NCBI RefSeq assembly: GCF_019670105.1
Contig: NZ_AP023032.1
Coordinates: forward strand, 1,854,972-1,918,971
Reading direction: 5' to 3'
DNA: 64,000 nt
From: Agarivorans albus
GTDB taxonomy: Bacteria; Pseudomonadota; Gammaproteobacteria; Enterobacterales; Celerinatantimonadaceae
A model generated the notes under the pieces. The model made no database searches. It was not told where the DNA came from and worked only from the letters and a program-made list of their open reading frames with translations. The position numbers were made by a program, and so were the translations under genes. Positions 1-64,000 of this stretch are shown here, in pieces. Numbering within the stretch: position 1 is the stretch's first letter; the number at the start of each line of letters is the position of its first letter.

Positions 1-243
1 CTGCTAGATATTTTCGAACAAAATAATACGCAAGCGCATGGCTGGGAAGGCTGGCTTAAATCTGAAGATGGTAAACTTAGCCATTCTCAAAAATATCAGG
101 GAACCAGTGATCTCTCAGCTTTGCCAAACACATCAGCAATATCTCTTATAAAAAGCACTATCATGCGGGCTCATGCAGAGTGGCAAGAAAAGCCGGAAGT
201 AAGTAATGCCTGTTTGTTGTTCTGCATTACTATTAATACCTAG
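1..243 (+). CDS. C-terminal fragment of an unidentified protein
   Basis: An open frame runs from the left edge of the window without a start and ends at TAG 241-243, giving 80 residues. The fragment has a GWEGWL motif near its beginning, a Ser/Thr-rich middle and a Cys-containing hydrophobic tail (CLLFCITINT). I do not recognise the family. No signal peptide or membrane segment can be judged because the N-terminus is missing. It lies on the same strand as the acetyltransferase gene 140 bp downstream, with no clear terminator between them. It could be the true end of a conserved protein or a chance open frame, so confidence is moderate. Confidence 0.5.
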   Translation: MLDIFEQNNTQAHGWEGWLKSEDGKLSHSQKYQGTSDLSALPNTSAISLIKSTIMRAHAEWQEKPEVSNACLLFCITINT

Positions 244-385
244 TGAATCAATTGTTGTTGCCTCATAGCTGAGCTGCAGCGCATTGACCGTAGCTGCCGT
301 ATAGCTGCATTGGTGTGGCTTGTCCCACTTTTTCATTTTTCCATTTTGCTACAATGGACAATCGGTAATAGCTATTGGAAGTGCA

Positions 386-931
386 ATGAGCGAGTTTGAG
401 AATATGTGCTTAGGGAGGGAGTATGATGCTGATAGTCCTGAACTTACTCAAATTAGAAATAAAGCATTTGAGTTACTCCAACAGATCAATCAACGACAGT
501 TTGAAGCTGCCAAACCTTATGTTGCTGAGCTATTAGCGCATTTAGGTAAGGGCAGTATTATTTGCCCACCTTTTTTATGTGAATACGGCAAGACCATTTC
601 TGTGGGTGACAATACCTATATTAATATGGGGGTTACGATGCTAGACAACGCTCCTGTTAAAATTGGTAACAATGTACTTATTGGCCCAAATACGCAGTTT
701 TATACTCCAACTCACCCCTTAGACTATCAGCGTCGTAGGACATGGGAGGTTAAGTCTTTGCCAATTACGGTGGAAGATGATGTGTGGATTGGTGGCAATG
801 TTGTTGTTTGCCAAGGCGTAACTATTGGGGCTCGCTCTGTTGTGGCAGCAGGCTCGGTTGTTACAAAAAATGTAGACCCGGATTCTCTTGTTGGAGGCAT
901 GCCTGCAAAACGCATTAGAGCTCTAGTTTAG
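386..931 (+). CDS. Sugar O-acetyltransferase, maltose/galactoside acetyltransferase family
   Basis: A 181-residue left-handed beta-helix acetyltransferase that would transfer acetyl from acetyl-CoA to a sugar hydroxyl in the cytoplasm. The N-terminal mac domain is visible (MSEFENMCLGREYDAD), followed by hexapeptide repeats. The family motif YTPTHPLD carries the catalytic His, and the C-terminus has the usual GGMPAKRIR ending. I chose ATG 386 because it gives the standard MSEFENM start of the Maa/LacA family and has a purine-rich site just upstream; an upstream in-frame start at 320 would add 22 residues without homology to the family. It is monocistronic here. The substrate cannot be read from the sequence. 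Confidence 0.9.
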   Translation: MSEFENMCLGREYDADSPELTQIRNKAFELLQQINQRQFEAAKPYVAELLAHLGKGSIICPPFLCEYGKTISVGDNTYINMGVTMLDNAPVKIGNNVLIGPNTQFYTPTHPLDYQRRRTWEVKSLPITVEDDVWIGGNVVVCQGVTIGARSVVAAGSVVTKNVDPDSLVGGMPAKRIRALV

Positions 932-999
932 TCACGAACAAGCAATTAGCTGTTTAAGAGTACTAAAGGCTCGTCGAGCTTTCGCAATGCGATTGTTGC

Positions 1000-1656
1000 T
1001 TATTGCGCTCGCTTAAAGGTTAAAATATACCCTTTAAAAACTTCATCAATGTAGTCGGTATGTACGGGTTTGGCATGGCTTGATGTGTAGCCAAATTCAA
1101 CCATTTTTGCGCTTAGCTTACTTTTTCGGCCACGTCCTGGATCAACAATAATTACTTCGCTGGAAGGCTTTGAGTGGTCGTTAATGAAGTTAGCCAGTTG
1201 GTCTATATGTTCATTCTCGTAGAGTAAATCGCTACCAATTATCACATCGAACAGCCCTAGGGTGTCGTGTTCATCTGCCCAGCCAACTCTTTCATAGTTA
1301 ATGCTTTTGTCGCCATTTAGTTTGGTATTCCTGTTGAGAAAGGTTTCAACCTCGGGGTGATAATCGGTGGCGGTAATATTGGCAAGTTGTTTGTTTAACA
1401 ATAAACTGCTGAGTCCGATACCGCAGCCTACTTCTAATATTCTTTTGGTACCTGTGTCATAGTCGGCCATGTAGTGGGCGAGCACAAAGCTTGAAGGCCA
1501 AACTACACCAAATATTGGCCAAGAGGCAGAGCTTATACCGAGTTTTTCGGCAATGCCTGTTGGGTCGTGAAACTCTTGTCTATTGCGTAAGGTGCACAGG
1601 TGTATATCGGTCTTTCCAAACTCAACCGTTTGGTAGGATAGGCGTAATTTTGTCAT
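1000..1656 (-). CDS. Class I SAM-dependent methyltransferase, METTL21/methyltransferase-16-like
   Basis: A 218-residue Rossmann-fold methyltransferase. SAM-binding motif I is ILEVGCGIGLSSL and the post-I region contains TATDYHPEV. The segment GVVWPSS before motif I and the SDLLYE motif after it resemble the protein-lysine methyltransferase (METTL21/PF10294) family, in which a D-x-x-Y motif lies in the active site. The substrate is therefore more likely a protein side chain than a small molecule, but that is family inference. The gene stands alone, convergent with the acetyltransferase to its left and divergent from the yjdM-like gene on its right. Confidence 0.8.
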   Translation of the reverse strand: MTKLRLSYQTVEFGKTDIHLCTLRNRQEFHDPTGIAEKLGISSASWPIFGVVWPSSFVLAHYMADYDTGTKRILEVGCGIGLSSLLLNKQLANITATDYHPEVETFLNRNTKLNGDKSINYERVGWADEHDTLGLFDVIIGSDLLYENEHIDQLANFINDHSKPSSEVIIVDPGRGRKSKLSAKMVEFGYTSSHAKPVHTDYIDEVFKGYILTFKRAQ

Positions 1657-1891
1657 TAGGCTGTCTCAACAAATAAATGAGCGCTAAGCCAGGTATCGGT
1701 GATAAATGACAAAACGAGATGTTTTCTCTAGGGTATAGCAGTTTGCTTAAATGGCAATGTATTTAACAAAGTAATCAATATTTTAGTGTTGTTGCGCAAT
1801 GAAGTTCCGATAAAATTGGTAGTACCTACTCGCTCTTGGCGCGCACGATCAGTATCATGTTTGCTAAGTAAAATTTAAGAAGTTTAAAGAG

Positions 1892-2227
1892 ATGTCATTT
1901 CCCGCTTGCCCCAATTGCCAATCTGAATATGTTTATCTAGATCAAAGCCAGCTTATATGCCCAGAATGCGCCTTTGAATGGAACCCCGATGAAGTTGCAG
2001 AAGCAGAGAAGGTGGTTGTTAAAGATGCCAATGGCACTTTGTTGGCCGAAGGGGATAAAGTTACTTTGGCTAAAGATCTTAAAGTAAAAGGCAGTTCTTT
2101 GGTGCTAAAGATTGGCACTAAAGCGGTGATTAAACGCATGGCCAATGGCAAAGATCACCAGTTAGATTGCAAAGTAGATGGCGCTGGCGACATGATGGTA
2201 ACCGCTCAGTTTGTTAAAAAATCTTGA
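1892..2227 (+). CDS. yjdM: YjdM/PhnA-type zinc-ribbon protein
   Basis: At 111 residues it matches the length of E. coli YjdM (formerly PhnA). Two CxxC pairs at the N-terminus (CPNC and CPEC, about residues 7-27) form a zinc ribbon. A C-terminal small beta-domain follows with the family signature of a DANGTLL turn and [14 protein letters not shown]. The old PhnA name came from the phosphonate region of E. coli, but the protein is not required for phosphonate breakdown and its role is unknown. The ATG at 1892 is preceded by a weak purine-rich site. The gene is immediately followed by the MITE-like element at 2238. Confidence 0.9.
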
Positions 2228-2237
2228 TGGTTTTAGC

Positions 2238-2503
2238 TAGGGTCTGTTGATCTTTGCTGAAGGTTTTTGCAGCAATTTATTAGCCATTTAGCCAAGGCTG
2301 TGAGTGTGCAGTTAAGTGGGCTTAATAATCACTCGCTAACGCTGAATAAATGGCTAAGAAATGCTGCCCGAAGGGGTCGGATATGCGAACTTTACTCTTT
2401 GTTAAGCACTTCTTGCTTAGCCCACTAGGCTTCTAAGTGCTCGCCGCGATTAAAGCCCGCTTATCATGAATAATATTTCAACACCAAAGATCAACAGACC
2501 CTA
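2238..2503. mobile_element. MITE-like non-coding element with 19-bp perfect terminal inverted repeats
   Basis: The sequence TAGGGTCTGTTGATCTTTG at 2238-2256 is exactly repeated in inverse orientation at 2485-2503, bounding a 266-bp segment with no credible open frame. TA lies at both outer ends (CTA on both sides), which could be the target duplication. Size, perfect terminal repeats and lack of coding capacity fit a miniature inverted-repeat element mobilised in trans by a transposase with the same ends. No transposase with such ends is in this window. It sits 10 bp after the yjdM stop. Confidence 0.7.
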
Positions 2504-2811
2504 ATACTTCGCTTAGATAAAGGCGCTGCCGGATACTGAAATAATTTATACGCTCAATCTATCGGCTGGGCGTTCCTTTCCTCATTTTTCGTGTTTGTGC
2601 GTCTTAAGGCTCTTAAGTTGGTAGTGCTACTTAAGCAGCATTTTGCACATATTTTATTTAGTTAAATTGGTGTAATTGAGTGACGAATGCGTGTTTTTTT
2701 GAAGCCTTTTGGTAGTCGCTAAGCGAAGTTTAATTTTGTTGAAGTACCTAACATTAATCTTTACTTATTTGTAATACATTAAGTTATAAAATATTACAAA
2801 AGGTGAAAAGG
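2504..2811. other. AT-rich intergenic leader, no gene seen
   Basis: About 300 bases between the MITE-like element and the chemoreceptor gene. It has no open frame of note on either strand and no clear -35/-10 pair that I would commit to. It probably holds the chemoreceptor promoter and 5' leader. Confidence 0.4.
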
Positions 2812-4722
2812 ATGAATCGCTTTGGCTTTAAATCAAGCTTGTTGTCGGCAATGGCATCTATGCTTGTTTTATCTCTACTTGTAACAAGTTACCTCTCATA
2901 CACACTGATCAAAGATCAAATAACCGATAGTTTACTTCGTGATATTCATCATACGATTGATCAAAAAACTCAAGAGATTGAAACCTCTTTTCAGCGCACA
3001 ACTGACGCAGTAACTCAGTTAGCAAAGCTCTATCAGGAAAAGGATATTGGCGATAACCACGTAGCCATGACCGAATATACCGCCCGCTTAGGTGGAGTGT
3101 ATAAAGTAATTATTGGTTTTGATGATGGCTCGTCGTTTGTTTCTAGGGCTTCTGAGTCGTTTCCTAATGGTGTTGGTCGCTTAGACAAATACGACCCACG
3201 TACACGGCCTTGGTACCAAGCTGCTAAACGAAATAGCGGCTTGTCGCTAAGCGACGTGTTTTTTACTCGTAGTGATGGTGTGCCAATGATGGGGGTAATG
3301 CATCCGATTAAAGATGGCATCATTATGGCCGATTTACGTTTTGACCACTTACAAGAACAGTTGAGCTCGTTAGGCGAAATAGCTGGAGCAACGGGCTTGG
3401 TATTAGACAAAAGTGGCTTAGTGTTGGCCTCTACCAATGAGCAAGTAAAACAGAAAGACAACATTGCCGATGTTGAAGTGTTTGCCGGCGTTTACCAAAG
3501 CCTTATAGGCAAAGAGCAAGCAATACAAACCGCCGAGGTGGGTGGACAAACTACCTTGTTTGTTAGCCAGCAAGTGAAGCTGCTGGGTGATGATGAGTGG
3601 TACGTAATGATTACGGTAGATGAGGCAACGGCCTTTGCGCCGCTTAAAGCCACAAGCTACAAAATGGCCAGCATTATTGCAGCCGCAACATTGGTGTCAG
3701 TGATAATTTTACTGTTTGTGTTAAACCAGCTTTATCAACCGATTATTAAGTTACGCAACTTGGTAACCGAACTCGGCCAAGGTAGTGGCGATTTAACTCA
3801 GCGTTTAGAAGTTAAAACTGATGATGACATTGGCATTATTGCCAAGGGTATCAACGGTTTTATTGCTCAATTGCAAACCATGTTGTTAGAAATAAACGCT
3901 GCCCGCTCTAAGCTATCTTCAGGCATAGATACTTTAGATCAGCACAGCAAAAGTAGCAGTGACATTTTGCAACAACATACCAACGAGACTACGCAGATTG
4001 TTGCAGCCATTGAGGAGTTGTCGAATACCGCAGAATTAGTGGCTGGCAATACTTCAGCCGCGGCTAAATACACCACTGAGGCAAACCAAAGTGGCGAAGA
4101 CTCGGTCCAAACCATTAAATCTACTCAACAAAAAATTGAAGCTTTAGCCAGTGAAATTCATGAAACCTCTAGCAATGTAGAGAACATGAATAATGAAACT
4201 TCGAGTATTCAAAACATTGTCGAGGTGATTGGTAGCATTGCAGAGCAAACCAACTTGCTTGCACTAAATGCTTCTATTGAAGCGGCAAGAGCAGGTGATC
4301 AAGGTCGCGGCTTTGCGGTAGTGGCCGACGAGGTGAGAGCCTTAGCAAGCCGTACTCAAAGTAGTACCAGCGAAATAGAGCAGGCCTTAGCCAAGCTTAA
4401 GCAAGAAGCCAGCTTGGTGGTATCGTCGATAGGTAGCACCGAACATACTTGTTCAGATACCGTAGAAGAGGCGGATAAAACCTCAACCAGCTTGCAAAAA
4501 TTGGGTGATTTTATTCATCAAATTAATGAGCTAAATAGTCAGGTTTCTACCTCTGCCAGCGAACAGAACATTGTGATTCAAGAAATTAACCGGAGCATGC
4601 ATCAAATTCACGATATGGTTGAAAAGCTAAACAGTGAAGGGCAAAGCCAGCGTAGTGAAACTCAAAACATTGCGGCAATTAACCATGAGTTAGGCACTAT
4701 GATTAGCCAATTTAAACTCTAG
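2812..4722 (+). CDS. Methyl-accepting chemotaxis protein with periplasmic Cache domain
   Basis: A 636-residue inner-membrane chemoreceptor. TM1 is at about residues 10-32; the periplasmic ligand domain (about 35-275) carries the double-Cache signature [10 protein letters not shown]2 at about 285-305 is followed by a HAMP domain and a long cytoplasmic signalling coil. The hairpin tip has the conserved [18 protein letters not shown](D) pattern and [11 protein letters not shown], which dock CheA and CheW. dCache domains usually bind amino acids or other small organic molecules, but the ligand here is not predictable. I chose ATG 2812 because aggtg lies six bases upstream; an alternative GTG at 2803 would add three residues. 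Confidence 0.95.
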
Positions 4723-4735
4723 CTTGTTTGTGCCA

Positions 4736-4768
4736 TTAAACGCCCAAGCCAAGTGCTTGGGCGTTTAA
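4736..4768. terminator. Hairpin terminator after the chemoreceptor gene
   Basis: A 14-bp perfect stem, TTAAACGCCCAAGC at 4736-4749 pairing with its complement at 4755-4768, with a 5-base loop. It lies 13 bp after the stop. The U-tract is short, so efficiency is uncertain. It insulates the sigma54 control region that follows. Confidence 0.65.
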
Positions 4769-4794
4769 CTATTAGACTGGCAGTTACCCGCAAA

Positions 4795-4807
4795 TTGCAA
4801 TTTGCGA
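4795..4807. promoter_or_regulatory. Candidate activator (enhancer) site upstream of the STAS gene
   Basis: TTGCA-ATT-TGCGA matches the dyad TTGCA-N3-TGCAA at 9 of 10 positions and is embedded in an 18-bp perfect palindrome (4789-4806). Its centre is 91 bp before the -24 element at 4892. The same dyad precedes three other sigma54 promoters in the window, which is why I assign it to the local sigma54 activator (13129-14562). That assignment is inference. Confidence 0.6.
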
Positions 4808-4891
4808 AATCAGAATATTTCTTAATTTTAAAACCCTCCTTATTACTCATTTTTATATATATGCCTTTGTATTTATTGAATATTTTTAGTT

Positions 4892-4907
4892 TGGCATAAA
4901 ACTCGCT
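4892..4907 (+). promoter_or_regulatory. Sigma54 (-24/-12) promoter for the syp-like export operon
   Basis: TGGCAT-AAAAC-TCGC has the GG and GC dinucleotides at exactly the 12-bp separation required by RpoN holoenzyme. Only the first T of the -12 element is non-consensus. Predicted start is about 4917, 27 bases before the STAS gene ATG. The upstream block TTATTGAATAT plus TTTTAGTTTG is shared with the promoter at 34721. Confidence 0.75.
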
Positions 4908-4943
4908 TTATAAGTCTTGAAATCAAGAATTGTGGAGCGAATT

Positions 4944-5306
4944 ATGAAAATGCAACTAACTACTTCAAACCAAGGAAACCTTACCGCTTCAATTGTTGGC
5001 GCATTTGATGCTGAGTCTTGCGCCGAGCATAAAGCAGCCTTCGAAGGTATTTGCGCCGATGCAGCCAGCAAATTGGTGATTGTGAATATGAGCCAAGTAG
5101 AGTTTTTAGATGCATCTGGCATTGGCGCCTTGGTATTTATGTTTAAACGCATTAATGCGGCAGGCGGTCAACTAGTGTTACTTGGCGCTCAACAACAGCC
5201 TCGAGATTTGCTGGTTATGCTTCGTGTAGACCACATCATTACCATGATTGATACGCTACCTAGCCAAAATCATACCACTGATACTTTACCTTCAATCGCC
5301 GCTTAA
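4944..5306 (+). CDS. STAS-domain protein, SypA-like biofilm regulator
   Basis: A 120-residue single STAS domain of the anti-sigma-factor antagonist type. The phosphorylatable serine sits in the motif DASGIGAL (D56-A57-S58-G59). In Vibrio fischeri, SypA is a STAS protein whose serine is controlled by the kinase/phosphatase SypE and is needed for polysaccharide biofilm; here it is also the first gene of an equivalent operon, but no SypE homologue is seen in the window. ATG 4944 has the good site tggagcga upstream; an upstream in-frame start at 4917 would begin at about the predicted transcription start. It is driven by the sigma54 promoter at 4892. Confidence 0.85.
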   Translation: MKMQLTTSNQGNLTASIVGAFDAESCAEHKAAFEGICADAASKLVIVNMSQVEFLDASGIGALVFMFKRINAAGGQLVLLGAQQQPRDLLVMLRVDHIITMIDTLPSQNHTTDTLPSIAA

Positions 5307-5327
5307 GCTGAGCCTCAGGAGCCTATT

Positions 5328-6152
5328 ATGCGTAGCATTATCATCCCCGTATTGTTAACCATGACCACAGCTTGTACCGCCTGGCCAGAACAAGGACGCG
5401 GTGGTTTTGCCGAGCATCAACACGCTATCTTGGCTTGGATGGACGGTGACACTGGCACTACCGATCTTCGCGAGCTAGGCCCCGAACATGGCCTGCAATT
5501 TGAAGCTGTATTAGTAAAACACCAGTTAGATTTATTGGTGCTTGAAGGGGCAGAGTTATGTTTCCCTGCTTCGGTTACACAAGCTCGTATGCAACAACAG
5601 CGCATATTGCGCGAACTAGAAGGTGGGCTAACTTTTGATGCCGCCAACGATATTGAAATTCAGCAGCATTTTTTAAATATGTTGGAAAAACGTTTGGACC
5701 GGGTAACCGAGAGTGGCGCTTGCCAAACCGACCGTTTAGGACATATTCAGTCTTCACAATTAATGGTAAGCATTAGCGATGCATTAAACAGCAATAATCA
5801 ATTTGCTTTTGACTCTAGCGAGCTTACGCCTGCTTACCAAGATCAGCTTCGTAATCTAACGCCAATTATCGCAGCCAGTAAGGTATCGCTAATTATCACT
5901 GGGCATAGCGATAGCAAGGGCGATGACAGTTACAAACAGCGTTTATCTTTAGCCCGCGCCCAGGCCGTAGCCGAGTTTATGACCGAACTAGGCATGAACG
6001 AACAGCTAATCGAAGTGGCTGCCGTAGCCGACTCACAACCCTATTTAGAAGGTAACAGCGATGCTGTTCGCCATTCTAACCGCCGCGTTACCATCAGTGT
6101 TATTGATGCTGACAGCAACATCCTCGCTCAGCACGCTTTGCGTGTTAAATAA
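5328..6152 (+). CDS. OmpA-family outer-membrane lipoprotein, SypB-like
   Basis: A 274-residue protein with a short hydrophobic leader ending in a probable lipobox (TTAC, Cys at about residue 16). The N-terminal half is unassigned. The C-terminal OmpA/MotB peptidoglycan-binding domain (about residues 155-265) has ITGHSDSKGD and the helix RLSLARAQAV that bind diaminopimelate. It would anchor the polysaccharide export machinery to peptidoglycan. It follows the STAS gene by 21 bp with an aggag site before ATG 5328, and is followed by the Wza-like gene after 10 bp, whose ribosome site starts at its stop codon. SypB of V. fischeri has the same domain and the same gene position. Confidence 0.85.
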   Translation: MRSIIIPVLLTMTTACTAWPEQGRGGFAEHQHAILAWMDGDTGTTDLRELGPEHGLQFEAVLVKHQLDLLVLEGAELCFPASVTQARMQQQRILRELEGGLTFDAANDIEIQQHFLNMLEKRLDRVTESGACQTDRLGHIQSSQLMVSISDALNSNNQFAFDSSELTPAYQDQLRNLTPIIAASKVSLIITGHSDSKGDDSYKQRLSLARAQAVAEFMTELGMNEQLIEVAAVADSQPYLEGNSDAVRHSNRRVTISVIDADSNILAQHALRVK

Positions 6153-6162
6153 GGAGCTTGTC

Positions 6163-8301
6163 ATGAAATTCTTTAAATTGTGTAAGTACATAGTGGCAGC
6201 ATGGATGTTGTTTGGTTTTGTATTAAGTATTGTATTTAGCGCTCAAGCGCATGCAGCTAAACCTCAAGTGCAAGCGGGTGATGTAGTAAGAATTATTCTC
6301 CCTGGAGAAGCTTCGCTTGATAAGAATTTTGAAGTAGGGCGCAACGGCCGTTTAATTTTGCCAGAAGTTGGCCCAATCATGGTATCGGGTTTTACCGAAG
6401 CGCAAATGCAAGAAAAGATTAAGCGCGAATTGTCGAAAGCTTACCGTGACCTTGCTGGCCTAAAAGTATTGTTAGAAGAACGCCGTATTCGCATTAGTGT
6501 GCTGGGCTTTGTGGGCCAACCGGGTGAAGTAGTACTGGCACAAGGTGCTGGTGTGCAAATGGCGATTCAAGCCGCAGGTGGTTTACGCTCTGGTGCGCAA
6601 TTAGACCGCATGCAACTGCGCCGCGAGAGCTTAGATGAAACGCAAGTATTTAACTATAAACGCTACTTAGATTCTGGCGATTTAAGTGTTCTGCCAGAGC
6701 TTGAATCTTTAGATGTATTGTTTGTTCCTGCCTCACCTAAAATTGGCAATGTAGCAGTAGATTTTGACCCAAAAGCCTTAAACGATAAAGGTGACGCCGC
6801 TGAAGATCGCACTGCAGTAAAAGTATTTGGTGAAGTATATAACCCAGGTAGCTTTTCCTTTAAAGAGTCTGCCTCGTTAGTTGATATGCTAATGCGAGCA
6901 GGTGGTGTGACTCGCTACGCCAGTGTTGAACAGATCCGCGTTATCATCAACGGTGACCCGCAACTATTTAATTTAAAACGCTATTTAGATACCGGCGATA
7001 GCCAGATGATGCCCCGTTTAAGCGCTGGCACCACTATTTTTGTACCTAAGCAAGAAGAAGAGATTAAAGCGGGCGCCAACACCGTGTATGTAATGGGTGA
7101 AGTATTTAAGCCCGGTGCTTACGAAGGTAATAAATCTGCTGGCTTTTTAGATGTGCTAGCTAACTCTGGTGGCCCAACCCGTTTTGCCGAAACTCGCCAA
7201 ATTCGAGTGATTCGTAGCAATGGTTCGGTAGAGCGTTTTGACTTGCAATCGTTTACCGAAGGCCGAATCTCTCAGTTACCAGAAATAGCCGCTGGCGATG
7301 CGATTTTCATCCCAGAGAAAACCGATTTAAATGAAAAGTCGTGGACTAAAGTATCGCCTAATCGCGCGGTGAAGGTGATGGGTGAAGTTAATCGTCCTGG
7401 TCGTTTTGAATGGGCAAACGAGATGAACCTTATGGATTTGTTGGCTCATGCAGGTGGCCCTAAACCCAATGCCGATATGGCTAAAATTACCGTGTTGTTT
7501 AGCGATTCAAACGGCAATACTCGTTCGGTTAACTTTGACTTAAACGCTTACCTAAACGGCGAAATTAGTAATAACAGCATGCCACGCATCGTAGCGGGTA
7601 CCACGATTATGGTGCCGCAATTGCCAGACGACCCAAGCGACAACAAATCACAATGGGTGCGTCAGCGCTCTGAAGATTCTATCTACGTATTTGGTCAAGT
7701 AGTTGCACCTGGTCGCTACCGTTTTGACCCTAGCATGCACTTCCTAGACATTTTGGCTGCGGCCGATGGCCCAGCGGAGCAAGCAGACATTAGCAATGTG
7801 CGAATTAGTCATCGCAATGGCAAGCACTCTCGCGTGTCTAAATTAGATTTAGCGATGTACTTTGAAACCGGTGATGAGTCCTTACTGCCAAACGTAGTAC
7901 CTGGTGATTCTATCTACATTCCAGAAAAAGACCGTAACTGGTTGTCGGAGAAAAAAGAGCGCACCGTGCGCGTACTTGGCTCGGTGAACAAGCCTGGTCG
8001 TTACCGCTTTAACGATGACATGACGCTATTAGACTTGTTAGCCGAAGCGGGTGGTGTTGATAACGATGGCTTCCCAGAAAAGATTACCGTAGTGAACTTG
8101 TCTTGCTGTAAAGACCAAGCCCGCACCTTCAATTTACTTGAGTTTTCTAAAACCGGTGACTTTGGCATGTTGCCTGTGATTCGCGCTGGCGACACTGTGT
8201 ATATTCCATCACGTGAAGAGAGCGGCTGGCATAAGGCCCGCCAAGGCATGGAAGATGTGTTCCGCATTGTCACCATTAGCGCGCTGTTAGGTTTTCTATA
8301 A
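6163..8301 (+). CDS. Wza-like outer-membrane polysaccharide export protein with six SLBB modules
   Basis: A 712-residue protein. The signal peptide ends near AQAHAA. The Poly_export domain begins at AGDVVRIILPGEASLDKNFEVG. Six SLBB modules follow, each with a G-x-V-x-x-PG turn: GFVGQPGEV, GEVYNPGSF, GEVFKPGAY, GEVNRPGRF, GQVVAPGRY and GSVNKPGRY. E. coli Wza has 379 residues and far fewer modules, so this is an elongated periplasmic form. A hydrophobic C-terminus (IVTISALLGFL) ends the protein. ATG 6163 has an excellent aaggag site eight bases upstream; an upstream in-frame start at 6061 lies inside the preceding gene. By position and domain it corresponds to SypC and should form the exit channel for the polymer. 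Confidence 0.9.
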   Translation: MKFFKLCKYIVAAWMLFGFVLSIVFSAQAHAAKPQVQAGDVVRIILPGEASLDKNFEVGRNGRLILPEVGPIMVSGFTEAQMQEKIKRELSKAYRDLAGLKVLLEERRIRISVLGFVGQPGEVVLAQGAGVQMAIQAAGGLRSGAQLDRMQLRRESLDETQVFNYKRYLDSGDLSVLPELESLDVLFVPASPKIGNVAVDFDPKALNDKGDAAEDRTAVKVFGEVYNPGSFSFKESASLVDMLMRAGGVTRYASVEQIRVIINGDPQLFNLKRYLDTGDSQMMPRLSAGTTIFVPKQEEEIKAGANTVYVMGEVFKPGAYEGNKSAGFLDVLANSGGPTRFAETRQIRVIRSNGSVERFDLQSFTEGRISQLPEIAAGDAIFIPEKTDLNEKSWTKVSPNRAVKVMGEVNRPGRFEWANEMNLMDLLAHAGGPKPNADMAKITVLFSDSNGNTRSVNFDLNAYLNGEISNNSMPRIVAGTTIMVPQLPDDPSDNKSQWVRQRSEDSIYVFGQVVAPGRYRFDPSMHFLDILAAADGPAEQADISNVRISHRNGKHSRVSKLDLAMYFETGDESLLPNVVPGDSIYIPEKDRNWLSEKKERTVRVLGSVNKPGRYRFNDDMTLLDLLAEAGGVDNDGFPEKITVVNLSCCKDQARTFNLLEFSKTGDFGMLPVIRAGDTVYIPSREESGWHKARQGMEDVFRIVTISALLGFL

Positions 8302-8341
8302 GCCTTTGCACCACTAAATTAGCCGATTACTGGAGTTTTAT

Positions 8342-9040
8342 ATGATTAGCTTACCGTCAACTTATCAAGAACTAGAGCGAGTGTATCAACGCTTACCGGT
8401 GAAACAGCATTCTTGCATTGGTGTGAGTGCTAGCCAGCCAGAAGAGGGCGTTTCTACTTTAGTTGATGCCATTGCAAGGCGTGCAGCCGGAGCTGGCCGA
8501 AGCGTACTAGTTGTGGATTTTAACCTGCATCATCCCCGCCATTTTGATGTGCCAGTGTTCGATTTAGGCTGGGATCGCGGCAAAGTGCTTGGGGTGATTA
8601 AAGACCAACAGTCTGGCGTAGATTATCTGCCAGTACCAATGGACAAAGTGAGCTTAGTGCAGCTAAGAGAACCTGGTGCTATCGAGCAGTGGGTAGAGCA
8701 ATGGAAGGAAAGTTATCAGCTGGTGTTGTTTGATACTTCGGCGATCAATCAAACCAATAGCGGCAACCTTCATGCAGCTCGAGCTTTATCGGCGTGTGAT
8801 GCCAGCATTATCACCATGATGGCAGGTGTTACTTCTCGGCCTGCTTTTGAATCGGCCATTAACGATCTTAGCCTTGAAGATATTCGCCTACTCGGGGTTG
8901 TGATGAACGATCGCTTTAATCCAAGTTTAAAAAATGAGTTATTGAGAGAAACTTCACGAATTACCGACATGTTTCCTCGTTTCAAGGGGTATCTGCAAAG
9001 AATTCTCGTTAACTCTCAACTACTTTCAATAAGGATATGA
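8342..9040 (+). CDS. CpsD/Wzc-like ATPase with degenerate P-loop, SypD-like
   Basis: A 232-residue cytoplasmic ATPase-fold protein of the bacterial tyrosine kinase (CpsD/CapB) family. The Walker A' region reads SQPEEGVSTL, so Val37 replaces the invariant Lys of GKST. The Walker B-like strand is VLVVDFNLHHPRHF and a later one is LVLFDTS. The membrane Wzz half of full Wzc/SypD proteins is absent, and there is no C-terminal tyrosine cluster. Either it binds nucleotide weakly and acts as a partner, or it has lost kinase activity. It is placed exactly where sypD lies in V. fischeri, after the Wza-like gene. Its stop is one base before the next ATG. Confidence 0.8.
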   Translation: MISLPSTYQELERVYQRLPVKQHSCIGVSASQPEEGVSTLVDAIARRAAGAGRSVLVVDFNLHHPRHFDVPVFDLGWDRGKVLGVIKDQQSGVDYLPVPMDKVSLVQLREPGAIEQWVEQWKESYQLVLFDTSAINQTNSGNLHAARALSACDASIITMMAGVTSRPAFESAINDLSLEDIRLLGVVMNDRFNPSLKNELLRETSRITDMFPRFKGYLQRILVNSQLLSIRI

Positions 9041-9041
9041 T

Positions 9042-9971
9042 ATGTTTTTCATAATACAAACGGCGAAAGGAAGTCGCGTTCCATTGAGTAAACAGCAACA
9101 AGAATTGTTTGAGCTAAAAAACAAGCAATATAAGGCCAAACGCCGTATGCAAATAAAAGTTACGGTGTTGTTAGTATGTTTATTGCTGGTGATTTTTGCC
9201 GCTCTTATGTCAAAGGCTGAGGCAAAAACCTATACCTTTGGCATTGTGCCGCAGCAATCAGCTACCCGTTTGGCGCTGCAATGGAGTCCGCTTTTGGAGG
9301 CCGTTAGCCAGTATAGTGGTCATTTCTTAGAATTTAAAACCGCACCAAGTATTGCTGAGTTTGAAAAGCGCTTAGCTCAAGGGCAATACGACTTTGCCTA
9401 TATGAATCCTTATCATTACCAGGTTTATTCAGAGCAACCTGGTTACCGAGCTTTCGCAAAATCAAAAGATAAAAAACTTAGTGGTATTATTGTGGTAAGT
9501 AAAGAATCTGATACTACTATCAATAATGTGCGTGACTTGGATTCTCAATCAATGGCTTTTCCTGCACCCAATGCATTTGCCGCTAGTGTGGTGCTTAGAG
9601 GTTACTTAGCTCAACAAGAAATTGATTTTAATCCGTTTTATGTTGGGTCGCATGACTCGGTTTATCGAGCTGTAGCTGCGGGTTTATATCCTGCCGGCGG
9701 GGGGATTCCGCGCACTTTTCAAAGTAGCACGGTTAAAGACCAATTACGCATATTATGGGAGTCGCCAGGGTTTACACCTCATGCTATCGCGGCACACCCC
9801 AATGTGGAAGCGCCAGTGTTAGCCGCTGTGCAGCAAGCTTTTCTTAGTATGGGGCAAGATGAAGCGCAACAAAGCTTACTTAAAGCCTTAAATATGAAAG
9901 GTTTTGTTGCCGCCGAAGATGCCGAGTGGGATGATGTGAGAGAGCTTGGGATAGGCGATACCCACCACTAA
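9042..9971 (+). CDS. PhnD-like periplasmic binding protein, putative sensor partner
   Basis: A 309-residue PhnD/TauA-type substrate-binding protein (phosphate/phosphite/phosphonate family). A cytoplasmic N-terminus of about 38 residues precedes a hydrophobic segment (VLLVCLLLVIFAALM), so it may stay anchored by its uncleaved leader. The binding domain begins TYTFGIVPQQSA and contains the family motifs YDFAYMNPYHY and SHDSVYRAVAAG. No permease or ATPase gene accompanies it. It is embedded between the CpsD-like gene and the hybrid kinase gene, starting one base after the former. I infer it feeds ligand information to the kinase, as binding proteins do for several histidine kinases. V. fischeri has sypE at this place. 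Confidence 0.8.
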   Translation: MFFIIQTAKGSRVPLSKQQQELFELKNKQYKAKRRMQIKVTVLLVCLLLVIFAALMSKAEAKTYTFGIVPQQSATRLALQWSPLLEAVSQYSGHFLEFKTAPSIAEFEKRLAQGQYDFAYMNPYHYQVYSEQPGYRAFAKSKDKKLSGIIVVSKESDTTINNVRDLDSQSMAFPAPNAFAASVVLRGYLAQQEIDFNPFYVGSHDSVYRAVAAGLYPAGGGIPRTFQSSTVKDQLRILWESPGFTPHAIAAHPNVEAPVLAAVQQAFLSMGQDEAQQSLLKALNMKGFVAAEDAEWDDVRELGIGDTHH

Positions 9972-10002
9972 TAGACCTTAGCAACAAGGATGAAACGACG
10001 CG

Positions 10003-13000
10003 ATGACATTTAGCTTTAAGGCAAAAACAGTTCTGGGCGTCGCTTTAATTGAAGCCGTGCTGTTAGGCGTGTTGGTGTATAGCAGTATTGGCTGGCTGTA
10101 TGATTCTAACGAACTGCAAGTTGAGCAGCACAGTAGAATGATGTCCTCTCTGTTTGCCTCTACCACTAAAAACGCCATTATCACTACCGATTTAGCCACC
10201 CTCGATAGCCTTACCAGTGAATTCTCCGCACAAAAAGACATTGCCTACGTCATAATCAAAGACCAAAACGATCGTTTGTTATCAAAGGCAGGCGTAGATC
10301 CCTTATCTAACCCTAGAGATAACCCCGACTTAGGAGACCATGAGCACAGCGTATTTGTTACCGAAAATGTCGTAGAGATTGGTGGGCGAATATACGGAAA
10401 CATAGAAATAGGTGTTTATGACCATGGCCTGCATGGCCTAATTTCTGAAGCGAGCTCTTTTGGGGTAAGTATCGCTTTATTGGAAATAGCTTTAGTGGCG
10501 CTGTTTTCGTTTTTGTTGGGCTCTTACCTTACTCGCCAGCTGGGCGACTTAAGAGATGCCGCCAAAACTATTACTCAAGTTGGACCGGGTATTCAACTTA
10601 AAGTGAAAGGCAAGGATGAGATATCCGAGGTATCAAACGCGTTTAACACCATGTCAGCTGCGCTGGAAAAGTCCCATATCGAGTTTAAGCAAGCCATTGA
10701 AACACAAGAAAAGCTAGCCTTAGAGCTTAAGCAAAACCAATCAATTTTAAAGGCAACCATCGCTTCTGCAATGGATGCCGTTATTACCACCGATAGACAC
10801 GGCCATGTATTAGAATTTAGCCAAAGTGCTGAACGAATTTTTGGTTATAGCCGAGATGAAATCGTGGGTGAAGAACTTGCGAGTTTTCTGGTACCAGAAG
10901 CATTTCGTGAAGCGCACCGTCAAGGCCTTAAGCATTTTAGAAAAACCGGTGAAGCGCCAGTATTAGGCCAGCGCTTAGAGTTACCCGCTATGCATAAAGA
11001 AGGACATGAGTTTCTTTCGGAGTTAACGATTAGTTCTGTAGAAGTGGGTGACGATACTGTATTTACCGCGTTTATGCGTGATATTTCAGACAAAAAACGC
11101 ACTGAACAAGAGCTGCAATTAGCCGCCGAAGCCTTTGATGCTAACGAAGCTATTTTTATTACTAATCAACATGCCGAAATTGTGCGGGTTAACCAAGCTT
11201 TTACCCGTATTACGGGTTATAGCGCTGAGGAAGCCTTAGGCCAAACCCCTTCAATATTAAGTTCTGGCGAGCACGATAAAGCGTTTTTCGACAATATGTG
11301 GCAACACCTCAAGCAAGATGGAGTGTGGTCGGGCGAAATTGTTAACCTTCGAAAAAATGGCGAACGTTTACCAGAGTGGTTAAGTATCTCGTCGGTGAAA
11401 AATCCAGAAGGTGAAATTACTCATTATGTGGCTCATTTTACTGATTTAAGTGAACAAAAAGCAGTGGAACAATCACTAGAGCGAGCCAAGCATGATGCAG
11501 AAGCCGCCAGCTTAGCTAAAAGCCGGTTTTTAGCTAGCATGAGCCACGAGATCCGCACCCCGTTAAATGCCATTATCAACATGTATCAAATACTTAAAGA
11601 AACCGATTTGAGCTTGGAGCAACAGGGTTTTGTTGATACTGGAAATGAGGCCGGACATACACTAATGGCCTTGGTGAATAATGTATTAGATTTTTCTAAA
11701 ATTGAGGCTGGTCAGTTAGAGTTTAACAACGAGTGGTTCTCGGCCACCGATACCTTAGAAAGCATCGTTAAGTTATTTAATACCACGGCTCAGCAAAAGG
11801 CTCTGAAGTTTGAGTTAGATGTGGCGGATGAAATACTGCCTGAGTATTTTGGTGAGCCATTGCGCTTTAGGCAAATTGTATTCAACTTAATGGGGAACGC
11901 GGTTAAATTTACCTCCAAGGGCGGAGTGAGCTTGGGGTTAAAAGCAACCCAACCTTATGGTGTAGAGCTTACTGTTAGTGACACTGGTATTGGTATAAGT
12001 AAAGAAGATAAAGAGCGCTTATTTGAAGAGTTTTATCAAGTGGACAGTGGTGCTACCAAACGTTATTCCGGTACCGGATTAGGCTTAGCAATTACCCGCC
12101 AATTAGTTGAGAAGATGGGCGGTGAGGTGAGCGTAGACAGTGAAGTAGGGCGCGGCACTACATTTACGGTAAATCTGCCCTTTAGAGGTCGCCATGCACC
12201 AGTGATTCAATTAGATGATATGGCGGAACAAACAGAGCCTGAGCAATCTGTAGTAGAAGATGCCAGAGTACTGTTGGTTGAAGACAGCGCTATGAACCGT
12301 GCGGTAGTGACCCAAGTACTTAAAGATTTTGTTAAAGAGTTAAGCTGCGCTGAAAATGGTCAAGTTGCTGTTGAGCTTTGCGAGCACAATGAATACGACG
12401 TGATTCTTATGGATATGGCAATGCCCGTAATGGACGGCTTAGCTGCAACTCGTGCCATTCGAGCAGCCAGTGGGCCTAATCAAGAAACTCCGATTTTGGC
12501 GATGACTGCCAATGCCTTTGCCGAAGATAAACAAGCCTGTTTTTCTGCAGGTATGAACGATTTTATCACTAAGCCTATCGACATCCCCTTGTTAAGGGCT
12601 AAACTGGTTCAGTGGTATAGCGAAGCACCAATTCGCTCGCAGCTCAGTGAGCCACTTATATCAACGATACCAGAGCAAACAACTGCTAGTAATAACGCTG
12701 ATAAACCTAAGGCGAACTTGCAGGCTGTTTCAGAGACAAAAACAGCAGCGGTGCTAGAACAAGACTTAAGTGTGTTGGTTGATAAAAAAGTGCTCGAGCA
12801 GTTGGTAAAAGATGCCGGAACAGAGGCGCTACCGTTGATGCTTTCTTTGTTATATCAAGAAACTGAGCAGCAGAGGGTAACCATTAAACAAGCTTTTGAA
12901 GAGCAGCTTTTTGACGACGTAGCATTAGCCGCTCATACCCTAAAGGGCAATGTAGCCACTTTTGGTGGCGAGCGTTTGAGGCAACTAGCATTAGCGATTG

Positions 13001-13119
13001 AAATAGCCGGTAAAGCATCGGACGCAGAAGCATTAGCCAATACTGTGCCGCAGTTAGACAATGCCGTAGAGCAAACAATTAACGCCATTAAACAGTTTGA
13101 AAAAACAGTGTGCGCTTAA
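10003..13119 (+). CDS. Hybrid sensor histidine kinase with Hpt domain, SypF-like
   Basis: A 1038-residue inner-membrane phosphorelay kinase. TM1 is at about 8-28, the periplasmic sensor at about 29-155, TM2 at about 157-178, then HAMP, a short coil, PAS1 (from about 245), PAS2 (from about 370), HisKA with phosphorylated His515 (ASMSHEIRTPLN), HATPase with DTGIGI and GTGLGL boxes, a receiver with phospho-acceptor Asp804 (LMDMAMPVMDG), and an Hpt domain with His978 (AAHTLKGN). This is the tripartite H-D-H arrangement expected to pass phosphate to the response regulator encoded 9 bp downstream. V. fischeri SypF has the same output end and phosphorylates SypG. The signal is unknown. Confidence 0.93.
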   Translation: MTFSFKAKTVLGVALIEAVLLGVLVYSSIGWLYDSNELQVEQHSRMMSSLFASTTKNAIITTDLATLDSLTSEFSAQKDIAYVIIKDQNDRLLSKAGVDPLSNPRDNPDLGDHEHSVFVTENVVEIGGRIYGNIEIGVYDHGLHGLISEASSFGVSIALLEIALVALFSFLLGSYLTRQLGDLRDAAKTITQVGPGIQLKVKGKDEISEVSNAFNTMSAALEKSHIEFKQAIETQEKLALELKQNQSILKATIASAMDAVITTDRHGHVLEFSQSAERIFGYSRDEIVGEELASFLVPEAFREAHRQGLKHFRKTGEAPVLGQRLELPAMHKEGHEFLSELTISSVEVGDDTVFTAFMRDISDKKRTEQELQLAAEAFDANEAIFITNQHAEIVRVNQAFTRITGYSAEEALGQTPSILSSGEHDKAFFDNMWQHLKQDGVWSGEIVNLRKNGERLPEWLSISSVKNPEGEITHYVAHFTDLSEQKAVEQSLERAKHDAEAASLAKSRFLASMSHEIRTPLNAIINMYQILKETDLSLEQQGFVDTGNEAGHTLMALVNNVLDFSKIEAGQLEFNNEWFSATDTLESIVKLFNTTAQQKALKFELDVADEILPEYFGEPLRFRQIVFNLMGNAVKFTSKGGVSLGLKATQPYGVELTVSDTGIGISKEDKERLFEEFYQVDSGATKRYSGTGLGLAITRQLVEKMGGEVSVDSEVGRGTTFTVNLPFRGRHAPVIQLDDMAEQTEPEQSVVEDARVLLVEDSAMNRAVVTQVLKDFVKELSCAENGQVAVELCEHNEYDVILMDMAMPVMDGLAATRAIRAASGPNQETPILAMTANAFAEDKQACFSAGMNDFITKPIDIPLLRAKLVQWYSEAPIRSQLSEPLISTIPEQTTASNNADKPKANLQAVSETKTAAVLEQDLSVLVDKKVLEQLVKDAGTEALPLMLSLLYQETEQQRVTIKQAFEEQLFDDVALAAHTLKGNVATFGGERLRQLALAIEIAGKASDAEALANTVPQLDNAVEQTINAIKQFEKTVCA

Positions 13120-13128
13120 GGAGAAGCC

Positions 13129-14562
13129 ATGGGAAGTGAGTTAACAGCCTCCGTATTATTGGTCGAAGACAGCGAAACGCTTGCTGCCACCTATCAGGCT
13201 TATTTAAGCAAAGAGAACCTAAAATTAGCGCGCGTTGCCACCGGTGGTGCCGCGATTGAGTTCTTGTCTAAGCAATCTCCGCAAGTGATGTTATTGGATT
13301 TAAACCTGCCAGATATGGGCGGGATGCAAGTATTAGAGTGGATGGTAGAACGTAGCTTGCCCACCTCGGTAATTATTATTACTGCCTATGGCTCGGTAGA
13401 TATTGCTGTTGACTCGATGCGTTTGGGGGTGGTGGATTTTATTGAAAAACCTTTTGATGCCAGCCGTTTAAAAGTGACCGTGAATAATGCACTTAACCTT
13501 CATAAGCTAAAATCTTTAGTCGAAAACTACCAAGCGGATGCAGGGCGCGATAGCTTCCATGGCTTTATTGGCAGCAGCCTAGCCATGCAAAATGTATATC
13601 GCATGATTGAAGCGGTAGCACCAAGTAAAGCCACAGTGTTTATTACCGGTGAAAGTGGTACCGGCAAGGAAGTTTGTGCCGAAGCCATTCATAAGCAAGG
13701 TACCCGTTCCGACAAACCGTTTGTGGCGATTAACTGTGGCGCTATTCCTAAAGATCTCATGGAGAGCGAGATTTTTGGTCATGTTAAAGGCGCATTTACC
13801 GGTGCCTCGTCGATGCGTGCAGGTGCAGCTTCACAAGCCCACGGTGGAACCTTGTTTCTTGATGAAATAGGCGAAATGGACATGGAGCTACAAACTAAGC
13901 TACTGCGCTTTGTTCAAACAGGCCGTTTTCAAAAAGTAGGTGGCAGCCAAGAAGAACAGGTGGATGTTAGGTTTTTGTGTGCCACCAACCGCGACCCCTG
14001 GGAAGAGGTGCAAGCTGGCCGATTTAGAGAAGATCTTTATTATCGCTTGTATGTAGTGCCAATTCATTTGCCGCCATTACGTGAAAGGGGATTAGATGTT
14101 CCCGGCATTGCGCAAAAGTTTCTGCGTCGTTACGCCAAGGAAGAGGGTAAGCAATTTCGCCGCTTTTCAAGTTTAACCGCTACGGTAATGAGCAACTATG
14201 ATTGGCCGGGGAATGTACGTCAGTTGCAAAACGTTATTCGCAATATTTGTGTATTACACGATGGCAAGGAAGTACTCGCTAGCCAGCTACCACCTCCGAT
14301 AAACCAATTGGTACCAGAAGGTGCCATCGGTAAAGATGGTCGACACCCAGAAGAAGTCGTTACCGAGGAACAAACTGATACTGGCTTAAACGGCGTTAGC
14401 CAATATCAAATTCAACCGCTGTGGATTACTGAGAAGGAAGCCATCGAACATGCGATAGACCATTGCGATGGTAATATTCCTAAAGCTGCAGAATTGCTGG
14501 ATGTAAGTCCTTCTACTATTTATCGCAAAAAGCAATCATGGGAAGAAGCCGAAGCAAGTTAG
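13129..14562 (+). CDS. Sigma54-dependent response regulator, SypG-like
   Basis: A 477-residue NtrC-family activator. The receiver domain has phospho-acceptor Asp57 (MLLDLNLPD) and K at EKPF. The AAA+ domain has Walker A GESGTGKE, the sigma54-contacting loop GAFTGA (221-226) and Walker [13 protein letters not shown]. The C-terminal Fis-type helix-turn-helix ([16 protein letters not shown]) binds enhancer DNA. It is the last gene of the 4944-14562 operon and is followed by a strong terminator. Six sigma54 promoters lie in the surrounding polysaccharide genes, four with a common upstream dyad, so this protein is the obvious candidate to activate them, as SypG does in V. fischeri. Confidence 0.95.
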
Positions 14563-14582
14563 GTTTGCTTTTACCAAGATGC

Positions 14583-14610
14583 AAAAAGGCCCTGTTTAGC
14601 AGGGCTTTTT
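14583..14610. terminator. Rho-independent terminator, likely bidirectional
   Basis: GCCCTG-TTTAG-CAGGGC stem-loop at 14589-14605 with five A before it and five T after it. It lies between the convergent ends of the sigma54 regulator gene and the MerR gene, and can serve both. Confidence 0.9.
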
Positions 14611-14613
14611 ACT

Positions 14614-15027
14614 TTAGGCTTGTTTGAGTTTGTTATTAGGTTTGCTCGATTTCTTACTGGCGATGTTAAGTAATCGGCGAAAGGTAGGGCATTCGAAATG
14701 ATTAGCTGCTTTGCATTTTGCACTGTGTCTTAAGCCATCACGCATAGTTGTGAGAGCTTTGATTGTTTTGTCTAATTCATCGGCTTTGGCATTTAGCTTG
14801 GCTCGGTCTACTTGCGCTCCAGTTGATGTGAGCATGGGTTTTATTTCAGTTAATGAAAATCCAGCTTGGCTGGCTAAGCTAATAAATGCCAGCTGTTCCA
14901 CAACCTTGCTATTAAACTGGCGTCGCAATCCCTTTCGTGAACTAGATTTAATCAAGCCTTGTTGTTCATAGTAGCGCAGTGTTGAAGCGCTAAGCCCCGA
15001 GGCCTTTACTACTTCTGCAATATCCAT
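14614..15027 (-). CDS. MerR-family transcriptional regulator
   Basis: A 137-residue regulator. The N-terminal winged helix begins MDIAEVVKASGLSASTLRYYE, the MerR hallmark. A long dimerisation helix follows at about residues 80-105. The C-terminal part has two cysteines spaced as KCKAANHFECPTF, a possible metal or redox site. It is divergent from the thiopurine methyltransferase-type gene and the intervening DNA carries a MerR-type promoter with a 19-bp spacer, so it very probably controls that gene. The inducer is not evident; metalloid, electrophile or oxidative signals are all possible within the family. Confidence 0.9.
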   Translation of the reverse strand: MDIAEVVKASGLSASTLRYYEQQGLIKSSSRKGLRRQFNSKVVEQLAFISLASQAGFSLTEIKPMLTSTGAQVDRAKLNAKADELDKTIKALTTMRDGLRHSAKCKAANHFECPTFRRLLNIASKKSSKPNNKLKQA

Positions 15028-15038
15028 CTTTTTTACTC

Positions 15039-15069
15039 TTGACTTAAAGTCGACTTTAACTTGTAAACT
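15039..15069 (+). promoter_or_regulatory. MerR-type promoter with 19-bp spacer and palindromic operator
   Basis: A -35 element TTGACT (15039-15044) and a -10 element TAAACT (15064-15069) are separated by 19 bp, longer than the usual 17. A perfect 16-bp palindrome TTAAAGTCGACTTTAA (15044-15059) fills the spacer. This is the classic MerR architecture, in which the bound activator untwists the over-long spacer. It reads toward the methyltransferase gene at 15132. The MerR gene's own promoter probably overlaps on the other strand. Confidence 0.8.
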
Positions 15070-15131
15070 AGTGGATAAGCTTGCTTAGCGCAACGCTTTT
15101 TGCAGATTAGAAAGATTTTAGGGGGGTAAAC

Positions 15132-15767
15132 GTGCACGAACAATTTTGGCATCAAAAATGGGAAAAAGACGAAATCGGTTTTCACGAAGGAGAGGTGAAC
15201 CGCTTTTTATATGAGTACTTTAATGCTCTCAAACTAGCAGCAGGTGCGCGAGTGTTTGTTCCTTTGTGTGGGAAAACGCGAGACATCGCCTGGTTGTTAG
15301 ACAATGGGATGAGAGTAGTGGGCGTAGAGCTTAGTGAGCATGCCATAAAGCAGCTTTTTGCAGAGTTAAACTTAGAGCCAAAAGTAGAGAGCTTAGCTGA
15401 CGGCCTACATTACACCAGCGCAAATATAGATATTTTTGTCGCTAATATCTTTTGTCTAAACAGTGAGTTATTAGGCGAAGTGGACGCAATTTATGATCGT
15501 GGTGCTTTAGTGGCCTTACCGGAAGACATTCGCACGCGCTACGCTCAAACGCTACCAATTCTCACCAACAATGCACCGCAACTAGTGGTTACCTACAACT
15601 ACGAACAAAGCCAATATTCCGGTCCTCCTTTTGCGTTAGCAGAGTCTGAAATAGAGCGTTTATATGCATCCATTTATGCTTTAAAGAAACTCGCGAGCAG
15701 ACAGGAAACAGAAGGGTTTGCCAAGGGAATAGATGTTGAAAACGCAGTTTGGTTGCTAGGGAGTTAG
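15132..15767 (+). CDS. tpm: Thiopurine S-methyltransferase (TPMT) family protein
   Basis: A 211-residue SAM-dependent methyltransferase of the bacterial Tpm family (about 218 residues). It begins EQFWHQKWEKDEIGFHEGEVN, has the SAM motif VFVPLCGKTRDIAWLL and the later YDRGALVALP. Bacterial Tpm proteins methylate thiols and metalloids such as selenite and tellurite, giving volatile or less toxic products. The start is GTG 15132; the preceding ggggggtaaac contains an SD-like run. It is controlled by the MerR-type promoter at 15039, which suggests inducible detoxification. It is inserted between two blocks of the polysaccharide locus and is probably unrelated to it. Confidence 0.9.
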   Translation: MHEQFWHQKWEKDEIGFHEGEVNRFLYEYFNALKLAAGARVFVPLCGKTRDIAWLLDNGMRVVGVELSEHAIKQLFAELNLEPKVESLADGLHYTSANIDIFVANIFCLNSELLGEVDAIYDRGALVALPEDIRTRYAQTLPILTNNAPQLVVTYNYEQSQYSGPPFALAESEIERLYASIYALKKLASRQETEGFAKGIDVENAVWLLGS

Positions 15768-15799
15768 ATTGCTTTAGTTCTTCAGCTATTCTAACTGAT

Positions 15800-15812
15800 T
15801 TGCAAGATGCAA
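15800..15812. promoter_or_regulatory. Candidate activator site upstream of the LruC-domain gene
   Basis: TTGCA-AGA-TGCAA is a perfect dyad, extending by one more T/A pair on each side. Its centre is 70 bp before the -24 element at 15876. It matches the dyads at 4795, 31092 and 34657. Confidence 0.65.
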
Positions 15813-15875
15813 AAGTGTCATTCTATTCAATGGGAGTGAGTACTTAAATTCATATAAATCATATTTTTACAAATC

Positions 15876-15891
15876 TGGCTTGGCTCTTGCT
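15876..15891 (+). promoter_or_regulatory. Sigma54 (-24/-12) promoter for the LruC-domain/lipoprotein/glycosyltransferase operon
   Basis: TGGCTT-GGCTC-TTGC, followed by T, has the exact GG-to-GC spacing and a perfect -12 element. Predicted start is about 15901, some 35 bases before the ATG at 15936. Confidence 0.75.
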
Positions 15892-15935
15892 GATAAGCAA
15901 TTACTAGCCTCACAAAGTAAACGATAGGATTGAAT

Positions 15936-18056
15936 ATGAAACCTTGGAAACCTCTCGCTTTTGCCATGCTCTGCTCGCCATTGAGCTCTTATGGTGCTGC
16001 GTTCTCAAGTTGCCCTACACAAGCTTTTTTGGTTCAGCAAAATGTGGCGCAATTGTTCGGTGTTAATTTGGCCACAGGCTTTTACCAAACCTTGGCCGAT
16101 GATATGGGCACTACCGGAAAACTCAACGCTTTGGGTTTTAACCTCCACGACGATTACCTTTATGCTTGGAGTTACCAGCATGGCACCTTGGCAAGAATTG
16201 GTGATGACTACCAAATTGAGCCACTCAGCCTAGATTGGAATGGCATTGACAGTAATGTGAGTTTTTATGTGGGCGATGTGGCTGTTAGCCATAACGCACA
16301 CTACCTCTATCGCAGCGGTTCATCGCGCGGCTTATACCGTGTGTCACTAGATGAAACTGATAGTGACTACCTACAAATGCAGCGAGTAATTGATGGCAGT
16401 GCCTTAAACTTGCGCATTTTTGATATGGCCTTCCATCCCGATAACAACATGCTTTACAGCGTTGATAACAACGGTAACTTATGGAGCATTGACGCTAGCA
16501 ACGGCAATAGCCAAAACCTCGCAAATGTTGGTCAAACTGGCACCTTTGGCGCGGTTTACTTTGATGTTGATGGCAACCTATATATTAGCCGGAACAGCGA
16601 TGGTTCAGTATTCAAAATTGATGTTTCAGAAAGTAACCCACAAGCACAGTTTTACGCTCAAGGACCAGCCTCTGGCAATAACGATGGCGCCCGATGTGCA
16701 ATCGCCCCGATTGTTGCCGAAGATGAAGCCAATATCGATTTTGGTGACGCACCAGATAGCTTTGGTACTTCTTTAGCCAACAATGGTGCTCGCCATCAGT
16801 TAGTAGAAGGTGGAATTCACTTAGGCACCTATGTAGACGGCGAGGCCGATGCTTATGTGTATCCGAAGAGTGATGACAGCTCTCGTTTATTAGACGATGA
16901 AGATGGCATCGCCTTTGTGACCGACGTACAAGTAGGCCTAGATTTTGTGGTGCAGGTAGACAGCTCAGCTAATGGCTACTTAAGTGCTTGGATAGATTTA
17001 AACGGCAACGGCGTATTCGATTCACAAGAGCAAGTACTAACCGACCAAGCTGTTGTAAGTGGGGTGCAATCACTGCTAGTGAGTGTGCCTGAGGGCTACG
17101 AAAGTGGTGACCGCTGGGCACGTTTTCGGATTAGCTCGGCAGGCGGTAACGCCGCCACGGGTGGCGCACCAGATGGTGAAGTGGAAGACATGCAAATCTA
17201 CGTGGGCGACTCGGCCACTCAGGTTAGTTATTACCCAAGTGCTGATGGTTACGCCACGGTGGCCTTTGAAGATAACTGGCCTGCCGAAGGGGACTACGAC
17301 CTTAACGACCTAGTGGTTAACCTGCAAACTAAGGTATTAAGTTTTGCTGAAGGTGATGTTGCAAGAATAGAACTGCAAGGTGAAGTAAGAGCGGTTGGCG
17401 CAAGTTTTCATAACGGCTTTGCGATCCGTATTCCAGGGATTGATAAATCGTTGGTGGATGTTGCTGCCATTCGATATGAAATAAATGGACAGCTATTGGA
17501 TAGCCCGGTACTGGATGCAAGCACTAGTGACATTACCGCGATCATTGCCAGTAACGTGCGCGATTATATTAATAATCAAAACCAGTGTGACTTTTACAAA
17601 ACGCAAAGCGATTGTCGTGGCGAAGGTCAACTTCACTTTAAAGTATTGTTGCCAATGCTTGAAGGTGTTGCGGCCAATAGTTTACCTAGTGCCCCGTTTG
17701 ATCCGTTTATCTACGCAACCGAGCATGCTCGTAATCCTTATTTTGCAAACTCACCAGGCCGTGGCTTAGAGATCCACGCTAAAAATCAAAGCCCAAGCTC
17801 ACAAGCCGACGATACCTTGTGGGGAAGCATGGATGATGTGTCCAACCCAGCGGCTAATTCCTACTACCAAACTGGCAATGGCCTGCCTTGGGCAATCATT
17901 GTGCCTTACAACTGGCAGTATCCATTTGAGCGAATCAAAGTAAGCGATGCCTACCCAAACTTTATTGAATACGCCCAAAGTGAAGGCCAACAAGCCAGTG
18001 ACTGGTACTTGCTGGAAAATGCCCGCAGCGAACTTATTTATCAAGATCAGGAGTAA
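15936..18056 (+). CDS. Secreted LruC-domain (DUF4842) protein, candidate biofilm matrix protein
   Basis: A 706-residue exported protein. The signal peptide ends near SSYGA. Residues about 20-250 look like repeated beta-propeller blades (FDMAFHPDNNMLYSVDNNG, GTFGAVYFDVDGNLYISRN). A GEVED-type segment (about 320-430) contains SAWIDLNGNGVFD and DGEVEDMQIYVGD, likely calcium-binding. The C-terminal LruC/DUF4842 domain starts at VAFEDNWPAEGDYDLNDLVV. The function of LruC domains is unknown. Its sigma54 promoter and activator-like site place it in the same regulon as the polysaccharide genes, so a matrix or adhesin role is a reasonable inference. ATG 15936 is chosen, with agga ten bases before it. 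Confidence 0.85.
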   Translation: MKPWKPLAFAMLCSPLSSYGAAFSSCPTQAFLVQQNVAQLFGVNLATGFYQTLADDMGTTGKLNALGFNLHDDYLYAWSYQHGTLARIGDDYQIEPLSLDWNGIDSNVSFYVGDVAVSHNAHYLYRSGSSRGLYRVSLDETDSDYLQMQRVIDGSALNLRIFDMAFHPDNNMLYSVDNNGNLWSIDASNGNSQNLANVGQTGTFGAVYFDVDGNLYISRNSDGSVFKIDVSESNPQAQFYAQGPASGNNDGARCAIAPIVAEDEANIDFGDAPDSFGTSLANNGARHQLVEGGIHLGTYVDGEADAYVYPKSDDSSRLLDDEDGIAFVTDVQVGLDFVVQVDSSANGYLSAWIDLNGNGVFDSQEQVLTDQAVVSGVQSLLVSVPEGYESGDRWARFRISSAGGNAATGGAPDGEVEDMQIYVGDSATQVSYYPSADGYATVAFEDNWPAEGDYDLNDLVVNLQTKVLSFAEGDVARIELQGEVRAVGASFHNGFAIRIPGIDKSLVDVAAIRYEINGQLLDSPVLDASTSDITAIIASNVRDYINNQNQCDFYKTQSDCRGEGQLHFKVLLPMLEGVAANSLPSAPFDPFIYATEHARNPYFANSPGRGLEIHAKNQSPSSQADDTLWGSMDDVSNPAANSYYQTGNGLPWAIIVPYNWQYPFERIKVSDAYPNFIEYAQSEGQQASDWYLLENARSELIYQDQE

Positions 18057-18060
18057 GACC

Positions 18061-18603
18061 ATGAACAAGTTAATCAATGTAAACCGTATCTTAAGTAGTG
18101 GGCTATTGGTGTTAAGCAGCAGCTTGTTAGTGGCCTGTGGCGGAGGCGGCGGTGGAGGTGGCCAAACCGAAGTTGTTGAAACGGTAGAAACTGAACCAAG
18201 CCCAGAGCCAACAACACCTGTAGAAACAGTGCCCGAGCCAAGCCCTGAACCAACGCCTATTGCAACCAGCTTAGAAGAGGTACAGGTAGCAGAGAGTTTT
18301 ATTTTTAGTAATCAGCAAGATATAGAGTTGCAGGTGTCTTATCCAATGCTGGGAGACGAACGAGCTTACTTAAACATTTGCACCCAATGGAAAGATATGG
18401 AGCAGCAAAGTCTAGAGTACAGTTCTTGTGTATGGCGTGGTCAAATTAGCCAATCACAAATGGCGCTAGATATAACTTTGCCTGCTCATGCCAGCACTTT
18501 AGTGGCGGAGGTTTGGCAGCTATCGTCTGGCAACGTGACTCGAGTTCATCAAGAGTTAAGTTTGGCAGAGTTAGGTGTTACTTCACCGAGCTTTTCGTTT
18601 TAA
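18061..18603 (+). CDS. Small Pro/Glu-rich lipoprotein
   Basis: A 180-residue lipoprotein. The leader ends at a clear lipobox LLVAC followed by a run of eight glycines. A linker of about 45 residues is rich in Pro, Glu and Thr with the repeated unit EPSPEPT. A C-terminal globular domain of about 110 residues (from ATSLEEVQV) has three Cys residues and is probably an all-beta fold, but I do not recognise it. The start ATG 18061 is four bases after the LruC gene stop, with aggag 11 bases upstream. Tight coupling suggests it works with the LruC-domain protein at the cell surface. Confidence 0.85.
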   Translation: MNKLINVNRILSSGLLVLSSSLLVACGGGGGGGGQTEVVETVETEPSPEPTTPVETVPEPSPEPTPIATSLEEVQVAESFIFSNQQDIELQVSYPMLGDERAYLNICTQWKDMEQQSLEYSSCVWRGQISQSQMALDITLPAHASTLVAEVWQLSSGNVTRVHQELSLAELGVTSPSFSF

Positions 18604-18615
18604 GAGGTCAATGTG

Positions 18616-19674
18616 ATGCAGGCATATCATCATGGTGAGATTGTTCCTCAAGCGCATTCTGTTTGGTTGTTTATCGACAGCCAAACAGTGGGCGGTATAG
18701 AGAGCCACGTGTTCAATTTGGCCTTAGCGCTTCATCAACGAGGTCATGCTGTATGTGTTGTGTTTTGGAAGGCTTATATCAAGCCTCATCCTATGCTTAG
18801 TCAGTTAGAGCAAGCTCAAGTACCTTGGTTAATACTCGACGGCGCGATAGCTAGTTTGTTGCATGCGGTGAATAACTTCTCTCCAAGGCTAGTACATAGC
18901 CATGGTTACAAAGCGAGTTTAGTTGGGCGCGTGTTACGCTGTATTAAACCTATCAAGTTGGTTTCTAGCTATCATGCTGGTGAAATTAGCCAAGGGCGTT
19001 TAGCCTGCTACGACTGGTTAGATCGTAACACTGCGTGTTTGTCGCAGGCCAGAATTGCTATTAGTAGAGATATAGCCAAGCGTGTTGCAGCGTCTAGCAT
19101 GATAGTGAATAACTTCGTGCAAGTCCCTCCGTTTGTATCGACCTTAAAGTCTCGGCGACATAAGCGCCGTTTAACCATTGGCTTTGTTGGTCGGCTAACA
19201 GAAGTAAAGGGGCCTGATCGTTTTTACCAATTGGCTAAGGCCATGCCTGAGCTAAACTTTGTGGTGTTTGGTGAGGGGGCTTTATTGCCAAGTGATGAGC
19301 ACAAAAACTTAAGTAATCTAAGGCTACGCGGAAAACAAAACAGCATGGATACTTGCTGGCAAGAGCTAGATTTACTGTGTATGCCTTCACGAAATGAGGG
19401 CTTGCCGCTGGCGTCGTTAGAGGCCATGAGCAGAGGGATCCCGGTTATCGCCACTAATGTTGGGGCGCTTAGTGAACTCATTAAACACCAACAAAATGGT
19501 TTTATACTAGAAGGCTTTGAAGTGGAGCAGTGGCGTAAAGTCATTAAACGCTGGCAACAAAATGCTGATTTTCAGTATCAACTTGCTAAGCAGGCCAGGC
19601 AAACCATTATCGAGCGTTATTCCCCAGAAGCGATTATCCCGCAGTTTGAAAAGGTGTATAGCCAACTGGCTTAA
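18616..19674 (+). CDS. GT4-family glycosyltransferase
   Basis: A 352-residue retaining glycosyltransferase with the GT-B fold. The N-terminal domain has the glycine turn TVGGIESHVFNLA. The C-terminal donor domain starts at LTIGFVGRLTEVKGPDRF and carries the signature PSRNEGLPLASLEAMSRGIPVIAT, whose Glu residues form the E-x7-E motif. It is expected to add a sugar to the lipid-linked repeat unit. It is the third gene of the sigma54-driven operon that starts at 15936, and in position resembles sypH, which follows sypG in V. fischeri. A GTG three bases earlier (18613) is an alternative start. Confidence 0.9.
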   Translation: MQAYHHGEIVPQAHSVWLFIDSQTVGGIESHVFNLALALHQRGHAVCVVFWKAYIKPHPMLSQLEQAQVPWLILDGAIASLLHAVNNFSPRLVHSHGYKASLVGRVLRCIKPIKLVSSYHAGEISQGRLACYDWLDRNTACLSQARIAISRDIAKRVAASSMIVNNFVQVPPFVSTLKSRRHKRRLTIGFVGRLTEVKGPDRFYQLAKAMPELNFVVFGEGALLPSDEHKNLSNLRLRGKQNSMDTCWQELDLLCMPSRNEGLPLASLEAMSRGIPVIATNVGALSELIKHQQNGFILEGFEVEQWRKVIKRWQQNADFQYQLAKQARQTIIERYSPEAIIPQFEKVYSQLA

Positions 19675-19701
19675 CGGGAGCTTGATTGTGCTTGTTTCCT
19701 G

Positions 19702-19714
19702 TTGCAATTTGCAT
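19702..19714. promoter_or_regulatory. Orphan copy of the activator-like dyad
   Basis: TTGCA-ATT-TGCAT matches the dyad at 9 of 10 positions, 28 bp after the glycosyltransferase stop. About 30 bp downstream AGGATAAGTATTTGC has the right GG-to-GC spacing for sigma54 but a poor -24. Two stem-loops follow (arms at 19777-19785 and 19796-19804; CTATAACC/GGTTATAG at about 19863-19883). No plus-strand gene follows, so function is doubtful. Confidence 0.3.
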
Positions 19715-19834
19715 TAATTCAAAATGCTTATCTGATGGATCTTAGGAAGGATAAGTATTTGCCGTTCTAAAAAACTAGCTGCATTCTCAGCTGAAAATGC
19801 AGCTCTAAAAGACCTGAAGTTAACGATTGTGGAA

Positions 19835-20011
19835 TTACTTTTTCGTCTTCATTTTGCAATCATCTATAACCGCTTTGGTTATAGGGCCGCGAGACTGCTC
19901 GGTTTTCAATACCTTTGAACAGTCAAAATTATCGTTAAAAACATAAATGCCCATGGCTTGAACAGAGCTTGCTGCAAAGCTAAGAGCTAACGCTAAACTT
20001 AAAACTTTCAT
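19835..20011 (-). CDS. Small secreted protein of 58 residues
   Basis: A short gene with a clear signal peptide (MKVLSLALALSFAASSVQA, residues 1-19), leaving a mature peptide of about 39 residues with two cysteines (Cys31 and Cys52) that could form a disulfide, and a Lys-rich tail. An aagga site lies seven bases before ATG 20011. Many Vibrionales and Alteromonadales carry such small periplasmic proteins with a C-terminal DDCK segment, but I cannot name a family or function. It lies alone in the intergenic stretch between the glycosyltransferase gene and the ABC importer operon. Confidence 0.7.
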   Translation of the reverse strand: MKVLSLALALSFAASSVQAMGIYVFNDNFDCSKVLKTEQSRGPITKAVIDDCKMKTKK

Positions 20012-20537
20012 AGTGATTCCTTTTACAAAAAAGTTTTTATTACTGTAATGAGTGCAATGGCTGTCGACTTATTAACAGAGTTACGGAAGACGATTTGGTA
20101 TTAACGATGACTAGTCATATTGTTAACTGCGTCACAAATCAGCTTCTAGGTAAAGGTTAGGTCAATGTTATGAAAATGTGAAGTTAAATAAAGGTCATTT
20201 TTTAATCAGATGTTGATTCTAAAGTGCTTTTTATTTTTTTGTTTTTATAATCAATCTCTTATTGTATTTGGTTTTTATTCATTTGCTTTTAAATTGACTT
20301 TATTGAAACGAAATTTCATAAAGGCTTGCGTGACTTGACTGTGCGAAGAAATCTTTAGCGGCTGGTTTTGTTCAATTTTTATTGGCTTGCTTACATTTGG
20401 CATGAGCTCTGTTTTAGAAAACTTCTTTGTTGCGTGCTTAGGCCCTATATCGTTTTATTTGTTAATTGCTATCTTGGCTGTGATTTGCAATTGAAATGAT
20501 ATAACATCACATTTATTCGTATCCCACTGTTGCTACT
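20012..20537. other. Long AT-rich intergenic region, mostly without features
   Basis: About 525 bases of low-GC DNA between the small secreted protein gene and the ABC importer operon. I see no further gene. The only feature I would mark is a near-palindrome at 20496-20507 (listed separately). Confidence 0.4.
20496..20507. promoter_or_regulatory. Possible Zur-like metal-responsive site
   Basis: ATGATATAACAT differs at one position from the palindrome ATGTTATAACAT, which resembles TGTTATA/TATAACA Zur half-sites of gammaproteobacteria. It lies 31 bp before the start of the importer operon, where a repressor would act. The match is short and the AT-rich background makes chance matches likely. 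Confidence 0.3.
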
Positions 20538-20828
20538 GTGTTTTATTTCAGCCGCTTCCAATTTAATAAATTGCTAATACTGGCGATGCTCATTATCCCT
20601 GTGGGGTTGAGTAGCCTTTCGCTCGTTCATGCGATGGAGGTGGAGCAGCATGTTCATGAACAGCACCAGTGTGAAATGTATGATGCGATGCTTAATGCAA
20701 TAAGCTATCCAGTTATTTCAGTCACTTTAGTCGCTCTTACTAAGTGCTCTCTTAGCTTTAGTACATTAGAAGAAACCGCCTGTTTTACTGCACTTCCAAG
20801 AACGCGCTCTCCGCCTCTGCGATTCTAA
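20538..20828 (+). CDS. Small His-rich membrane or exported protein
   Basis: A 96-residue protein with a GTG start. A hydrophobic leader (LLILAMLIIPVGLSSLSLVHA) is followed by the metal-binding-like stretch EVEQHVHEQHQCE, then a second hydrophobic segment with two more Cys residues and a terminal PRTRSPPLRF. The layout resembles the small DUF2607/DUF2946-type proteins that often sit next to metal transport genes, though I cannot confirm a family. It precedes the ABC importer by 69 bp and probably shares its promoter. A role in presenting or sensing a transition metal is inference from the His/Cys content and position. Confidence 0.6.
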   Translation: MFYFSRFQFNKLLILAMLIIPVGLSSLSLVHAMEVEQHVHEQHQCEMYDAMLNAISYPVISVTLVALTKCSLSFSTLEETACFTALPRTRSPPLRF

Positions 20829-20897
20829 ATTTTCTACCGAGTATCTTTTCAAAATCTCCTTTTTTATAGCGTTAAATGGAATACGTTAGGAACCCTT

Positions 20898-22487
20898 ATG
20901 ACTGAAATATCTTATAAACCCAAGAACAAATTCAAGCGTGGTGCGTTGCTTGTTGTGCTCGTACTCGCGGTTGTTGTTACCGCTGTAATGTTTAAAGACT
21001 CCAAAAAATCTGAGTCTTTAACGCCAAGCAAAGCTAATACTTTATCTATTAGTGGCCCCTGGGAAATGACCAGTTTAGACCCCTCTAAACAAGGCTACAT
21101 ATTAACCCGTATGCAAGTGATTGAGACGCTGTTAAACGTGGACGAACGTGGCGCCATTACAGCAGGATTAGCAACGCAGTGGCAGGTGAGTGAAGATGGG
21201 CTGAACTGGCAATTTACTTTGCGAGATGGAGTGACCTTCCACGATGGCTCGTCTCTTGACGCTAATGTAGCTGTTCATTCTCTTAAGGTTGCTCAAAGTA
21301 AGCACGGTACTTTAAGCAAAGCGGAAGTCGTGAACATTTCTGCACTTAGCGACAATCAAATTGGTATCGAGTTAGCTAAACCGTATGTGGCGTTCGCCGC
21401 GCTGCTAACCAACTATTCAAATGCCATTTTGGCAGAAAAATCCTACCAAGAAGATGGTGCGGTACTAGAGCTATATGGCAGCGGCCCATACCAAATGGAA
21501 AGCTTTTCGCCGCCTCATAAATTAACCGTGAGGAAGTTTGATGAGTACTGGGGAGAAAAGGCTCAAATCAGCTTTGCAACTTACTTAACTGGTCACCGAG
21601 CCGAAAGCCGGATTTTGCAGGCTAAATCTGGCGAAGCTGACATAGTGTTTACCCTAGACCCAGCCATGCTTAGCCAACTTGAATCAAGCACTGAGTTAGC
21701 TGTTCACAGCAATCTAATCCCACGAACTATGTTTGTGAAGTTAAATGCTGGTCACCCCTTCCTTAGTGATGTTAAAGCTCGCCAAGCCTTGAGTATGGCT
21801 TTAGATAGAGCCGCCATTAGCAAAAATGTACTGGGCGCTGAAGGTTCTGAAACTGCACAACTTATGCCTAGCTCTATGTCGCAATGGTTTATTGAAGGAG
21901 TTGATAATAATCCTTACAACTTAGAACAGGCGCAGCAAATACTCAGCGGTTTAGGTTGGCAAAAAGGTACGTCGGGATTGTTAGAGCGCGATGGTAAGCC
22001 ATTTAAAATTACTATGATGACATATGCAGACCGTCCTGAACTGGCTACAGTAGCAACGGCCATTCAAGCGCAGTGGGCCAAACTTGGCGTAGATCTAAAA
22101 GTAGATGTAACTAACTCAAGCATGATCCCGGCGGGTCATACCGATGGTTCTTTAGAAATGGCGCTTATTGCCCGCAACTTTGGCTTTAGTGCCGACCCTT
22201 TACCCATTATTAGTAGTGATTTTGCCAACGGTGGTGGCGACTGGGGAACCATGAACTGGGTTAATCCGCAGGTAGATACTGCCATTGCTGAGTTGCTAAA
22301 TTCCAGCCAAGCTGAGCAATCTTTTGCCTTAAGCCAAGAGGTGGCGCAAGAGATCTATCAGGATACTCCAGTGCTACCTATTTCTAGCTACAGCCAACAT
22401 ACGTCGGTTAATGCACGAGTGAAGAACTTTAAGTTCGACCCCTTTGAGCGTGATTACTTCATCAATCAGATGTATTTCGAACAGTAG
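20898..22487 (+). CDS. ABC transporter substrate-binding protein, peptide/nickel (family 5) type
   Basis: A 529-residue periplasmic solute-binding protein of the DppA/OppA/NikA family. An N-terminal hydrophobic segment (ALLVVLVLAVVVTAVMF) after a basic stretch serves as signal peptide or anchor. Family motifs visible are GLATQWQVSEDGLNWQFTL, GVTFHDGSSLDA, GSGPYQM and VRQALSMA-like KARQALSMALDRAAI. It is the first component of a four-gene importer (20898-25615). The substrate may be nickel, another metal complex or an opine metallophore, judged from the His-rich neighbour; oligopeptide cannot be excluded. Confidence 0.88.
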   Translation: MTEISYKPKNKFKRGALLVVLVLAVVVTAVMFKDSKKSESLTPSKANTLSISGPWEMTSLDPSKQGYILTRMQVIETLLNVDERGAITAGLATQWQVSEDGLNWQFTLRDGVTFHDGSSLDANVAVHSLKVAQSKHGTLSKAEVVNISALSDNQIGIELAKPYVAFAALLTNYSNAILAEKSYQEDGAVLELYGSGPYQMESFSPPHKLTVRKFDEYWGEKAQISFATYLTGHRAESRILQAKSGEADIVFTLDPAMLSQLESSTELAVHSNLIPRTMFVKLNAGHPFLSDVKARQALSMALDRAAISKNVLGAEGSETAQLMPSSMSQWFIEGVDNNPYNLEQAQQILSGLGWQKGTSGLLERDGKPFKITMMTYADRPELATVATAIQAQWAKLGVDLKVDVTNSSMIPAGHTDGSLEMALIARNFGFSADPLPIISSDFANGGGDWGTMNWVNPQVDTAIAELLNSSQAEQSFALSQEVAQEIYQDTPVLPISSYSQHTSVNARVKNFKFDPFERDYFINQMYFEQ

Positions 22488-22498
22488 GAACGTAAACG

Positions 22499-23452
22499 AT
22501 GTTGTGGGATCTAGCTAAAAAGCGCTTATACCAACTTATTTTGGTTGCTTGGGGAGTGGGTACGCTGACTTTTGTATTGATGCGTAGCCTACCAGGAGAT
22601 ATGGCTTATAGAATTGCGGCCAGTCGCTACGGGCAGGATAACGTTGATTCAGCAGCGGCAGAACTTGTTCGCCAAGAATTAAACTTAGACCAAGGTTGGT
22701 TGAGTAGCTACGTTAGTTGGTTGTTAGACCTACTGCAGCTTAACTTAGGTAATTCACTGGTAAGTGGATTACCGGTTAGTGAAATGGTTTTACATCAACT
22801 AGGCCATTCATTGCTGCTAGCAGGGGTTGGCATTGCCTTATCGATATTGATTGCGCTGCCTTTAGGTACCTTAACGGCTAAAGAAGTATTGAAGAAAAAA
22901 GGCGGCGTGATTAATTCGCTGGTGGTGTGGTTTTCTACCTTCACCCGGGCAATGCCAGTATTTGTATTGGGTTTGATACTAATTTTGCTGTTCGCCATTG
23001 AGTGGCAATGGTTCCCGGTAGCAGGTTACGGTACTTGGCAACACCTTGTTTTGCCAAGTGTAACCTTAGCGATTAGTTTAGCAGCGGTATCAAATCGGGT
23101 GGTTCACAATAGCGTAGGCCGGGTGCTTCGCTCACCCTTTTATCTATTCTCCCGAGTAAAAGGCTTAACCGAGAATCAAACCTTTTTTCGCCATGGTGTG
23201 AGAAATATGGCGGTGCCCGTTGTTGCTTTTATTGGTATTCAACTGGTGAGCGTGATTGAGGGGATAGTGATGATTGAGTCTCTCTTCTCTTGGCCTGGTG
23301 TTGGCCACGGCCTTGCGCACGCAATTTTTGCCCGCGATATTCCGGTTATTCAAGGCTGTGCCCTTACCATGGGGGTGTTGTTTGTATTGCTAAATAGCCT
23401 GATAGATGTGTTGTGTTACTGGATTGATCCAAGAGGTCAGCTAGAGAAATGA
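22499..23452 (+). CDS. ABC transporter permease, NikB/DppB type
   Basis: A 317-residue inner-membrane permease with about six TM segments and the N-terminal FVLMRSLPGDMA motif of DppB-type subunits. The cytoplasmic EAA loop that contacts the ATPase is in the region RVKGLTENQTFFRHGVRN. It follows the binding protein by 11 bp and overlaps the next permease by four bases, so translation is coupled. Confidence 0.9.
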   Translation: MLWDLAKKRLYQLILVAWGVGTLTFVLMRSLPGDMAYRIAASRYGQDNVDSAAAELVRQELNLDQGWLSSYVSWLLDLLQLNLGNSLVSGLPVSEMVLHQLGHSLLLAGVGIALSILIALPLGTLTAKEVLKKKGGVINSLVVWFSTFTRAMPVFVLGLILILLFAIEWQWFPVAGYGTWQHLVLPSVTLAISLAAVSNRVVHNSVGRVLRSPFYLFSRVKGLTENQTFFRHGVRNMAVPVVAFIGIQLVSVIEGIVMIESLFSWPGVGHGLAHAIFARDIPVIQGCALTMGVLFVLLNSLIDVLCYWIDPRGQLEK

Positions 23453-24258
23453 TGAAGCAATTAAATTTAAATCAAAAGCTTGGCTTAATTATTCTGCTTG
23501 GGCTGCTGACGTTTTCGCTATTAGTGGCTTGCTTGTCTCCACATAGTATTGATGAGCAAAACTTAGCACAGCGTTTATTACTGCCAAGTGCCAACAATTG
23601 GCTGGGTACCGATCATTTTGGTCGAGATATGATGACCCGTTTAGCCAGTGCTATCGGCTTGTCATTTAGCTTAGGCGTGCTTTGTGTTGTTAGTGCCTCT
23701 GTATTAGGTGTAACGCTTGGCGTTTGTTCTGCTTGGGCGGGAGGCAGAGTTGAGCAAGCTCTAGATGTGGTGGTGAATATACTACTCGCGCTACCTGGTT
23801 TGGTGTTGGTGTTATTACTTTCAGCACTGGCGCCGGGTTCATTTTTAGTGATGTACCTCGCTATCTCATTGGTGCAGTGGGTTGAGTATTATCGCGTAAC
23901 CCGCGCAATTACGCGAACCATTGTCGATAGCCCCGAGCGGCAGGTTTCCGCCATGATGGGCTTTGGTAAATGGTATCAGTTTAAGCGTCACATTTGGCCA
24001 GCCGTCGCTTCGTCGGTATTTACCATGGCAGCCTTTGGCGCTGCGAATGCCATTTTAATGATGGCATCGCTGGGCTTTATTGCGGTAGGTATTCAACCAC
24101 CATTGGCCGAACTGGGCTTAATGAGTGTGGAGCTATTTCCGTTTTATATTGAAGCACCCTGGGTACTCGCTCAACCCTTACTCGTGGTTGCTCTATTGGT
24201 GTTAGGTTTTCATTTATTAGCAGGAGCGAGCCGTGAATCTCTTAATTCAGCTGACTGA
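23449..24258 (+). CDS. ABC transporter permease, NikC/DppC type
   Basis: A 269-residue second permease with about six TM segments. The DppC-type signature NWLGTDHFGRDMMTRLA lies after TM1, and the EAA loop is at about residues 165-185 (ERQVSAMMGFGKWYQFKRHIWP). It overlaps the NikB-type gene by four bases and the ATPase gene by 26 bases, a tightly coupled operon. It would pair with the 22499 permease to form the import channel. Confidence 0.9.
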   Translation: MMKQLNLNQKLGLIILLGLLTFSLLVACLSPHSIDEQNLAQRLLLPSANNWLGTDHFGRDMMTRLASAIGLSFSLGVLCVVSASVLGVTLGVCSAWAGGRVEQALDVVVNILLALPGLVLVLLLSALAPGSFLVMYLAISLVQWVEYYRVTRAITRTIVDSPERQVSAMMGFGKWYQFKRHIWPAVASSVFTMAAFGAANAILMMASLGFIAVGIQPPLAELGLMSVELFPFYIEAPWVLAQPLLVVALLVLGFHLLAGASRESLNSAD

Positions 24259-25615
24259 TCTTTCGATTAACGCCAAAGAGCTTGAGTTGCTTCAACCCTT
24301 ATCGCTTCAGTTATACCAAGACAAACCTTTAACTATTCTTGGCCAAACTGGCTCGGGTAAAAGCTTGTTGGCTCAAGCCATTGTGGGTTTGTTACCTAGC
24401 GAATTATCGCAACAAGGTAAAGTAGAAGTATTTGGTAAAGTTCATGAGCGAAAGTCACTCACCAGCCTTTGGGGCAAGCAGGTAATAATGTTACCTCAGG
24501 AGCCTTGGCGCGCACTTGACCCGTTAATGCCGGCTATTCAGCAAGTGTCTGAAGTTTACGAGTGTTTGCACAATCTCGACGAAGAAACTGCATTTAATCG
24601 CGCAATAGAGGACTTAGACCGAGTCGGCTTGAAAAGTAGCGCCTTAAAACGCCCTGGGCAACTATCCGGTGGCATGGCGCAGCGTTTAGCGGTATCTGCG
24701 GCAACAGCTGGTGGAGCAAAGTTGGTGCTAGCCGATGAGCCAACAAAAGGGCTTGATGTAAGCCGCAGAGACGACATCATTCAATTGCTAATCAACAGTG
24801 CCAAGGGTGGTGGTTTGCTAACCATTACTCATGACATAGAAGTTGCACGCCAGATTGGCGGTGAGATTATTGTGATGAAAGAAGGGGAAGTGGTTGAACG
24901 GGGTAGTGCTGAGCAAGTATTGGAAAATCCTCAACACGCTTATACCCAATTGCTGATTGCCGCGGATCCACGCCACTGGCAACAGCGTGAGAAAAGCCAA
25001 ATTGCTAAAACCCCAGTACTCGAAACTAAGTGTTTAGTGATAGGTCGCAATGGTACAGCGCTGTCGAAGAACATCGATTTCACCATTCACACTGGCGAAG
25101 TGGTGGGGGTGGTAGGTGATAGTGGTTGTGGCAAAAGCACTTTAGGCGATACTTTACTGGGTTTACTTAAGCCGGTTGATGGCCAGGTGAACAAGTTAAA
25201 GAACGACGCTAAACCTTACCAATGGTTGAAGCTTTACCAAGACCCTCCTGCGGCAATTACCTCTAGTGTTTCACTTGGAGTATTGTTGGAAGACTTGCTC
25301 AAGCTGCACAAGGTAGAGCGCGAGCGTGTGCCGGATTTAATGAACAAACTTAACTTGGCACCAGAGCTTCTCGCGCGAAGAAGCACCGAGGTGTCAGGGG
25401 GAGAATTGCAGCGTTTTGCAATTTTGCGTGCTTTGTTACTGGATCCGGTATTTTTGTTTGCCGATGAACCCACCTCTCGCTTAGATCCGGTAATTGCAAA
25501 AGAGGTGACCGACCTACTAGTGGATTTGGCGAAACAACAAGGTTGTGCGCTGTTATTAGTAAGCCACGATCCCTACATGATTGAGAAGCGCTGCGATACC
25601 GTAGTGCGCTTGTAA
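24233..25615 (+). CDS. Fused double ABC ATPase, NikDE/DppDF type
   Basis: A 460-residue protein carrying two ATPase domains in one chain, which are separate proteins in NikD/NikE or DppD/DppF. Domain 1 has Walker A GQTGSGKS, signature LSGGMAQR and Walker B LVLADEPTKGLD. Domain 2 (from about residue 255) has GDSGCGKS, VSGGELQR and FLFADEPTSRLD. The start is GTG 24233 with caggagcg upstream, overlapping the preceding gene. It powers the importer. A weak hairpin with GC-rich arms (25643-25673) follows and may be the operon terminator. Confidence 0.92.
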   Translation: MNLLIQLTDLSINAKELELLQPLSLQLYQDKPLTILGQTGSGKSLLAQAIVGLLPSELSQQGKVEVFGKVHERKSLTSLWGKQVIMLPQEPWRALDPLMPAIQQVSEVYECLHNLDEETAFNRAIEDLDRVGLKSSALKRPGQLSGGMAQRLAVSAATAGGAKLVLADEPTKGLDVSRRDDIIQLLINSAKGGGLLTITHDIEVARQIGGEIIVMKEGEVVERGSAEQVLENPQHAYTQLLIAADPRHWQQREKSQIAKTPVLETKCLVIGRNGTALSKNIDFTIHTGEVVGVVGDSGCGKSTLGDTLLGLLKPVDGQVNKLKNDAKPYQWLKLYQDPPAAITSSVSLGVLLEDLLKLHKVERERVPDLMNKLNLAPELLARRSTEVSGGELQRFAILRALLLDPVFLFADEPTSRLDPVIAKEVTDLLVDLAKQQGCALLLVSHDPYMIEKRCDTVVRL

Positions 25616-25642
25616 GGTGAGTTAATTTACAGGTAAGCGTAT

Positions 25643-25673
25643 AAAGGCGGTTTAGCTAAGCTGGGCCGCTTTT
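25643..25673 (+). terminator. Possible terminator of the ABC importer operon
   Basis: AAAGGCGG and CCGCTTTT form an imperfect stem (one bulge) around a 15-base loop, ending in T4, 28 bp after the ATPase stop. The remaining 25674-25983 stretch is AT-rich and I see no gene in it. Confidence 0.45.
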
Positions 25674-25983
25674 ATTCGTTTTGGCGCTTCACAATTAAGT
25701 TACCCAGTTTTATTGGCCTAGAAGAGAGAGAGCTAATCACCTGATTCGCTAATAAAAGAGGCTAAGTTTCAACTCCATCCCCGGTGTGTCTGCCATAGAT
25801 TTCTATCAACCAGCTTCTTATCTGAATCAAAGTTCTCATGGTTAGTCTGTTTACCGTATGATTTTACCTATTTTTTTGGTATTTATTAGTAAGGTTGTAG
25901 ATAAGTATCTGTTGGCTTGTAAGCTAGGCTATGCTTGCAAGGACGCATAGATTAAATGTTAGGTTTATAGGTAAATTTTGATT

Positions 25984-26475
25984 ATGGATGCAGTATTACC
26001 AAGAGAACGGAATTACATTCAGATCTTCATGGCATCCCTAGCGCCTCTTCCATTCCTATTATTTGTAGTAGCTCAAGCTAAAGGCTTGAGTGCGTTTACG
26101 CTCATTATTGTCCTAGTAGTTATGCTGGCTTCATTTGTGTTTTGGTTTAAAAATGGTATGAAGCCTTCTGCTTGGATTAAAGCCGGAAGTTTGTATATTC
26201 GTGATGGCGCTTTCGGTGAAATCTGTATTCCGCGCAATAAAGTCCAATTTATGCGTTACGAGTCGTTTCACTCTCAGTACATTTCAAAAGGGCGCACCGG
26301 TGAAACAGTTGCAATGCATAAGCTACTCGTCAAAATGGAAGGATTCCAAGAGTGGGAAGTACCTATCAAGGACTTAGTTGAGCTAGGAGCTGACTTGAGG
26401 CTATATAAGTTTATTAAAGACAATTTTTACGATGTTGTATTAGCTAAAAAGCCCTATCAATCGCGTCAAGTCTAG
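25984..26475 (+). CDS. Hypothetical membrane protein with two TM segments
   Basis: A 163-residue protein. Two hydrophobic helices near the N-terminus (about 15-32 and 38-54) are followed by a cytoplasmic domain of about 100 residues whose pattern (strand-rich, ending in a long helix, LVELGADLRLYKFIKDNFYDVV) suggests a PH-like fold. I do not recognise a named family. ATG 25984 is preceded by a TTG in the same frame at 25978. It is followed after two bases by the nucleotidyltransferase-like gene. The group of small genes 25984-28630 has no shared pathway I can see. Confidence 0.65.
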   Translation: MDAVLPRERNYIQIFMASLAPLPFLLFVVAQAKGLSAFTLIIVLVVMLASFVFWFKNGMKPSAWIKAGSLYIRDGAFGEICIPRNKVQFMRYESFHSQYISKGRTGETVAMHKLLVKMEGFQEWEVPIKDLVELGADLRLYKFIKDNFYDVVLAKKPYQSRQV

Positions 26476-26477
26476 CC

Positions 26478-27032
26478 GTGAATAGCGGGTGCTGGGACAT
26501 CAATATTATCGAACTGATAAAACAAGATCCTGTTAGGGTTGCGGCGATAAACCTAGTGTTTGAGTTGAGCTTGCCTCAATGCTACTTGGCGGCTGGGTTT
26601 GTCCGAAACTTAGTGTGGGATTATCTCCATCAAAAGTCTGTTCCAACGACACTTAACGACGTTGATGTCATCTACTTTGACGCCAATGAGGCCGACTTAG
26701 ATACCCATTTGAGCTATGAAAATGCTCTTCGTCGCAAACTACCTTCGCTCAATTGGCAGGTTCGCAATCAAGCCGTGATGCACCATCGCAACGGGGATTT
26801 ACCCTATCAAAGCGCTATAGATGCAATGCGCTATTGGCCGGAGAAAGAGACCGCAGTAGCTATTCGCAAAACAAGCCTCTCAAGCTATGAGTGTGTTTCT
26901 GCATTTGGTTTCGAATCGTTATTTAATCTAGAACTTACATTTAACTCCAAACGTTCACTTGAAGTTTTTGAACATCGTGTAAACTCAAAAAATTGGTTGG
27001 CACAGTGGCCGCTGTTAAAAATTTCGCCATAA
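26478..27032 (+). CDS. Nucleotidyltransferase family protein (DUF925 type)
   Basis: A 184-residue protein. The motif AAGFVRNLVWDYLH plus TTLNDVDVIYFD is the glycine-x-D-x-D type active site of the DUF925 nucleotidyltransferases, with the two acidic residues in NDVDV as metal ligands. The substrate of this family is not established. The start is GTG 26478, two bases after the stop of the previous gene; no strong ribosome site is seen, suggesting translational coupling. The C-terminus ends WLAQWPLLKISP, typical of the family. Confidence 0.85.
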   Translation: MNSGCWDINIIELIKQDPVRVAAINLVFELSLPQCYLAAGFVRNLVWDYLHQKSVPTTLNDVDVIYFDANEADLDTHLSYENALRRKLPSLNWQVRNQAVMHHRNGDLPYQSAIDAMRYWPEKETAVAIRKTSLSSYECVSAFGFESLFNLELTFNSKRSLEVFEHRVNSKNWLAQWPLLKISP

Positions 27033-27084
27033 GCTCGTGTTAGCTGCCTTTATTCGTGCAGTGGAAATATCAGAAGGGATAAAC

Positions 27085-27429
27085 ATGAAAGTACATTACC
27101 TTGAGATCGTAACTTTAGATGTTGAATCTGTGTGTAAAGCTTACGCGCTGGCTCAAAGCATCAATTTTAGTGAGCCTGATGAAATGCTTGGTGGTGGAAG
27201 AACTAGTACCTTAGCAGACGGCAGTATTATTGGGGTTCGTGCCCCTTTACGTGAAACTGAAACTCCGGTGGTGCGCCCTTATTGGCTGGTTGGTGATATT
27301 GATGACGCCGTTTCTACTGTTAAAGCCCAAGGGGCTGAGATAGCAGTGCCGCCATTAGATATTCCCGGGAAAGGAAAGTTTGCAATTTATATACTTGGCT
27401 CAATTGAACACGGTTTTTGGCAACTATAA
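27085..27429 (+). CDS. VOC-fold (glyoxalase/bleomycin resistance) protein
   Basis: A 114-residue protein of the vicinal-oxygen-chelate fold with the beta-alpha-beta-beta-beta module. VRPYWLVGDIDDAVSTVKAQGAEIAVPPLDIPGKGKFA and the terminal IEHGFWQL are characteristic of small hydroxylase/glyoxalase-like proteins. The enzymatic role is not predictable. ATG 27085 with agaaggg upstream is preferred; an upstream in-frame start at 27037 would add 16 unmatched residues. Confidence 0.82.
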   Translation: MKVHYLEIVTLDVESVCKAYALAQSINFSEPDEMLGGGRTSTLADGSIIGVRAPLRETETPVVRPYWLVGDIDDAVSTVKAQGAEIAVPPLDIPGKGKFAIYILGSIEHGFWQL

Positions 27430-27531
27430 GTAATTGGCTGATTAGCTGTTTTGCACTTAACAAGCTAATTTATATTTTGCCTATTTGATCTTATATTCCT
27501 CTCATAGAATAGACATAAAAGGATGTTAAAA

Positions 27532-28026
27532 ATGGCTAGGCTAATTATAGTTTGCGGCGCAACAGGGGCAGGTAAGACAACCTATTCTCTCTCTATTTGT
27601 GAAGACATTGGCGCTGTTAAATTCTCGATAGATCCTTGGATGCAGACGCTATTTGCTAAGGATATGGTGGAGCTCGATTTCTCGTGGATGATGGAGCGGG
27701 TAGAGCGTTGCTACCAGCAAATATGGGAAGTGAGTGAGCAAATTTTAGCATTAGGTGGAAACGTTGTTCTCGATTTAGGTTTTACTACCAAAGCGCTACG
27801 AGACATTTTTGTAAATCATGCTAAGGCTTTGAAAATAAATGCTGAAGTTCACTACATAGAAGCTGCGTCGGAAACACGAAAGCAGCGAGTCGCTAAACGC
27901 AATATGGAAAAAGACCCTAAAGTATATTCCTTTGAAGTTACCGACATGATGTTTGACTTTATGGAAGGCAAGTTCGAGGTGCCTGATGACATGGAGTTAG
28001 AGCATGGCTGCAAGGTGAGCTTATAA
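27532..28026 (+). CDS. P-loop kinase-like ATP-binding protein (AAA_33)
   Basis: A 164-residue zeta-toxin/AAA_33-like P-loop protein. Walker A is GATGAGKTT, and VVLDLGFTT is the Walker B strand. The lid has Arg residues in ETRKQRVAKRN. Such proteins phosphorylate small molecules or sugars; no antitoxin gene lies next to it, so a toxin role is unlikely. I chose ATG 27532 because aaaagga lies eight bases before it; the upstream ATG 27523 is directly adjacent to that site. Confidence 0.82.
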   Translation: MARLIIVCGATGAGKTTYSLSICEDIGAVKFSIDPWMQTLFAKDMVELDFSWMMERVERCYQQIWEVSEQILALGGNVVLDLGFTTKALRDIFVNHAKALKINAEVHYIEAASETRKQRVAKRNMEKDPKVYSFEVTDMMFDFMEGKFEVPDDMELEHGCKVSL

Positions 28027-28096
28027 CTAGGTATTTTGGTTTTGCCGCGCGGCGAAGCTTCCCCTAAAGCGGCATTAGCTTAATCAGAGGATATTA

Positions 28097-28630
28097 ATGA
28101 AATCTGCAGTATTGGTTATTGATGTTCAGTCGATTTTATTCGACCCAGAACCTCAACCATTTGAGTCTCAAGTGGTTCTTAACAAGATAAATCAAGTTAC
28201 CAGTTTGGCGCGCGCAAAGTCTGTCCCGGTAATCTTTATTCAGCACGAACATGCCAATTCTGTCATTGAGTATGGAACCGAGGGCTGGGCATTGCAGTCT
28301 AGCCTAGTAACTCAAACGGGTGATCATTTTGTTCGCAAAACCACTCCCGATTCGTTTCTAAATACCAACCTTGAAGAGTTATTGAAAGAGCTAGCCGTTG
28401 ATAGCCTAATTATGTGTGGCTATGCCTCTGAGTTTTGTGTGGATACCACTGTTCGCAGAGCGGCTGGTTTAGGCTATCCGGTAGTGTTGGTCTCTGATGC
28501 TCACACAACTCACGATAAAGAGCACGCTAGTGGCGCTCAGATTCGAGCCCACCATAACGCTACCCTAGCTAATATCTCTAGTTTTGGTGTAAAGATAGAA
28601 GCAATAGAGACTGCTAAGCTTTGGCCGTGA
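28097..28630 (+). CDS. Cysteine hydrolase, isochorismatase-like family
   Basis: A 177-residue hydrolase with the catalytic triad of the family: Asp9 (VLVIDVQ), Lys81 (RKTTPDSF) and Cys114 (SEFCVDTTVR), and the cis-peptide region before the Cys. Members hydrolyse amides or enol ethers (nicotinamidase, N-carbamoylsarcosine amidase, isochorismatase), but the substrate cannot be inferred. It has an agagga ribosome site and stands at the right end of the accessory segment, convergent with the glycosyltransferase at 28695. Confidence 0.88.
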   Translation: MKSAVLVIDVQSILFDPEPQPFESQVVLNKINQVTSLARAKSVPVIFIQHEHANSVIEYGTEGWALQSSLVTQTGDHFVRKTTPDSFLNTNLEELLKELAVDSLIMCGYASEFCVDTTVRRAAGLGYPVVLVSDAHTTHDKEHASGAQIRAHHNATLANISSFGVKIEAIETAKLWP

Positions 28631-28694
28631 CCGCAAGGTTTACGCTTTAAAACAGTTTTTATTTTAAATGCCTTAATAACAATAAAACCCTAGG

Positions 28695-29639
28695 CTATCT
28701 CAGCATTAACAAATTACGGGTGTCCGCTAAGGTTTCTATAATGCGTCGGCGATTTGGGGAATAGTAAAGAGCTTGAACTCTTGAGAATATTGCTGATAGC
28801 CGCAGGCTTTGTTCATTGTATAACTCCGCTTCTGCGGTGGCGATGCGAGCTTTGGCTTGAGCTAAAGCTTTTGGTGATTGCTGTTTTACTGCTTGCGCAT
28901 AGCGCTGATAGATAATGTGCATGGCTTTAATGCGTAGCTGACTTTTACTGCTTTCAGAACCATCGCGCATTAGGTATTCGCAATCAACATGGTTGCTAAT
29001 GCCAACAGGGCCTAGTAATGCCAACTTTAGCCACAAGTCCCAATCTTCTGCCGAGGGCAGTTGCTCATCAAAAGCGAAGCATTTTAGTAAGGCTGTGCGT
29101 GATGCCATTACCGTAGAGGTGCCAACCACGTTTTCTGCAAACAAACTTGCTGCGGCATCGGGTTTAAGTTGGTAGCCCTTTTGTTGTTGGCTTAGGGCTT
29201 GGTAGTTTGGCCAAAACTCGAAGCAAGTGCCTCGGTCTTCGCCATTTTCTCCCACATGACGGTAATCGGTAAAACTAAAGCTTAACTCAGGCTTTGCTTG
29301 ATGAAATTCGATTTGGCGTTGTAGTTTGCCTGCTAACCAAATGTCATCGGCATCTAAAAAAGCAATAAGTGGCGCTTTTGCTTGTTGAATGGCGATATTA
29401 CGAGCCACTGCCGGGCCTTTGCCGCTGAGTTTAATGCTGCGTAGATGCGGTGTTTTTTGTTGTTGGTTTTGCAGCCATTGCCAGGTGCCATCGCTAGAGT
29501 TGTCGTCTACTACAATAACTTCCAGCTTATCTACGTTTTGTTGTTCAACGCTTGCTAAGGCTTGTTTTAAGTAGCTCAAACAATTGTAAGTAGGGATCAC
29601 TACACTGCATATGGGTTGGCTATTCACTAAGTTAGGCAT
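28695..29639 (-). CDS. GT2-family glycosyltransferase
   Basis: A 314-residue inverting glycosyltransferase of the GT-A fold. It begins SVVIPTYNCLSYL, has DDNSSDGTW and the metal-binding DADD motif (LIAFLDADDIWLAG), and SAEDWDLWLKLA as acceptor-side motif. ATG 29639 has aggag seven bases before it. An upstream ATG at 29666 lies within the forward -24 element and lacks a ribosome site. It is transcribed leftward from a sigma54 promoter at 29691-29706, opposite to the ligase gene, so it belongs to the polysaccharide regulon although it points away from the block. Confidence 0.9.
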   Translation of the reverse strand: MPNLVNSQPICSVVIPTYNCLSYLKQALASVEQQNVDKLEVIVVDDNSSDGTWQWLQNQQQKTPHLRSIKLSGKGPAVARNIAIQQAKAPLIAFLDADDIWLAGKLQRQIEFHQAKPELSFSFTDYRHVGENGEDRGTCFEFWPNYQALSQQQKGYQLKPDAAASLFAENVVGTSTVMASRTALLKCFAFDEQLPSAEDWDLWLKLALLGPVGISNHVDCEYLMRDGSESSKSQLRIKAMHIIYQRYAQAVKQQSPKALAQAKARIATAEAELYNEQSLRLSAIFSRVQALYYSPNRRRIIETLADTRNLLMLR

Positions 29640-29660
29640 ATCAATCTCCTGGATAGTAGC

Positions 29661-29676
29661 TGGCATTCAGCTTGCT
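29661..29676 (+). promoter_or_regulatory. Sigma54 promoter, rightward, for the O-antigen ligase-like gene
   Basis: TGGCAT-TCAGC-TTGC followed by T: consensus -12, and GG-to-GC spacing of exactly 12. The predicted start is about 29687, 33 bases before the ATG at 29720. No TTGCA-N3-TGCAA dyad was found within 150 bp upstream. Confidence 0.8.
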
Positions 29677-29690
29677 TATACAGCTACATA

Positions 29691-29706
29691 AGCAATCTGA
29701 ATGCCA
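29691..29706 (-). promoter_or_regulatory. Sigma54 promoter, leftward, for the divergent GT2 gene
   Basis: On the minus strand TGGCAT-TCAGA-TTGC followed by T, same spacing and quality as its partner. Predicted start is about 29680, giving a leader of about 40 bases to ATG 29639. A partial dyad (CGCA-AAA-TGCAA, 30032-30043) lies about 330 bp upstream of it, too far to be convincing. Confidence 0.78.
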
Positions 29707-29719
29707 GAGAGTAATGTAA

Positions 29720-31114
29720 ATGAAAGCAGCCTTAAAAAATCAAGATCATAGCGGAATGCGACTCAAGCCTTTAGCTTGGTCATTATTGGTTGTGGCGCTG
29801 GTGGCTCTAATTTGGCTAAGGATATCTAACCCATTGATTCCTATAGTCTTAGGCGTTCTTCCTCTGCTTATTGTAATGGTAATGAAACAACCTTTCTGGG
29901 TAGTGCTTGGCTTTGTTTGTTTCTCATTTTTTCGTTTACACGAAGCTTTTCCTGCCTTGTATGTTTTACGTATTCCGCAATTATTGGCCCTTGCATCTTT
30001 AGCTTGTTTAGCTTGGCATTTATTCATTTCTCGCAAAATGCAAATCTACTGGAGTAAAGAATTAAGCTGCTTAATGTTGTTTGTGGCCTTGTGTGCGCTG
30101 GGGGTGATATTTGCCAGTAGCAGACCGACAGCAATGGCATATTTTAATGGGGTATTTAGCAAGATAGCCTTGATGACAGTAGCGATTGCTTGGTTAATGC
30201 GTCGCCCCAAAGATTTTGAGAGAGCAGCCGTTGCCTTTTTTGTTTGTGGCTTAATGATTGCGACAGTTGCCTTACAAAATGCCGCCGCCGGTATAGAAAT
30301 GGTAGAGGGCACCCGAGTAACCATTGGCCGCTCGATGGGCTCGGTATTAGGAGACCCAAACGACCTCGCTTTAACCTTGCAGTTTCCCTTAGGCTTTGCA
30401 TTGGCCTATAGCTTAAAGCGGGGTTTTTCGTTCACTCGCTTGCTAGCCATTGTATGTGCTGGAGCGATTATCTTAGCCATTTTGGCCACTCAAAGCCGAG
30501 GTGGATTGTTAGGCATTGCCACCATTTGTGCAGTGCTAGCATGGCGAAGAGTGGAAAATAAGGCGCTGCTAATTAGCGCCGGCGCCTTGGCATTACCGAT
30601 ATTGTTTATTCTGGCAGGCGTGTCGGAGCGTAGCTCGGGGGGGGCGGCCGAGTCGGGAATTGATGAGTCTTCGATGGGCCGAATTTATGCGTGGCAGGCT
30701 GCCTTTAAGATGGCTTTATATAACCCCATTACCGGGGTTGGTATTGATAACTTTTACGCTAACTACTATTTCTTCTCATCTCACTGGGACGGTAAGAATC
30801 ATGCCGTTCATAGCACCTGGTTTGGGGTGCTGGCAGAAACAGGCTTTGTGGGGTTTATCGTATTTTGCGTACTGCTATTTAAAGTTTGTCGGCTCGCCCA
30901 TCAAAATCTAAAGACCCTTGCACAACATGCCTCGAGTAAACATACTGGCTTGTTCTCCTGCGCTGAAGGGGTGTTTGCGGGTATGTTAGGCACCATTGTT
31001 TCGGGCACCTTCCTTACTCAAGGCTTTACTTGGCCTATCTATATTTTTACTGCCTTAGTGGTAGCGATTGCTCAGCTACTTCGTCAACCCATTGCAGAAT
31101 GCAAAAGCCGCTAA
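29720..31114 (+). CDS. O-antigen ligase/polymerase-like membrane protein (Wzy/WaaL, SypK/L-like)
   Basis: A 464-residue inner-membrane protein with about 11 TM segments. The Wzy_C signature region contains GSVLGDPNDLALTLQFPLG, ATQSRGGLLGI and the large periplasmic loop with SMGRIYAWQAAFKMALYNPITGVGIDNF and NHAVHSTWFGVLAETG, where the catalytic His and Arg of the family reside. It would polymerise or transfer lipid-linked repeat units in the periplasm. Its 3' end (31092-31104) contains the activator-like dyad for the next operon. V. fischeri SypK and SypL belong to the same superfamily. Confidence 0.9.
   Translation: MKAALKNQDHSGMRLKPLAWSLLVVALVALIWLRISNPLIPIVLGVLPLLIVMVMKQPFWVVLGFVCFSFFRLHEAFPALYVLRIPQLLALASLACLAWHLFISRKMQIYWSKELSCLMLFVALCALGVIFASSRPTAMAYFNGVFSKIALMTVAIAWLMRRPKDFERAAVAFFVCGLMIATVALQNAAAGIEMVEGTRVTIGRSMGSVLGDPNDLALTLQFPLGFALAYSLKRGFSFTRLLAIVCAGAIILAILATQSRGGLLGIATICAVLAWRRVENKALLISAGALALPILFILAGVSERSSGGAAESGIDESSMGRIYAWQAAFKMALYNPITGVGIDNFYANYYFFSSHWDGKNHAVHSTWFGVLAETGFVGFIVFCVLLFKVCRLAHQNLKTLAQHASSKHTGLFSCAEGVFAGMLGTIVSGTFLTQGFTWPIYIFTALVVAIAQLLRQPIAECKSR
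31092..31104. promoter_or_regulatory. Candidate activator site inside the end of the ligase-like gene
   Basis: TTGCA-GAA-TGCAA is a perfect dyad. Its centre is 81 bp before the -24 element at 31179. It lies in the last codons of the upstream gene, so coding constraint was compatible with keeping it. Confidence 0.6.
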
Positions 31115-31178
31115 AAAAGCGTTCCTTATTACAACTTCCTCGCTCTTATCTTATTGAATTTAAATAACTAATAATGGA

Positions 31179-31194
31179 TGGCCTAGCTTTTGCT
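31179..31194 (+). promoter_or_regulatory. Sigma54 promoter for the glycosyltransferase/flippase operon
   Basis: TGGCCT-AGCTT-TTGC followed by T, correct spacing and consensus -12. TTATTGAAT lies 19 bp upstream, as at 34694. Predicted start is about 31205, 60 bases before ATG 31264. Confidence 0.75.
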
Positions 31195-31263
31195 CTAGTG
31201 TTTCTATGACCTGAATTCGAACTCGAAATAACGGGTCGAAGAATAGCAAAAGAGGGCATCGCC

Positions 31264-32268
31264 ATGTTTAACGTATCTATTATTGTTCCTGTCTATAAAT
31301 CTGAGCAGTACCTAGCAAGTTGTTTGAGCTCACTGGCCAAGCAAACGCTCGAACATGTTGAGGTAATAGTGGTTATTGATGCCTCTCCAGACAACTGCGC
31401 AGCGATTGCTGGTGAGTTTTGTATTCAATATCCAGAACGCTTTCGCAAAATTGTATTGGAAAAAAATGTGGGTGTGTCGATGGCTCGCAACATTGCCATG
31501 CAGTCGGCGCAGGGTGAATACATTGGTTTTGTAGACAGTGATGATTATGCAGAGCCAAATATGTTTGAACTGATGTTTTGCAAAGCGCTCACAACCAATG
31601 CCGACGTGGTGAGTTGCCAAATGCGCTCTTTTGAAACGCATGCCTCAAGTGTGGAATACCACAACATTCCTACTAAAGAGTATTACGACGATACCTTTGT
31701 GACTAACAAGCTATTTCGTCGTGTTTATCTACTTTCCAAGCAAATAAATTTTTATAGCAATGTGATTTTTGAAGATGAACCTTTTGCGTATACCGCACGC
31801 TTTGCCACCGAGAATGTAGCTGAGGTTAATCAAGTGCTTTACAACTACCGAATGAGCCCAGAAGGCTTGTGCCGTGGAGATAACCACGGTCGATTCAACC
31901 TCTATGATAAGCAGTTGATGCTGGCAAGGTTTTTAGCCGATATGGAGCGCAGGGGCGCTATTGAAGATCATGCGGTGGAGCTGCTGCAGTGTTTAGCTAA
32001 TCACGCTTTAAGCGCACTTTATTATCATATTTCGGCTGTTGATTTGTTGGGCTTCTTTAGTTTTATCGACCATCTAGTGGGTAAGTACCGTTTGCTTGAG
32101 CGCTGCGCAGTTGTTCCCCAAGAATACAAAGTAAGCCGTTATTTAAAATTTAGAGGCTCGGCCACACAAATTGTATTGCTGAGTTATTGGGTAAAGGCGC
32201 GCCAGTACAAACAACAGCTTTCTGCAGGGCTGTTATCGCCCAGTTTGAGTAGTGAAGGAGCTAAATAA
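31264..32268 (+). CDS. GT2-family glycosyltransferase
   Basis: A 334-residue GT-A fold enzyme. It begins VSIIVPVYKSEQYLASCL, has VVIDASPDNC and the DxD motif YIGFVDSDDYAEPNMFE. The C-terminal part (VTNKLFRR, YSNVIFEDEPF) resembles capsular glycosyltransferases that act on lipid-linked acceptors at the inner face of the membrane. It is the first gene of an operon with the next GT2 and the flippase; its TAA overlaps the next ATG by one base. It is about 45 percent similar by eye to the next gene, and both share the IVVIDASPD, GFxDSDDY and NKLFRR motifs, suggesting an old duplication. Confidence 0.92.
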   Translation: MFNVSIIVPVYKSEQYLASCLSSLAKQTLEHVEVIVVIDASPDNCAAIAGEFCIQYPERFRKIVLEKNVGVSMARNIAMQSAQGEYIGFVDSDDYAEPNMFELMFCKALTTNADVVSCQMRSFETHASSVEYHNIPTKEYYDDTFVTNKLFRRVYLLSKQINFYSNVIFEDEPFAYTARFATENVAEVNQVLYNYRMSPEGLCRGDNHGRFNLYDKQLMLARFLADMERRGAIEDHAVELLQCLANHALSALYYHISAVDLLGFFSFIDHLVGKYRLLERCAVVPQEYKVSRYLKFRGSATQIVLLSYWVKARQYKQQLSAGLLSPSLSSEGAK

Positions 32269-33233
32269 TGGAAAGTGTATTTGCTTCTCAGGTCAGTGTA
32301 TCGGTGGTAGTTCCGGTGTTTAATACCGAGCAATACTTGTGGGAATGTTTAACTAGCCTAGAAAACCAGCAACTAAGCTCACTGGAAGTTATTGTGGTGA
32401 TTGATGCTTCACCGGATAAGTCTTATCAACTAGCGACGCGTTTTGCTCAGCAATCCCATTTAGCAATTCGCATTGTTAACCTAGATAAAAATGTAGGTTT
32501 AGCACAAGCACGAAACATTGGAATGAGCCACGCTAAGGGCCAGTACCTTGGATTTCTAGACAGTGATGATTACGTAGATGAAAACATGTATCAGCATTTG
32601 TTTAATGAGGCCAGCCAGCAGCAAGCGGATTGGGTAAGTTGTGGTTTTAGTAAGTTTTCTGCCCACGGGGTAGAGTGCTACGCCCATCAAAATATCAGCG
32701 AGAATACCTCGGTATGTAACAAGCTATTTCGTCGAGAGTTTATTTTCGAGCATCAAATAGTATTTCCGCAAGGAGAGTTATTTGAAGATGAAATTTTCTC
32801 TTACATGGCCGAATTGTTCGCAGATACCGTGGTGCATATTGAGCAAGCTTACTACTTTTATCGGCATAATCCGCAGGGCATTTGTCGACGCGCTGGTGCT
32901 GACAAACATCGTTTGTATGCGCGTATGTCATCTATTGGCGATTTTATGCAGCGCATGGAGCAAAGCAAGTTGTTGCCTAAAGCTGCGCCGCTGTGTTTGG
33001 AAATGCTTTGTCGGCATGCTTATTTGCAGTTAAGAACTCAAGTGAGCTGGTTCGACTTACTCTGTTACTGGCGCTTTACCCAGCACCTCATCGAAAAATA
33101 TCAGCTAAACAACAGTGACTCGCAAACCCAAGATAATTATTTTGTAAGCAGCTTTAGTAAATGGCAAAGCCGAGAGTGGGCCCTTTGGTTGATTCGCATT
33201 CGAGCGGGGAGAGCCAATTATGCTGTGGAATAA
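32268..33233 (+). CDS. GT2-family glycosyltransferase, paralogue of the preceding gene
   Basis: A 321-residue enzyme with SVVVPVFNTEQYLWECL, VVIDASPDKS, DSDDYVDENMY and CNKLFRREF. These line up one for one with the neighbouring 31264 gene, so the pair probably arose by tandem duplication and now adds two different linkages or sugars. ATG 32268 overlaps the previous stop (TAATG) and has an aggag site. The end overlaps the start of the flippase gene by 14 bases. Confidence 0.92.
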   Translation: MESVFASQVSVSVVVPVFNTEQYLWECLTSLENQQLSSLEVIVVIDASPDKSYQLATRFAQQSHLAIRIVNLDKNVGLAQARNIGMSHAKGQYLGFLDSDDYVDENMYQHLFNEASQQQADWVSCGFSKFSAHGVECYAHQNISENTSVCNKLFRREFIFEHQIVFPQGELFEDEIFSYMAELFADTVVHIEQAYYFYRHNPQGICRRAGADKHRLYARMSSIGDFMQRMEQSKLLPKAAPLCLEMLCRHAYLQLRTQVSWFDLLCYWRFTQHLIEKYQLNNSDSQTQDNYFVSSFSKWQSREWALWLIRIRAGRANYAVE

Positions 33234-34641
33234 ACTTAAGCAAGCTCGCCAGTCCTTACAGGAAATGGGTATATACGGCGTACTCATGATTCTGCAAAAA
33301 GGCATTGGCTTAATGATGCTGCCAGTCACCACGCGCTATTTGAGTTTGCAAGAATACGGCGTGTTAGAAAGTCTGGTAGTGATTTTTTCTCTGTGTTCGC
33401 TGCTAGAAATAAGTGCAGGTGCTTTGCCACGTTTTTACCCAGAGTGTAAAGATGCCGCGGCGAAAGCGAACCTTATTTCGTCGTCTGTTTTATTGAGTTT
33501 GAGTTACGGCCTGGTGTTAGCCGTATTGGCAGGAACAGCACTAGCCCTAGCACCGCTAGAGGTGTTCTCTCAGTTAAGTCTTATTCAGTTAGCTGGCGTT
33601 TCTGCGGTTATTGCTTTATCCATTTCTTTGCAGCCTATTATGATGTGGCTGCGCATTGAGCGTCGTGCTGACAGTTATTTCTATTTAGTTGTGGCGCAAG
33701 CGAGTTGCCAAGTAGTGATGACTTTGTTTGGTTTGCAGCAAGGCTGGGGAATGGATGCGGTGATTGTTGCTAGCGTTTGTGCCAATGCTTTAGGTTTAAG
33801 TATTGGTTTGTGGTTTTGCCGTAAACAGTTGAAGTTGAAGTTAGATCTTGCCCTTGCCAAGTTAACTTTAAGTTATCAACGCTGCTTAATTGGCGCTTCG
33901 CTCGCACTATTCATCATGCATGGTTTAGATCGGCTGCTACTAGCAGAGTGGTTAGGTGCAGAAACGTTAGCCCAGTACGCCATTATGATTAAAGTGGTAG
34001 AGGCTACCGCCATGGCATTTGGTGTATTAGAAAGCTGGTGGTTACCACGCCGGTTTACGGTGTTACAACAAAGCAACGGCGTAAATGAAGTGAGTGTGAT
34101 TCATCAGCGTTTGCTGCTCGCGGTGATGTTATTGATTTTGTCTGCTGCGTTATTTGCTCCCATAGTGCTTAAGTGGGTGCTGCCAATAGAATACTTAGGT
34201 GGCATTGAATGGTTGCCTTTAATGCTATTGGCGCTGGGCTTTAAGTTAGCCACTGCAGTAACCGATATTGGTTGCTACCTACCAAATAGCCCTGTTTGGC
34301 TGCCGCGGATTAATGCTTTGTCGGCGTTGATGGCGATAGGTTTGTATTACCTACTTATCCCTAAGTGGGGTGTTTGGGGGCTGATTGTGGCTACCAACAG
34401 TGTATTTGCTTTGCGCTTTATATTGTTCACCGCACTGAGCTTACGCTTACAGGCCTTGCCTTATAAAGTAGCTGTGCTGCTCAGCGCTTTACTCCCTCCT
34501 TTAGGTTTGCTTCTAATCGTTCCGTTTATGGCGGCTTCTATCTGGACCTCTTTATTACCGGCCATTGGCTTAAGCTGGTTGTTGGTATGGGCAATGCCAT
34601 TGGTAAAGCCCAAAATGCATTTTAAGAAGGCTTATGCTTGA
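33220..34641 (+). CDS. Wzx-type polysaccharide flippase
   Basis: A 473-residue inner-membrane protein with about 12-14 TM segments of the MOP/oligosaccharidyl-lipid flippase superfamily. It begins with the usual basic amphipathic start and GVLMILQKGIGLMMLPVTTRYLSLQEYGVLE, the Wzx hallmark with the conserved motif around residues 30-50. It would flip the lipid-linked repeat unit from cytoplasm to periplasm for the 29720 ligase/polymerase. The start overlaps the preceding gene, with ggagag upstream. The operon ends at the hairpin 34647-34679. Confidence 0.9.
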   Translation: MLWNKLKQARQSLQEMGIYGVLMILQKGIGLMMLPVTTRYLSLQEYGVLESLVVIFSLCSLLEISAGALPRFYPECKDAAAKANLISSSVLLSLSYGLVLAVLAGTALALAPLEVFSQLSLIQLAGVSAVIALSISLQPIMMWLRIERRADSYFYLVVAQASCQVVMTLFGLQQGWGMDAVIVASVCANALGLSIGLWFCRKQLKLKLDLALAKLTLSYQRCLIGASLALFIMHGLDRLLLAEWLGAETLAQYAIMIKVVEATAMAFGVLESWWLPRRFTVLQQSNGVNEVSVIHQRLLLAVMLLILSAALFAPIVLKWVLPIEYLGGIEWLPLMLLALGFKLATAVTDIGCYLPNSPVWLPRINALSALMAIGLYYLLIPKWGVWGLIVATNSVFALRFILFTALSLRLQALPYKVAVLLSALLPPLGLLLIVPFMAASIWTSLLPAIGLSWLLVWAMPLVKPKMHFKKAYA

Positions 34642-34646
34642 GCCCC

Positions 34647-34679
34647 AAAGAGCGAATTGCAAACTGCAATTCGCTCTTT
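34647..34679 (+). terminator. Stem-loop terminator after the flippase gene, overlapping an activator-like dyad
   Basis: AAAGAGCGAATTGCA at 34647-34661 pairs perfectly with its complement at 34665-34679 around the loop AAC; gctttcttttt follows. It lies six bases after the flippase stop. The upper half of the stem is the TTGCA-N3-TGCAA dyad. Confidence 0.75.
34657..34669. promoter_or_regulatory. Candidate activator site upstream of the acyltransferase gene
   Basis: TTGCA-AAC-TGCAA, a perfect dyad with its centre 58 bp before the -24 element at 34721. It coincides with the top of a terminator stem, so the symmetry alone could be explained by the hairpin; the sequence match to the dyads at 15800 and 31092 is what supports a second role. 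Confidence 0.5.
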
Positions 34680-34720
34680 GCTTTCTTTTTAAGTTATTGA
34701 ATATGTTGATTTTAGTTTGT

Positions 34721-34736
34721 TGGCATAAATGCTGCT
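34721..34736 (+). promoter_or_regulatory. Sigma54 promoter for the acyltransferase/glycosyltransferase pair
   Basis: TGGCAT-AAATG-CTGC followed by T, correct spacing. It shares the blocks TTATTGAATAT, TTTTAGTTTG and TTGGCATAAA with the promoter at 4892, as if copied from it. Predicted start is about 34747, 35 bases before ATG 34782. Confidence 0.75.
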
Positions 34737-34781
34737 ACCTACAGTTTAAGACAACACATCTACCTGTTATAGGGGAATTAT

Positions 34782-35501
34782 ATGAGCAGCATGTTTTTTC
34801 ATCATACTAAGCATTGGCTAAAAAGTAGTGACTCTGCCGTAGCAAAAAATCTATTTAGGTTTTTGAAGGCGCTAAGATTATGTCAGCTACCTAAAGTGCC
34901 ATTGTTGTTCTCGGTGCTTTACCGCCTTCATACCAGTTTATCTAATGCTTTAAGCAGTGTGCTGCGCATATTGTGGTGGACGCCTTTGTTTAGAAGTAAA
35001 ACCAGCGGCCCTTCTCAGGCCTTGTATCTATACGGAGGAATGCCACTTATTAGTGAAGGCCTAAACATTGAATTAGGCAATCGCTGCCGAATTTCTGGGG
35101 CAACCACCTTTAGTGGACGAAGCAGTGCAGCTGAGCCCGCGTTATTAAAGATTGGCGATAACGTGGATGTAGGCTGGCAAACCACCATCGCCGTTGGCAG
35201 ACAAGTTATCTTGGGAAACAACGTACGTTTAGCTGGGCGCTGTTTTATTGCTGGCTACCCAGGTCATCCTTTAAACGCAGAGCAACGAGCTGCTGGCTTG
35301 CCCGAGCTAGATGAGCAGGTTGGCGACGTTATTCTTGAAGATGACGTGTGGTTAGCTACCGGTGTATCAATTATGGCCGGAGTAACTATTGGAAAAGGTA
35401 CAGTGGTTGCTGCAGGTAGCATTGTGACGAAAAGTTTGCCGGCAGGTGTTTTGGCCGCAGGTGTACCCGCCAAAGTCATTAAATCGATTGAGGAGAAATA
35501 A
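34782..35501 (+). CDS. Left-handed beta-helix acyltransferase, SypM-like
   Basis: A 239-residue member of the hexapeptide-repeat (LbH) acetyltransferase family. An unassigned N-terminal region of about 85 residues is followed by repeats from LNIELGNRC to GVTIGKGTVVAAGSIVTKSLPAGVLAAGVPAKVIK. It likely acetylates or otherwise acylates a sugar of the polymer. V. fischeri SypM is an acetyltransferase of the same family and also begins a sigma54-controlled operon. Good ribosome site (aggggaa) before ATG 34782. The next gene follows after one base. Confidence 0.88.
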   Translation: MSSMFFHHTKHWLKSSDSAVAKNLFRFLKALRLCQLPKVPLLFSVLYRLHTSLSNALSSVLRILWWTPLFRSKTSGPSQALYLYGGMPLISEGLNIELGNRCRISGATTFSGRSSAAEPALLKIGDNVDVGWQTTIAVGRQVILGNNVRLAGRCFIAGYPGHPLNAEQRAAGLPELDEQVGDVILEDDVWLATGVSIMAGVTIGKGTVVAAGSIVTKSLPAGVLAAGVPAKVIKSIEEK

Positions 35502-35502
35502 C

Positions 35503-36681
35503 ATGAAACACGATCTCATAGTATTTGGTGAAGATTGGCAACGCCACCCAAGTAGCAGCCAACACGTGATAACCGAACTGGCTAAAAACCACCGTATTCT
35601 TTGGATTAACTCCATTGGTTTACGTAGGCCACGTTTGAGCCTGCGAGATGCTAGAAGAGTAATAGAAAAAATGAAGTCGATGTTTGGTGCGACCAAAGCT
35701 AACGCAAATGCTCACGAGTCTACAAAAAAAGCATCAGCTAAAAAGCCGGCCAATATTCATGTATTGTCACCCATAGCCTTGCCTGCGCCACGCACTCGTT
35801 TTTTTCGCTGGCTTAACCGCTGCTTGTTAAAAGCTCAGGTAAATAAACAAGTTAAGCGCCTTAAGTTAGTAAACCCTGATCTTTGGATTGCCTTGCCTAC
35901 AGCAGTAGATATGTTAGGCCACCTAAACGAGCGGCAGGTCATTTATTACTGTGGCGATGATTTTAATGCACTAGCTGGCGTAGACCACCAACATGTTACT
36001 GAGTGTGAAAAGCTGTTAGTTGAGAAGGCTGACCACGTTCTAGTGGCTAGCGATATGCTGTTACGTAAGTTCTCTAAGCAACCGCATCTAGCTTTGAAAA
36101 CCCGTATTTTACCGCACGGGGTAGACTATAACTTGTTTGTTCGCCCTTCGAGCCCAGCGCCATCTATTTTACAAGGCGGTCCGGTTGCTGGCTTTTATGG
36201 CTCTATAGCGGCTTGGTTAGATATCCCATTAATCGTTAAAGTCGCTAAGGCCTTACCCGAATGGCGTTTTGTATTTATTGGCCAAGTGCAAACCGATATT
36301 TCTGCTTTTAAACAAGTAGACAATATAGAAGTGTACCCGGCAGTAGCCCATAGTGAGCTACCCCGTTATGTACAGCATTGGCAGGTATCTTGGCTACCCT
36401 TTAAAAGTTGTAAGCAAATAGCTTCTTGTGACCCACTTAAGTTACGTGAGTATTTGGCCGCGGGGCGCCCCATTGTAAGCACGCCTTTCCCCGCGCTTAA
36501 ACCTTACGCAGGCATGGTGACGCAAGTTGAAGAGCCGTTTCAAATGGTTCAAGCGCTGCAAGACAGCTTAAATACTCCTTCGGCATTGCAGCATCGTAGA
36601 ACCTCTTTTCAACGAATGAGTGTGCGTTCAGAAAGTTGGGGCGAGCGAGCTAAGCAGGTGCATCAATTGTTGTCTTGTTAA
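35503..36681 (+). CDS. Glycosyltransferase (GT-B fold, TuaH/GT1-like)
   Basis: A 392-residue protein. The N-terminus MKHDLIVFGEDWQRHPSSSQ is typical of the TuaH-type glycosyltransferases of teichuronic and capsular polysaccharides. The donor domain starts at PVAGFYGSIAAWLDIPLI and includes KLREYLAAGRPIVSTP, with the Glu of the donor-binding loop. ATG 35503, one base after the acyltransferase stop and with aggag upstream, is preferred over an in-frame start at 35446 that overlaps the previous gene. It ends block 3 and is followed by a strong hairpin. Confidence 0.88.
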   Translation: MKHDLIVFGEDWQRHPSSSQHVITELAKNHRILWINSIGLRRPRLSLRDARRVIEKMKSMFGATKANANAHESTKKASAKKPANIHVLSPIALPAPRTRFFRWLNRCLLKAQVNKQVKRLKLVNPDLWIALPTAVDMLGHLNERQVIYYCGDDFNALAGVDHQHVTECEKLLVEKADHVLVASDMLLRKFSKQPHLALKTRILPHGVDYNLFVRPSSPAPSILQGGPVAGFYGSIAAWLDIPLIVKVAKALPEWRFVFIGQVQTDISAFKQVDNIEVYPAVAHSELPRYVQHWQVSWLPFKSCKQIASCDPLKLREYLAAGRPIVSTPFPALKPYAGMVTQVEEPFQMVQALQDSLNTPSALQHRRTSFQRMSVRSESWGERAKQVHQLLSC

Positions 36682-36686
36682 TTTAA

Positions 36687-36711
36687 AAAGTGTTGCCTTA
36701 GGCAACACTTT
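36687..36711. terminator. Bidirectional terminator whose loop is a stop codon
   Basis: AAAGTGTTGCC-TTA-GGCAACACTTT, an 11-bp perfect stem. The three-base loop TTA (36698-36700) is the TAA stop of the minus-strand gene, so the two convergent genes share one hairpin. Confidence 0.85.
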
Positions 36712-37303
36712 GTTGGTCTTGTTTATGAGAGTTTGCTGCGGGGAGTGGCTCTGATGAAGTGGCTGTCGCATGTTTTACCGCTACTTTTGAATTGGAACGC
36801 GCAACAAACTCGCCGCCACAACCGGGATGAGTTAACCCAGTGGCAACTTCATTACGTTTATTGTGCTGCCAAAATTGCTCAACAATGTTTAATGAAGAAT
36901 CTATAACCTCTACATCTAAAGAGTCGCAGCAAACACACCTCGCTTTATTTGCCCGTTGTCTGGCAACATCAAGTTCTGCACCTAGGGTTAGTAAGTTTTC
37001 CACAGAGCGACGGCGCACTCTGCGAAGCTTGCGATTAAGTAGCCGTTGCCAGTAGTTAGTTTTTAGGGTTTTCTCTAAGGCTGATACCTGCCTAACCAGT
37101 TCGCCCATTTCTTTGATTATGAGGTTTATATCTCTAAATTCTTCCGCAGTTACTAGCGCTTCACATTGTTTGCACCAACCCAAGGTTCTACGCAGTGGCA
37201 GTTCTAATCCGTTATACAAAAATACTCGCCAGCCGTTTACTTTGTCGGTGGTGGTGCTGCATTCACAACGATTACAGTGTACTTGAGTTAACGATTTATC
37301 CAT
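36698..37303 (-). CDS. Cys-rich (zinc-finger-like) hypothetical protein
   Basis: A 201-residue protein with three Cys-pair sites: HCNRCEC at about residue 9, WCKQCE at about 43 and RCVCCD at about 121, plus a later HPGCGG. A basic helical segment (NRKLRRVRRRSVENLL) lies between the second and third. The arrangement suggests two zinc ribbons flanking a coiled stretch. I do not recognise a named family and would not assign nucleic-acid binding on this alone. It is monocistronic, convergent with the polysaccharide operon. Confidence 0.75.
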   Translation of the reverse strand: MDKSLTQVHCNRCECSTTTDKVNGWRVFLYNGLELPLRRTLGWCKQCEALVTAEEFRDINLIIKEMGELVRQVSALEKTLKTNYWQRLLNRKLRRVRRRSVENLLTLGAELDVARQRANKARCVCCDSLDVEVIDSSLNIVEQFWQHNKRNEVATGLTHPGCGGEFVARSNSKVAVKHATATSSEPLPAANSHKQDQQSVA

Positions 37304-37462
37304 GGCTGATCCCTTAGCGCAATTAAGCTTAGTGTGGTTTATTTTTGATAAATATGAAAGCGCTTACCCAAGTTTCTGTTGCTGAACAAAACAAGCCCGC
37401 TTAGTTGCGTGTTTTAGCTGTGCTGATGTTATAGTGTTTGGCAAAAATAGCTGGAGCAGAGA

Positions 37463-37804
37463 ATGGCTAATATTCCAAATAATTACGCAAGCCTTGAACA
37501 AGGTTACCGCGAGAAAGCGTTGAAATTATTCCCTTGGGTTTGTGGGCGATGTGCACGTGAATTTCCTTACTCTAATTTAAGCGAATTAACCGTGCACCAT
37601 ATCGACCACGACCATACCAATAACCCAAACGATGGGTCTAACTGGGAGCTGTTATGTTTGTACTGTCATGACCATGAGCATTCTAAATATACCGAAGCTG
37701 CTCAATACGGCTCAACAGTAGAAGCCGGTAGCGATTTAAAGCAAGAAGTGGCAACCTCAAACCCGTTTGCTGATCTTAAAGCAATGATGAATAAAAAGAA
37801 GTAA
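37463..37804 (+). CDS. yajD: YajD-type HNH nuclease family protein
   Basis: A 113-residue protein of the YajD family. The HNH motif reads TVHHIDHDHTNNPNDGSNWELLCLYCHDHEH, with zinc ligands CGRC and CLYC about 40 residues apart. The family is conserved in gammaproteobacteria but its activity has not been defined. ATG 37463 is preceded by the ribosome site tggagcaga. Confidence 0.92.
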   Translation: MANIPNNYASLEQGYREKALKLFPWVCGRCAREFPYSNLSELTVHHIDHDHTNNPNDGSNWELLCLYCHDHEHSKYTEAAQYGSTVEAGSDLKQEVATSNPFADLKAMMNKKK

Positions 37805-38068
37805 TGCTAGCCTAAGCGACCGCTAACAAAGGTGGTGGTAATAAGGGCAATAATCCGGTTGCGCTAACGATTAAGCCAACTATGCTGATTATTGGGTAGG
37901 GGAGTTATACTTTTTTTGTTGAGTGAGCAGAAAACACTAATTTAAGTGAAAACCCGTGGTTAACAGGCTTGCGGCTAGTTGTTGACACTAATTAAAGACA
38001 CTTTTTTAAAGAAATTTCGCAATAAATCGCTCAAATACAGTTCACCCTCTCGCCTTGTGCGACAGTAG
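37805..38068. other. Intergenic region before the elongation factor gene
   Basis: About 260 bases without a gene. It includes a TTGACA-like hexamer at 37982-37987, without a matched -10, and leads into the extended -10 promoter at 38069. Confidence 0.4.
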
Positions 38069-38077
38069 TGGTATACT
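38069..38077 (+). promoter_or_regulatory. Extended -10 promoter with GC-rich discriminator
   Basis: TGGTATACT contains a TATACT -10 with the extended TGn element, followed by CCCCGCG, a GC-rich discriminator of the kind found in stringently controlled translation genes. Predicted start is about 38084, 33 bases before the EF-G ATG. Confidence 0.65.
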
Positions 38078-38116
38078 CCCCGCGAATTTGAAAAACAATT
38101 GAATTAGAGTTGAACA

Positions 38117-40201
38117 ATGGCTGATTTATCAAAATATAGAAATATTGGTATTTTTGCTCACGTTGATGCAGGTAAAACTACCACAACTGAGCGTATCCTA
38201 AAACTTACTGGTCAGATCCACAAAACTGGTGAAGTACATGACGGTGAGTCTACTACTGACTTCATGGAACAGGAAGCTGAGCGTGGTATTACTATTCAGT
38301 CTGCAGCAGTAAGCTGTTTCTGGAACGACCACCGCTTCAACGTTATTGATACTCCTGGACACGTTGACTTCACTGTTGAAGTATACCGTTCACTTAAAGT
38401 ACTTGATGGCGGTATCGGTGTATTCTGTGGTTCTGGTGGTGTTGAACCTCAGTCAGAAACTAACTGGCGTTACGCTAACGAATCAGAAGTTGCTCGTATC
38501 ATCTTCGTAAACAAGTTAGACCGTATGGGTGCAGACTTCTACCGCGTAGTTAAGCAAACTCAAGACGTACTAGCTGCTAACCCACTAGTTATGGTTCTAC
38601 CTATCGGTATCGAAGACGACTTCGTTGGTGTTGTTGACCTTCTATCTGAAAAAGCTTACATCTGGGATGACACAGGTCTTCCTGAGAACTACGAAGTTAC
38701 CGATATCCCAGAAGATATGGTAGAGAAGGCAGCTGAATACCGCGAAATGTTGGTTGAAACTGCAGTTGAGCAAGACGAAGACTTAATGATGGCTTACATG
38801 GAAGGTGAAGAACCTACTATTGAGCAACTTAAAGCGTGTATCCGTAAAGGTACTCGTGATATGTCTTTCTTCCCAACTTACTGTGGTTCTGCATTTAAAA
38901 ACAAAGGTATTCAATTAGTACTTGATGCTGTTGTTGATTACTTGCCAAACCCAACTGAAGTTGATCCTCAACCTCTTATGGATGACGAAGGCGAAGAAAC
39001 TGGCAACCACGCTATTGTTTCTGCAGACGAACCACTACGCGCGTTAGCATTCAAAATTATGGATGACCGCTTTGGTGCGCTTACTTTCGTACGTATCTAC
39101 TCGGGTGTGTTGAACAAAGGTGACACCATCCTTAACGCGTTTACTGGTAAAACAGAGCGTGTTGGCCGTATGGTAGAAATGCAAGCTGACGACCGTAATG
39201 AATTAACTAGCGCTCAAGCTGGTGACATTATTGCTATCGTAGGTATGAAGAACGTTCAAACTGGTCACACTTTATGTGATCCTAAGAGCCCTTGTACCCT
39301 AGAGCCTATGGTATTCCCAACGCCAGTAATCTCGATTGCTGTTGCACCTAAAGATAAAGGTTCAACTGAGAAAATGGGTATTGCTATCGGTAAAATGGTT
39401 GCAGAAGATCCTTCTTTCCAAGTTGAAACTGACGAAGATTCAGGCGAAACCATCCTTAAAGGTATGGGCGAACTTCACCTAGACATTAAAGTTGATATCT
39501 TGAAGCGTACTTACGGTGTAGACCTAGTTGTTGGTCAACCTCAGGTTGCTTACCGTGAAACTATTACTCAAGCGATTGAAGATAGCTACACGCACAAGAA
39601 ACAGTCTGGTGGTTCTGGTCAATTCGGTAAGATTGATTACCGCATCAAGCCTGGTGAGCCTAACTCTGGTTTCACGTTCTCTTCAACTGTTGTTGGTGGT
39701 AACGTACCTAAAGAATTCTGGCCTGCAGTTCAAAAAGGCTTCGAAGTGATGATGGAAACTGGTCCACTAGCTGGCTTCCCATTACTAGATATGGAAGTAG
39801 AATTGTACGATGGTGCTTTCCACGCAGTGGATTCATCAGCAATTGCTTTTGAAATTGCAGCTAAAGGCGCTTACCGTCAATCTGTACCAAAAGCTGGCCC
39901 ACAACTTCTTGAGCCAATCATGAAAGTTGACGTATTCTCTCCAGAAGATCACGTTGGTGATGTTATTGGTGACTTGAACCGTCGTCGTGGCATGATTAAA
40001 GACCAAGAAGCCGGCGTAACTGGCGTACGTATTAAAGCTGATGTACCACTAGCAGAAATGTTTGGTTACATTGGTTCTCTACGTACTATGACTTCTGGTC
40101 GTGGTCAGTTCTCTATGGAATTCTCGCACTACGCTGCTACTCCACAAAACGTGGCTGAAGCGGTAATCGCAGAAGAAAAAGAACGTCAAGCTAAGAAGTA
40201 A
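38117..40201 (+). CDS. fusA: Elongation factor G (second-type EF-G)
   Basis: A 694-residue translational GTPase that catalyses ribosomal translocation. G1 is AHVDAGKTT (residues 14-22), the switch II region DTPGHVDF, G4 NKLDRMGAD. Domains II to V follow, including GMGELHLDI (domain III/IV) and the tip sequence SGQFGKI. It stands alone rather than in the rpsL-rpsG-fusA-tuf operon, which is the pattern of the second EF-G found in Vibrio and Shewanella. The highly biased codons (for example GGT, CGT, ATC) show that it is strongly expressed. A strong terminator follows. I cannot tell whether it is the only EF-G in this genome. Confidence 0.95.
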
Positions 40202-40215
40202 GCTTACTACTTAGT

Positions 40216-40245
40216 AAAAAAGCCGCTCATTGAGCGGCTTTTTTT
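40216..40245 (+). terminator. Rho-independent terminator of the EF-G gene
   Basis: GCCGCTC-ATT-GAGCGGC stem-loop with six A before and seven T after, 14 bp past the stop. Confidence 0.93.
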
Positions 40246-40305
40246 ATGTTTGTGTTTATTAAAAATCAGCCTTTGGCTGCCTTTTTATTTCTAGGCACTT
40301 AGCTA

Positions 40306-40743
40306 CTAGAACTTGATTGAGTGGCGACCTGTTTTGGCATTTCGCTGAGCTTGCTTTTCGTTAGGCTGCTTGGCAGCTGTTGGTTTTTGACTAGGCTTGC
40401 TTGCTTTATTTCCCTTGTTTTTCTGCTTGTTTGAACCTTTCTTCTCTACGCTTTTAGGCTCTGGCTCAGTAATAGGCTGATCACAAACAACATATAAAAA
40501 CTGACCGTTAAACTCGATGATGTCATCCGCATACACCTTCTTGCGTTTACGCTGCTCGAGTTCACCGTTAAGCCCAACATAACCTTCTGCTATAGCCATT
40601 TTGGCTTCGCCACCGCCATTCACCAAATTGCCTATCTTTAAAACTTTGTAAAGCTCGATAGGCTGTTCATCCACATATACTTCGGTGGCTTCTACTTCAA
40701 TTTCTTCTGGTGAATCTTCTGGGTTATTCATTATTAATGCCAT
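40306..40743 (-). CDS. S4-domain RNA-binding protein (YbcJ-like) with basic tail
   Basis: A 145-residue protein. The S4 domain at about residues 30-95 has the family pattern LYKVLKIGNLVNGGGEAKMAIAEGYVGLNGELEQRKRKKV. The C-terminal 50 residues are a disordered Lys/Gln/Asn-rich tail. E. coli YbcJ is only about 70 residues, so this form has acidic N-terminal and basic C-terminal extensions. A ribosome or RNA role is likely from the fold; target RNA is unknown. The gene is convergent with EF-G and ends after its terminator. No strong ribosome site is seen for ATG 40743. Confidence 0.87.
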   Translation of the reverse strand: MALIMNNPEDSPEEIEVEATEVYVDEQPIELYKVLKIGNLVNGGGEAKMAIAEGYVGLNGELEQRKRKKVYADDIIEFNGQFLYVVCDQPITEPEPKSVEKKGSNKQKNKGNKASKPSQKPTAAKQPNEKQAQRNAKTGRHSIKF

Positions 40744-40881
40744 GGGGAGGAAGAGCCCAGATTATGGCGATGTGCTGGGAATGGGTCAAGTTTGAGCTAG
40801 TGTAATCGAATGTGAAATTTACTTGGTGGTTTCACTTTCTAGTGTTTTAGTGACTGTTTATTGCTTTGGTGTTGCCTGATT

Positions 40882-41802
40882 ATGGATTTTAGCTTCTTAA
40901 TGAAGAGAGTGGTGTTGTGTTTGGGTCTTTCGGCTGGGCTCTGCACATTGCTAGCCTGTAGCCCAATGCCTAGTGCGATAAAGCAACAACAGCAGTTTAT
41001 TCAAAGTGATTTGTTAACTAATCCCGATATCGAACACTATCAACTTACTGCGGATAATTTTACTTTGAACGTACATGCGAATGGGCGTGCAGATCAAGCA
41101 GTGATGGTGTGGATCCACGGTACGCCTGGGTCTTGGCAAGACAGTGCTTACTTGATTACAGAGCCTTCATTAACCAGTGAAATACGTGTGGTTAGTTTTG
41201 ATAGACCGGGCTGGGGATTGTCGCAATATCAAGACCAAGCTAAACCTGTTGCTAACATGCAGGCTCAAGCGAAGCTGATTTCACCTCTCATTCAACACTT
41301 AAAGCAAAAGTACCCTGAGCTGCCATTAATTCTTGTAGGCCATTCTTGGGGCGCGTCCTTAGCGCCTATTATTGCCGAGCATAACCCCCAGCAAGTTGAT
41401 GGTTTGTTATTGTTGGCTGGTGGAATGAGTAAACAGCTTACTCAAGCGCGTTGGTATAACAAGTTTGCTAGTAGTAGTGTAGGGCACTATTTATTGTCTT
41501 TATCTGATATGGGGAAACAACTTAACCAAGCTAATTTGGATATGTTTGCCCTGCAAGATGGCTTAGCTGATTCGCCCGAGCGTTTAGCTTCGCTTAAAAT
41601 ACCTGTGGTGTTGGTACAAGGTGGTAAAGACCATTTGGTTGATCCCAAAAATGCTGATTTTGCTGAGCGATACTTACCAACTCAACACTCTAAAGTTGTT
41701 CGCCTAGCGGAACAGGGGCACTTTATGCAAGTTGAGCAAGTTGCATTAATTAGCCGCTGTACTTATGCCTTGGTAAATAACAAGCTGAATGACTGTGGTT
41801 AA
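40882..41802 (+). CDS. Alpha/beta-hydrolase lipoprotein
   Basis: A 306-residue secreted hydrolase. The leader ends at lipobox LLAC (about residue 26), so it is probably membrane-anchored. Motifs are HGTPGSW (oxyanion region), nucleophile VGHSWGAS with the Ser, acid GGKDHLVD and base EQGHFMQ. The substrate cannot be inferred. ATG 40882 is chosen; an in-frame ATG at 40900 would also give an acceptable lipoprotein leader. Convergent with the lyase-like lipoprotein gene six bases downstream. Confidence 0.86.
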   Translation: MDFSFLMKRVVLCLGLSAGLCTLLACSPMPSAIKQQQQFIQSDLLTNPDIEHYQLTADNFTLNVHANGRADQAVMVWIHGTPGSWQDSAYLITEPSLTSEIRVVSFDRPGWGLSQYQDQAKPVANMQAQAKLISPLIQHLKQKYPELPLILVGHSWGASLAPIIAEHNPQQVDGLLLLAGGMSKQLTQARWYNKFASSSVGHYLLSLSDMGKQLNQANLDMFALQDGLADSPERLASLKIPVVLVQGGKDHLVDPKNADFAERYLPTQHSKVVRLAEQGHFMQVEQVALISRCTYALVNNKLNDCG

Positions 41803-41807
41803 GCCCG

Positions 41808-42713
41808 CTAGTTTGTAGCAAATTGCTTGATGCTAAAGTTAGCAAAGTCTACATGTACACTTGGTTTAAGTTTGTTTGCTTCAACAAGTGAGCGATAAAT
41901 TCCCCATTTAGGGCGAACAAAATGCTGTTCGCTCACACCTCGCCACATGTCTAGCTGGCCTTCGCGAACGTTAAATATTTCTGCTCCATCACTTAAACGA
42001 ACCAGTTTTAAGCTGAACCAACCGAGTTCGCTGTATTTGGCTTGAACCTTGGCTTCTAGCCACTCTCCTTGAATCAAGTCCCAATTTTCTCTTGCTAGAA
42101 TACGAGTTTGGCGTAATGGACTATGTCTTACTTCTATACCTGCTTTACCATTGCGAGTATTTCCGGTTAACGTAATAATTGGCATTGAATCTTCACCGCC
42201 AACGGCTTTTAGTTGAAACAAATGGGTGAACTTGTTGGTCACCCGCATGTCATTGCTAACGCGAAACTTCCAACTGTATGAGAAGTGACTGCCTTGGTAG
42301 CCTTTTAGCGCATGTGCTGAGCCGCCATAGACTTTAATTTCATTGCGTTGCCTATCGATATACTTTCCTTTATTGCCATCTAAATCTCGGTGCAAAATAA
42401 AGCGAAAATAGGGGCCGTATAGCTTGTCTGTGTACTCTTGTATATGGAGCTCCCCTTGGTGGTCGTTTTTAAAGCGATCTGGTGATTCTATGGCGTTCTT
42501 GCCAAACTGCTGACGAATTAGCTGGTAAGCGGGTTGTCCGTAGTCTGGGCCATCAGCATCCAAGTTAGCGCTTGCTAAAACTTGCTTGTTTTCTGGATTT
42601 AGCGCTTGGCTCTGCAATTCATTGTTAAGTTTGTTGGAGCTACAGGCAGTTAGGACAACCAACATCGCCGCAGATAGCCCGTTTTTTGTCAGCGTATTTA
42701 TTACTAGTTTCAT
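41808..42713 (-). CDS. Lipoprotein with heparin-lyase-like jelly-roll fold
   Basis: A 301-residue lipoprotein (lipobox LTAC at about residue 24). The region YFRFILHRDLDGNKGKYIDRQRNEIKVYGG, then SYSWKFRV, THLFQLKAVGG and KWGIYRSL follows the beta-strand pattern of the heparin lyase I-like/PL13-PL14 (PF14099) polysaccharide-lyase fold. A role in binding or cleaving an acidic polysaccharide is inferred from the fold; catalytic residues could not be confirmed. A GTG three bases upstream (42716) is an alternative start. It follows a chemoreceptor gene on the same strand by nine bases. Confidence 0.68.
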   Translation of the reverse strand: MKLVINTLTKNGLSAAMLVVLTACSSNKLNNELQSQALNPENKQVLASANLDADGPDYGQPAYQLIRQQFGKNAIESPDRFKNDHQGELHIQEYTDKLYGPYFRFILHRDLDGNKGKYIDRQRNEIKVYGGSAHALKGYQGSHFSYSWKFRVSNDMRVTNKFTHLFQLKAVGGEDSMPIITLTGNTRNGKAGIEVRHSPLRQTRILARENWDLIQGEWLEAKVQAKYSELGWFSLKLVRLSDGAEIFNVREGQLDMWRGVSEQHFVRPKWGIYRSLVEANKLKPSVHVDFANFSIKQFATN

Positions 42714-42722
42714 CACAATAAG

Positions 42723-44747
42723 CTATTGGGTCGCAATTTGATTGTTTGCAGGCAAGTATTCTTTGAGCTTGAAAATAGCCAGTTGCCCGAGTTGTTGCTC
42801 AGATTTGGCTTTTAATGATTCGCTCGCTTGTTCATTGTGCTCTGCATCTTTGTGGGCAGAGTGGCCTAGCTCCACAATCTTTTGTACGTTGTTGGCTACT
42901 TGTGAAGCCACTGCCATCTTCTCTTCAGCTGTTGTTGCAATTTGCTGGCTGTAGGCGCGAATTTGTTCCAGCATAACCGCTATATTCTCCAGCTGTTGGT
43001 CACTTTGTTCTGCTTGGCTTAAGCACTCTAGCACCATGGTTTCGCCCTGTTTCATTAAGTCTACGGCTTCGTTTGCACCTTTTTGCAGACCTGCGATAAC
43101 GTTGAAGATCTCTGTGGTCGAATTTTGAGTTCGGCTTGCAAGGTTACGCACTTCATCGGCAACAACAGCAAAACCTCGGCCTTGTTCACCGGCTCTTGCG
43201 GCTTCAATGGCGGCATTTAGCGCAAGTAGGTTCGTTTGCTCTGCAATACCTTGAATCACATCGAGTATTGAGCCTATATCATCAGAGCTCTGCTTAAGCG
43301 TATCTACTTTCTCTGCTGCATTAAGAATGGTTGTTTTTAGCTGTGTAGTTGTTTTACGGGTGGTGTGGGCGGCCTGTCGGCCTTGCTCAGTAAGCGCCGA
43401 CACATCTCCAATATCATCGCGTGAGGTATTGGCTTGTTGGGATACGTCTTGTACTCCTTGTTCCATGGCTTTTACCGCACTGGCTACTATGTCGGTTTGT
43501 GCGCGTTGTTCGGAGATAATTGAGCGAGAGTGTTGGCTTGCATTTAAGCCAGATTCGGCGCTGTTCTCTAGTTGTTTTGCACTGTCTACCATTGAACCGA
43601 TAACTTGGTTAAATTGCTCGGTAAGTGAGTTTAACTGGCGCGCTATTTGGCCAAATTCATCTTGGCGTTCGACGGTTATTTGCTTGCTAAAGTCGCCTTC
43701 AACTAACTGTTTCATTTGCTGTAAAGTACGCTTCAATGGCCCTTTAATACTTGATGTGACACTCCATGCAACCAGTACCGATATGCTTAATGAGGCAAGC
43801 ACTACGGCAATCATGGTGCTAATGGCACTTTGCGATTTTTCACTGGCTTGGTTTTTCGCTTCGGCAATGATTAACGATACCGCGCTACTGGCGAGAGTAA
43901 GTTGATTTAAAGCTTCCGCAGTTTGGGTGTTAATTTGCTTAAAGTTGTCTTGTTGCTGCTGGGTTAAACGTACGAGGCGGTCTATTTCACTGAACAAGCC
44001 TTTAGAGTTTAACGATTGATTAAGTAATACAAAATAGTTAACCACGTTCTCAATATCATCTTCAATATAGAACTCTAACTCGTCACGTTTTTCTATCATA
44101 CTGGCATAGAGTTTCTTTAATTGCTGCATTTGTTGGCTGGTTTGCTCAGGCGTTTTTGCATAAAACGCTTCATCAAGCTGGCGCTCTAACACTACACCAT
44201 CAGCTTGTAGATCAACGGCAATCCAGTGCGCATCGCCGTCTACCGATTCCGCTATCTGTTCTAAATCGTCATTGTATCCACTCCATTGTTGTTTAAAATC
44301 ACGGCGTAGATTTTCAACCGATTTGTTAGCTACTAGCCATTGTTGGTGGCTTACAAACTGCCTGTTGGCTGCGCTAAATGTTGCTTCTGCATTTGCCTCT
44401 ATTGGGTCAAGCAAATTATGTAGATCGGGATATTTTTCAGTAAGTAACAATAGCTGTTGGTAGTTATCTTGGTAACTATTCATATAGCTAGACGCTTGGT
44501 TCTCTAATCGGCTTAGTTGTTCTTGGGACTCAGTATTACTGTGTAAGCCAATTACCCATGCAGTGTTTAGCAGCAGGCCCGATAGGCGATTAGTTAGCTC
44601 TGCAGTAGGGGTGAGGCGGTCAACAGTTTCATTAAGTTGTGCTTCTAGGTTGCGTATGTTGATTTGGCCAATCAGCGCTACTGCAATGAGTAAAACAAAT
44701 AGAATTGCAAAACCGCTTAGTGTTCTCATCACTACTGAAATTTGCAT
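42723..44747 (-). CDS. Methyl-accepting chemotaxis protein with large helical periplasmic domain
   Basis: A 674-residue chemoreceptor. TM1 is at about residues 8-27. The periplasmic region of about 270 residues is almost entirely helical with many Gln/Asn, unlike the Cache domain of the receptor at 2812, and looks like a four-helix or helical-bimodular sensor. TM2 at about 305-325 precedes HAMP and the signalling tip [21 protein letters not shown] and [14 protein letters not shown] 44747 has aaggat seven bases before it. It is probably cotranscribed with the lyase-like lipoprotein, so the ligand may be a sugar or polysaccharide fragment; that is inference from gene order. Confidence 0.93.
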
Positions 44748-44978
44748 GTGCCATCCTTAGCGTTTAGTCGATTTTAGTCTGTTTATTGCGCAATGTATTT
44801 TTGTTGTTATGGTATTACAATAATTTTGTACTATGGATGTGATTCGACTAACACTTATGTTAAGAAAGGCAAAAAATTAAGAGAACCAACGCAGAGACTT
44901 TAGGACTTGTGTGCTGAGTAAATAGATGAACTTGGGCCAAAATCGGCAAGCTTAAATAAAGCCTGCCGATAGCTGAGT

Positions 44979-45761
44979 TTATTTGGGTGTGTATTCTAGG
45001 TAATCGTAGTAGGCCCAGTTGTTTTGATAGAAGTACTCTTGCGGAAAGTACATTGCATCTGCAGAGTTATCGCCGTGCCAGTGGTTGATCATTATGCGGG
45101 TTGGATCCACAGGCCATGCGTATTGTGGAACTTCATTTGCGGCAATATAGCCATCCCCATTGTCCTTGTACAGACTACGAATGATGCGAGTATTTCCTGA
45201 AGAATCTATCAAGTACCAATCGATTTTCCAGCTAGACCAATCGAAGCCGATATGGATTAGGTCTTGATGTATGTTTAGACCATATTGGCCTAAATCAATA
45301 TCCAGTTCCCAGCTTTGGTATTGGCCACCTTGGGGTTGGTAGATAAGGTTAGTATGTACAACGTTTCCAAGGCTAGGTAAAAACTCGATGTCTATTTCTT
45401 GCCAAGCTCGACCAGGCACATCGTGCCATGAAGTGTAGGTAAATATAGAGGATACAGTGCCTTTGGCATTTCCTGTTTTGAGGCTAGATTGAACCTTGCC
45501 ATAACTTAGTAAGGATTTGGTTCTAAGCTCGGCACATTGATTTGGCGCTACGTTTAGGGTGATACCATGGGAGCTTGGTGAGATTTTAGACGGAGTAAAT
45601 TTACAACCAAAAGGGCTGCCATTACTGCCATCACGGGCTTGCCAAATACCAGAGTTGTATCCCCAGCTAAAATCATCTTTAAAATAATTAGCGTGGGATG
45701 GCGTTATTGTTGCTGCGGCAATTGCTACTGCAACTATAGAACTAACTTTCATTTTTATCAT
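44979..45761 (-). CDS. Secreted GH16 family glucanase/licheninase-type hydrolase
   Basis: A 260-residue GH16 enzyme. The signal peptide ends near SHA (about residue 24). The catalytic site E-I-D-I-E-F (Glu122 nucleophile, Asp124, Glu126 acid/base) is of the beta-bulge-lacking or short type EIDIE. GYNSGIWQARDGSNGSPFGCKFTPSKI and the C-terminal WHGDN are the sugar-binding parts. The EIDIEF active site and the FGC segment resemble lichenases and ExoK-type depolymerases. It could degrade an environmental beta-glucan or trim this strain's own polysaccharide. Start ATG 45761 has aagga at three bases; MKVSS at 45752 is the alternative. Confidence 0.85.
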   Translation of the reverse strand: MIKMKVSSIVAVAIAAATITPSHANYFKDDFSWGYNSGIWQARDGSNGSPFGCKFTPSKISPSSHGITLNVAPNQCAELRTKSLLSYGKVQSSLKTGNAKGTVSSIFTYTSWHDVPGRAWQEIDIEFLPSLGNVVHTNLIYQPQGGQYQSWELDIDLGQYGLNIHQDLIHIGFDWSSWKIDWYLIDSSGNTRIIRSLYKDNGDGYIAANEVPQYAWPVDPTRIMINHWHGDNSADAMYFPQEYFYQNNWAYYDYLEYTPK

Positions 45762-45818
45762 ATTCCTTATGTGGAGTTTATTGTTTTTATTAACAATTTT
45801 GCTTCTGTCTAAGTGGCG

Positions 45819-46088
45819 TCAAAATGTATAAGCATCTCGATTTAACAGCACTTGGGACTTGGGTTCGCAATACCTAAACTGAGTTGGAAAACTCAAGTTG
45901 ATTGATGAAGCATTTATCTGGGTATGGCTTGTAAATGGTGGGCGGATAAGCCTTATTGCCGTTAACACTAGAGCGCTAAACTGATGAAGTGTTAGCGTGT
46001 TAAAAAGCCAAATAGCTAACTTAGTGGGCAAACAGGTGATAATAGAAACTACCCACTTAATAGGGTTAAATTCTGTAAATAAGCTCAT
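45819..46088 (-). CDS. Hypothetical small membrane-like protein, uncertain
   Basis: An open frame of 89 codons from ATG 46088, with aagga 11 bases upstream. It has one hydrophobic helix (WVVSIITCLPTKLAIWLFNTL) followed by a basic, low-complexity tail. Nothing in the composition or the neighbours distinguishes a real gene from a chance frame. I list it because it has a ribosome site; it could be a pseudogene or spurious. Confidence 0.25.
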   Translation of the reverse strand: MSLFTEFNPIKWVVSIITCLPTKLAIWLFNTLTLHQFSALVLTAIRLIRPPFTSHTQINASSINLSFPTQFRYCEPKSQVLLNRDAYTF

Positions 46089-46109
46089 TAGCTGTCCTTG
46101 GCTATTCAT

Positions 46110-46575
46110 AAATCCTTAACAATTGATTAATACTTTTATCTTGAACGCTTGGTAATACAATTGTTGTTTTATTAGGCTGTGACAGTTTTAACGATTAAGT
46201 CCGCTTGTCTGAAATACCATCAAAAAATTTAGTTTTTACTGAGCATTAAAGATGCAGCGATGCAGACAAAGGCGTGAAGAGTTGGCTTAAACAGCAGTTT
46301 GGTAGCAAAACCTGAGTAGAACTAATTAGTGAGTTAGTTGGGGTTATTAGCCAATGTGTGGATTAATGTTCTTAGGCCTTATGATTTATTAGATTTACTT
46401 GCTATTTATTTCGCAAATTGATGTGAATCAATTTCATCATCAAGTGGTCAGAGTAGTCTAAAGCTTCAGCTATAACTCAAATTTCGTTTAGCTTTATAAT
46501 TCTAATAATAGTGATTTGTAGTTTGTGTAACTAAACCTTGTCGTTTCTGTTTTGCAGTTAGTTAAGGCTTATTAT
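46110..46575. other. Long leader region upstream of the diguanylate cyclase
   Basis: About 465 AT-rich bases without a convincing gene. A perfect FNR-type dyad is at 46418-46431 (listed separately), flanked by one extra A/T pair on each side (AAATTGAT/ATCAATTT). Confidence 0.45.
46418..46431. promoter_or_regulatory. Perfect FNR/EtrA-type binding site
   Basis: TTGAT-GTGA-ATCAA is identical to the TTGAT-N4-ATCAA consensus of FNR-family regulators. It is 145 bp before the ATG of the diguanylate cyclase gene at 46576 and would centre at -41 for a start near 46466. Confidence 0.6.
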
Positions 46576-47505
46576 ATGCATTTATCGACTCCACAGCTGT
46601 TGGAGATTGTTGCAGCATTTCCCGATTCCACATTGGTATTTACCGAAGATGGTTATTGTATTGCTCATTTGGGTGATCAAGAGGCTCATGAGTTCTCAAG
46701 CAGCCGGTTATTAACCGGTCGCTTTGTATCTGATGTATTTAGCGAAGAAAAAGCTAAATGGTTCTTACAACAAATACGCAATAGTATTTTTGAGCAGCGC
46801 TTGCGTGTTTCGGAGTACGCCATTTCACCGGACGATATTCGTTTACCTAACTGTGAAAGCGCCAAATTAGAAAGAGAGCATTGGTTTGAAGCTCGCATTC
46901 TGCCCTTAAACTCTTTTATAGATGGTCAGCGAGCAGTGGTTTGGGCGGCGCGCAATATTAATGAGCGCTACAAGCTAGAGCAACAACTGCGTAGACTTAG
47001 TGAAACCGATGAGTTAACCGGTGCGTTTAACCGCCGTCGTTTCTTTGAAAGTTTAGCGAATCATTACCAAACCTTTCACCGTCACTTTCTTGATTGCAGC
47101 TTAATCATGTTAGACATTGATAACTTTAAGAGAATCAACGATCAATATGGTCACCCTTGTGGTGACAGAGTGCTTAAGCAAGTGTATCAGCAGATTTGTA
47201 CCCAACTCCGTGAGGTGGATATTTGCGCGCGAATGGGCGGTGAAGAGTTTGCCATTTTACTTCCCAATACTAAAACATCAGAAGCTCTACGCAGCGCCGA
47301 GCGGATAAGAATAGCAATTGAAGAATACACCTTCACCACACTAAATCATCAGGTTGATGTTACGGTTAGTTTAGGGGTGAGTAGCATAGAAGTGACCGAC
47401 AGCAATTGCGATAGTGTATTGCAGCGCGCCGACGATGCTTTATATCACGCCAAGAAAACTGGACGAAATCAAGCTGTTCAGTTCCTAGAAGAATTTAGTA
47501 TTTAA
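46576..47505 (+). CDS. PAS-GGDEF diguanylate cyclase
   Basis: A 309-residue soluble cyclase that makes c-di-GMP from two GTP. An N-terminal PAS domain (about residues 8-125, FPDSTLVFTEDG, ending NINERYKLEQQL) is linked by a short coil to the GGDEF domain. Active site is GGEEF and the inhibitory I-site RxxD is present (REVD-ICARM-GGEEF), so it should be active and product-inhibited. ATG 46576 with taaggct upstream is preferred over TTG 46552. The perfect FNR-like site upstream suggests oxygen-dependent expression. Confidence 0.92.
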   Translation: MHLSTPQLLEIVAAFPDSTLVFTEDGYCIAHLGDQEAHEFSSSRLLTGRFVSDVFSEEKAKWFLQQIRNSIFEQRLRVSEYAISPDDIRLPNCESAKLEREHWFEARILPLNSFIDGQRAVVWAARNINERYKLEQQLRRLSETDELTGAFNRRRFFESLANHYQTFHRHFLDCSLIMLDIDNFKRINDQYGHPCGDRVLKQVYQQICTQLREVDICARMGGEEFAILLPNTKTSEALRSAERIRIAIEEYTFTTLNHQVDVTVSLGVSSIEVTDSNCDSVLQRADDALYHAKKTGRNQAVQFLEEFSI

Positions 47506-47709
47506 ACTATAAATCAGATATTTAGTTAATCCTAAGACGAATACCTAAGATCAGTTTGTAGTTTACCTCGCCTGTTTTCTATGAGATAAATGTCACTAAT
47601 TTTTGCTGAAGAATTGCTCAGAGTTTTATTCTGTTCTCACGCCCAATTTCGTGTCGAGCTTTTTGTTTCAGTTATCAAGGATAGATTAAAAGCCCAAGGA
47701 GTGGTGTAG

Positions 47710-49761
47710 TTGAAGTATTCAGCTGGTGTTTTGTGGTCGCTATGTATGGCTAATTACAGCTTTGCAGCAGCTGAACCCTTGCCTAATTTGGATTTAGAAT
47801 CGTTAATGGCTACAGATGTGCAAGCAACATCTGCGATGAAACGTGCTCAATCAGCGTTTACCACCGCGGCATCATTATATGTACTAAGCAAGGAAGACAT
47901 TCGCGCATCGGGTGCGGTATCGGTGGCAGAAACATTAAAGTTGGTACCGGGTTTAGAAGTGCGGCAGCTAGACAGTAATCAGTGGGCTATTACTGCGCGT
48001 GGTGTTGCTGGCCGTTATACCAGTAAATTATTGGTAATGGTGGATGGGCAAAGCGTTTATAACCCATCTTTTGCTGGGGTTTATTGGGAAACCTTAGATG
48101 TACCTCTCTATGACATTGAGCGTATTGAAGTTATTCGAGGTCAAGGTGGCTTGTTGTGGGGCAGCAATGCTACCAATGGGGTGATTAATATTATCACCAA
48201 AAATAGTTTAGACACGCGCGAAACCTTGGTGCAAGTAAGCAGTGGTGACCAACTAAATTATGATGTAGGGCTGCGCCACGGTGGAAATATTGGCTCCACC
48301 GGTAGCTACCGCATCTATGGTAGCGTGCGAGACTCTGACGCGGCCAAAACGGGTAAGTCGCTACCCGCTAATGATGAAGCCAAACAACAAAGCATTGGTG
48401 CACGTTTTGATTTTGCGCCTAATGATGATTTGTCTATTCTTACCCAGCTCAGTTATACCCATACAGATATGGGGCAAAATCTTAAAGCTCTATCTTTAGC
48501 CACAAACCAAAACACCCTATATGCCGAGCGCTTTGAGCGTGATGACGGGCGTATTATGGCGCGGGCAGAGCACCGACTATCTGGCTCTTCTAACCAAATG
48601 TTGCAAGCTTCGTGGGCTGTTCAAAATGGTAAACAGCTATATTTAGAAGAACGATTTCAAACATTGGATATTGATTATCAAATGAATAGCTTGTGGGGGG
48701 CTACCCAACTTGATTGGGGTTTAAACTACCGTAATAGCTATTTACCTTTTGAAGAAAACTACATTATTAGTAGTGACGAAGATATCGACCGTTTAGAGCA
48801 ATATGGCGCTTTTTTACAGCTGCAATTTACGCTTATTCCTGAGCAGTTAAATTTAAGTTTTGGTAACAAGTCTGAACACAACAGTTTTACCGGTTGGGAG
48901 CATCAGCCGGTCGCACGTATAACTTGGCAGCCCAATAACGAGCATGTACTTTGGAGTGCCATATCGCAAGGCGTGCGGATCCCATCGTTGGCAGAGTTTG
49001 ATTACGATTCTGCTATTAATGGCACGCGTGTTGGCGAGTATTTTCAAACCGGTATCGACGCCATTGATAGTTACCACGTGCGCACGGTATTAAACGGCAA
49101 TCAACAAGTTGAGCCAGAAAAGTCCCTTTCTTACGAACTGGGTTACCGTTTTAGCAAACAAGATTGGTCATTCGACCTAGCCTTATTTCATACGCAATCC
49201 AAAGATGTTTTTGCCGTGCAGCCTAATCCAGACAGTGCCAACTTGGATCAAATTGCAGCTTTGTTAGCACAGGGTAAAATCATCGAGGCGCAGCAAGCTT
49301 TACAAAGCACAGTGCTTGAATTTGACGTTGCATCTAATGCTGATTTAAACGTTAAAGGTGGTGAAGCGCTAGTTGCTTGGCGACCAAGTGCGAGTTTTCG
49401 CGCCGAACTAGGATACAGCCAAATGGCTTATCGCTATCGCTTACAAGAAAATACTCAGCCTGCTATAGGATATGACTCTGACAGCAAACAGATTTTTGCC
49501 AAGACTGGCTGGCAACCTTTTAAGAAGCATTCCTTTTTTGCATTGTTCCGCTCCATTAACAGCGATGCTTATTCAGTAGATGATTATGATGCGCTAGATC
49601 TAAGTTGGGCTTGGCAGCTAATGCCTCATAGTTCGCTGTCATTAACAGGCAAAAATTTATTAGCTGGTAGTCACCTAGAATACAACAACACCTCTGAAAC
49701 CTTTACCGTTCCAAACTATATCGAGCAAAGTGTCGTGCTACGATTTATGGCGGAGTTTTAG
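47710..49761 (+). CDS. TonB-dependent outer-membrane receptor
   Basis: A 683-residue 22-strand beta-barrel receptor with a plug domain at about residues 35-165. The plug has LVMVDGQSVYNP and ERIEVIRGQGGLLWGSNATNGVINIITK, and the final strand ends in aromatic Phe (VVLRFMAEF). No classical TonB-box was identified. The start is TTG 47710, with aggag at eight bases. It is followed by a YfiR gene and a GGDEF-EAL gene, a gene trio seen in marine bacteria in which the receptor and YfiR are thought to influence the membrane signalling enzyme. The ligand is unknown. Confidence 0.9.
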   Translation: MKYSAGVLWSLCMANYSFAAAEPLPNLDLESLMATDVQATSAMKRAQSAFTTAASLYVLSKEDIRASGAVSVAETLKLVPGLEVRQLDSNQWAITARGVAGRYTSKLLVMVDGQSVYNPSFAGVYWETLDVPLYDIERIEVIRGQGGLLWGSNATNGVINIITKNSLDTRETLVQVSSGDQLNYDVGLRHGGNIGSTGSYRIYGSVRDSDAAKTGKSLPANDEAKQQSIGARFDFAPNDDLSILTQLSYTHTDMGQNLKALSLATNQNTLYAERFERDDGRIMARAEHRLSGSSNQMLQASWAVQNGKQLYLEERFQTLDIDYQMNSLWGATQLDWGLNYRNSYLPFEENYIISSDEDIDRLEQYGAFLQLQFTLIPEQLNLSFGNKSEHNSFTGWEHQPVARITWQPNNEHVLWSAISQGVRIPSLAEFDYDSAINGTRVGEYFQTGIDAIDSYHVRTVLNGNQQVEPEKSLSYELGYRFSKQDWSFDLALFHTQSKDVFAVQPNPDSANLDQIAALLAQGKIIEAQQALQSTVLEFDVASNADLNVKGGEALVAWRPSASFRAELGYSQMAYRYRLQENTQPAIGYDSDSKQIFAKTGWQPFKKHSFFALFRSINSDAYSVDDYDALDLSWAWQLMPHSSLSLTGKNLLAGSHLEYNNTSETFTVPNYIEQSVVLRFMAEF

Positions 49762-49764
49762 CCA

Positions 49765-50301
49765 GTGTTGGCAATAGGGCGCTTTGTTAAGCTAGTCATT
49801 ACCTTGGCTATATTGGGCCTTGCTAGTGAAGTAAGTGCTGCTGATAAAGAAGCAGCCTTAAAGGCTGGATTTATGTTTAATTTTGCGCGTTATAGTGAAT
49901 GGCAAGGTTTAGCTAAACCATTGGGTTATTTTAAGCTGTGTAGCCCAGACATTGAGTTTGTCGATACCGCTAGTTGGGTGCTCCATAAGCAGCGCATTCA
50001 TGAATTAGAAATACGGGTGAGCCTAGTTGAGTTGGATTCGTTATCGATAAATCAATGTAACTTACTGTTTGTCCCCGCTGCCTATAGAAAAACCTGGCTA
50101 ACTGTAGACAGAGCTTTATTGCCTCACACCATGTTGGTTGGGGAAACTCCTGATTTTATTCATCAAGGAGGGCACATTCGCTTCTTCTTATTAGCTGGAA
50201 AAATCCGTTTCGAAGTCGCCCCCGAAGAACTTAAAAAGGCCGATATAACCATGAGCTCAAAGGTATTGAGATTGAGTCGCGTTGTTAAGGAGGAGCAGTA
50301 G
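49765..50301 (+). CDS. yfiR: YfiR-family periplasmic regulator
   Basis: A 178-residue periplasmic protein of the YfiR/DUF4154 family. The signal peptide ends at SEVSA. The family signature is ALKAGFMFNFARYSEWQ at the mature N-terminus, with GHIRFFLLAGKIRFEV near the end. In Pseudomonas, YfiR binds and inhibits the periplasmic domain of the diguanylate cyclase YfiN. It has a GTG start three bases after the receptor stop and is followed two bases later by the GGDEF-EAL gene, so the same role is likely here. Confidence 0.92.
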   Translation: MLAIGRFVKLVITLAILGLASEVSAADKEAALKAGFMFNFARYSEWQGLAKPLGYFKLCSPDIEFVDTASWVLHKQRIHELEIRVSLVELDSLSINQCNLLFVPAAYRKTWLTVDRALLPHTMLVGETPDFIHQGGHIRFFLLAGKIRFEVAPEELKKADITMSSKVLRLSRVVKEEQ

Positions 50302-50303
50302 AG

Positions 50304-52349
50304 ATGTCTTTTCTTAGCATAAATACCATGAGTAAAAAGCTGCTAGTCATTTTGATGAGTATGGCGATTTTTTCTGCCGCCATGGTAACGGTGGTGTTAA
50401 GTGCTTACGAGTTTGTGAGTGCCAAGCGAGAGCAGACCCAAAGCTTACAAAACATAGCCGATACCTTGTCGCCTAACATCACAGCCGCTTTGTTGTTTGA
50501 TGACAGAGATGCCATGCAGGAGATGATTTCATCATTGTTATTACGTGAAGGCGTAATCAGAGCAGCCATTACCGATACCGAGCAGCAAAATTTAGCGGTG
50601 GTAGAAAGTGATAACTACCAAGAAGAGTTAGCAGAAGAAGCCGACGAACTGATAGAGGTAAGCAGTTTACTTATTCTTGATGAGCAAGTTTATGGTGCGC
50701 TTACGGTATTGGCTAATGACAGTTACATAGACCAACGAATTGGATTTTATGGTCAGTTTTTGGCCGTGCTGTTGGTGATTACGTTTGGCTTAAGTTTGTC
50801 TTTTTCACTGTTTCTAAAACGTGGTTTTTTGCGTCCCTTATTACACTTGTCGGATGTTGCCGAGCGCGTAACGGCATCCAATGATTATAGTTTGCGCGCT
50901 CAGCAATCTAGCGACGATGAAGTAGCCAACCTTACCGAGTGCTTTAACGGCATGTTAGAGACGATTGAACTGCGTGAGCGTATGTTGGAGAAGCAAGTAA
51001 GGCTGCGAACCCAAGAGCTTGAGGGAGCAAATCAGCAGCTATTGCAATATGCCTACACCGACGGTCTTACCGGTTTGCCTAACCGCCACTTTTTCTACGA
51101 AAAACTCCATACATTAGTTAAAGAGAAAATTGAATTTGCGCTGATCTTTATTGATTTAGACGGCTTTAAAGAGATTAACGATACCTTGGGTCATGATTAT
51201 GGTGACGTATTGTTAAGTCAAGCTGGGCAGCGGATCCTACGCTGTGTGCGCGAGCAAGATACCGTGGCTCGCCTTGGTGGTGATGAGTTTACCATTGTGA
51301 TTGAAGGGGTAAACGAACAAGCGCGAGTTGCCAATATTGCAGAAACCGTATTACAAGGTTTGGCGAAACGTTTCACAATTAAACAAGAAGCCGCTCATGT
51401 TAGTGGCAGTATAGGTATCGCTTTTTCCCCACTAGACGGTGATAGCGTGGAAGCCGTGGTAAAACATGCTGACCAAGCGATGTATGTATCTAAAAGCCGG
51501 GGTCGAAACTGCTATCAGTTCTTTTCCTCAGACATGCAGGTGGAAGCTCAGCAGAAACGGCGTTTGTTAGAAGAGCTGCGTACCGCTTTAGAAGAAGAAC
51601 AGTTCGAACTCTATTATCAGCCCATAACTTCACTCAAGTTCGAGACAGAAGAAGGCGGGGTGAAAAAGGCAGAAGCACTATTGCGCTGGAACCATCCACA
51701 GCGCGGGGTGGTGGGGCCAGAAGAATTTATTCATGTTGCGGAAGAAGCAGGGCTAATTCGCGAGCTTAGCCAATGGGTAATGCAGCAAACTGTTGCCACC
51801 GTGTCACAATGGTATAAGCAGGGGCTGGATGATATTCAAATTAGCGTAAATACCTCGCCTTCGCAGTTTAATGATGGTGGTAAGTGGATAGATGATTGGA
51901 TCCATGCCATTGCGCTACACGAATTACCGGCTCACAGCATTATGATTGAGATTACCGAAAATGTTTTGATGACCACTGATGACTCCATTAAAGATCAGCT
52001 CTCTCGTCTGCAACAACGCGGGTTTGATGTGGCAATTGATGACTTTGGCGTTGGTTATTCTTCTTTGTCTTATTTACAGCAATTAGATATCGATTTGTTA
52101 AAAATAGATCGCTCGTTTATTCAACACTTAACCACTGACAACGACAGCGTAGCGTTAGTTAAAGCCATTGTGACTATGGCTCATCATTTGGGGCTAAAAG
52201 TAGTTGCAGAAGGGGTGGAAACTGAACAACAGCGTCAGCATGTGTTAAACGTAGCCTGTGATTATTTGCAGGGATATATCTTTGCGAAGCCGGTACCTAA
52301 AGATGAGTTTTATCATCGCTATTTGTTAGGTAATGCGGAAATAACGTAA
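50304..52349 (+). CDS. YfiN-like membrane protein with GGDEF and EAL domains
   Basis: A 681-residue bifunctional c-di-GMP enzyme. TM1 is at about residues 12-32; a CHASE8-type periplasmic domain (NITAALLFDDRDAMQEMI) is at about 40-150; TM2 is at about 155-175, followed by HAMP. GGDEF carries RLGGDEF and the I-site REQD. EAL carries EALLRW, DDFGVGYSSL, K of LLKIDRSF and E of VVAEGVET, so both domains keep their catalytic residues. Pseudomonas YfiN has no EAL domain; this enlarged form is common in marine species. Operon with yfiR; the convergent gsk gene is separated by a terminator. Confidence 0.92.
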   Translation: MSFLSINTMSKKLLVILMSMAIFSAAMVTVVLSAYEFVSAKREQTQSLQNIADTLSPNITAALLFDDRDAMQEMISSLLLREGVIRAAITDTEQQNLAVVESDNYQEELAEEADELIEVSSLLILDEQVYGALTVLANDSYIDQRIGFYGQFLAVLLVITFGLSLSFSLFLKRGFLRPLLHLSDVAERVTASNDYSLRAQQSSDDEVANLTECFNGMLETIELRERMLEKQVRLRTQELEGANQQLLQYAYTDGLTGLPNRHFFYEKLHTLVKEKIEFALIFIDLDGFKEINDTLGHDYGDVLLSQAGQRILRCVREQDTVARLGGDEFTIVIEGVNEQARVANIAETVLQGLAKRFTIKQEAAHVSGSIGIAFSPLDGDSVEAVVKHADQAMYVSKSRGRNCYQFFSSDMQVEAQQKRRLLEELRTALEEEQFELYYQPITSLKFETEEGGVKKAEALLRWNHPQRGVVGPEEFIHVAEEAGLIRELSQWVMQQTVATVSQWYKQGLDDIQISVNTSPSQFNDGGKWIDDWIHAIALHELPAHSIMIEITENVLMTTDDSIKDQLSRLQQRGFDVAIDDFGVGYSSLSYLQQLDIDLLKIDRSFIQHLTTDNDSVALVKAIVTMAHHLGLKVVAEGVETEQQRQHVLNVACDYLQGYIFAKPVPKDEFYHRYLLGNAEIT

Positions 52350-52353
52350 ACGT

Positions 52354-52375
52354 CGAGGCCTATTAGTAGGCCTCG
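52354..52375. terminator. Bidirectional terminator between GGDEF-EAL and gsk genes
   Basis: CGAGGCCTA-TTAG-TAGGCCTCG, a 9-bp perfect stem starting five bases after the GGDEF-EAL stop. Confidence 0.8.
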
Positions 52376-52387
52376 TTCAGTTTAGAT

Positions 52388-53689
52388 TTAGCGCTCCCAA
52401 TAAGCTTCTTCTAAGCTTTCTTCACGCTCTGGTAGCCCACGTGAAAGGCGAGGGCTATGCTGGGCCAATACTTCGTAACTCACGCGGTTGGCGTATTTAC
52501 AAATTTGCGCAAACGAAGAGTAACTAAGTGCTTCAAAGCGGTGTTTACTCGATTGCTCAACATTACTCCGGTGAAATACATTGGCAGCCATATCATGGAG
52601 AAGAGCAGATAAAGCCCCATCTCCAGCGCCGTTGGTATTGGTGATTTTTTCTGGTCCGCCCATAAATGGCGCAATATGCGAGTAAACTTTCAGCGCTTGC
52701 TCACAATCGGTTTTTAACATTGGGCGTGAAAACTCATATTGGTTGAATTCTGGGATGGCTCCTGGCAGCAGAGTATGACTGGTGGTTCGTTTGAAGGCTT
52801 CATCGGTGTAACCGGCCATAAATAAGCCTCGTGAGCCAGCCGTACACAAAATAAGATCACACCACTCTAGAGCCTTTTCACAGGCGAGTAATACGTCACT
52901 CTCACCGGTTAAGGCTTCTGCTTCTTCTTCGTTCATTGCCAATACCGTGACATGTTCGCTAATAAACTGTTGCCACCATTTAGGATCATCTTCGATTAAA
53001 AAGCGGGTGCCCAACGTAAGCACTACGGGTACGTTTGCTTGGTGGGCATACTCTATGGCTTGCATAGCAGCTTGAGTAATGGGGTCGTCTCCAGCCCGCA
53101 TAAGGTAAGCCGTGAGCGTGAGGGCCGCGCCTGTTTTTACTAATTTTTCGTCAATAAACTCTGGAGTAAGTTTATCCATGTGGCCTTTTGAGATAGCAAA
53201 GGTGCGTTCACCACAATCGCTAATTAAGGTAAAGCATCGCCCTACTGGACCGTTTACCGCTTGCAGGTAATTGAGATCTACGCGCGAAGAGGTATTGCAT
53301 AAATAACGATAGGCGTAATCACCAATGGTGATGTTTTGACTCATTACTCCAAACATCACCGAGCGACCATCGGCTAGGGTAGAGTAGTTGTGCAAGGTAT
53401 TGCCGATAGTGCCACCGGCAAACTCGGCAGTAATAAGCTGTTTATCTTGTAGCTCTTGATATAGCGTTTGAGCCGCTAAGTCATCAATGAGCAAGGAATT
53501 GCCTTTAACAAGTTGGTGGCGGTCTATAAATGCCTGGTCAACGTGCGCTTCGATATCCACCAAGGTTTGATCAATGCCAGTTATATGAGTGTGTTTGGGG
53601 CTAATCACTGGATTGAGCTCGTTGGTTAAGGGGTCTCGAGATTCAACAGGAAAATAGTGCTTGGATTTACGTTGGCCAGGAAATTTCAT
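52388..53689 (-). CDS. gsk: Inosine-guanosine kinase
   Basis: A 433-residue PfkB/ribokinase-family enzyme that phosphorylates inosine and guanosine to IMP and GMP. The N-terminus MKFPGQRKSKHYFPVESRDPL is the Gsk signature. The ATP/Mg site is TNTNGAGDGALSALLHD with catalytic Asp, and ALTGESDVL lies in the core. It is monocistronic with a well-spaced start and ends at the shared terminator. This is a core purine-salvage gene. Confidence 0.95.
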   Translation of the reverse strand: MKFPGQRKSKHYFPVESRDPLTNELNPVISPKHTHITGIDQTLVDIEAHVDQAFIDRHQLVKGNSLLIDDLAAQTLYQELQDKQLITAEFAGGTIGNTLHNYSTLADGRSVMFGVMSQNITIGDYAYRYLCNTSSRVDLNYLQAVNGPVGRCFTLISDCGERTFAISKGHMDKLTPEFIDEKLVKTGAALTLTAYLMRAGDDPITQAAMQAIEYAHQANVPVVLTLGTRFLIEDDPKWWQQFISEHVTVLAMNEEEAEALTGESDVLLACEKALEWCDLILCTAGSRGLFMAGYTDEAFKRTTSHTLLPGAIPEFNQYEFSRPMLKTDCEQALKVYSHIAPFMGGPEKITNTNGAGDGALSALLHDMAANVFHRSNVEQSSKHRFEALSYSSFAQICKYANRVSYEVLAQHSPRLSRGLPEREESLEEAYWER

Positions 53690-53842
53690 GCAATGATCGC
53701 TTGTTCTATTTAAGGCTTACTGTAGCAGTGAACGGGTAGCACTGCACAAAAGCGAGCGATTCTAGCATAGGCGACTCAAAATGTTGCTTTGTAGATCAAT
53801 ATTAGATTTAAATATTTTATCTTTATTAAATGGCGTGTTGAT

Positions 53843-54520
53843 TTAGCTGTTATCTAGCAAGCTATGGTCTTGCAATGATTCATAGGCTCGCAGAGCTGGA
53901 TGAACCGTCTTTCCGCCCATACGGCGATAATGTGCAATGGTTTTGTTCAAGTAGGCTCTATGTTCGGGTTTAGACAAGTCCCACATTGTGTCACCTACAT
54001 GGTGGATTGATGAGTTGGCGGTGGTAGAAAGATGCAGTATTTCGTAATGGCGGCGGTTCTCTTCTATTAGCTGTTCATTAATTAAACCAAAGCCATTGCT
54101 CTGCAAAAACTGTCGAAGTTCATATTGATAATGTACTGGGCAAATAATCAATTCAAACTCCACTGCATGGTTGTGTTCTAGTATCCCCTTTAGCAATTGA
54201 ATGCATAGTTCGCCACCAACTCCCGCGATTATAACTAATTGATTACCATTTTTACCGAGTTTTAGTTGTGCTACGTCTTGGCAATGTACTTGCCACGGGC
54301 TGGTTAAGCTAGATGATGAATAGGCAAGGTGCTGCTGCAGTTGTTGCTCTAGTTGCTGGCATATTTGTGGCACGCAATCAACAAAGTGCACACAGCTGGC
54401 ACTGTTGCGTTTTACCAGCTCTGCGCCTAATAAACCGTGGTCGCAACAGCAATCCCATATATCTTGGTAGTGCTTTATCACGCGTTGGTTAATTGCTGTC
54501 AAACGTTTACTCGTTTTCAC
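53843..54520 (-). CDS. TrmK-family tRNA methyltransferase (m1A22-type)
   Basis: A 225-residue SAM-dependent methyltransferase of the TrmK (DUF633) family. The SAM site reads IWDCCCDHGLLGAELV, the family replaces the usual glycine-rich loop with CDHG. IIAGVGGELCIQLL and the terminal GGKTVHPALRAYESL are further family features. In Bacillus TrmK makes N1-methyladenosine at tRNA position 22; in gammaproteobacteria, substrates are less certain. It has a GGAGGGA ribosome site in the reverse strand just before ATG 54520. Confidence 0.88.
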   Translation of the reverse strand: MKTSKRLTAINQRVIKHYQDIWDCCCDHGLLGAELVKRNSASCVHFVDCVPQICQQLEQQLQQHLAYSSSSLTSPWQVHCQDVAQLKLGKNGNQLVIIAGVGGELCIQLLKGILEHNHAVEFELIICPVHYQYELRQFLQSNGFGLINEQLIEENRRHYEILHLSTTANSSIHHVGDTMWDLSKPEHRAYLNKTIAHYRRMGGKTVHPALRAYESLQDHSLLDNS

Positions 54521-54833
54521 CCATCCCTCCTCAGTAAGGCTATGAATACTAGTTAATTGTTAATAAGTGGCAAGAATTTTTTCCAGGAACTTTAGGGCTT
54601 AATAGGGGGAATTAGCTCAAACCTGTTAGTAAATATTGTTTTTTGACGTTTTTGTTACTTTAGTTGCTGATATTAACGACTAATAACTATTCCGCTATTT
54701 TATGCTTCCAATTAGTTAACTGGTTATTTTTGGGTTTGTTACTACGCTGAATTTTGGGGGCTTTAACTGTTAGCACACTTTTGTTCCCCAATTGTTAAGA
54801 GTTAATGAAAAAACTCAAACCAAGGAGTAAACC
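54521..54833. other. Intergenic region between trmK-like and porin genes
   Basis: About 313 AT-rich bases without a gene. It must hold divergent promoters. The stretch near the porin has no strong -35/-10 pair that I can call with confidence. Confidence 0.4.
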
Positions 54834-55883
54834 ATGAATAAGGTAATTGCAGGGCTTGCACTTAGTGCAATGGCAGGTAGCGTTTCGGCCGCTACTATTT
54901 ATGAAAATGGTAAAACTAACGTAAGTATAGGTGGGTACTTAGGGATAGAGGCATTTTATCAAGCGGGCTATGGAGATAAAGACAAGTCATTTGAGTTACA
55001 GAATAAGACCTCGCGGATCCGTTTTGCTTTTGAACATGAGATGGTGCAAAACTGGATTGCGGGTGCGCAGTTAGAGTGGGGTTTTAACCCAACCGAAGGC
55101 TCAAGTGAAGAAGATCCATTGTTTAGTAACCGCTTAGGTAACATCTATTTCAATAACGATGGTTTTGGCGAAATTAGAGTCGGCAAGCAGTGGTCGGCTT
55201 ATTATGATATTGCTGTGTGGACCGATCAATTTTGGAAGTTTGGTGGTGATGCGTCGGGTACGTATGATGGTCGAAATGGTGGCGATGAGTCGGGCATGGG
55301 GCGTGCCGATGAAGCCCTTGTCTATCGCAAATCTGTTGGCGGCTTTGGCTTAGCAGCTCAATATCAGTTTGAGAAAGATGCTTCAGCTAGAGACTATGGT
55401 TACCAGCTAAGCGGCAAGTATGACTTCGACTTTGGTTTATCTATTGGTGCGGCATACGCTGCCAATGGCTATGACAATACTAAAGCGGGTTATGTAGGGG
55501 CTGCAGACCAAGATAAGGCTACTTCTTGGTTAGCAGGTGCGGTGTATGAGTCTGACATGTACTATTTAGCGGGCACTTATGGCGAGTATGAAAACTTGAG
55601 CCGTAAATTTAGCACCCTTGCTGATAAGGCCAACGGTATAGAATTGATTGGTTTCTACAAAATAGATGGTGGGCTTTACCATGTTTACGCTGGCTACAAC
55701 GGTTTAGAAGACAAAACCAGTGGTAGTCAGGGTGAGTTGAGTTATGCCGTAGGTGGAGTGGGGTGGAAGCCCGGCCAAGTTCTTTTGGCTCTAGAGTATA
55801 AGTTTGGTCTAGAAAATAAAGACGCATTAGGTGCAGATAAAAAACAAGACGAGATGTCGATACAAGCTCGATATTACTTCTAG
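54834..55883 (+). CDS. OmpU/OmpC-type general porin
   Basis: A 349-residue outer-membrane trimeric porin. The signal peptide ends VSA-AT (about residue 20). Sixteen-stranded features include IGGYLGIEAFY, an EIRVGKQWSAYYD constriction-loop segment and terminal strand MSIQARYYF with aromatic end. ATG 54834 has aagga and gtaa upstream. A clear terminator follows at 55976. The strong signal and codon bias suggest an abundant protein. Confidence 0.92.
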   Translation: MNKVIAGLALSAMAGSVSAATIYENGKTNVSIGGYLGIEAFYQAGYGDKDKSFELQNKTSRIRFAFEHEMVQNWIAGAQLEWGFNPTEGSSEEDPLFSNRLGNIYFNNDGFGEIRVGKQWSAYYDIAVWTDQFWKFGGDASGTYDGRNGGDESGMGRADEALVYRKSVGGFGLAAQYQFEKDASARDYGYQLSGKYDFDFGLSIGAAYAANGYDNTKAGYVGAADQDKATSWLAGAVYESDMYYLAGTYGEYENLSRKFSTLADKANGIELIGFYKIDGGLYHVYAGYNGLEDKTSGSQGELSYAVGGVGWKPGQVLLALEYKFGLENKDALGADKKQDEMSIQARYYF

Positions 55884-55975
55884 CCAAGTAACAGCAACTA
55901 GGGCTCTAAGTTATTCATAGCTTTTTACAAAACTAGAAGTTTTGCAATAAGCAGAAGCCGCTTGTTGTTGCCAAC

Positions 55976-56011
55976 AAAAGGCATTGCACTTTTCCTAGCA
56001 ATGCCTTTTTT
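55976..56011 (+). terminator. Rho-independent terminator of the porin gene
   Basis: AAAAGGCATTGC pairs with GCAATGCCTTTT around a 10-base loop, followed by a T-run, 93 bp after the stop. Confidence 0.85.
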
Positions 56012-56099
56012 ATTATCGAAATACCACTAATTATTCTTGGTCAACTCGCCACTGTGTGTAGACCTGCTACAATCCTTTCTTTTTTGCACGAGACTTAAG

Positions 56100-56372
56100 A
56101 TGAAGTGGGTAACCATATCCTTTTTGGTAATAATTGCCTTAGTTAATTTTGGCCCTAGGGTTAACGCCATGTTCTATTCAAAACCGGATACTACGGTTGT
56201 ATTTAACAGTGGTTGTTTTCTGCAAGGGGAGTTGCGTGTTGATCCAGTGAGTCTTTCATACTTTATTGTATTAGATGATGGTCAAGAACTATCGTTTGCC
56301 GACGATAGTTACGCTGAAATTTCTTCTAAAGAGAATCCGGTTGATATTTCTGAATTGGATTTTTGTGTGTAG
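56100..56372 (+). CDS. Small secreted or membrane-anchored hypothetical protein
   Basis: A 90-residue protein. A leader of about 23 residues (MKWVTISFLVIIALVNFGPRVNA) precedes a mature domain of about 65 residues with two Cys residues (one near the start, one second-last, CV). It has no recognised family. ATG 56100 is chosen because the upstream start at 56037 would add a non-signal extension. A terminator follows at 56401. Confidence 0.7.
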   Translation: MKWVTISFLVIIALVNFGPRVNAMFYSKPDTTVVFNSGCFLQGELRVDPVSLSYFIVLDDGQELSFADDSYAEISSKENPVDISELDFCV

Positions 56373-56400
56373 TTAACAAACTGTTAACTAAAACTTGCCT

Positions 56401-56423
56401 AGCCTGTCTATTCAGGCTTTTTT
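56401..56423 (+). terminator. Rho-independent terminator
   Basis: AGCCTG-TCTATT-CAGGCT followed by TTTTT, 28 bp after the stop of the 56100 gene. A separate dyad AGTTAAC-N5-GTTAACT lies immediately before it (56371-56389). Confidence 0.8.
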
Positions 56424-56734
56424 CTGCTTAGCTTTGTTTTCTTGAGCCTTCTTTAATTATTCACCGTATCCCTCTATTGCTTCTTTAAGTGTTGAATTCC
56501 TGCGTCTAGATCTCAATTTTTACTTGTATTTAGGGACTTTAGACTAAAGATTAATACCTAGTCTGTTAATCGTTTGTTAACTTTTTCTTCGATAGGCTTG
56601 AATTGAGTTTATATGTGCATCTATTCCACTAGCCGCAGATAAAAACTTAATGATTTGTTCGGCCGTTAACATGTTGTTTACATATTTATTGGCACAAAAT
56701 TGCGAAGCTTTTATAGCTTGCTTGGAGAAATATC
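56424..56734. other. Intergenic region upstream of the DUF485/actP operon
   Basis: About 310 AT-rich bases, no gene. The sequence TGGCAC-AAAA-TTGC at 56691-56704 resembles a sigma54 promoter but its spacing is one base too short, so I do not call it. The true promoter is not evident. Confidence 0.4.
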
Positions 56735-56986
56735 ATGGAAGAACAGACTACATATTGGCAAGAAAACTTGCGCCTAATATTTACCTGTCTCGTCATATGG
56801 TTTGTGGTTTCATTTGGTTTTGGCTTACTTCTCGTTGAGCCGCTAAATGAAATTCGCTTAGGCGGATATAAACTGGGCTTTTGGTTTGCACAACAGGGCT
56901 CTATTTATACCTTTGTGGCTTTGATTTTTTGGTATACCGCCAAAATGAATAAGCTCGACAAAAAATACCATGTTGAGGAGTCATAA
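56735..56986 (+). CDS. yjcH: DUF485 membrane protein, companion of the acetate symporter
   Basis: An 83-residue protein with two TM helices (about 20-40 and 55-75) of the DUF485/YjcH family. YjcH is the conserved partner of ActP in E. coli (acs-yjcH-actP). The acs gene is not in this window. The stop is immediately followed by the ATG of the symporter gene, so the two are translated together. Confidence 0.9.
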   Translation: MEEQTTYWQENLRLIFTCLVIWFVVSFGFGLLLVEPLNEIRLGGYKLGFWFAQQGSIYTFVALIFWYTAKMNKLDKKYHVEES

Positions 56987-58723
56987 ATGGACGAGTTAAA
57001 ACTCTATACTTATATCGCTGTATTTGGCTCCTTTGGCCTGTACTTCGCCATTGCTTGGTGGGCTAGAGCAGGCTCTACCAGTGACTTCTACGTTGCTGGT
57101 GGTGGTGTTACGCCTATCCAAAATGGTATGGCAATTGGTGCTGACTGGATGAGTGCAGCTTCGTTCATTTCTATGGCGGGTTTAATTGCCTTCCTAGGAT
57201 ATGGTGGTTCTGTTTTTCTAATGGGCTGGACCGGTGGCTATGTGCTGCTAGCAATGTTACTAGCCCCTTATATGCGTAAGCATGGTAAGTTTACGGTACC
57301 TGAGTTTATCTCCGATAGATACTACTCAAAAGGTGCGCGTATTGTTGCGGTATTGTGTTTGATTATCGCATCGCTTACTTACATTATCGGCCAAATGAAA
57401 GGTGTTGGTGTTGCCTTCTCTCGCTTCTTAGAAGTTGAGTACGATATGGGCTTATACATTGGCATGTTTGTAGTTTGGGTTTACGCGGTATTAGGCGGCA
57501 TGAAGGGGATTACTTACACCCAGATTGCTCAATATTGTGTACTAATTTTTGCTTACACCATTCCTGCCGTATTTATTTCACTGCAGTTAACCGGTAATCC
57601 GATTCCGCAGATTGGTTTGGGTAGTACCCTGGCTGATGGCAGCGGTGTTTACTTACTCGATAAGCTAGATATGGTAGTTACCGATCTTGGCTTTAAAGAG
57701 TACACAACCGACAATCTAGGCGGCACTCTAAACATGTTTGCCTATACCTTGTCACTAATGATTGGTACTGCAGGCTTACCTCACGTAATCATGCGCTTCT
57801 TTACTGTTCCTACTGTTCAAGCGGCCCGCTCTTCTGCTGGTTATGCTTTAGTGTTCATTGCTATTTTGTACACTGTAGCGCCAGCTGTAGGTGCCATGGC
57901 TCGTTTCAACTTAATGAACACTATTGTTCCAGAAGCTGGTGATAACTTGGTATATGACGAACGTCCACAGTGGTTCAAAGATTGGGAAAACACTGGTCTG
58001 CTGAAGTTTGAAGATAAGAACGGTGACGGCAAAATCCAATATGTTGCTGATAAAGAAACCAATGAGATGGTGAAAGTAGACCGCGACATTATGGTACTTG
58101 CTAACCCAGCTATTGCTAACCTACCTAACTGGGTAATTGCATTAGTAGCTGCTGGTGGTTTGGCGGCTGCGCTTTCAACCGCTGCTGGTTTGTTGTTGGC
58201 TATTTCATCCTCGATATCTCACGACTTAATGAAAGGGGTGCTCACGCCTAACCTCTCAGATAAGAATGAGTTGCTGGCAGGGCGAATAGTGATGACACTT
58301 GCCATCTTGGTGTCCGGTTATCTCGGTTTAAATCCGCCTGGATTTGCCGCAGGTACCGTTGCACTGGCCTTTGGTCTAGCCGCTTCGTCTATCTTCCCAG
58401 CGTTGATGATGGGTATCTTTGCTAAGAAAATGAGTGGTACCGCTGCGGTAGCTGGTATGTGCTCAGGTATTGGTGTAACAATGCTTTACGTATTCCAACA
58501 TAAAGGCATTATGTTTATCCCTGGTACTTCATTCTTAGGTGATATGGGACCAAACTGGTTCTTGGGTATCTCGCCAAATGCCTTTGGTGTAGTAGGTGCT
58601 TTGGTTAACTTTGGTGTTGCCTTCGCAGTATGTAAAGTAACCGGTCCTGCTCCACAGCATATTCAAGATATGGTTGATAACTTCCGTGTACCACATGGTG
58701 CAGGCGCAGCTCACGATCATTAA
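56987..58723 (+). CDS. actP: Sodium:solute (acetate-type) symporter, VC_2705 family
   Basis: A 578-residue member of the SSS family with about 13 TM segments. It begins in the TM1 region AVFGSFGLYFAIAWWARAGSTSDFYVAGGG, typical of ActP-like carriers, with GADWMSAASFISMAG and HVIMRFFTVPTVQAARSSAG further in. A long loop at about residues 320-360 contains DKNGDGKIQYVADKE, an EF-hand-like calcium site. It is probably an acetate or other carboxylate uptake carrier. The gene name actP is tentative; VC_2705-family substrates are not well established. Confidence 0.88.
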   Translation: MDELKLYTYIAVFGSFGLYFAIAWWARAGSTSDFYVAGGGVTPIQNGMAIGADWMSAASFISMAGLIAFLGYGGSVFLMGWTGGYVLLAMLLAPYMRKHGKFTVPEFISDRYYSKGARIVAVLCLIIASLTYIIGQMKGVGVAFSRFLEVEYDMGLYIGMFVVWVYAVLGGMKGITYTQIAQYCVLIFAYTIPAVFISLQLTGNPIPQIGLGSTLADGSGVYLLDKLDMVVTDLGFKEYTTDNLGGTLNMFAYTLSLMIGTAGLPHVIMRFFTVPTVQAARSSAGYALVFIAILYTVAPAVGAMARFNLMNTIVPEAGDNLVYDERPQWFKDWENTGLLKFEDKNGDGKIQYVADKETNEMVKVDRDIMVLANPAIANLPNWVIALVAAGGLAAALSTAAGLLLAISSSISHDLMKGVLTPNLSDKNELLAGRIVMTLAILVSGYLGLNPPGFAAGTVALAFGLAASSIFPALMMGIFAKKMSGTAAVAGMCSGIGVTMLYVFQHKGIMFIPGTSFLGDMGPNWFLGISPNAFGVVGALVNFGVAFAVCKVTGPAPQHIQDMVDNFRVPHGAGAAHDH

Positions 58724-58751
58724 GCTTGAATTGAACTAATCCCTAGTAAGC

Positions 58752-58780
58752 AAAAGGCTCCCTAGAGGGAGCCTTTTTTT
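58752..58780 (+). terminator. Rho-independent terminator of the symporter operon
   Basis: GGCTCCC-TAGA-GGGAGCC followed by seven T, 28 bp after the symporter stop. Confidence 0.93.
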
Positions 58781-58879
58781 GCGGTGGAACTTGGTAAAAA
58801 TAATTAATTTTCAATATGATAGTGTTAAAGAGTGAACTTGGTTAGCATCACTCAATAAGGTTGATTACAGGAAGTAACA

Positions 58880-59320
58880 ATGAACAGACACACTAAGTTG
58901 GCTATGTTAGTGATGCCGTTTTTGGCAATTGGCGGTTATATCGCATCTGATATTTATTTGGAGCATGATGCAGAAAAAGAGCGCGTTTTCCAGCTAAGTA
59001 CCTATGGTCACTGCGACATTATTAACCAAAAGTGTATTCTTGAATCCGGTGATTTTCAGCTCAATATTAGTGATGAAGCAGGAACAACCACGGTTAATTC
59101 TACCTTTCCTTTAGATAGTGCCACCTTCTTTATTGTAAGTAGTGCAAATGTAGTGACCGCTTACCCACTAGGCATGAGTGATAGCCCTTATTACTGGAGA
59201 AGCCCCACCGAATTACGCGAATTGATCCCTAACCAGGGAGATAGCTATAAGTTACGTATTATTGCCAATATTAAAGGCGGAAAATACATTAGTGAGTTTT
59301 ATAGCCAAACAATTAAGTAG
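58880..59320 (+). CDS. Hypothetical protein with N-terminal membrane anchor
   Basis: A 146-residue protein with an N-terminal hydrophobic helix (LAMLVMPFLAIGGYIASDIYL), then a periplasmic beta-rich domain of about 110 residues with two Cys residues in the CDIINQKC segment, probably disulfide-bonded. I do not recognise a named family. It stands alone between the symporter terminator and the LysR gene. Confidence 0.7.
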   Translation: MNRHTKLAMLVMPFLAIGGYIASDIYLEHDAEKERVFQLSTYGHCDIINQKCILESGDFQLNISDEAGTTTVNSTFPLDSATFFIVSSANVVTAYPLGMSDSPYYWRSPTELRELIPNQGDSYKLRIIANIKGGKYISEFYSQTIK

Positions 59321-59395
59321 TTGACCGCTGGGAAAAGCAAACTGCTAGTGCTAACATTTAATCAATAAAAACAAAGCATTGTTCCTAGGTACTGC

Positions 59396-60286
59396 ATGCA
59401 TATTACTCCCGAGCGTTTAGTTTATTTGGTGACAGTAGCTGAGACGCGTTCTTTCTCAGCAGCCGCACGTAAACTGGGGGTAAGCCCTTCAGCAGTGAGC
59501 CAATTGATTCAAAACATGGAGTTGGATTTAAATATTCGACTTTTTGATCGTGTTTCTGGCCAAGCGCCAACCTTAACCGACGTAGGGCGCACGCTTTACG
59601 TTCAGGCTTTGGAGATTGTTCCACGCTTACAAGCTATGGAGAAGAAAGCTCAGTCTTACCATGAAGGGATTGAAGACAAATTAACCATTGGCGTATCGGG
59701 TTATAGCTTTTTTCCAGAGTATGGAGAGGCGATAAAGAGCTTGTTAGCTAAGTTTCCGCAGTTAAATGTGAAGATCATTGATGTAGATGAGTTCGACTCC
59801 CATAATTTTGGTGAAGGTGGCGAGGTAGACATTCTTATTACTCCTGCTGAACTTATCCCGCGACGCGGAGTAGAGAGTGTTATGATTGGCCGAATTAAAT
59901 GGTTGTGTGTTTGCGCGCCAAGCCATCCGCTTGCCAAGATAAAACATGCTTTATCTATTCAAGATCTCCTTTCGCAAATTCAAATAACTCCTGCTGTGTC
60001 TAACTTTATTACTGAAGATTTAGCTGAGTCAGTGCGCCTTAGTTCTCAGGTGGTTAATTGTTCAAGAATGTACCAATTTAAGCAGCTGTTGCTTAATGGC
60101 GTTGGCTTTGGTTTGTTCCCCGAGCCTTTAGCTAGAACCTACATTGCCAATAATCAACTGGTTGAGTTAGAACGAGATTTTATTGTGGATGACTTTGAGT
60201 GGCCAATTGAAGTGGTTTGGAGTCAAGCTCTTGGGCCTGCAGGGGAATGGTTTATTGAGCATCTGACAGAGCAAAACAGCGAATAA
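59396..60286 (+). CDS. LysR-family transcriptional regulator
   Basis: A 296-residue LysR regulator. The N-terminal HTH (residues about 5-60) has RSFSAAARKLGVSPSAVSQLIQNMELDL, followed by a dimerisation helix and a C-terminal effector domain resembling periplasmic binding folds (DILITPAELIPRRG). It is not divergent with an obvious target gene; the 58880 hypothetical gene lies upstream on the same strand. The effector is unknown. Confidence 0.93.
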   Translation: MHITPERLVYLVTVAETRSFSAAARKLGVSPSAVSQLIQNMELDLNIRLFDRVSGQAPTLTDVGRTLYVQALEIVPRLQAMEKKAQSYHEGIEDKLTIGVSGYSFFPEYGEAIKSLLAKFPQLNVKIIDVDEFDSHNFGEGGEVDILITPAELIPRRGVESVMIGRIKWLCVCAPSHPLAKIKHALSIQDLLSQIQITPAVSNFITEDLAESVRLSSQVVNCSRMYQFKQLLLNGVGFGLFPEPLARTYIANNQLVELERDFIVDDFEWPIEVVWSQALGPAGEWFIEHLTEQNSE

Positions 60287-60415
60287 ACTAGCGATAAATC
60301 TAAGTAAATAGCTAACCGGATCATTAAATGTTTAATTTGTTGTGATTAATTGCAGATGATCAAATACACTTAAGCAATAAACTAAATTTCCCATAGAAAG
60401 AAATAGGAACCAGTA

Positions 60416-60658
60416 GTGAGCTCTAATCAAAAATGTCCATCTTGCGGTGGCCATAAACCAGCATTAATGGCCTGTCGTGATTGTGGATTTACCTATAGTG
60501 TAACGAGCCGTCCACCTGCAGCTACCAAGCCAGTACCCCAAGCTAAACCAGTGCCTAGAAGTGAATATAGGGCGGTGATGGAAGAAGGCGGTGCTAAATC
60601 AAAAGTTGTGATTAAAACCAAAAAACGCCGCACTTATACCATTCCTAGCGAAGAGTAA
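60416..60658 (+). CDS. Small zinc-ribbon protein
   Basis: An 80-residue protein. CPSCGGHKPALMACRDCG forms a four-Cys ribbon (CxxC and CxxC) at residues about 7-24, followed by a Pro/Lys-rich linker and a basic C-terminal segment (KVVIKTKKRRTYTI). It resembles zinc-ribbon accessory proteins of translation or transcription but cannot be named. Start is GTG 60416, with the site aggaacc upstream. Convergent with csdE. Confidence 0.72.
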   Translation: MSSNQKCPSCGGHKPALMACRDCGFTYSVTSRPPAATKPVPQAKPVPRSEYRAVMEEGGAKSKVVIKTKKRRTYTIPSEE

Positions 60659-60662
60659 CCGC

Positions 60663-61058
60663 TTAGCTCAACTTTGCGATTGTCTGCAATATCGCCGTTA
60701 TTCCATTGTTTCTCGATTCACTTAAATGATGCGCTAAGCCAAGCTTTTCTAAAGTTTGGCTAAATGTTATTTGAGTGTTTTCAGCATCCTGCGCGAAGCA
60801 GGCTAGCATGATTACCAGTAAACCCTTGATGATTTTCGCATTACTATCAATCAGTAGCTGCTTATTGGCATAATACAGCCACACATTACTTTCGCAGCCT
60901 TGTACTAAGTTTTCTTGTGTTTGGTATTGAGAGTCCATCGGGCCCAGTACTTTGCTTAACAGCAGCAGTTGGCGGTAACGCTCTTCCCAAGACTTACAAT
61001 TAACAAAGCGCTGTTCAATCTGTTCTATGTTTAGTTCAACTTGGGGTGCTCTATTCAC
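60663..61058 (-). CDS. csdE: CsdE, sulfur-acceptor protein (SufE family)
   Basis: A 131-residue SufE-fold protein. The active Cys is in VQGCES (Cys55 from this start). It accepts persulfide sulfur from the CsdA cysteine desulfurase and passes it to sulfur-trafficking or tRNA-modification partners. GTG 61058 with GGAG seven bases upstream is preferred; an in-frame TTG at 61082 gives a longer form. It overlaps the end of csdA by eight bases, so the pair is coupled. Confidence 0.88.
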   Translation of the reverse strand: MNRAPQVELNIEQIEQRFVNCKSWEERYRQLLLLSKVLGPMDSQYQTQENLVQGCESNVWLYYANKQLLIDSNAKIIKGLLVIMLACFAQDAENTQITFSQTLEKLGLAHHLSESRNNGITAILQTIAKLS

Positions 61059-62265
61059 CAAACAACTCCATAATTTTATCAATTGCTTCTATCGCTTGGT
61101 CAATATCTTGTTGATTGTTATATAAGCCAAGTGACAAACGAATACTGCCTTCTGGAGACAAACGACTGCTCAAGGGCATTGCGCAATGATGGCCACAGCG
61201 CAAAGCAACATTGTATTGGTCAAATAGGGTGGCAGCATCTTGAGGGTGAACACCTTGCAAGTTGAAGGCAATTAAGCCAACTCTCATCATCGGTTCACCA
61301 ACCAGTTCAACCTTGGGGTGCTGTTTAAGCTGCTGTAGCGCATAAGCTAATAATTGGCGCTCGTGACTAAGACGCTCTTTTAAAGGGAACTGTGCTAAGA
61401 ACTTAATGGCTGAGGCCAAACCTATTGCCCCAGCTATGTTTGGGGTCCCCGCTTCTAGGCGATAAGGAAGACTGTTCCAAGTGCTAGCTTCAAAAGACAC
61501 CTTACTTATCATCTCTCCACCAAACATGCTGGGCTCGAGCAGCTCTAAGGCTTCTTCGCTTCCATATAGAGCGCCTATGCCTGTTGGCCCATATAACTTG
61601 TGTCCAGAAAACAAGTAATAGTCACAAGCTAAGCGATTAACATCGACGTCTAAGTGAGCTACAGCTTGTGCGCCATCCACCACTATTTTTGCGCCGAACT
61701 GGTGGGCTAGCCTAGATAATTCAGGAATTGGTTGCATAGCACCAATACTGTTTGATACGTGGGCAACGGCAACAATTTTACATTTGTCGCTAAGTTGCTG
61801 GCGAAAGTAAGCTAAATCTATATCACCATTGTCTAGTACAGGAATTACTTTTAGATTCGCCTTACGCTTAAGGGCTAGTTGCTGCCAAGGTACTAGGTTT
61901 GAGTGATGTTCGAGCTCGCTAACCCAAATTTCGTCGCCTTCATCAACTAAATGGGCGAGGCCATCTGCCAATAGGTTGGCAGCTTGAGTTGTTCCGCTGG
62001 TCCAAATAATATTTTGCGCCTTGGCACCAATAAATTCTGCAAGTGTTTTCCTTGCTAATTCAAAGGCATTGGTGGCATGTCGAGCAAAGCTATGACTTGC
62101 TCTATGTACATTGGCATGACCTTGGCGGTAATATTGTTCAATGTCTTTTAAGACAACTTCAGGGACTTGAGTTGAAGCTGCGCTATCAAGGTATGCAAAT
62201 GGCTGATTAGTACCGTTTAATGACGGGAAAAACTGTCGATAGCGAGTATGCTTAAGTGAAGTCAC
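61051..62265 (-). CDS. csdA: Cysteine desulfurase CsdA
   Basis: A 404-residue PLP enzyme of the class-V aminotransferase (SufS/CsdA) group. The PLP lysine is Lys223 in FSGHKLYGPTG and the catalytic Cys357 in LRCGHHC carries the persulfide. The N-terminal SAASTQVP and VDGAQAVAHLDVDV are also family features. It mobilises sulfur from L-cysteine to alanine plus protein persulfide and donates it to CsdE encoded just downstream. It is divergent from the membrane GGDEF-like gene. Confidence 0.93.
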   Translation of the reverse strand: MTSLKHTRYRQFFPSLNGTNQPFAYLDSAASTQVPEVVLKDIEQYYRQGHANVHRASHSFARHATNAFELARKTLAEFIGAKAQNIIWTSGTTQAANLLADGLAHLVDEGDEIWVSELEHHSNLVPWQQLALKRKANLKVIPVLDNGDIDLAYFRQQLSDKCKIVAVAHVSNSIGAMQPIPELSRLAHQFGAKIVVDGAQAVAHLDVDVNRLACDYYLFSGHKLYGPTGIGALYGSEEALELLEPSMFGGEMISKVSFEASTWNSLPYRLEAGTPNIAGAIGLASAIKFLAQFPLKERLSHERQLLAYALQQLKQHPKVELVGEPMMRVGLIAFNLQGVHPQDAATLFDQYNVALRCGHHCAMPLSSRLSPEGSIRLSLGLYNNQQDIDQAIEAIDKIMELFGE

Positions 62266-62373
62266 AATGATTCTTTGTTTGGCAATTAAAGCCGATATTG
62301 TAGCCCTAGGCGCAAATCTAAACTAGCTTATATCGGTGTTCTCTTTGATTTAACAACAGGAGTTAAAGGAAAG

Positions 62374-63552
62374 ATGCAACAGCCACAAGTTATGCAAGCG
62401 TGGAAAAGCGTATTTATGGGCTTTTCTTCCTCTAGCCAAGAGCGGCAATTTGCTAACTGGCAGTGGCAACAACAGCGCCAACATCTCTTTTGGGTTCAAT
62501 CGCTCTATTGCTTGTGTGTTATTTCCTATCTTTTTCAATCGGGTGTACTTGCTGCTTGGTGGCAACAAGCCAATATAGGCGCATCTTTAGCATTAAGTGT
62601 TTGGTTTTGTTATCAAATGTTGCTTACTTGGCGTGGTTTAAAGTTGGTGACGGCTCGCTCAGCCCATGCCTTGTTAGCTGGCCATGCAGTGATTCATTTC
62701 ACTTTAATCTTCGCTTTAATGCATGGTGGAGGGGAGCTGCAGTTTAGTGCTGTTCCTGATTGGTTAGTGTACAGCCTACCAGTACTGTTTATTTGTTTCT
62801 ATTTACCTATCTTGCTCGCAGTTATGTTGATAGTTGTTGCTACTTTGCTCACTTTGAGTGGTGTTGAGCCCTTAAACGCAAGCCAAGTACAAAATTGGCC
62901 TTATGTCGAGCTGCCAAATGCCTTAGTGAACTGTTTATTGGTATGTATTATCGTTTGTCTTTGTCATGCCTTGTGGCGTCATCGCTATACTCATGAACAA
63001 GGCTTAGATTTGTTTCAAGAGAAAGAACAGCCAAGTAGCGAAAACCTACCTTTGTTTAAGCAATCTATCGATACTGATGAGCTGACTGGCTGTGCTAACT
63101 TTGCCCGCTTTAAACAGTTTTCTGAGATAGAAATTGAACGTACCTCTCGTTATCAGAATGCCTATTCTATTGTTTTGATTAACGTCAATCATTTTAGTCG
63201 ATACCGTGATAAATTAGGCGCTGATGAAGCTGATAAGCTATTGGTTAAACTAGCGAATTTTTTACAATCGAAGGTACGCAAAGTTGACTTGTTAGCGCGT
63301 TGCGAAAAAGATCAGTTTGTTATTGGTTTACCTGAATCTAGCTTGTACCAAGCTTTGGATACTGCAGAACGGATCCACGATGCTTTAGGTAGCGAATTTT
63401 GGCTCAACTATCTTGATGAGTTAGAACTTGGCTCTCGGTTGGGGGTGGCTTGCGTAGATGGCACTGCCAACAATATTGAGGCACTAATAAGCAAAGCTGA
63501 AAATGCAATGAACAATCATCGAAGTGCCAGCGCCCTAAGCTACGGACGCTAG
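62374..63552 (+). CDS. Membrane protein with degenerate GGDEF domain
   Basis: A 392-residue protein. Five or six TM helices span about residues 40-205, and the cytoplasmic GGDEF-fold domain runs from DTDELTGCANFARFKQF to the end. The active-site loop reads EKDQF (311-315), so Glu/Gly residues needed for catalysis are lost, whereas the I-site RKVD (302-305) keeps R and D. It should not make c-di-GMP but could bind it as an effector. ATG 62374 has aaagga upstream. It is divergent from csdA and upstream of the nhaD gene by 56 bp. Confidence 0.86.
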   Translation: MQQPQVMQAWKSVFMGFSSSSQERQFANWQWQQQRQHLFWVQSLYCLCVISYLFQSGVLAAWWQQANIGASLALSVWFCYQMLLTWRGLKLVTARSAHALLAGHAVIHFTLIFALMHGGGELQFSAVPDWLVYSLPVLFICFYLPILLAVMLIVVATLLTLSGVEPLNASQVQNWPYVELPNALVNCLLVCIIVCLCHALWRHRYTHEQGLDLFQEKEQPSSENLPLFKQSIDTDELTGCANFARFKQFSEIEIERTSRYQNAYSIVLINVNHFSRYRDKLGADEADKLLVKLANFLQSKVRKVDLLARCEKDQFVIGLPESSLYQALDTAERIHDALGSEFWLNYLDELELGSRLGVACVDGTANNIEALISKAENAMNNHRSASALSYGR

Positions 63553-63608
63553 AACGAAATCTTTATCAATCTAAAACAAATGAGCATTCGCCTAAGGAGT
63601 GGGATTTA

Positions 63609-64000
63609 ATGCGTATATTGTTGCCTCTGCTATTGTTGTTTTTTTCTTCTGCTAGTTATGCCGCTGATGGCTTGAGCTTAACCTCGTCTTGGGTGGGCTA
63701 TAGTGCCTTAGTCATTTTTGCCATTGCTTACTTATTGGTGATGAGTGAAGAGGTTATTCATCTAAGAAAATCGAAACCCGTGCTGGTCGCCGCAGGCTTA
63801 ATTTGGTTTTTGATTGCTATTTATTACCGCGGCTCTGGTCACGAAGAGCTGGTAACCGATGCCTTTCGCCATAACTTACTGGAGTTTTCAGAGTTAATGC
63901 TGTTCTTGTTGGTGGCGATGACTTACATCAATGCAATGGAGGAACGACGCTTATTTGATGCATTGCGGGCTTGGCTGGTTAGTAAAAAACTGAGTTATCG
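63609..64000 (+). CDS. nhaD: NhaD-type sodium/proton antiporter, N-terminal part
   Basis: The 130 visible residues run off the right edge. A signal-like leader (MRILLPLLLLFFSSASYAADG) is followed by TM segments with the NhaD-type signature LVMSEEVIHLRKSKPVLVAAGLIWFLIAIYYRG and NLLEFSELMLFLLVAMTYINAMEERRLFDALR. NhaD exports Na+ or Li+ in exchange for protons and suits a marine organism. The start ATG 63609 has aaggagtggg upstream. Confidence 0.85.
   Translation, partial: MRILLPLLLLFFSSASYAADGLSLTSSWVGYSALVIFAIAYLLVMSEEVIHLRKSKPVLVAAGLIWFLIAIYYRGSGHEELVTDAFRHNLLEFSELMLFLLVAMTYINAMEERRLFDALRAWLVSKKLSY

Follow-up and report, generated by a model that had tools for sequence, protein, structure and literature searches.

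The window (the whole stretch of Agarivorans albus DNA that was analyzed, 64,000 nucleotides long) contains a syp-like polysaccharide cluster. In this cluster, a palindrome separates two divergently oriented genes, one encoding a family 2 glycosyltransferase (GT2) and the other an O-antigen ligase/polymerase-like protein with a Wzy_C domain, the latter being followed by more polysaccharide genes. The features considered here are the following:

4944..5306, plus strand: STAS-domain protein, SypA-like, with a sigma54-like promoter in front
5328: OmpA-family protein of the cluster
6061-8301: polysaccharide export protein of the cluster
10003..13119, plus strand: hybrid histidine kinase, adjoining the next gene
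13129..14562, plus strand: sigma54 enhancer-binding response regulator, LuxO/SypG-like (NF041946 LuxO, 664.5 bits)
28695..29639, minus strand: GT2 gene (PF00535, 2.1e-32; ribosome-binding site AGGAGA)
29660..29707, no strand: palindrome holding both sigma54 elements (arms 19/20; spacer 29680-29687, predicted to lie in a shared melting region)
29661..29675, plus strand: rightward sigma54 -24/-12 element TGGCATTCAGCTTGC, facing the Wzy_C gene; predicted start 29687; kept in 6/7 Agarivorans
29692..29706, minus strand: leftward sigma54 -24/-12 element TGGCATTCAGATTGC, facing the GT2 gene; predicted start 29680
29720..31114, plus strand: Wzy_C O-antigen ligase/polymerase-like gene (PF04932, 1.9e-22; TIGR03097, 125.6 bits, below the cut-off of 188.1)
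30031..30043, no strand: LuxO/SypG-type enhancer-like site TCGCAAAATGCAA (12/13) inside the ligase gene; candidate activator site

The regulator falls below the NCBIfam NF041946 LuxO equivalog cut-off (664.5 versus 800 bits), so it is classed as LuxO-like and not as LuxO. The rpoN gene is present in the genome (one match, 8.5e-71). The start codon of the GT2 gene is better set at the ATG at 29639, behind AGGAGA, than at the ATG chosen by the ORF finder, 29666, which lies within the palindrome. The export protein contains three SLBB matches and passes the threshold of the XrtA/PEP-CTERM export family TIGR03027 (194.4 versus a cut-off of 180 bits).

The palindrome and its two sigma54-type elements

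A repeat search of the window bears out the near-perfect 20-bp palindrome with an 8-bp spacer that had been proposed for this site: the inverted repeat 29660-29679/29688-29707 consists of 20-nt arms that are complementary at 19 of the 20 positions (95%) and flank an 8-nt spacer. It is the sole inverted repeat in the 64-kb window with 20-nt arms, at most one mismatch and a loop of 4-20 nt, and no such repeat appeared in three dinucleotide-shuffled versions of the window. Each arm contains TGGCAT-N5-TTGCTT, so that both have GG and GC ten bases apart within TGGCAY-N5-TTGC and match the sigma54 -24/-12 consensus. Exact matches to TGGCAYNNNNNTTGCWT number two in the window and are precisely these (plus strand, 29661-29677; minus strand, 29706-29690); tolerating one mismatch raises the count to three, against 2.65 expected, so single one-mismatch sites are not rare and it is the exact opposed pair that stands out. 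By the usual rule, which places the start 12 nt past the C of the -12 GC, transcription is predicted to begin at 29687 rightwards and at 29680 leftwards, the same positions at the spacer edges as in the original prediction; the transcripts would thus diverge, with each leader crossing the opposite promoter.

Several trivial explanations of the repeat were considered and dismissed. A dispersed or REP-like element is ruled out: elsewhere in the genome, a search for the palindrome half-site with up to three mismatches allowed found a single match, which has all three. An RNA hairpin or terminator as the main function was rejected given that, as read from the sequence, each predicted transcript would include one arm only and no T-run follows the repeat. 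A chance origin is rejected by the shuffle counts for window repeats and, as described below, for enhancer-promoter units and for the loci of relatives.

The GT2/Wzy_C gene pair with opposed elements is present in six of the seven Agarivorans genomes; the seventh, G002, has distant relatives only. In all six, TGGCAT and TGCTTAT are kept on both sides at the same distance (measured throughout between the outer T's of the two elements; 45 in the window), and the leftward element has ATGC or GTGC in place of TTGC in two genomes. The symmetry of the arms varies: G001 and G003 have perfect arms, G006 differs from the others by one C/T change that is matched in both arms, and in G004 and G005 the arms are unlike, with differences between -24 and -12 and, on one side, at the first T of TTGC. 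Arms identical at 19-20 of the 20 positions occur in four Agarivorans genomes, the only ones in which the near-exact 20-bp palindrome was found. Varying symmetry combined with constant TGGCAT/TGCTTAT implies that the elements are what is kept; judging from these alignments, the near-exact palindrome is probably a by-product and not the functional unit. The nearest genera retain the arrangement without the long repeat, with an opposed pair at distance 44 in Aliagarivorans (G008, L066; elements alike at 10/15 positions) and at distance 79 in Alginatibacterium (G007, L069; 13/15).

In the four genomes with near-identical arms, the arms seem to evolve together (window 29660-29707, L015), which is what template switching in a quasi-palindrome would produce, and the matched change in G006 likewise looks like the copying of one arm onto the other. 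It is conceivable that only one promoter works, the other being a mutational copy generated by template switching within a hairpin: the arms are equal or nearly so in four Agarivorans and unlike in G004, G005 and Aliagarivorans, as if one had been copied. However, the relatives with unlike arms also have both elements, so that the second element probably predates the copying, and we regard the single-promoter explanation as extremely improbable.

Facing elements upstream of GT2 relatives in other Proteobacteria

A search of contigs with the single GT2 protein retrieved no relatives, whereas an alignment-based profile search yielded 255 loci, the best 79 of which were retained. Scoring covered 60 of the 79 (L065-L125 without L109, for which the upstream DNA is missing), the 18 more distant loci (L126-L143) being left out. 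The scored region extended 250 bp upstream from the GT2 start of the match, and a score of 5 denotes the required GG and GC plus five of eight further positions. At a score of at least 5, an element directed towards GT2 is found in 48 of the 60 loci, one directed the opposite way in 45, both in 42 and neither in 9; shuffled upstream regions gave 0.12 and 0.13 elements per region in the two directions, and about one locus with both directions is expected. At score 6, 13 of the 60 loci have neither element. Three arrangements recur: a distance of exactly 27 (15/60 loci versus 0.07, maximum 2, in shuffles), face-to-face pairs at 36-100 bp (17/60 versus 0.24, maximum 2; L087, L088 and L114 are weak) and back-to-back pairs within 100 bp, instead of or beside the other pairs (11/60 versus 0.33, maximum 3). 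With the score raised to at least 6, the respective counts are 6, 14 and 7 against 0, 0.003 and 0.02 in shuffles. All these counts refer to 60 loci that share descent and, therefore, are not independent events.

The face-to-face loci span Ferrimonas, Neiella, Oleispira, Colwellia and Pseudovibrio, and those at distance 27 span Zhengella, Beijerinckiaceae and others. Among ten neighbors across the promoter identified by Pfam, four are Wzy_C proteins (Aliagarivorans, Ferrimonas, Alginatibacterium, Neiella) and six are GT4 glycosyltransferases (three Alphaproteobacteria, Oleispira, Colwellia and an Oceanospirillaceae MAG); most of the other listed alphaproteobacterial neighbors, L087 excepted, resemble the same GT4 by their start sequence. 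Thus, the opposed pair occurs with either neighbor. In four Rhodospirillales/Acetobacteraceae-like loci (L076, L094, L099, L107), sigma54-like elements are located back-to-back upstream of GT2, and L094 and L107 also have an enhancer-like motif, GCATTCTGCAA.

When the distance is 27, four bases belong to both 16-bp elements, which then have one common -12 (e.g., CGGCATCGCTCTTGCAAGGCTGGTGCCA in L073). The 15 loci of this kind comprise 12 clear and three doubtful ones (L100, L101, L106); five have the full TTGCAA center (L073, L075, L083, L093, L096), and in seven, from Hyphomicrobiales and for the most part Beijerinckiaceae, the -12 directed towards GT2 is a weaker AGCA. A strict pattern for the shared -12 form had no match in 398 evenly drawn Pseudomonadota genomes, with one site in the control; a looser pattern, applied to 25 chosen genomes, matched in 13, in 11 of them at the GT2 locus, with five further sites in four genomes and none in the control. 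For the separated form, 17 of 394 genomes of the order contain the pattern TGGCAY-N6-TGC-N4..34-GCA-N6-RTGCCA, in seven cases at the GT2 locus (the six Agarivorans and Aliagarivorans); the other ten genomes contribute 11 sites, and of the ten sites that were located, eight lie in stop-free frames of at least 540 nt and two outside such frames. Six sites in two genomes came from the reversed control.

These comparisons also bear on the possibility that a dimeric repressor or activator uses the palindrome as its operator, its likeness to sigma54 promoters being secondary. The symmetry seen in Agarivorans is what such an operator would look like: to the near-identical arms of four genomes and the matched C/T change can be added a central TGCTTAT-N8-ATAAGCA that is symmetric in all six, and even the Alginatibacterium elements are still alike at 13 of 15 positions. 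In the 17 loci compared, however, the two elements agree at 0 to 3 of the 5 positions that separate -24 from -12, and both elements are kept at distances from 37 to 96, where an operator would need fixed spacing; we consider an operator very unlikely. Given that the opposed -24/-12 elements outlast the full symmetry in relatives, the comparison strongly supports the other part of the original prediction, two face-to-face sigma54 promoters.

Promoter geometry, candidate enhancers and proposed mode of action

The gap between the predicted starts equals 52 minus the distance, i.e., 7 in the window and 8 in Aliagarivorans; it runs from 8 to -7 for the ten loci at 44-59 and is negative, with overlapping transcripts, at 68-96. 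Sigma54 polymerase melts DNA from about -11 to +2, and the predicted melted regions of the two promoters in the window share about 10 bp. In the cryo-EM structure of the sigma54 closed complex, a stable assembly, the modelled DNA extends from about -33 to -5/-9 (PMC5505868). Projected on the window, the two closed-complex spans, 29654-29682 and 29685-29713, abut without overlap; at distance 27, they overlap. The shared melted region implies that open complexes exclude each other, and closed complexes may or may not, the protein bodies of two of them being likely to clash in this model. The earlier contention that only one promoter can be occupied at any moment thus follows for the predicted open complexes but need not hold for closed complexes, with their abutting DNA spans.

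Candidate enhancers were scored out of 13 against the LuxO/SypG-type motif of Vibrionaceae, TTGCAWWWTGCAA, which is the LuxO enhancer motif; at qrr1, SypG acts via sites that overlap (PMC10162802). The window has four units in which a motif of this type precedes a -24/-12 element by 64-104 bp:

4789..4907, plus strand: enhancer motif 4795 and sigma54 element 4892
15800..15891, plus strand: enhancer motif 15800 and sigma54 element 15876
31092..31194, plus strand: enhancer motif 31092 and sigma54 element 31179
34657..34736, plus strand: enhancer motif 34657 and sigma54 element 34721

Altogether, the window contains five enhancer-sigma54 pairs against a mean of 0.07 and a maximum of 2 in 100 shuffles, at thresholds that were chosen after an earlier scan of the same window. 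Of the 14 score-6 sigma54 elements of the window, the palindrome accounts for two and the enhancer units for four; the remaining eight lie outside the palindrome and have no enhancer. Ahead of the STAS gene, at 4789-4806, there is a perfect 18-bp palindrome, CGCAAATTGCAATTTGCG, that contains two overlapping enhancer motifs; at 19702-19714, an enhancer motif, TTGCAATTTGCAT (12/13), has no score-6 sigma54 element within 30-150 bp.

For the facing pair in the window, no enhancer motif of at least 10/13 is found within 60-150 bp of either promoter. Motifs at or above this score between 29000 and 30600 are those at 29294, 29864, 30135 and 30272 (10 each) and the one at 30031 (12), which lies about 350 bp from the pair, on the downstream side of the right promoter. 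The place of the 30031 site is the same in 6/6 Agarivorans, and Aliagarivorans has an 11/13 enhancer-like site 336 bp from the center of the pair, compared with 347 bp in the window; Alginatibacterium has no enhancer-like site at a comparable position. Nowhere in the ligase gene is there a longer stretch free of synonymous change than the codons at the 30031 site (four eligible codons; 17% of 312 are invariant), but a four-codon invariant run anywhere in the gene has a permutation probability of 0.19, so only the coincidence of the run with the site counts as support. More generally, a LuxO-type motif of at least 10/13 is present in the 250 bp upstream of GT2 in 17 of the 60 loci (1.45, maximum 4, in shuffles), and none of at least 9/13 in this region of the 12 clear distance-27 loci. 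In Alginatibacterium (L069:2942-2954) and in two of the three Neiella loci (L072:2923-2935 and L074), an enhancer motif is located between the facing promoters and follows a predicted start by a few bases, which is an unusual place for an enhancer. The recurrence of a similar opposed pair at many GT2 relatives in distant bacteria suggests one control point for both directions, and the GT2 and Wzy_C genes are probably co-activated.

The original prediction went further and held that expression of the two genes is mutually exclusive. In this scenario, occupancy of one promoter would shut the other, and single cells would express one gene or the other. The overlap of the bubbles (about 10 of 13 bp by geometry) and the stability of sigma54 closed complexes (PMC5505868) are compatible with such behavior. 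The sigma70 precedent can be read either way: the five bidirectional promoters tested fire too weakly at the basal level to compete, and competition sets in once one side is strongly activated, which can repress the other (Warman et al., NAR 2026, PMC12825309). Against mutual exclusion, no direction-specific activator site was found at the locus, the two genes are part of a single polysaccharide cluster, and the pair also occurs in related loci at distances as large as 96 bp, at which one occupied promoter need not exclude the other. The claim is not supported, considering that firings can alternate, and a scenario of this kind appears very improbable. Co-expression by alternating initiation is simpler because both genes belong to one polysaccharide cluster and probably have a LuxO/SypG-like regulator in common.

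We therefore favor co-expression, in which the two opposing -24/-12 elements, with start regions that almost coincide, would fire GT2 leftwards and Wzy_C rightwards. A LuxO/SypG-type enhancer-binding protein, probably the product of 13129-14562, would act as the activator and, perhaps bound at 30031, would loop to the holoenzyme on either element. Because the melted regions overlap, each firing would be one-way; firings would alternate, with both polysaccharide genes on together in a ratio set by the two elements. On balance, it is quite probable that the locus is a bidirectional sigma54 promoter of this kind, with opposing elements and nearly coincident starts, from which GT2 on the left and Wzy_C on the right are switched on together by alternate firing. 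To a broader proposal, we give slightly less than an even chance: the GT2 junction of these clusters might represent a conserved class of sigma54 bidirectional promoters across Alpha- and Gammaproteobacteria. In the tightest form, the two promoters would share a self-complementary TTGCAA -12, and a single activator complex would choose, at every initiation on the 28-bp core, which way transcription goes; in the looser form, to which the window would belong, a closed complex may sit on each of the facing promoters at once, with only melting being exclusive.

Comparison with known bidirectional and sigma54-dependent systems

The original prediction knew of no described pair with this layout. As far as the topology is concerned, this has to be qualified: bidirectional promoters of the same topology are common and studied for sigma70 (PMC12825309). 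No sigma54 face-to-face pair was found in searches of partial coverage, which included few subscription journals; no overlapping sigma54 pair was found in the accessible parts of PMC8577284, PMC4641369, PMC4591121, PMC3538637, PMC4551910, PMC2680985, PMC3900584, PMC5882170 and PMC4424350; and sigma54 is not mentioned in the main text of PMC12825309. Salmonella ChIP-exo data include 20 RpoN sites at divergent promoter regions, with no geometry given in the available part of the report (PMC10794520), and in the hrpL/hrpJ region of P. syringae, a sigma54 promoter is paired with a HrpL promoter (PMC5263251).

The distinction between the two sigma factors matters. Sigma70 polymerases compete for binding, whereas the sigma54 holoenzyme binds first and then waits. 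With two opposing sigma54 promoters, competition for binding is therefore a separate matter from competition for melting, and both directions could be served by a single activator. The spacings that occur naturally (27; 44-59; 68-96; and, more weakly, 37, 38 and 81) are a ready test set for polymerase exclusion and are also suited to asking how an AAA+ activator chooses between facing polymerases.

Among sigma54-dependent systems, a close one is the syp locus of Vibrio fischeri, which, like the window, combines a polysaccharide cluster, a LuxO/SypG-like regulator, TTGCAWWWTGCAA-type enhancers and sigma54 promoters (PMC10162802) and in which SypA is a STAS protein (PMC4517449), as in the cluster described here; the gene content was compared in part, and unlike in the window, no face-to-face pair is described for syp in the accessible text of PMC10162802. 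The sox genes of Bacillus thuringiensis form opposing operons with sigma54 promoters and one common enhancer. By description, this enhancer precedes the soxB start by 54 bp and the soxC promoter lies in the other operon beyond soxR, with no overlap between the promoters (PMC4941409). With respect to geometry, a close counterpart is found in the sigma70 bidirectional promoters of E. coli, in which diverging transcripts are most often 18 bp apart, and also 10 and 23. The opposing sigma70 promoters are too close for two polymerases, a limit that would apply in the window to the predicted open complexes, and the sigma70 starts beside or within a symmetric shared -10 resemble the shared -12 of the distance-27 loci (PMC12825309). 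Sigma70 bidirectional promoters, however, use -10/-35 elements and have no obligatory enhancer-binding ATPase, whereas sigma54 closed complexes await their activator.
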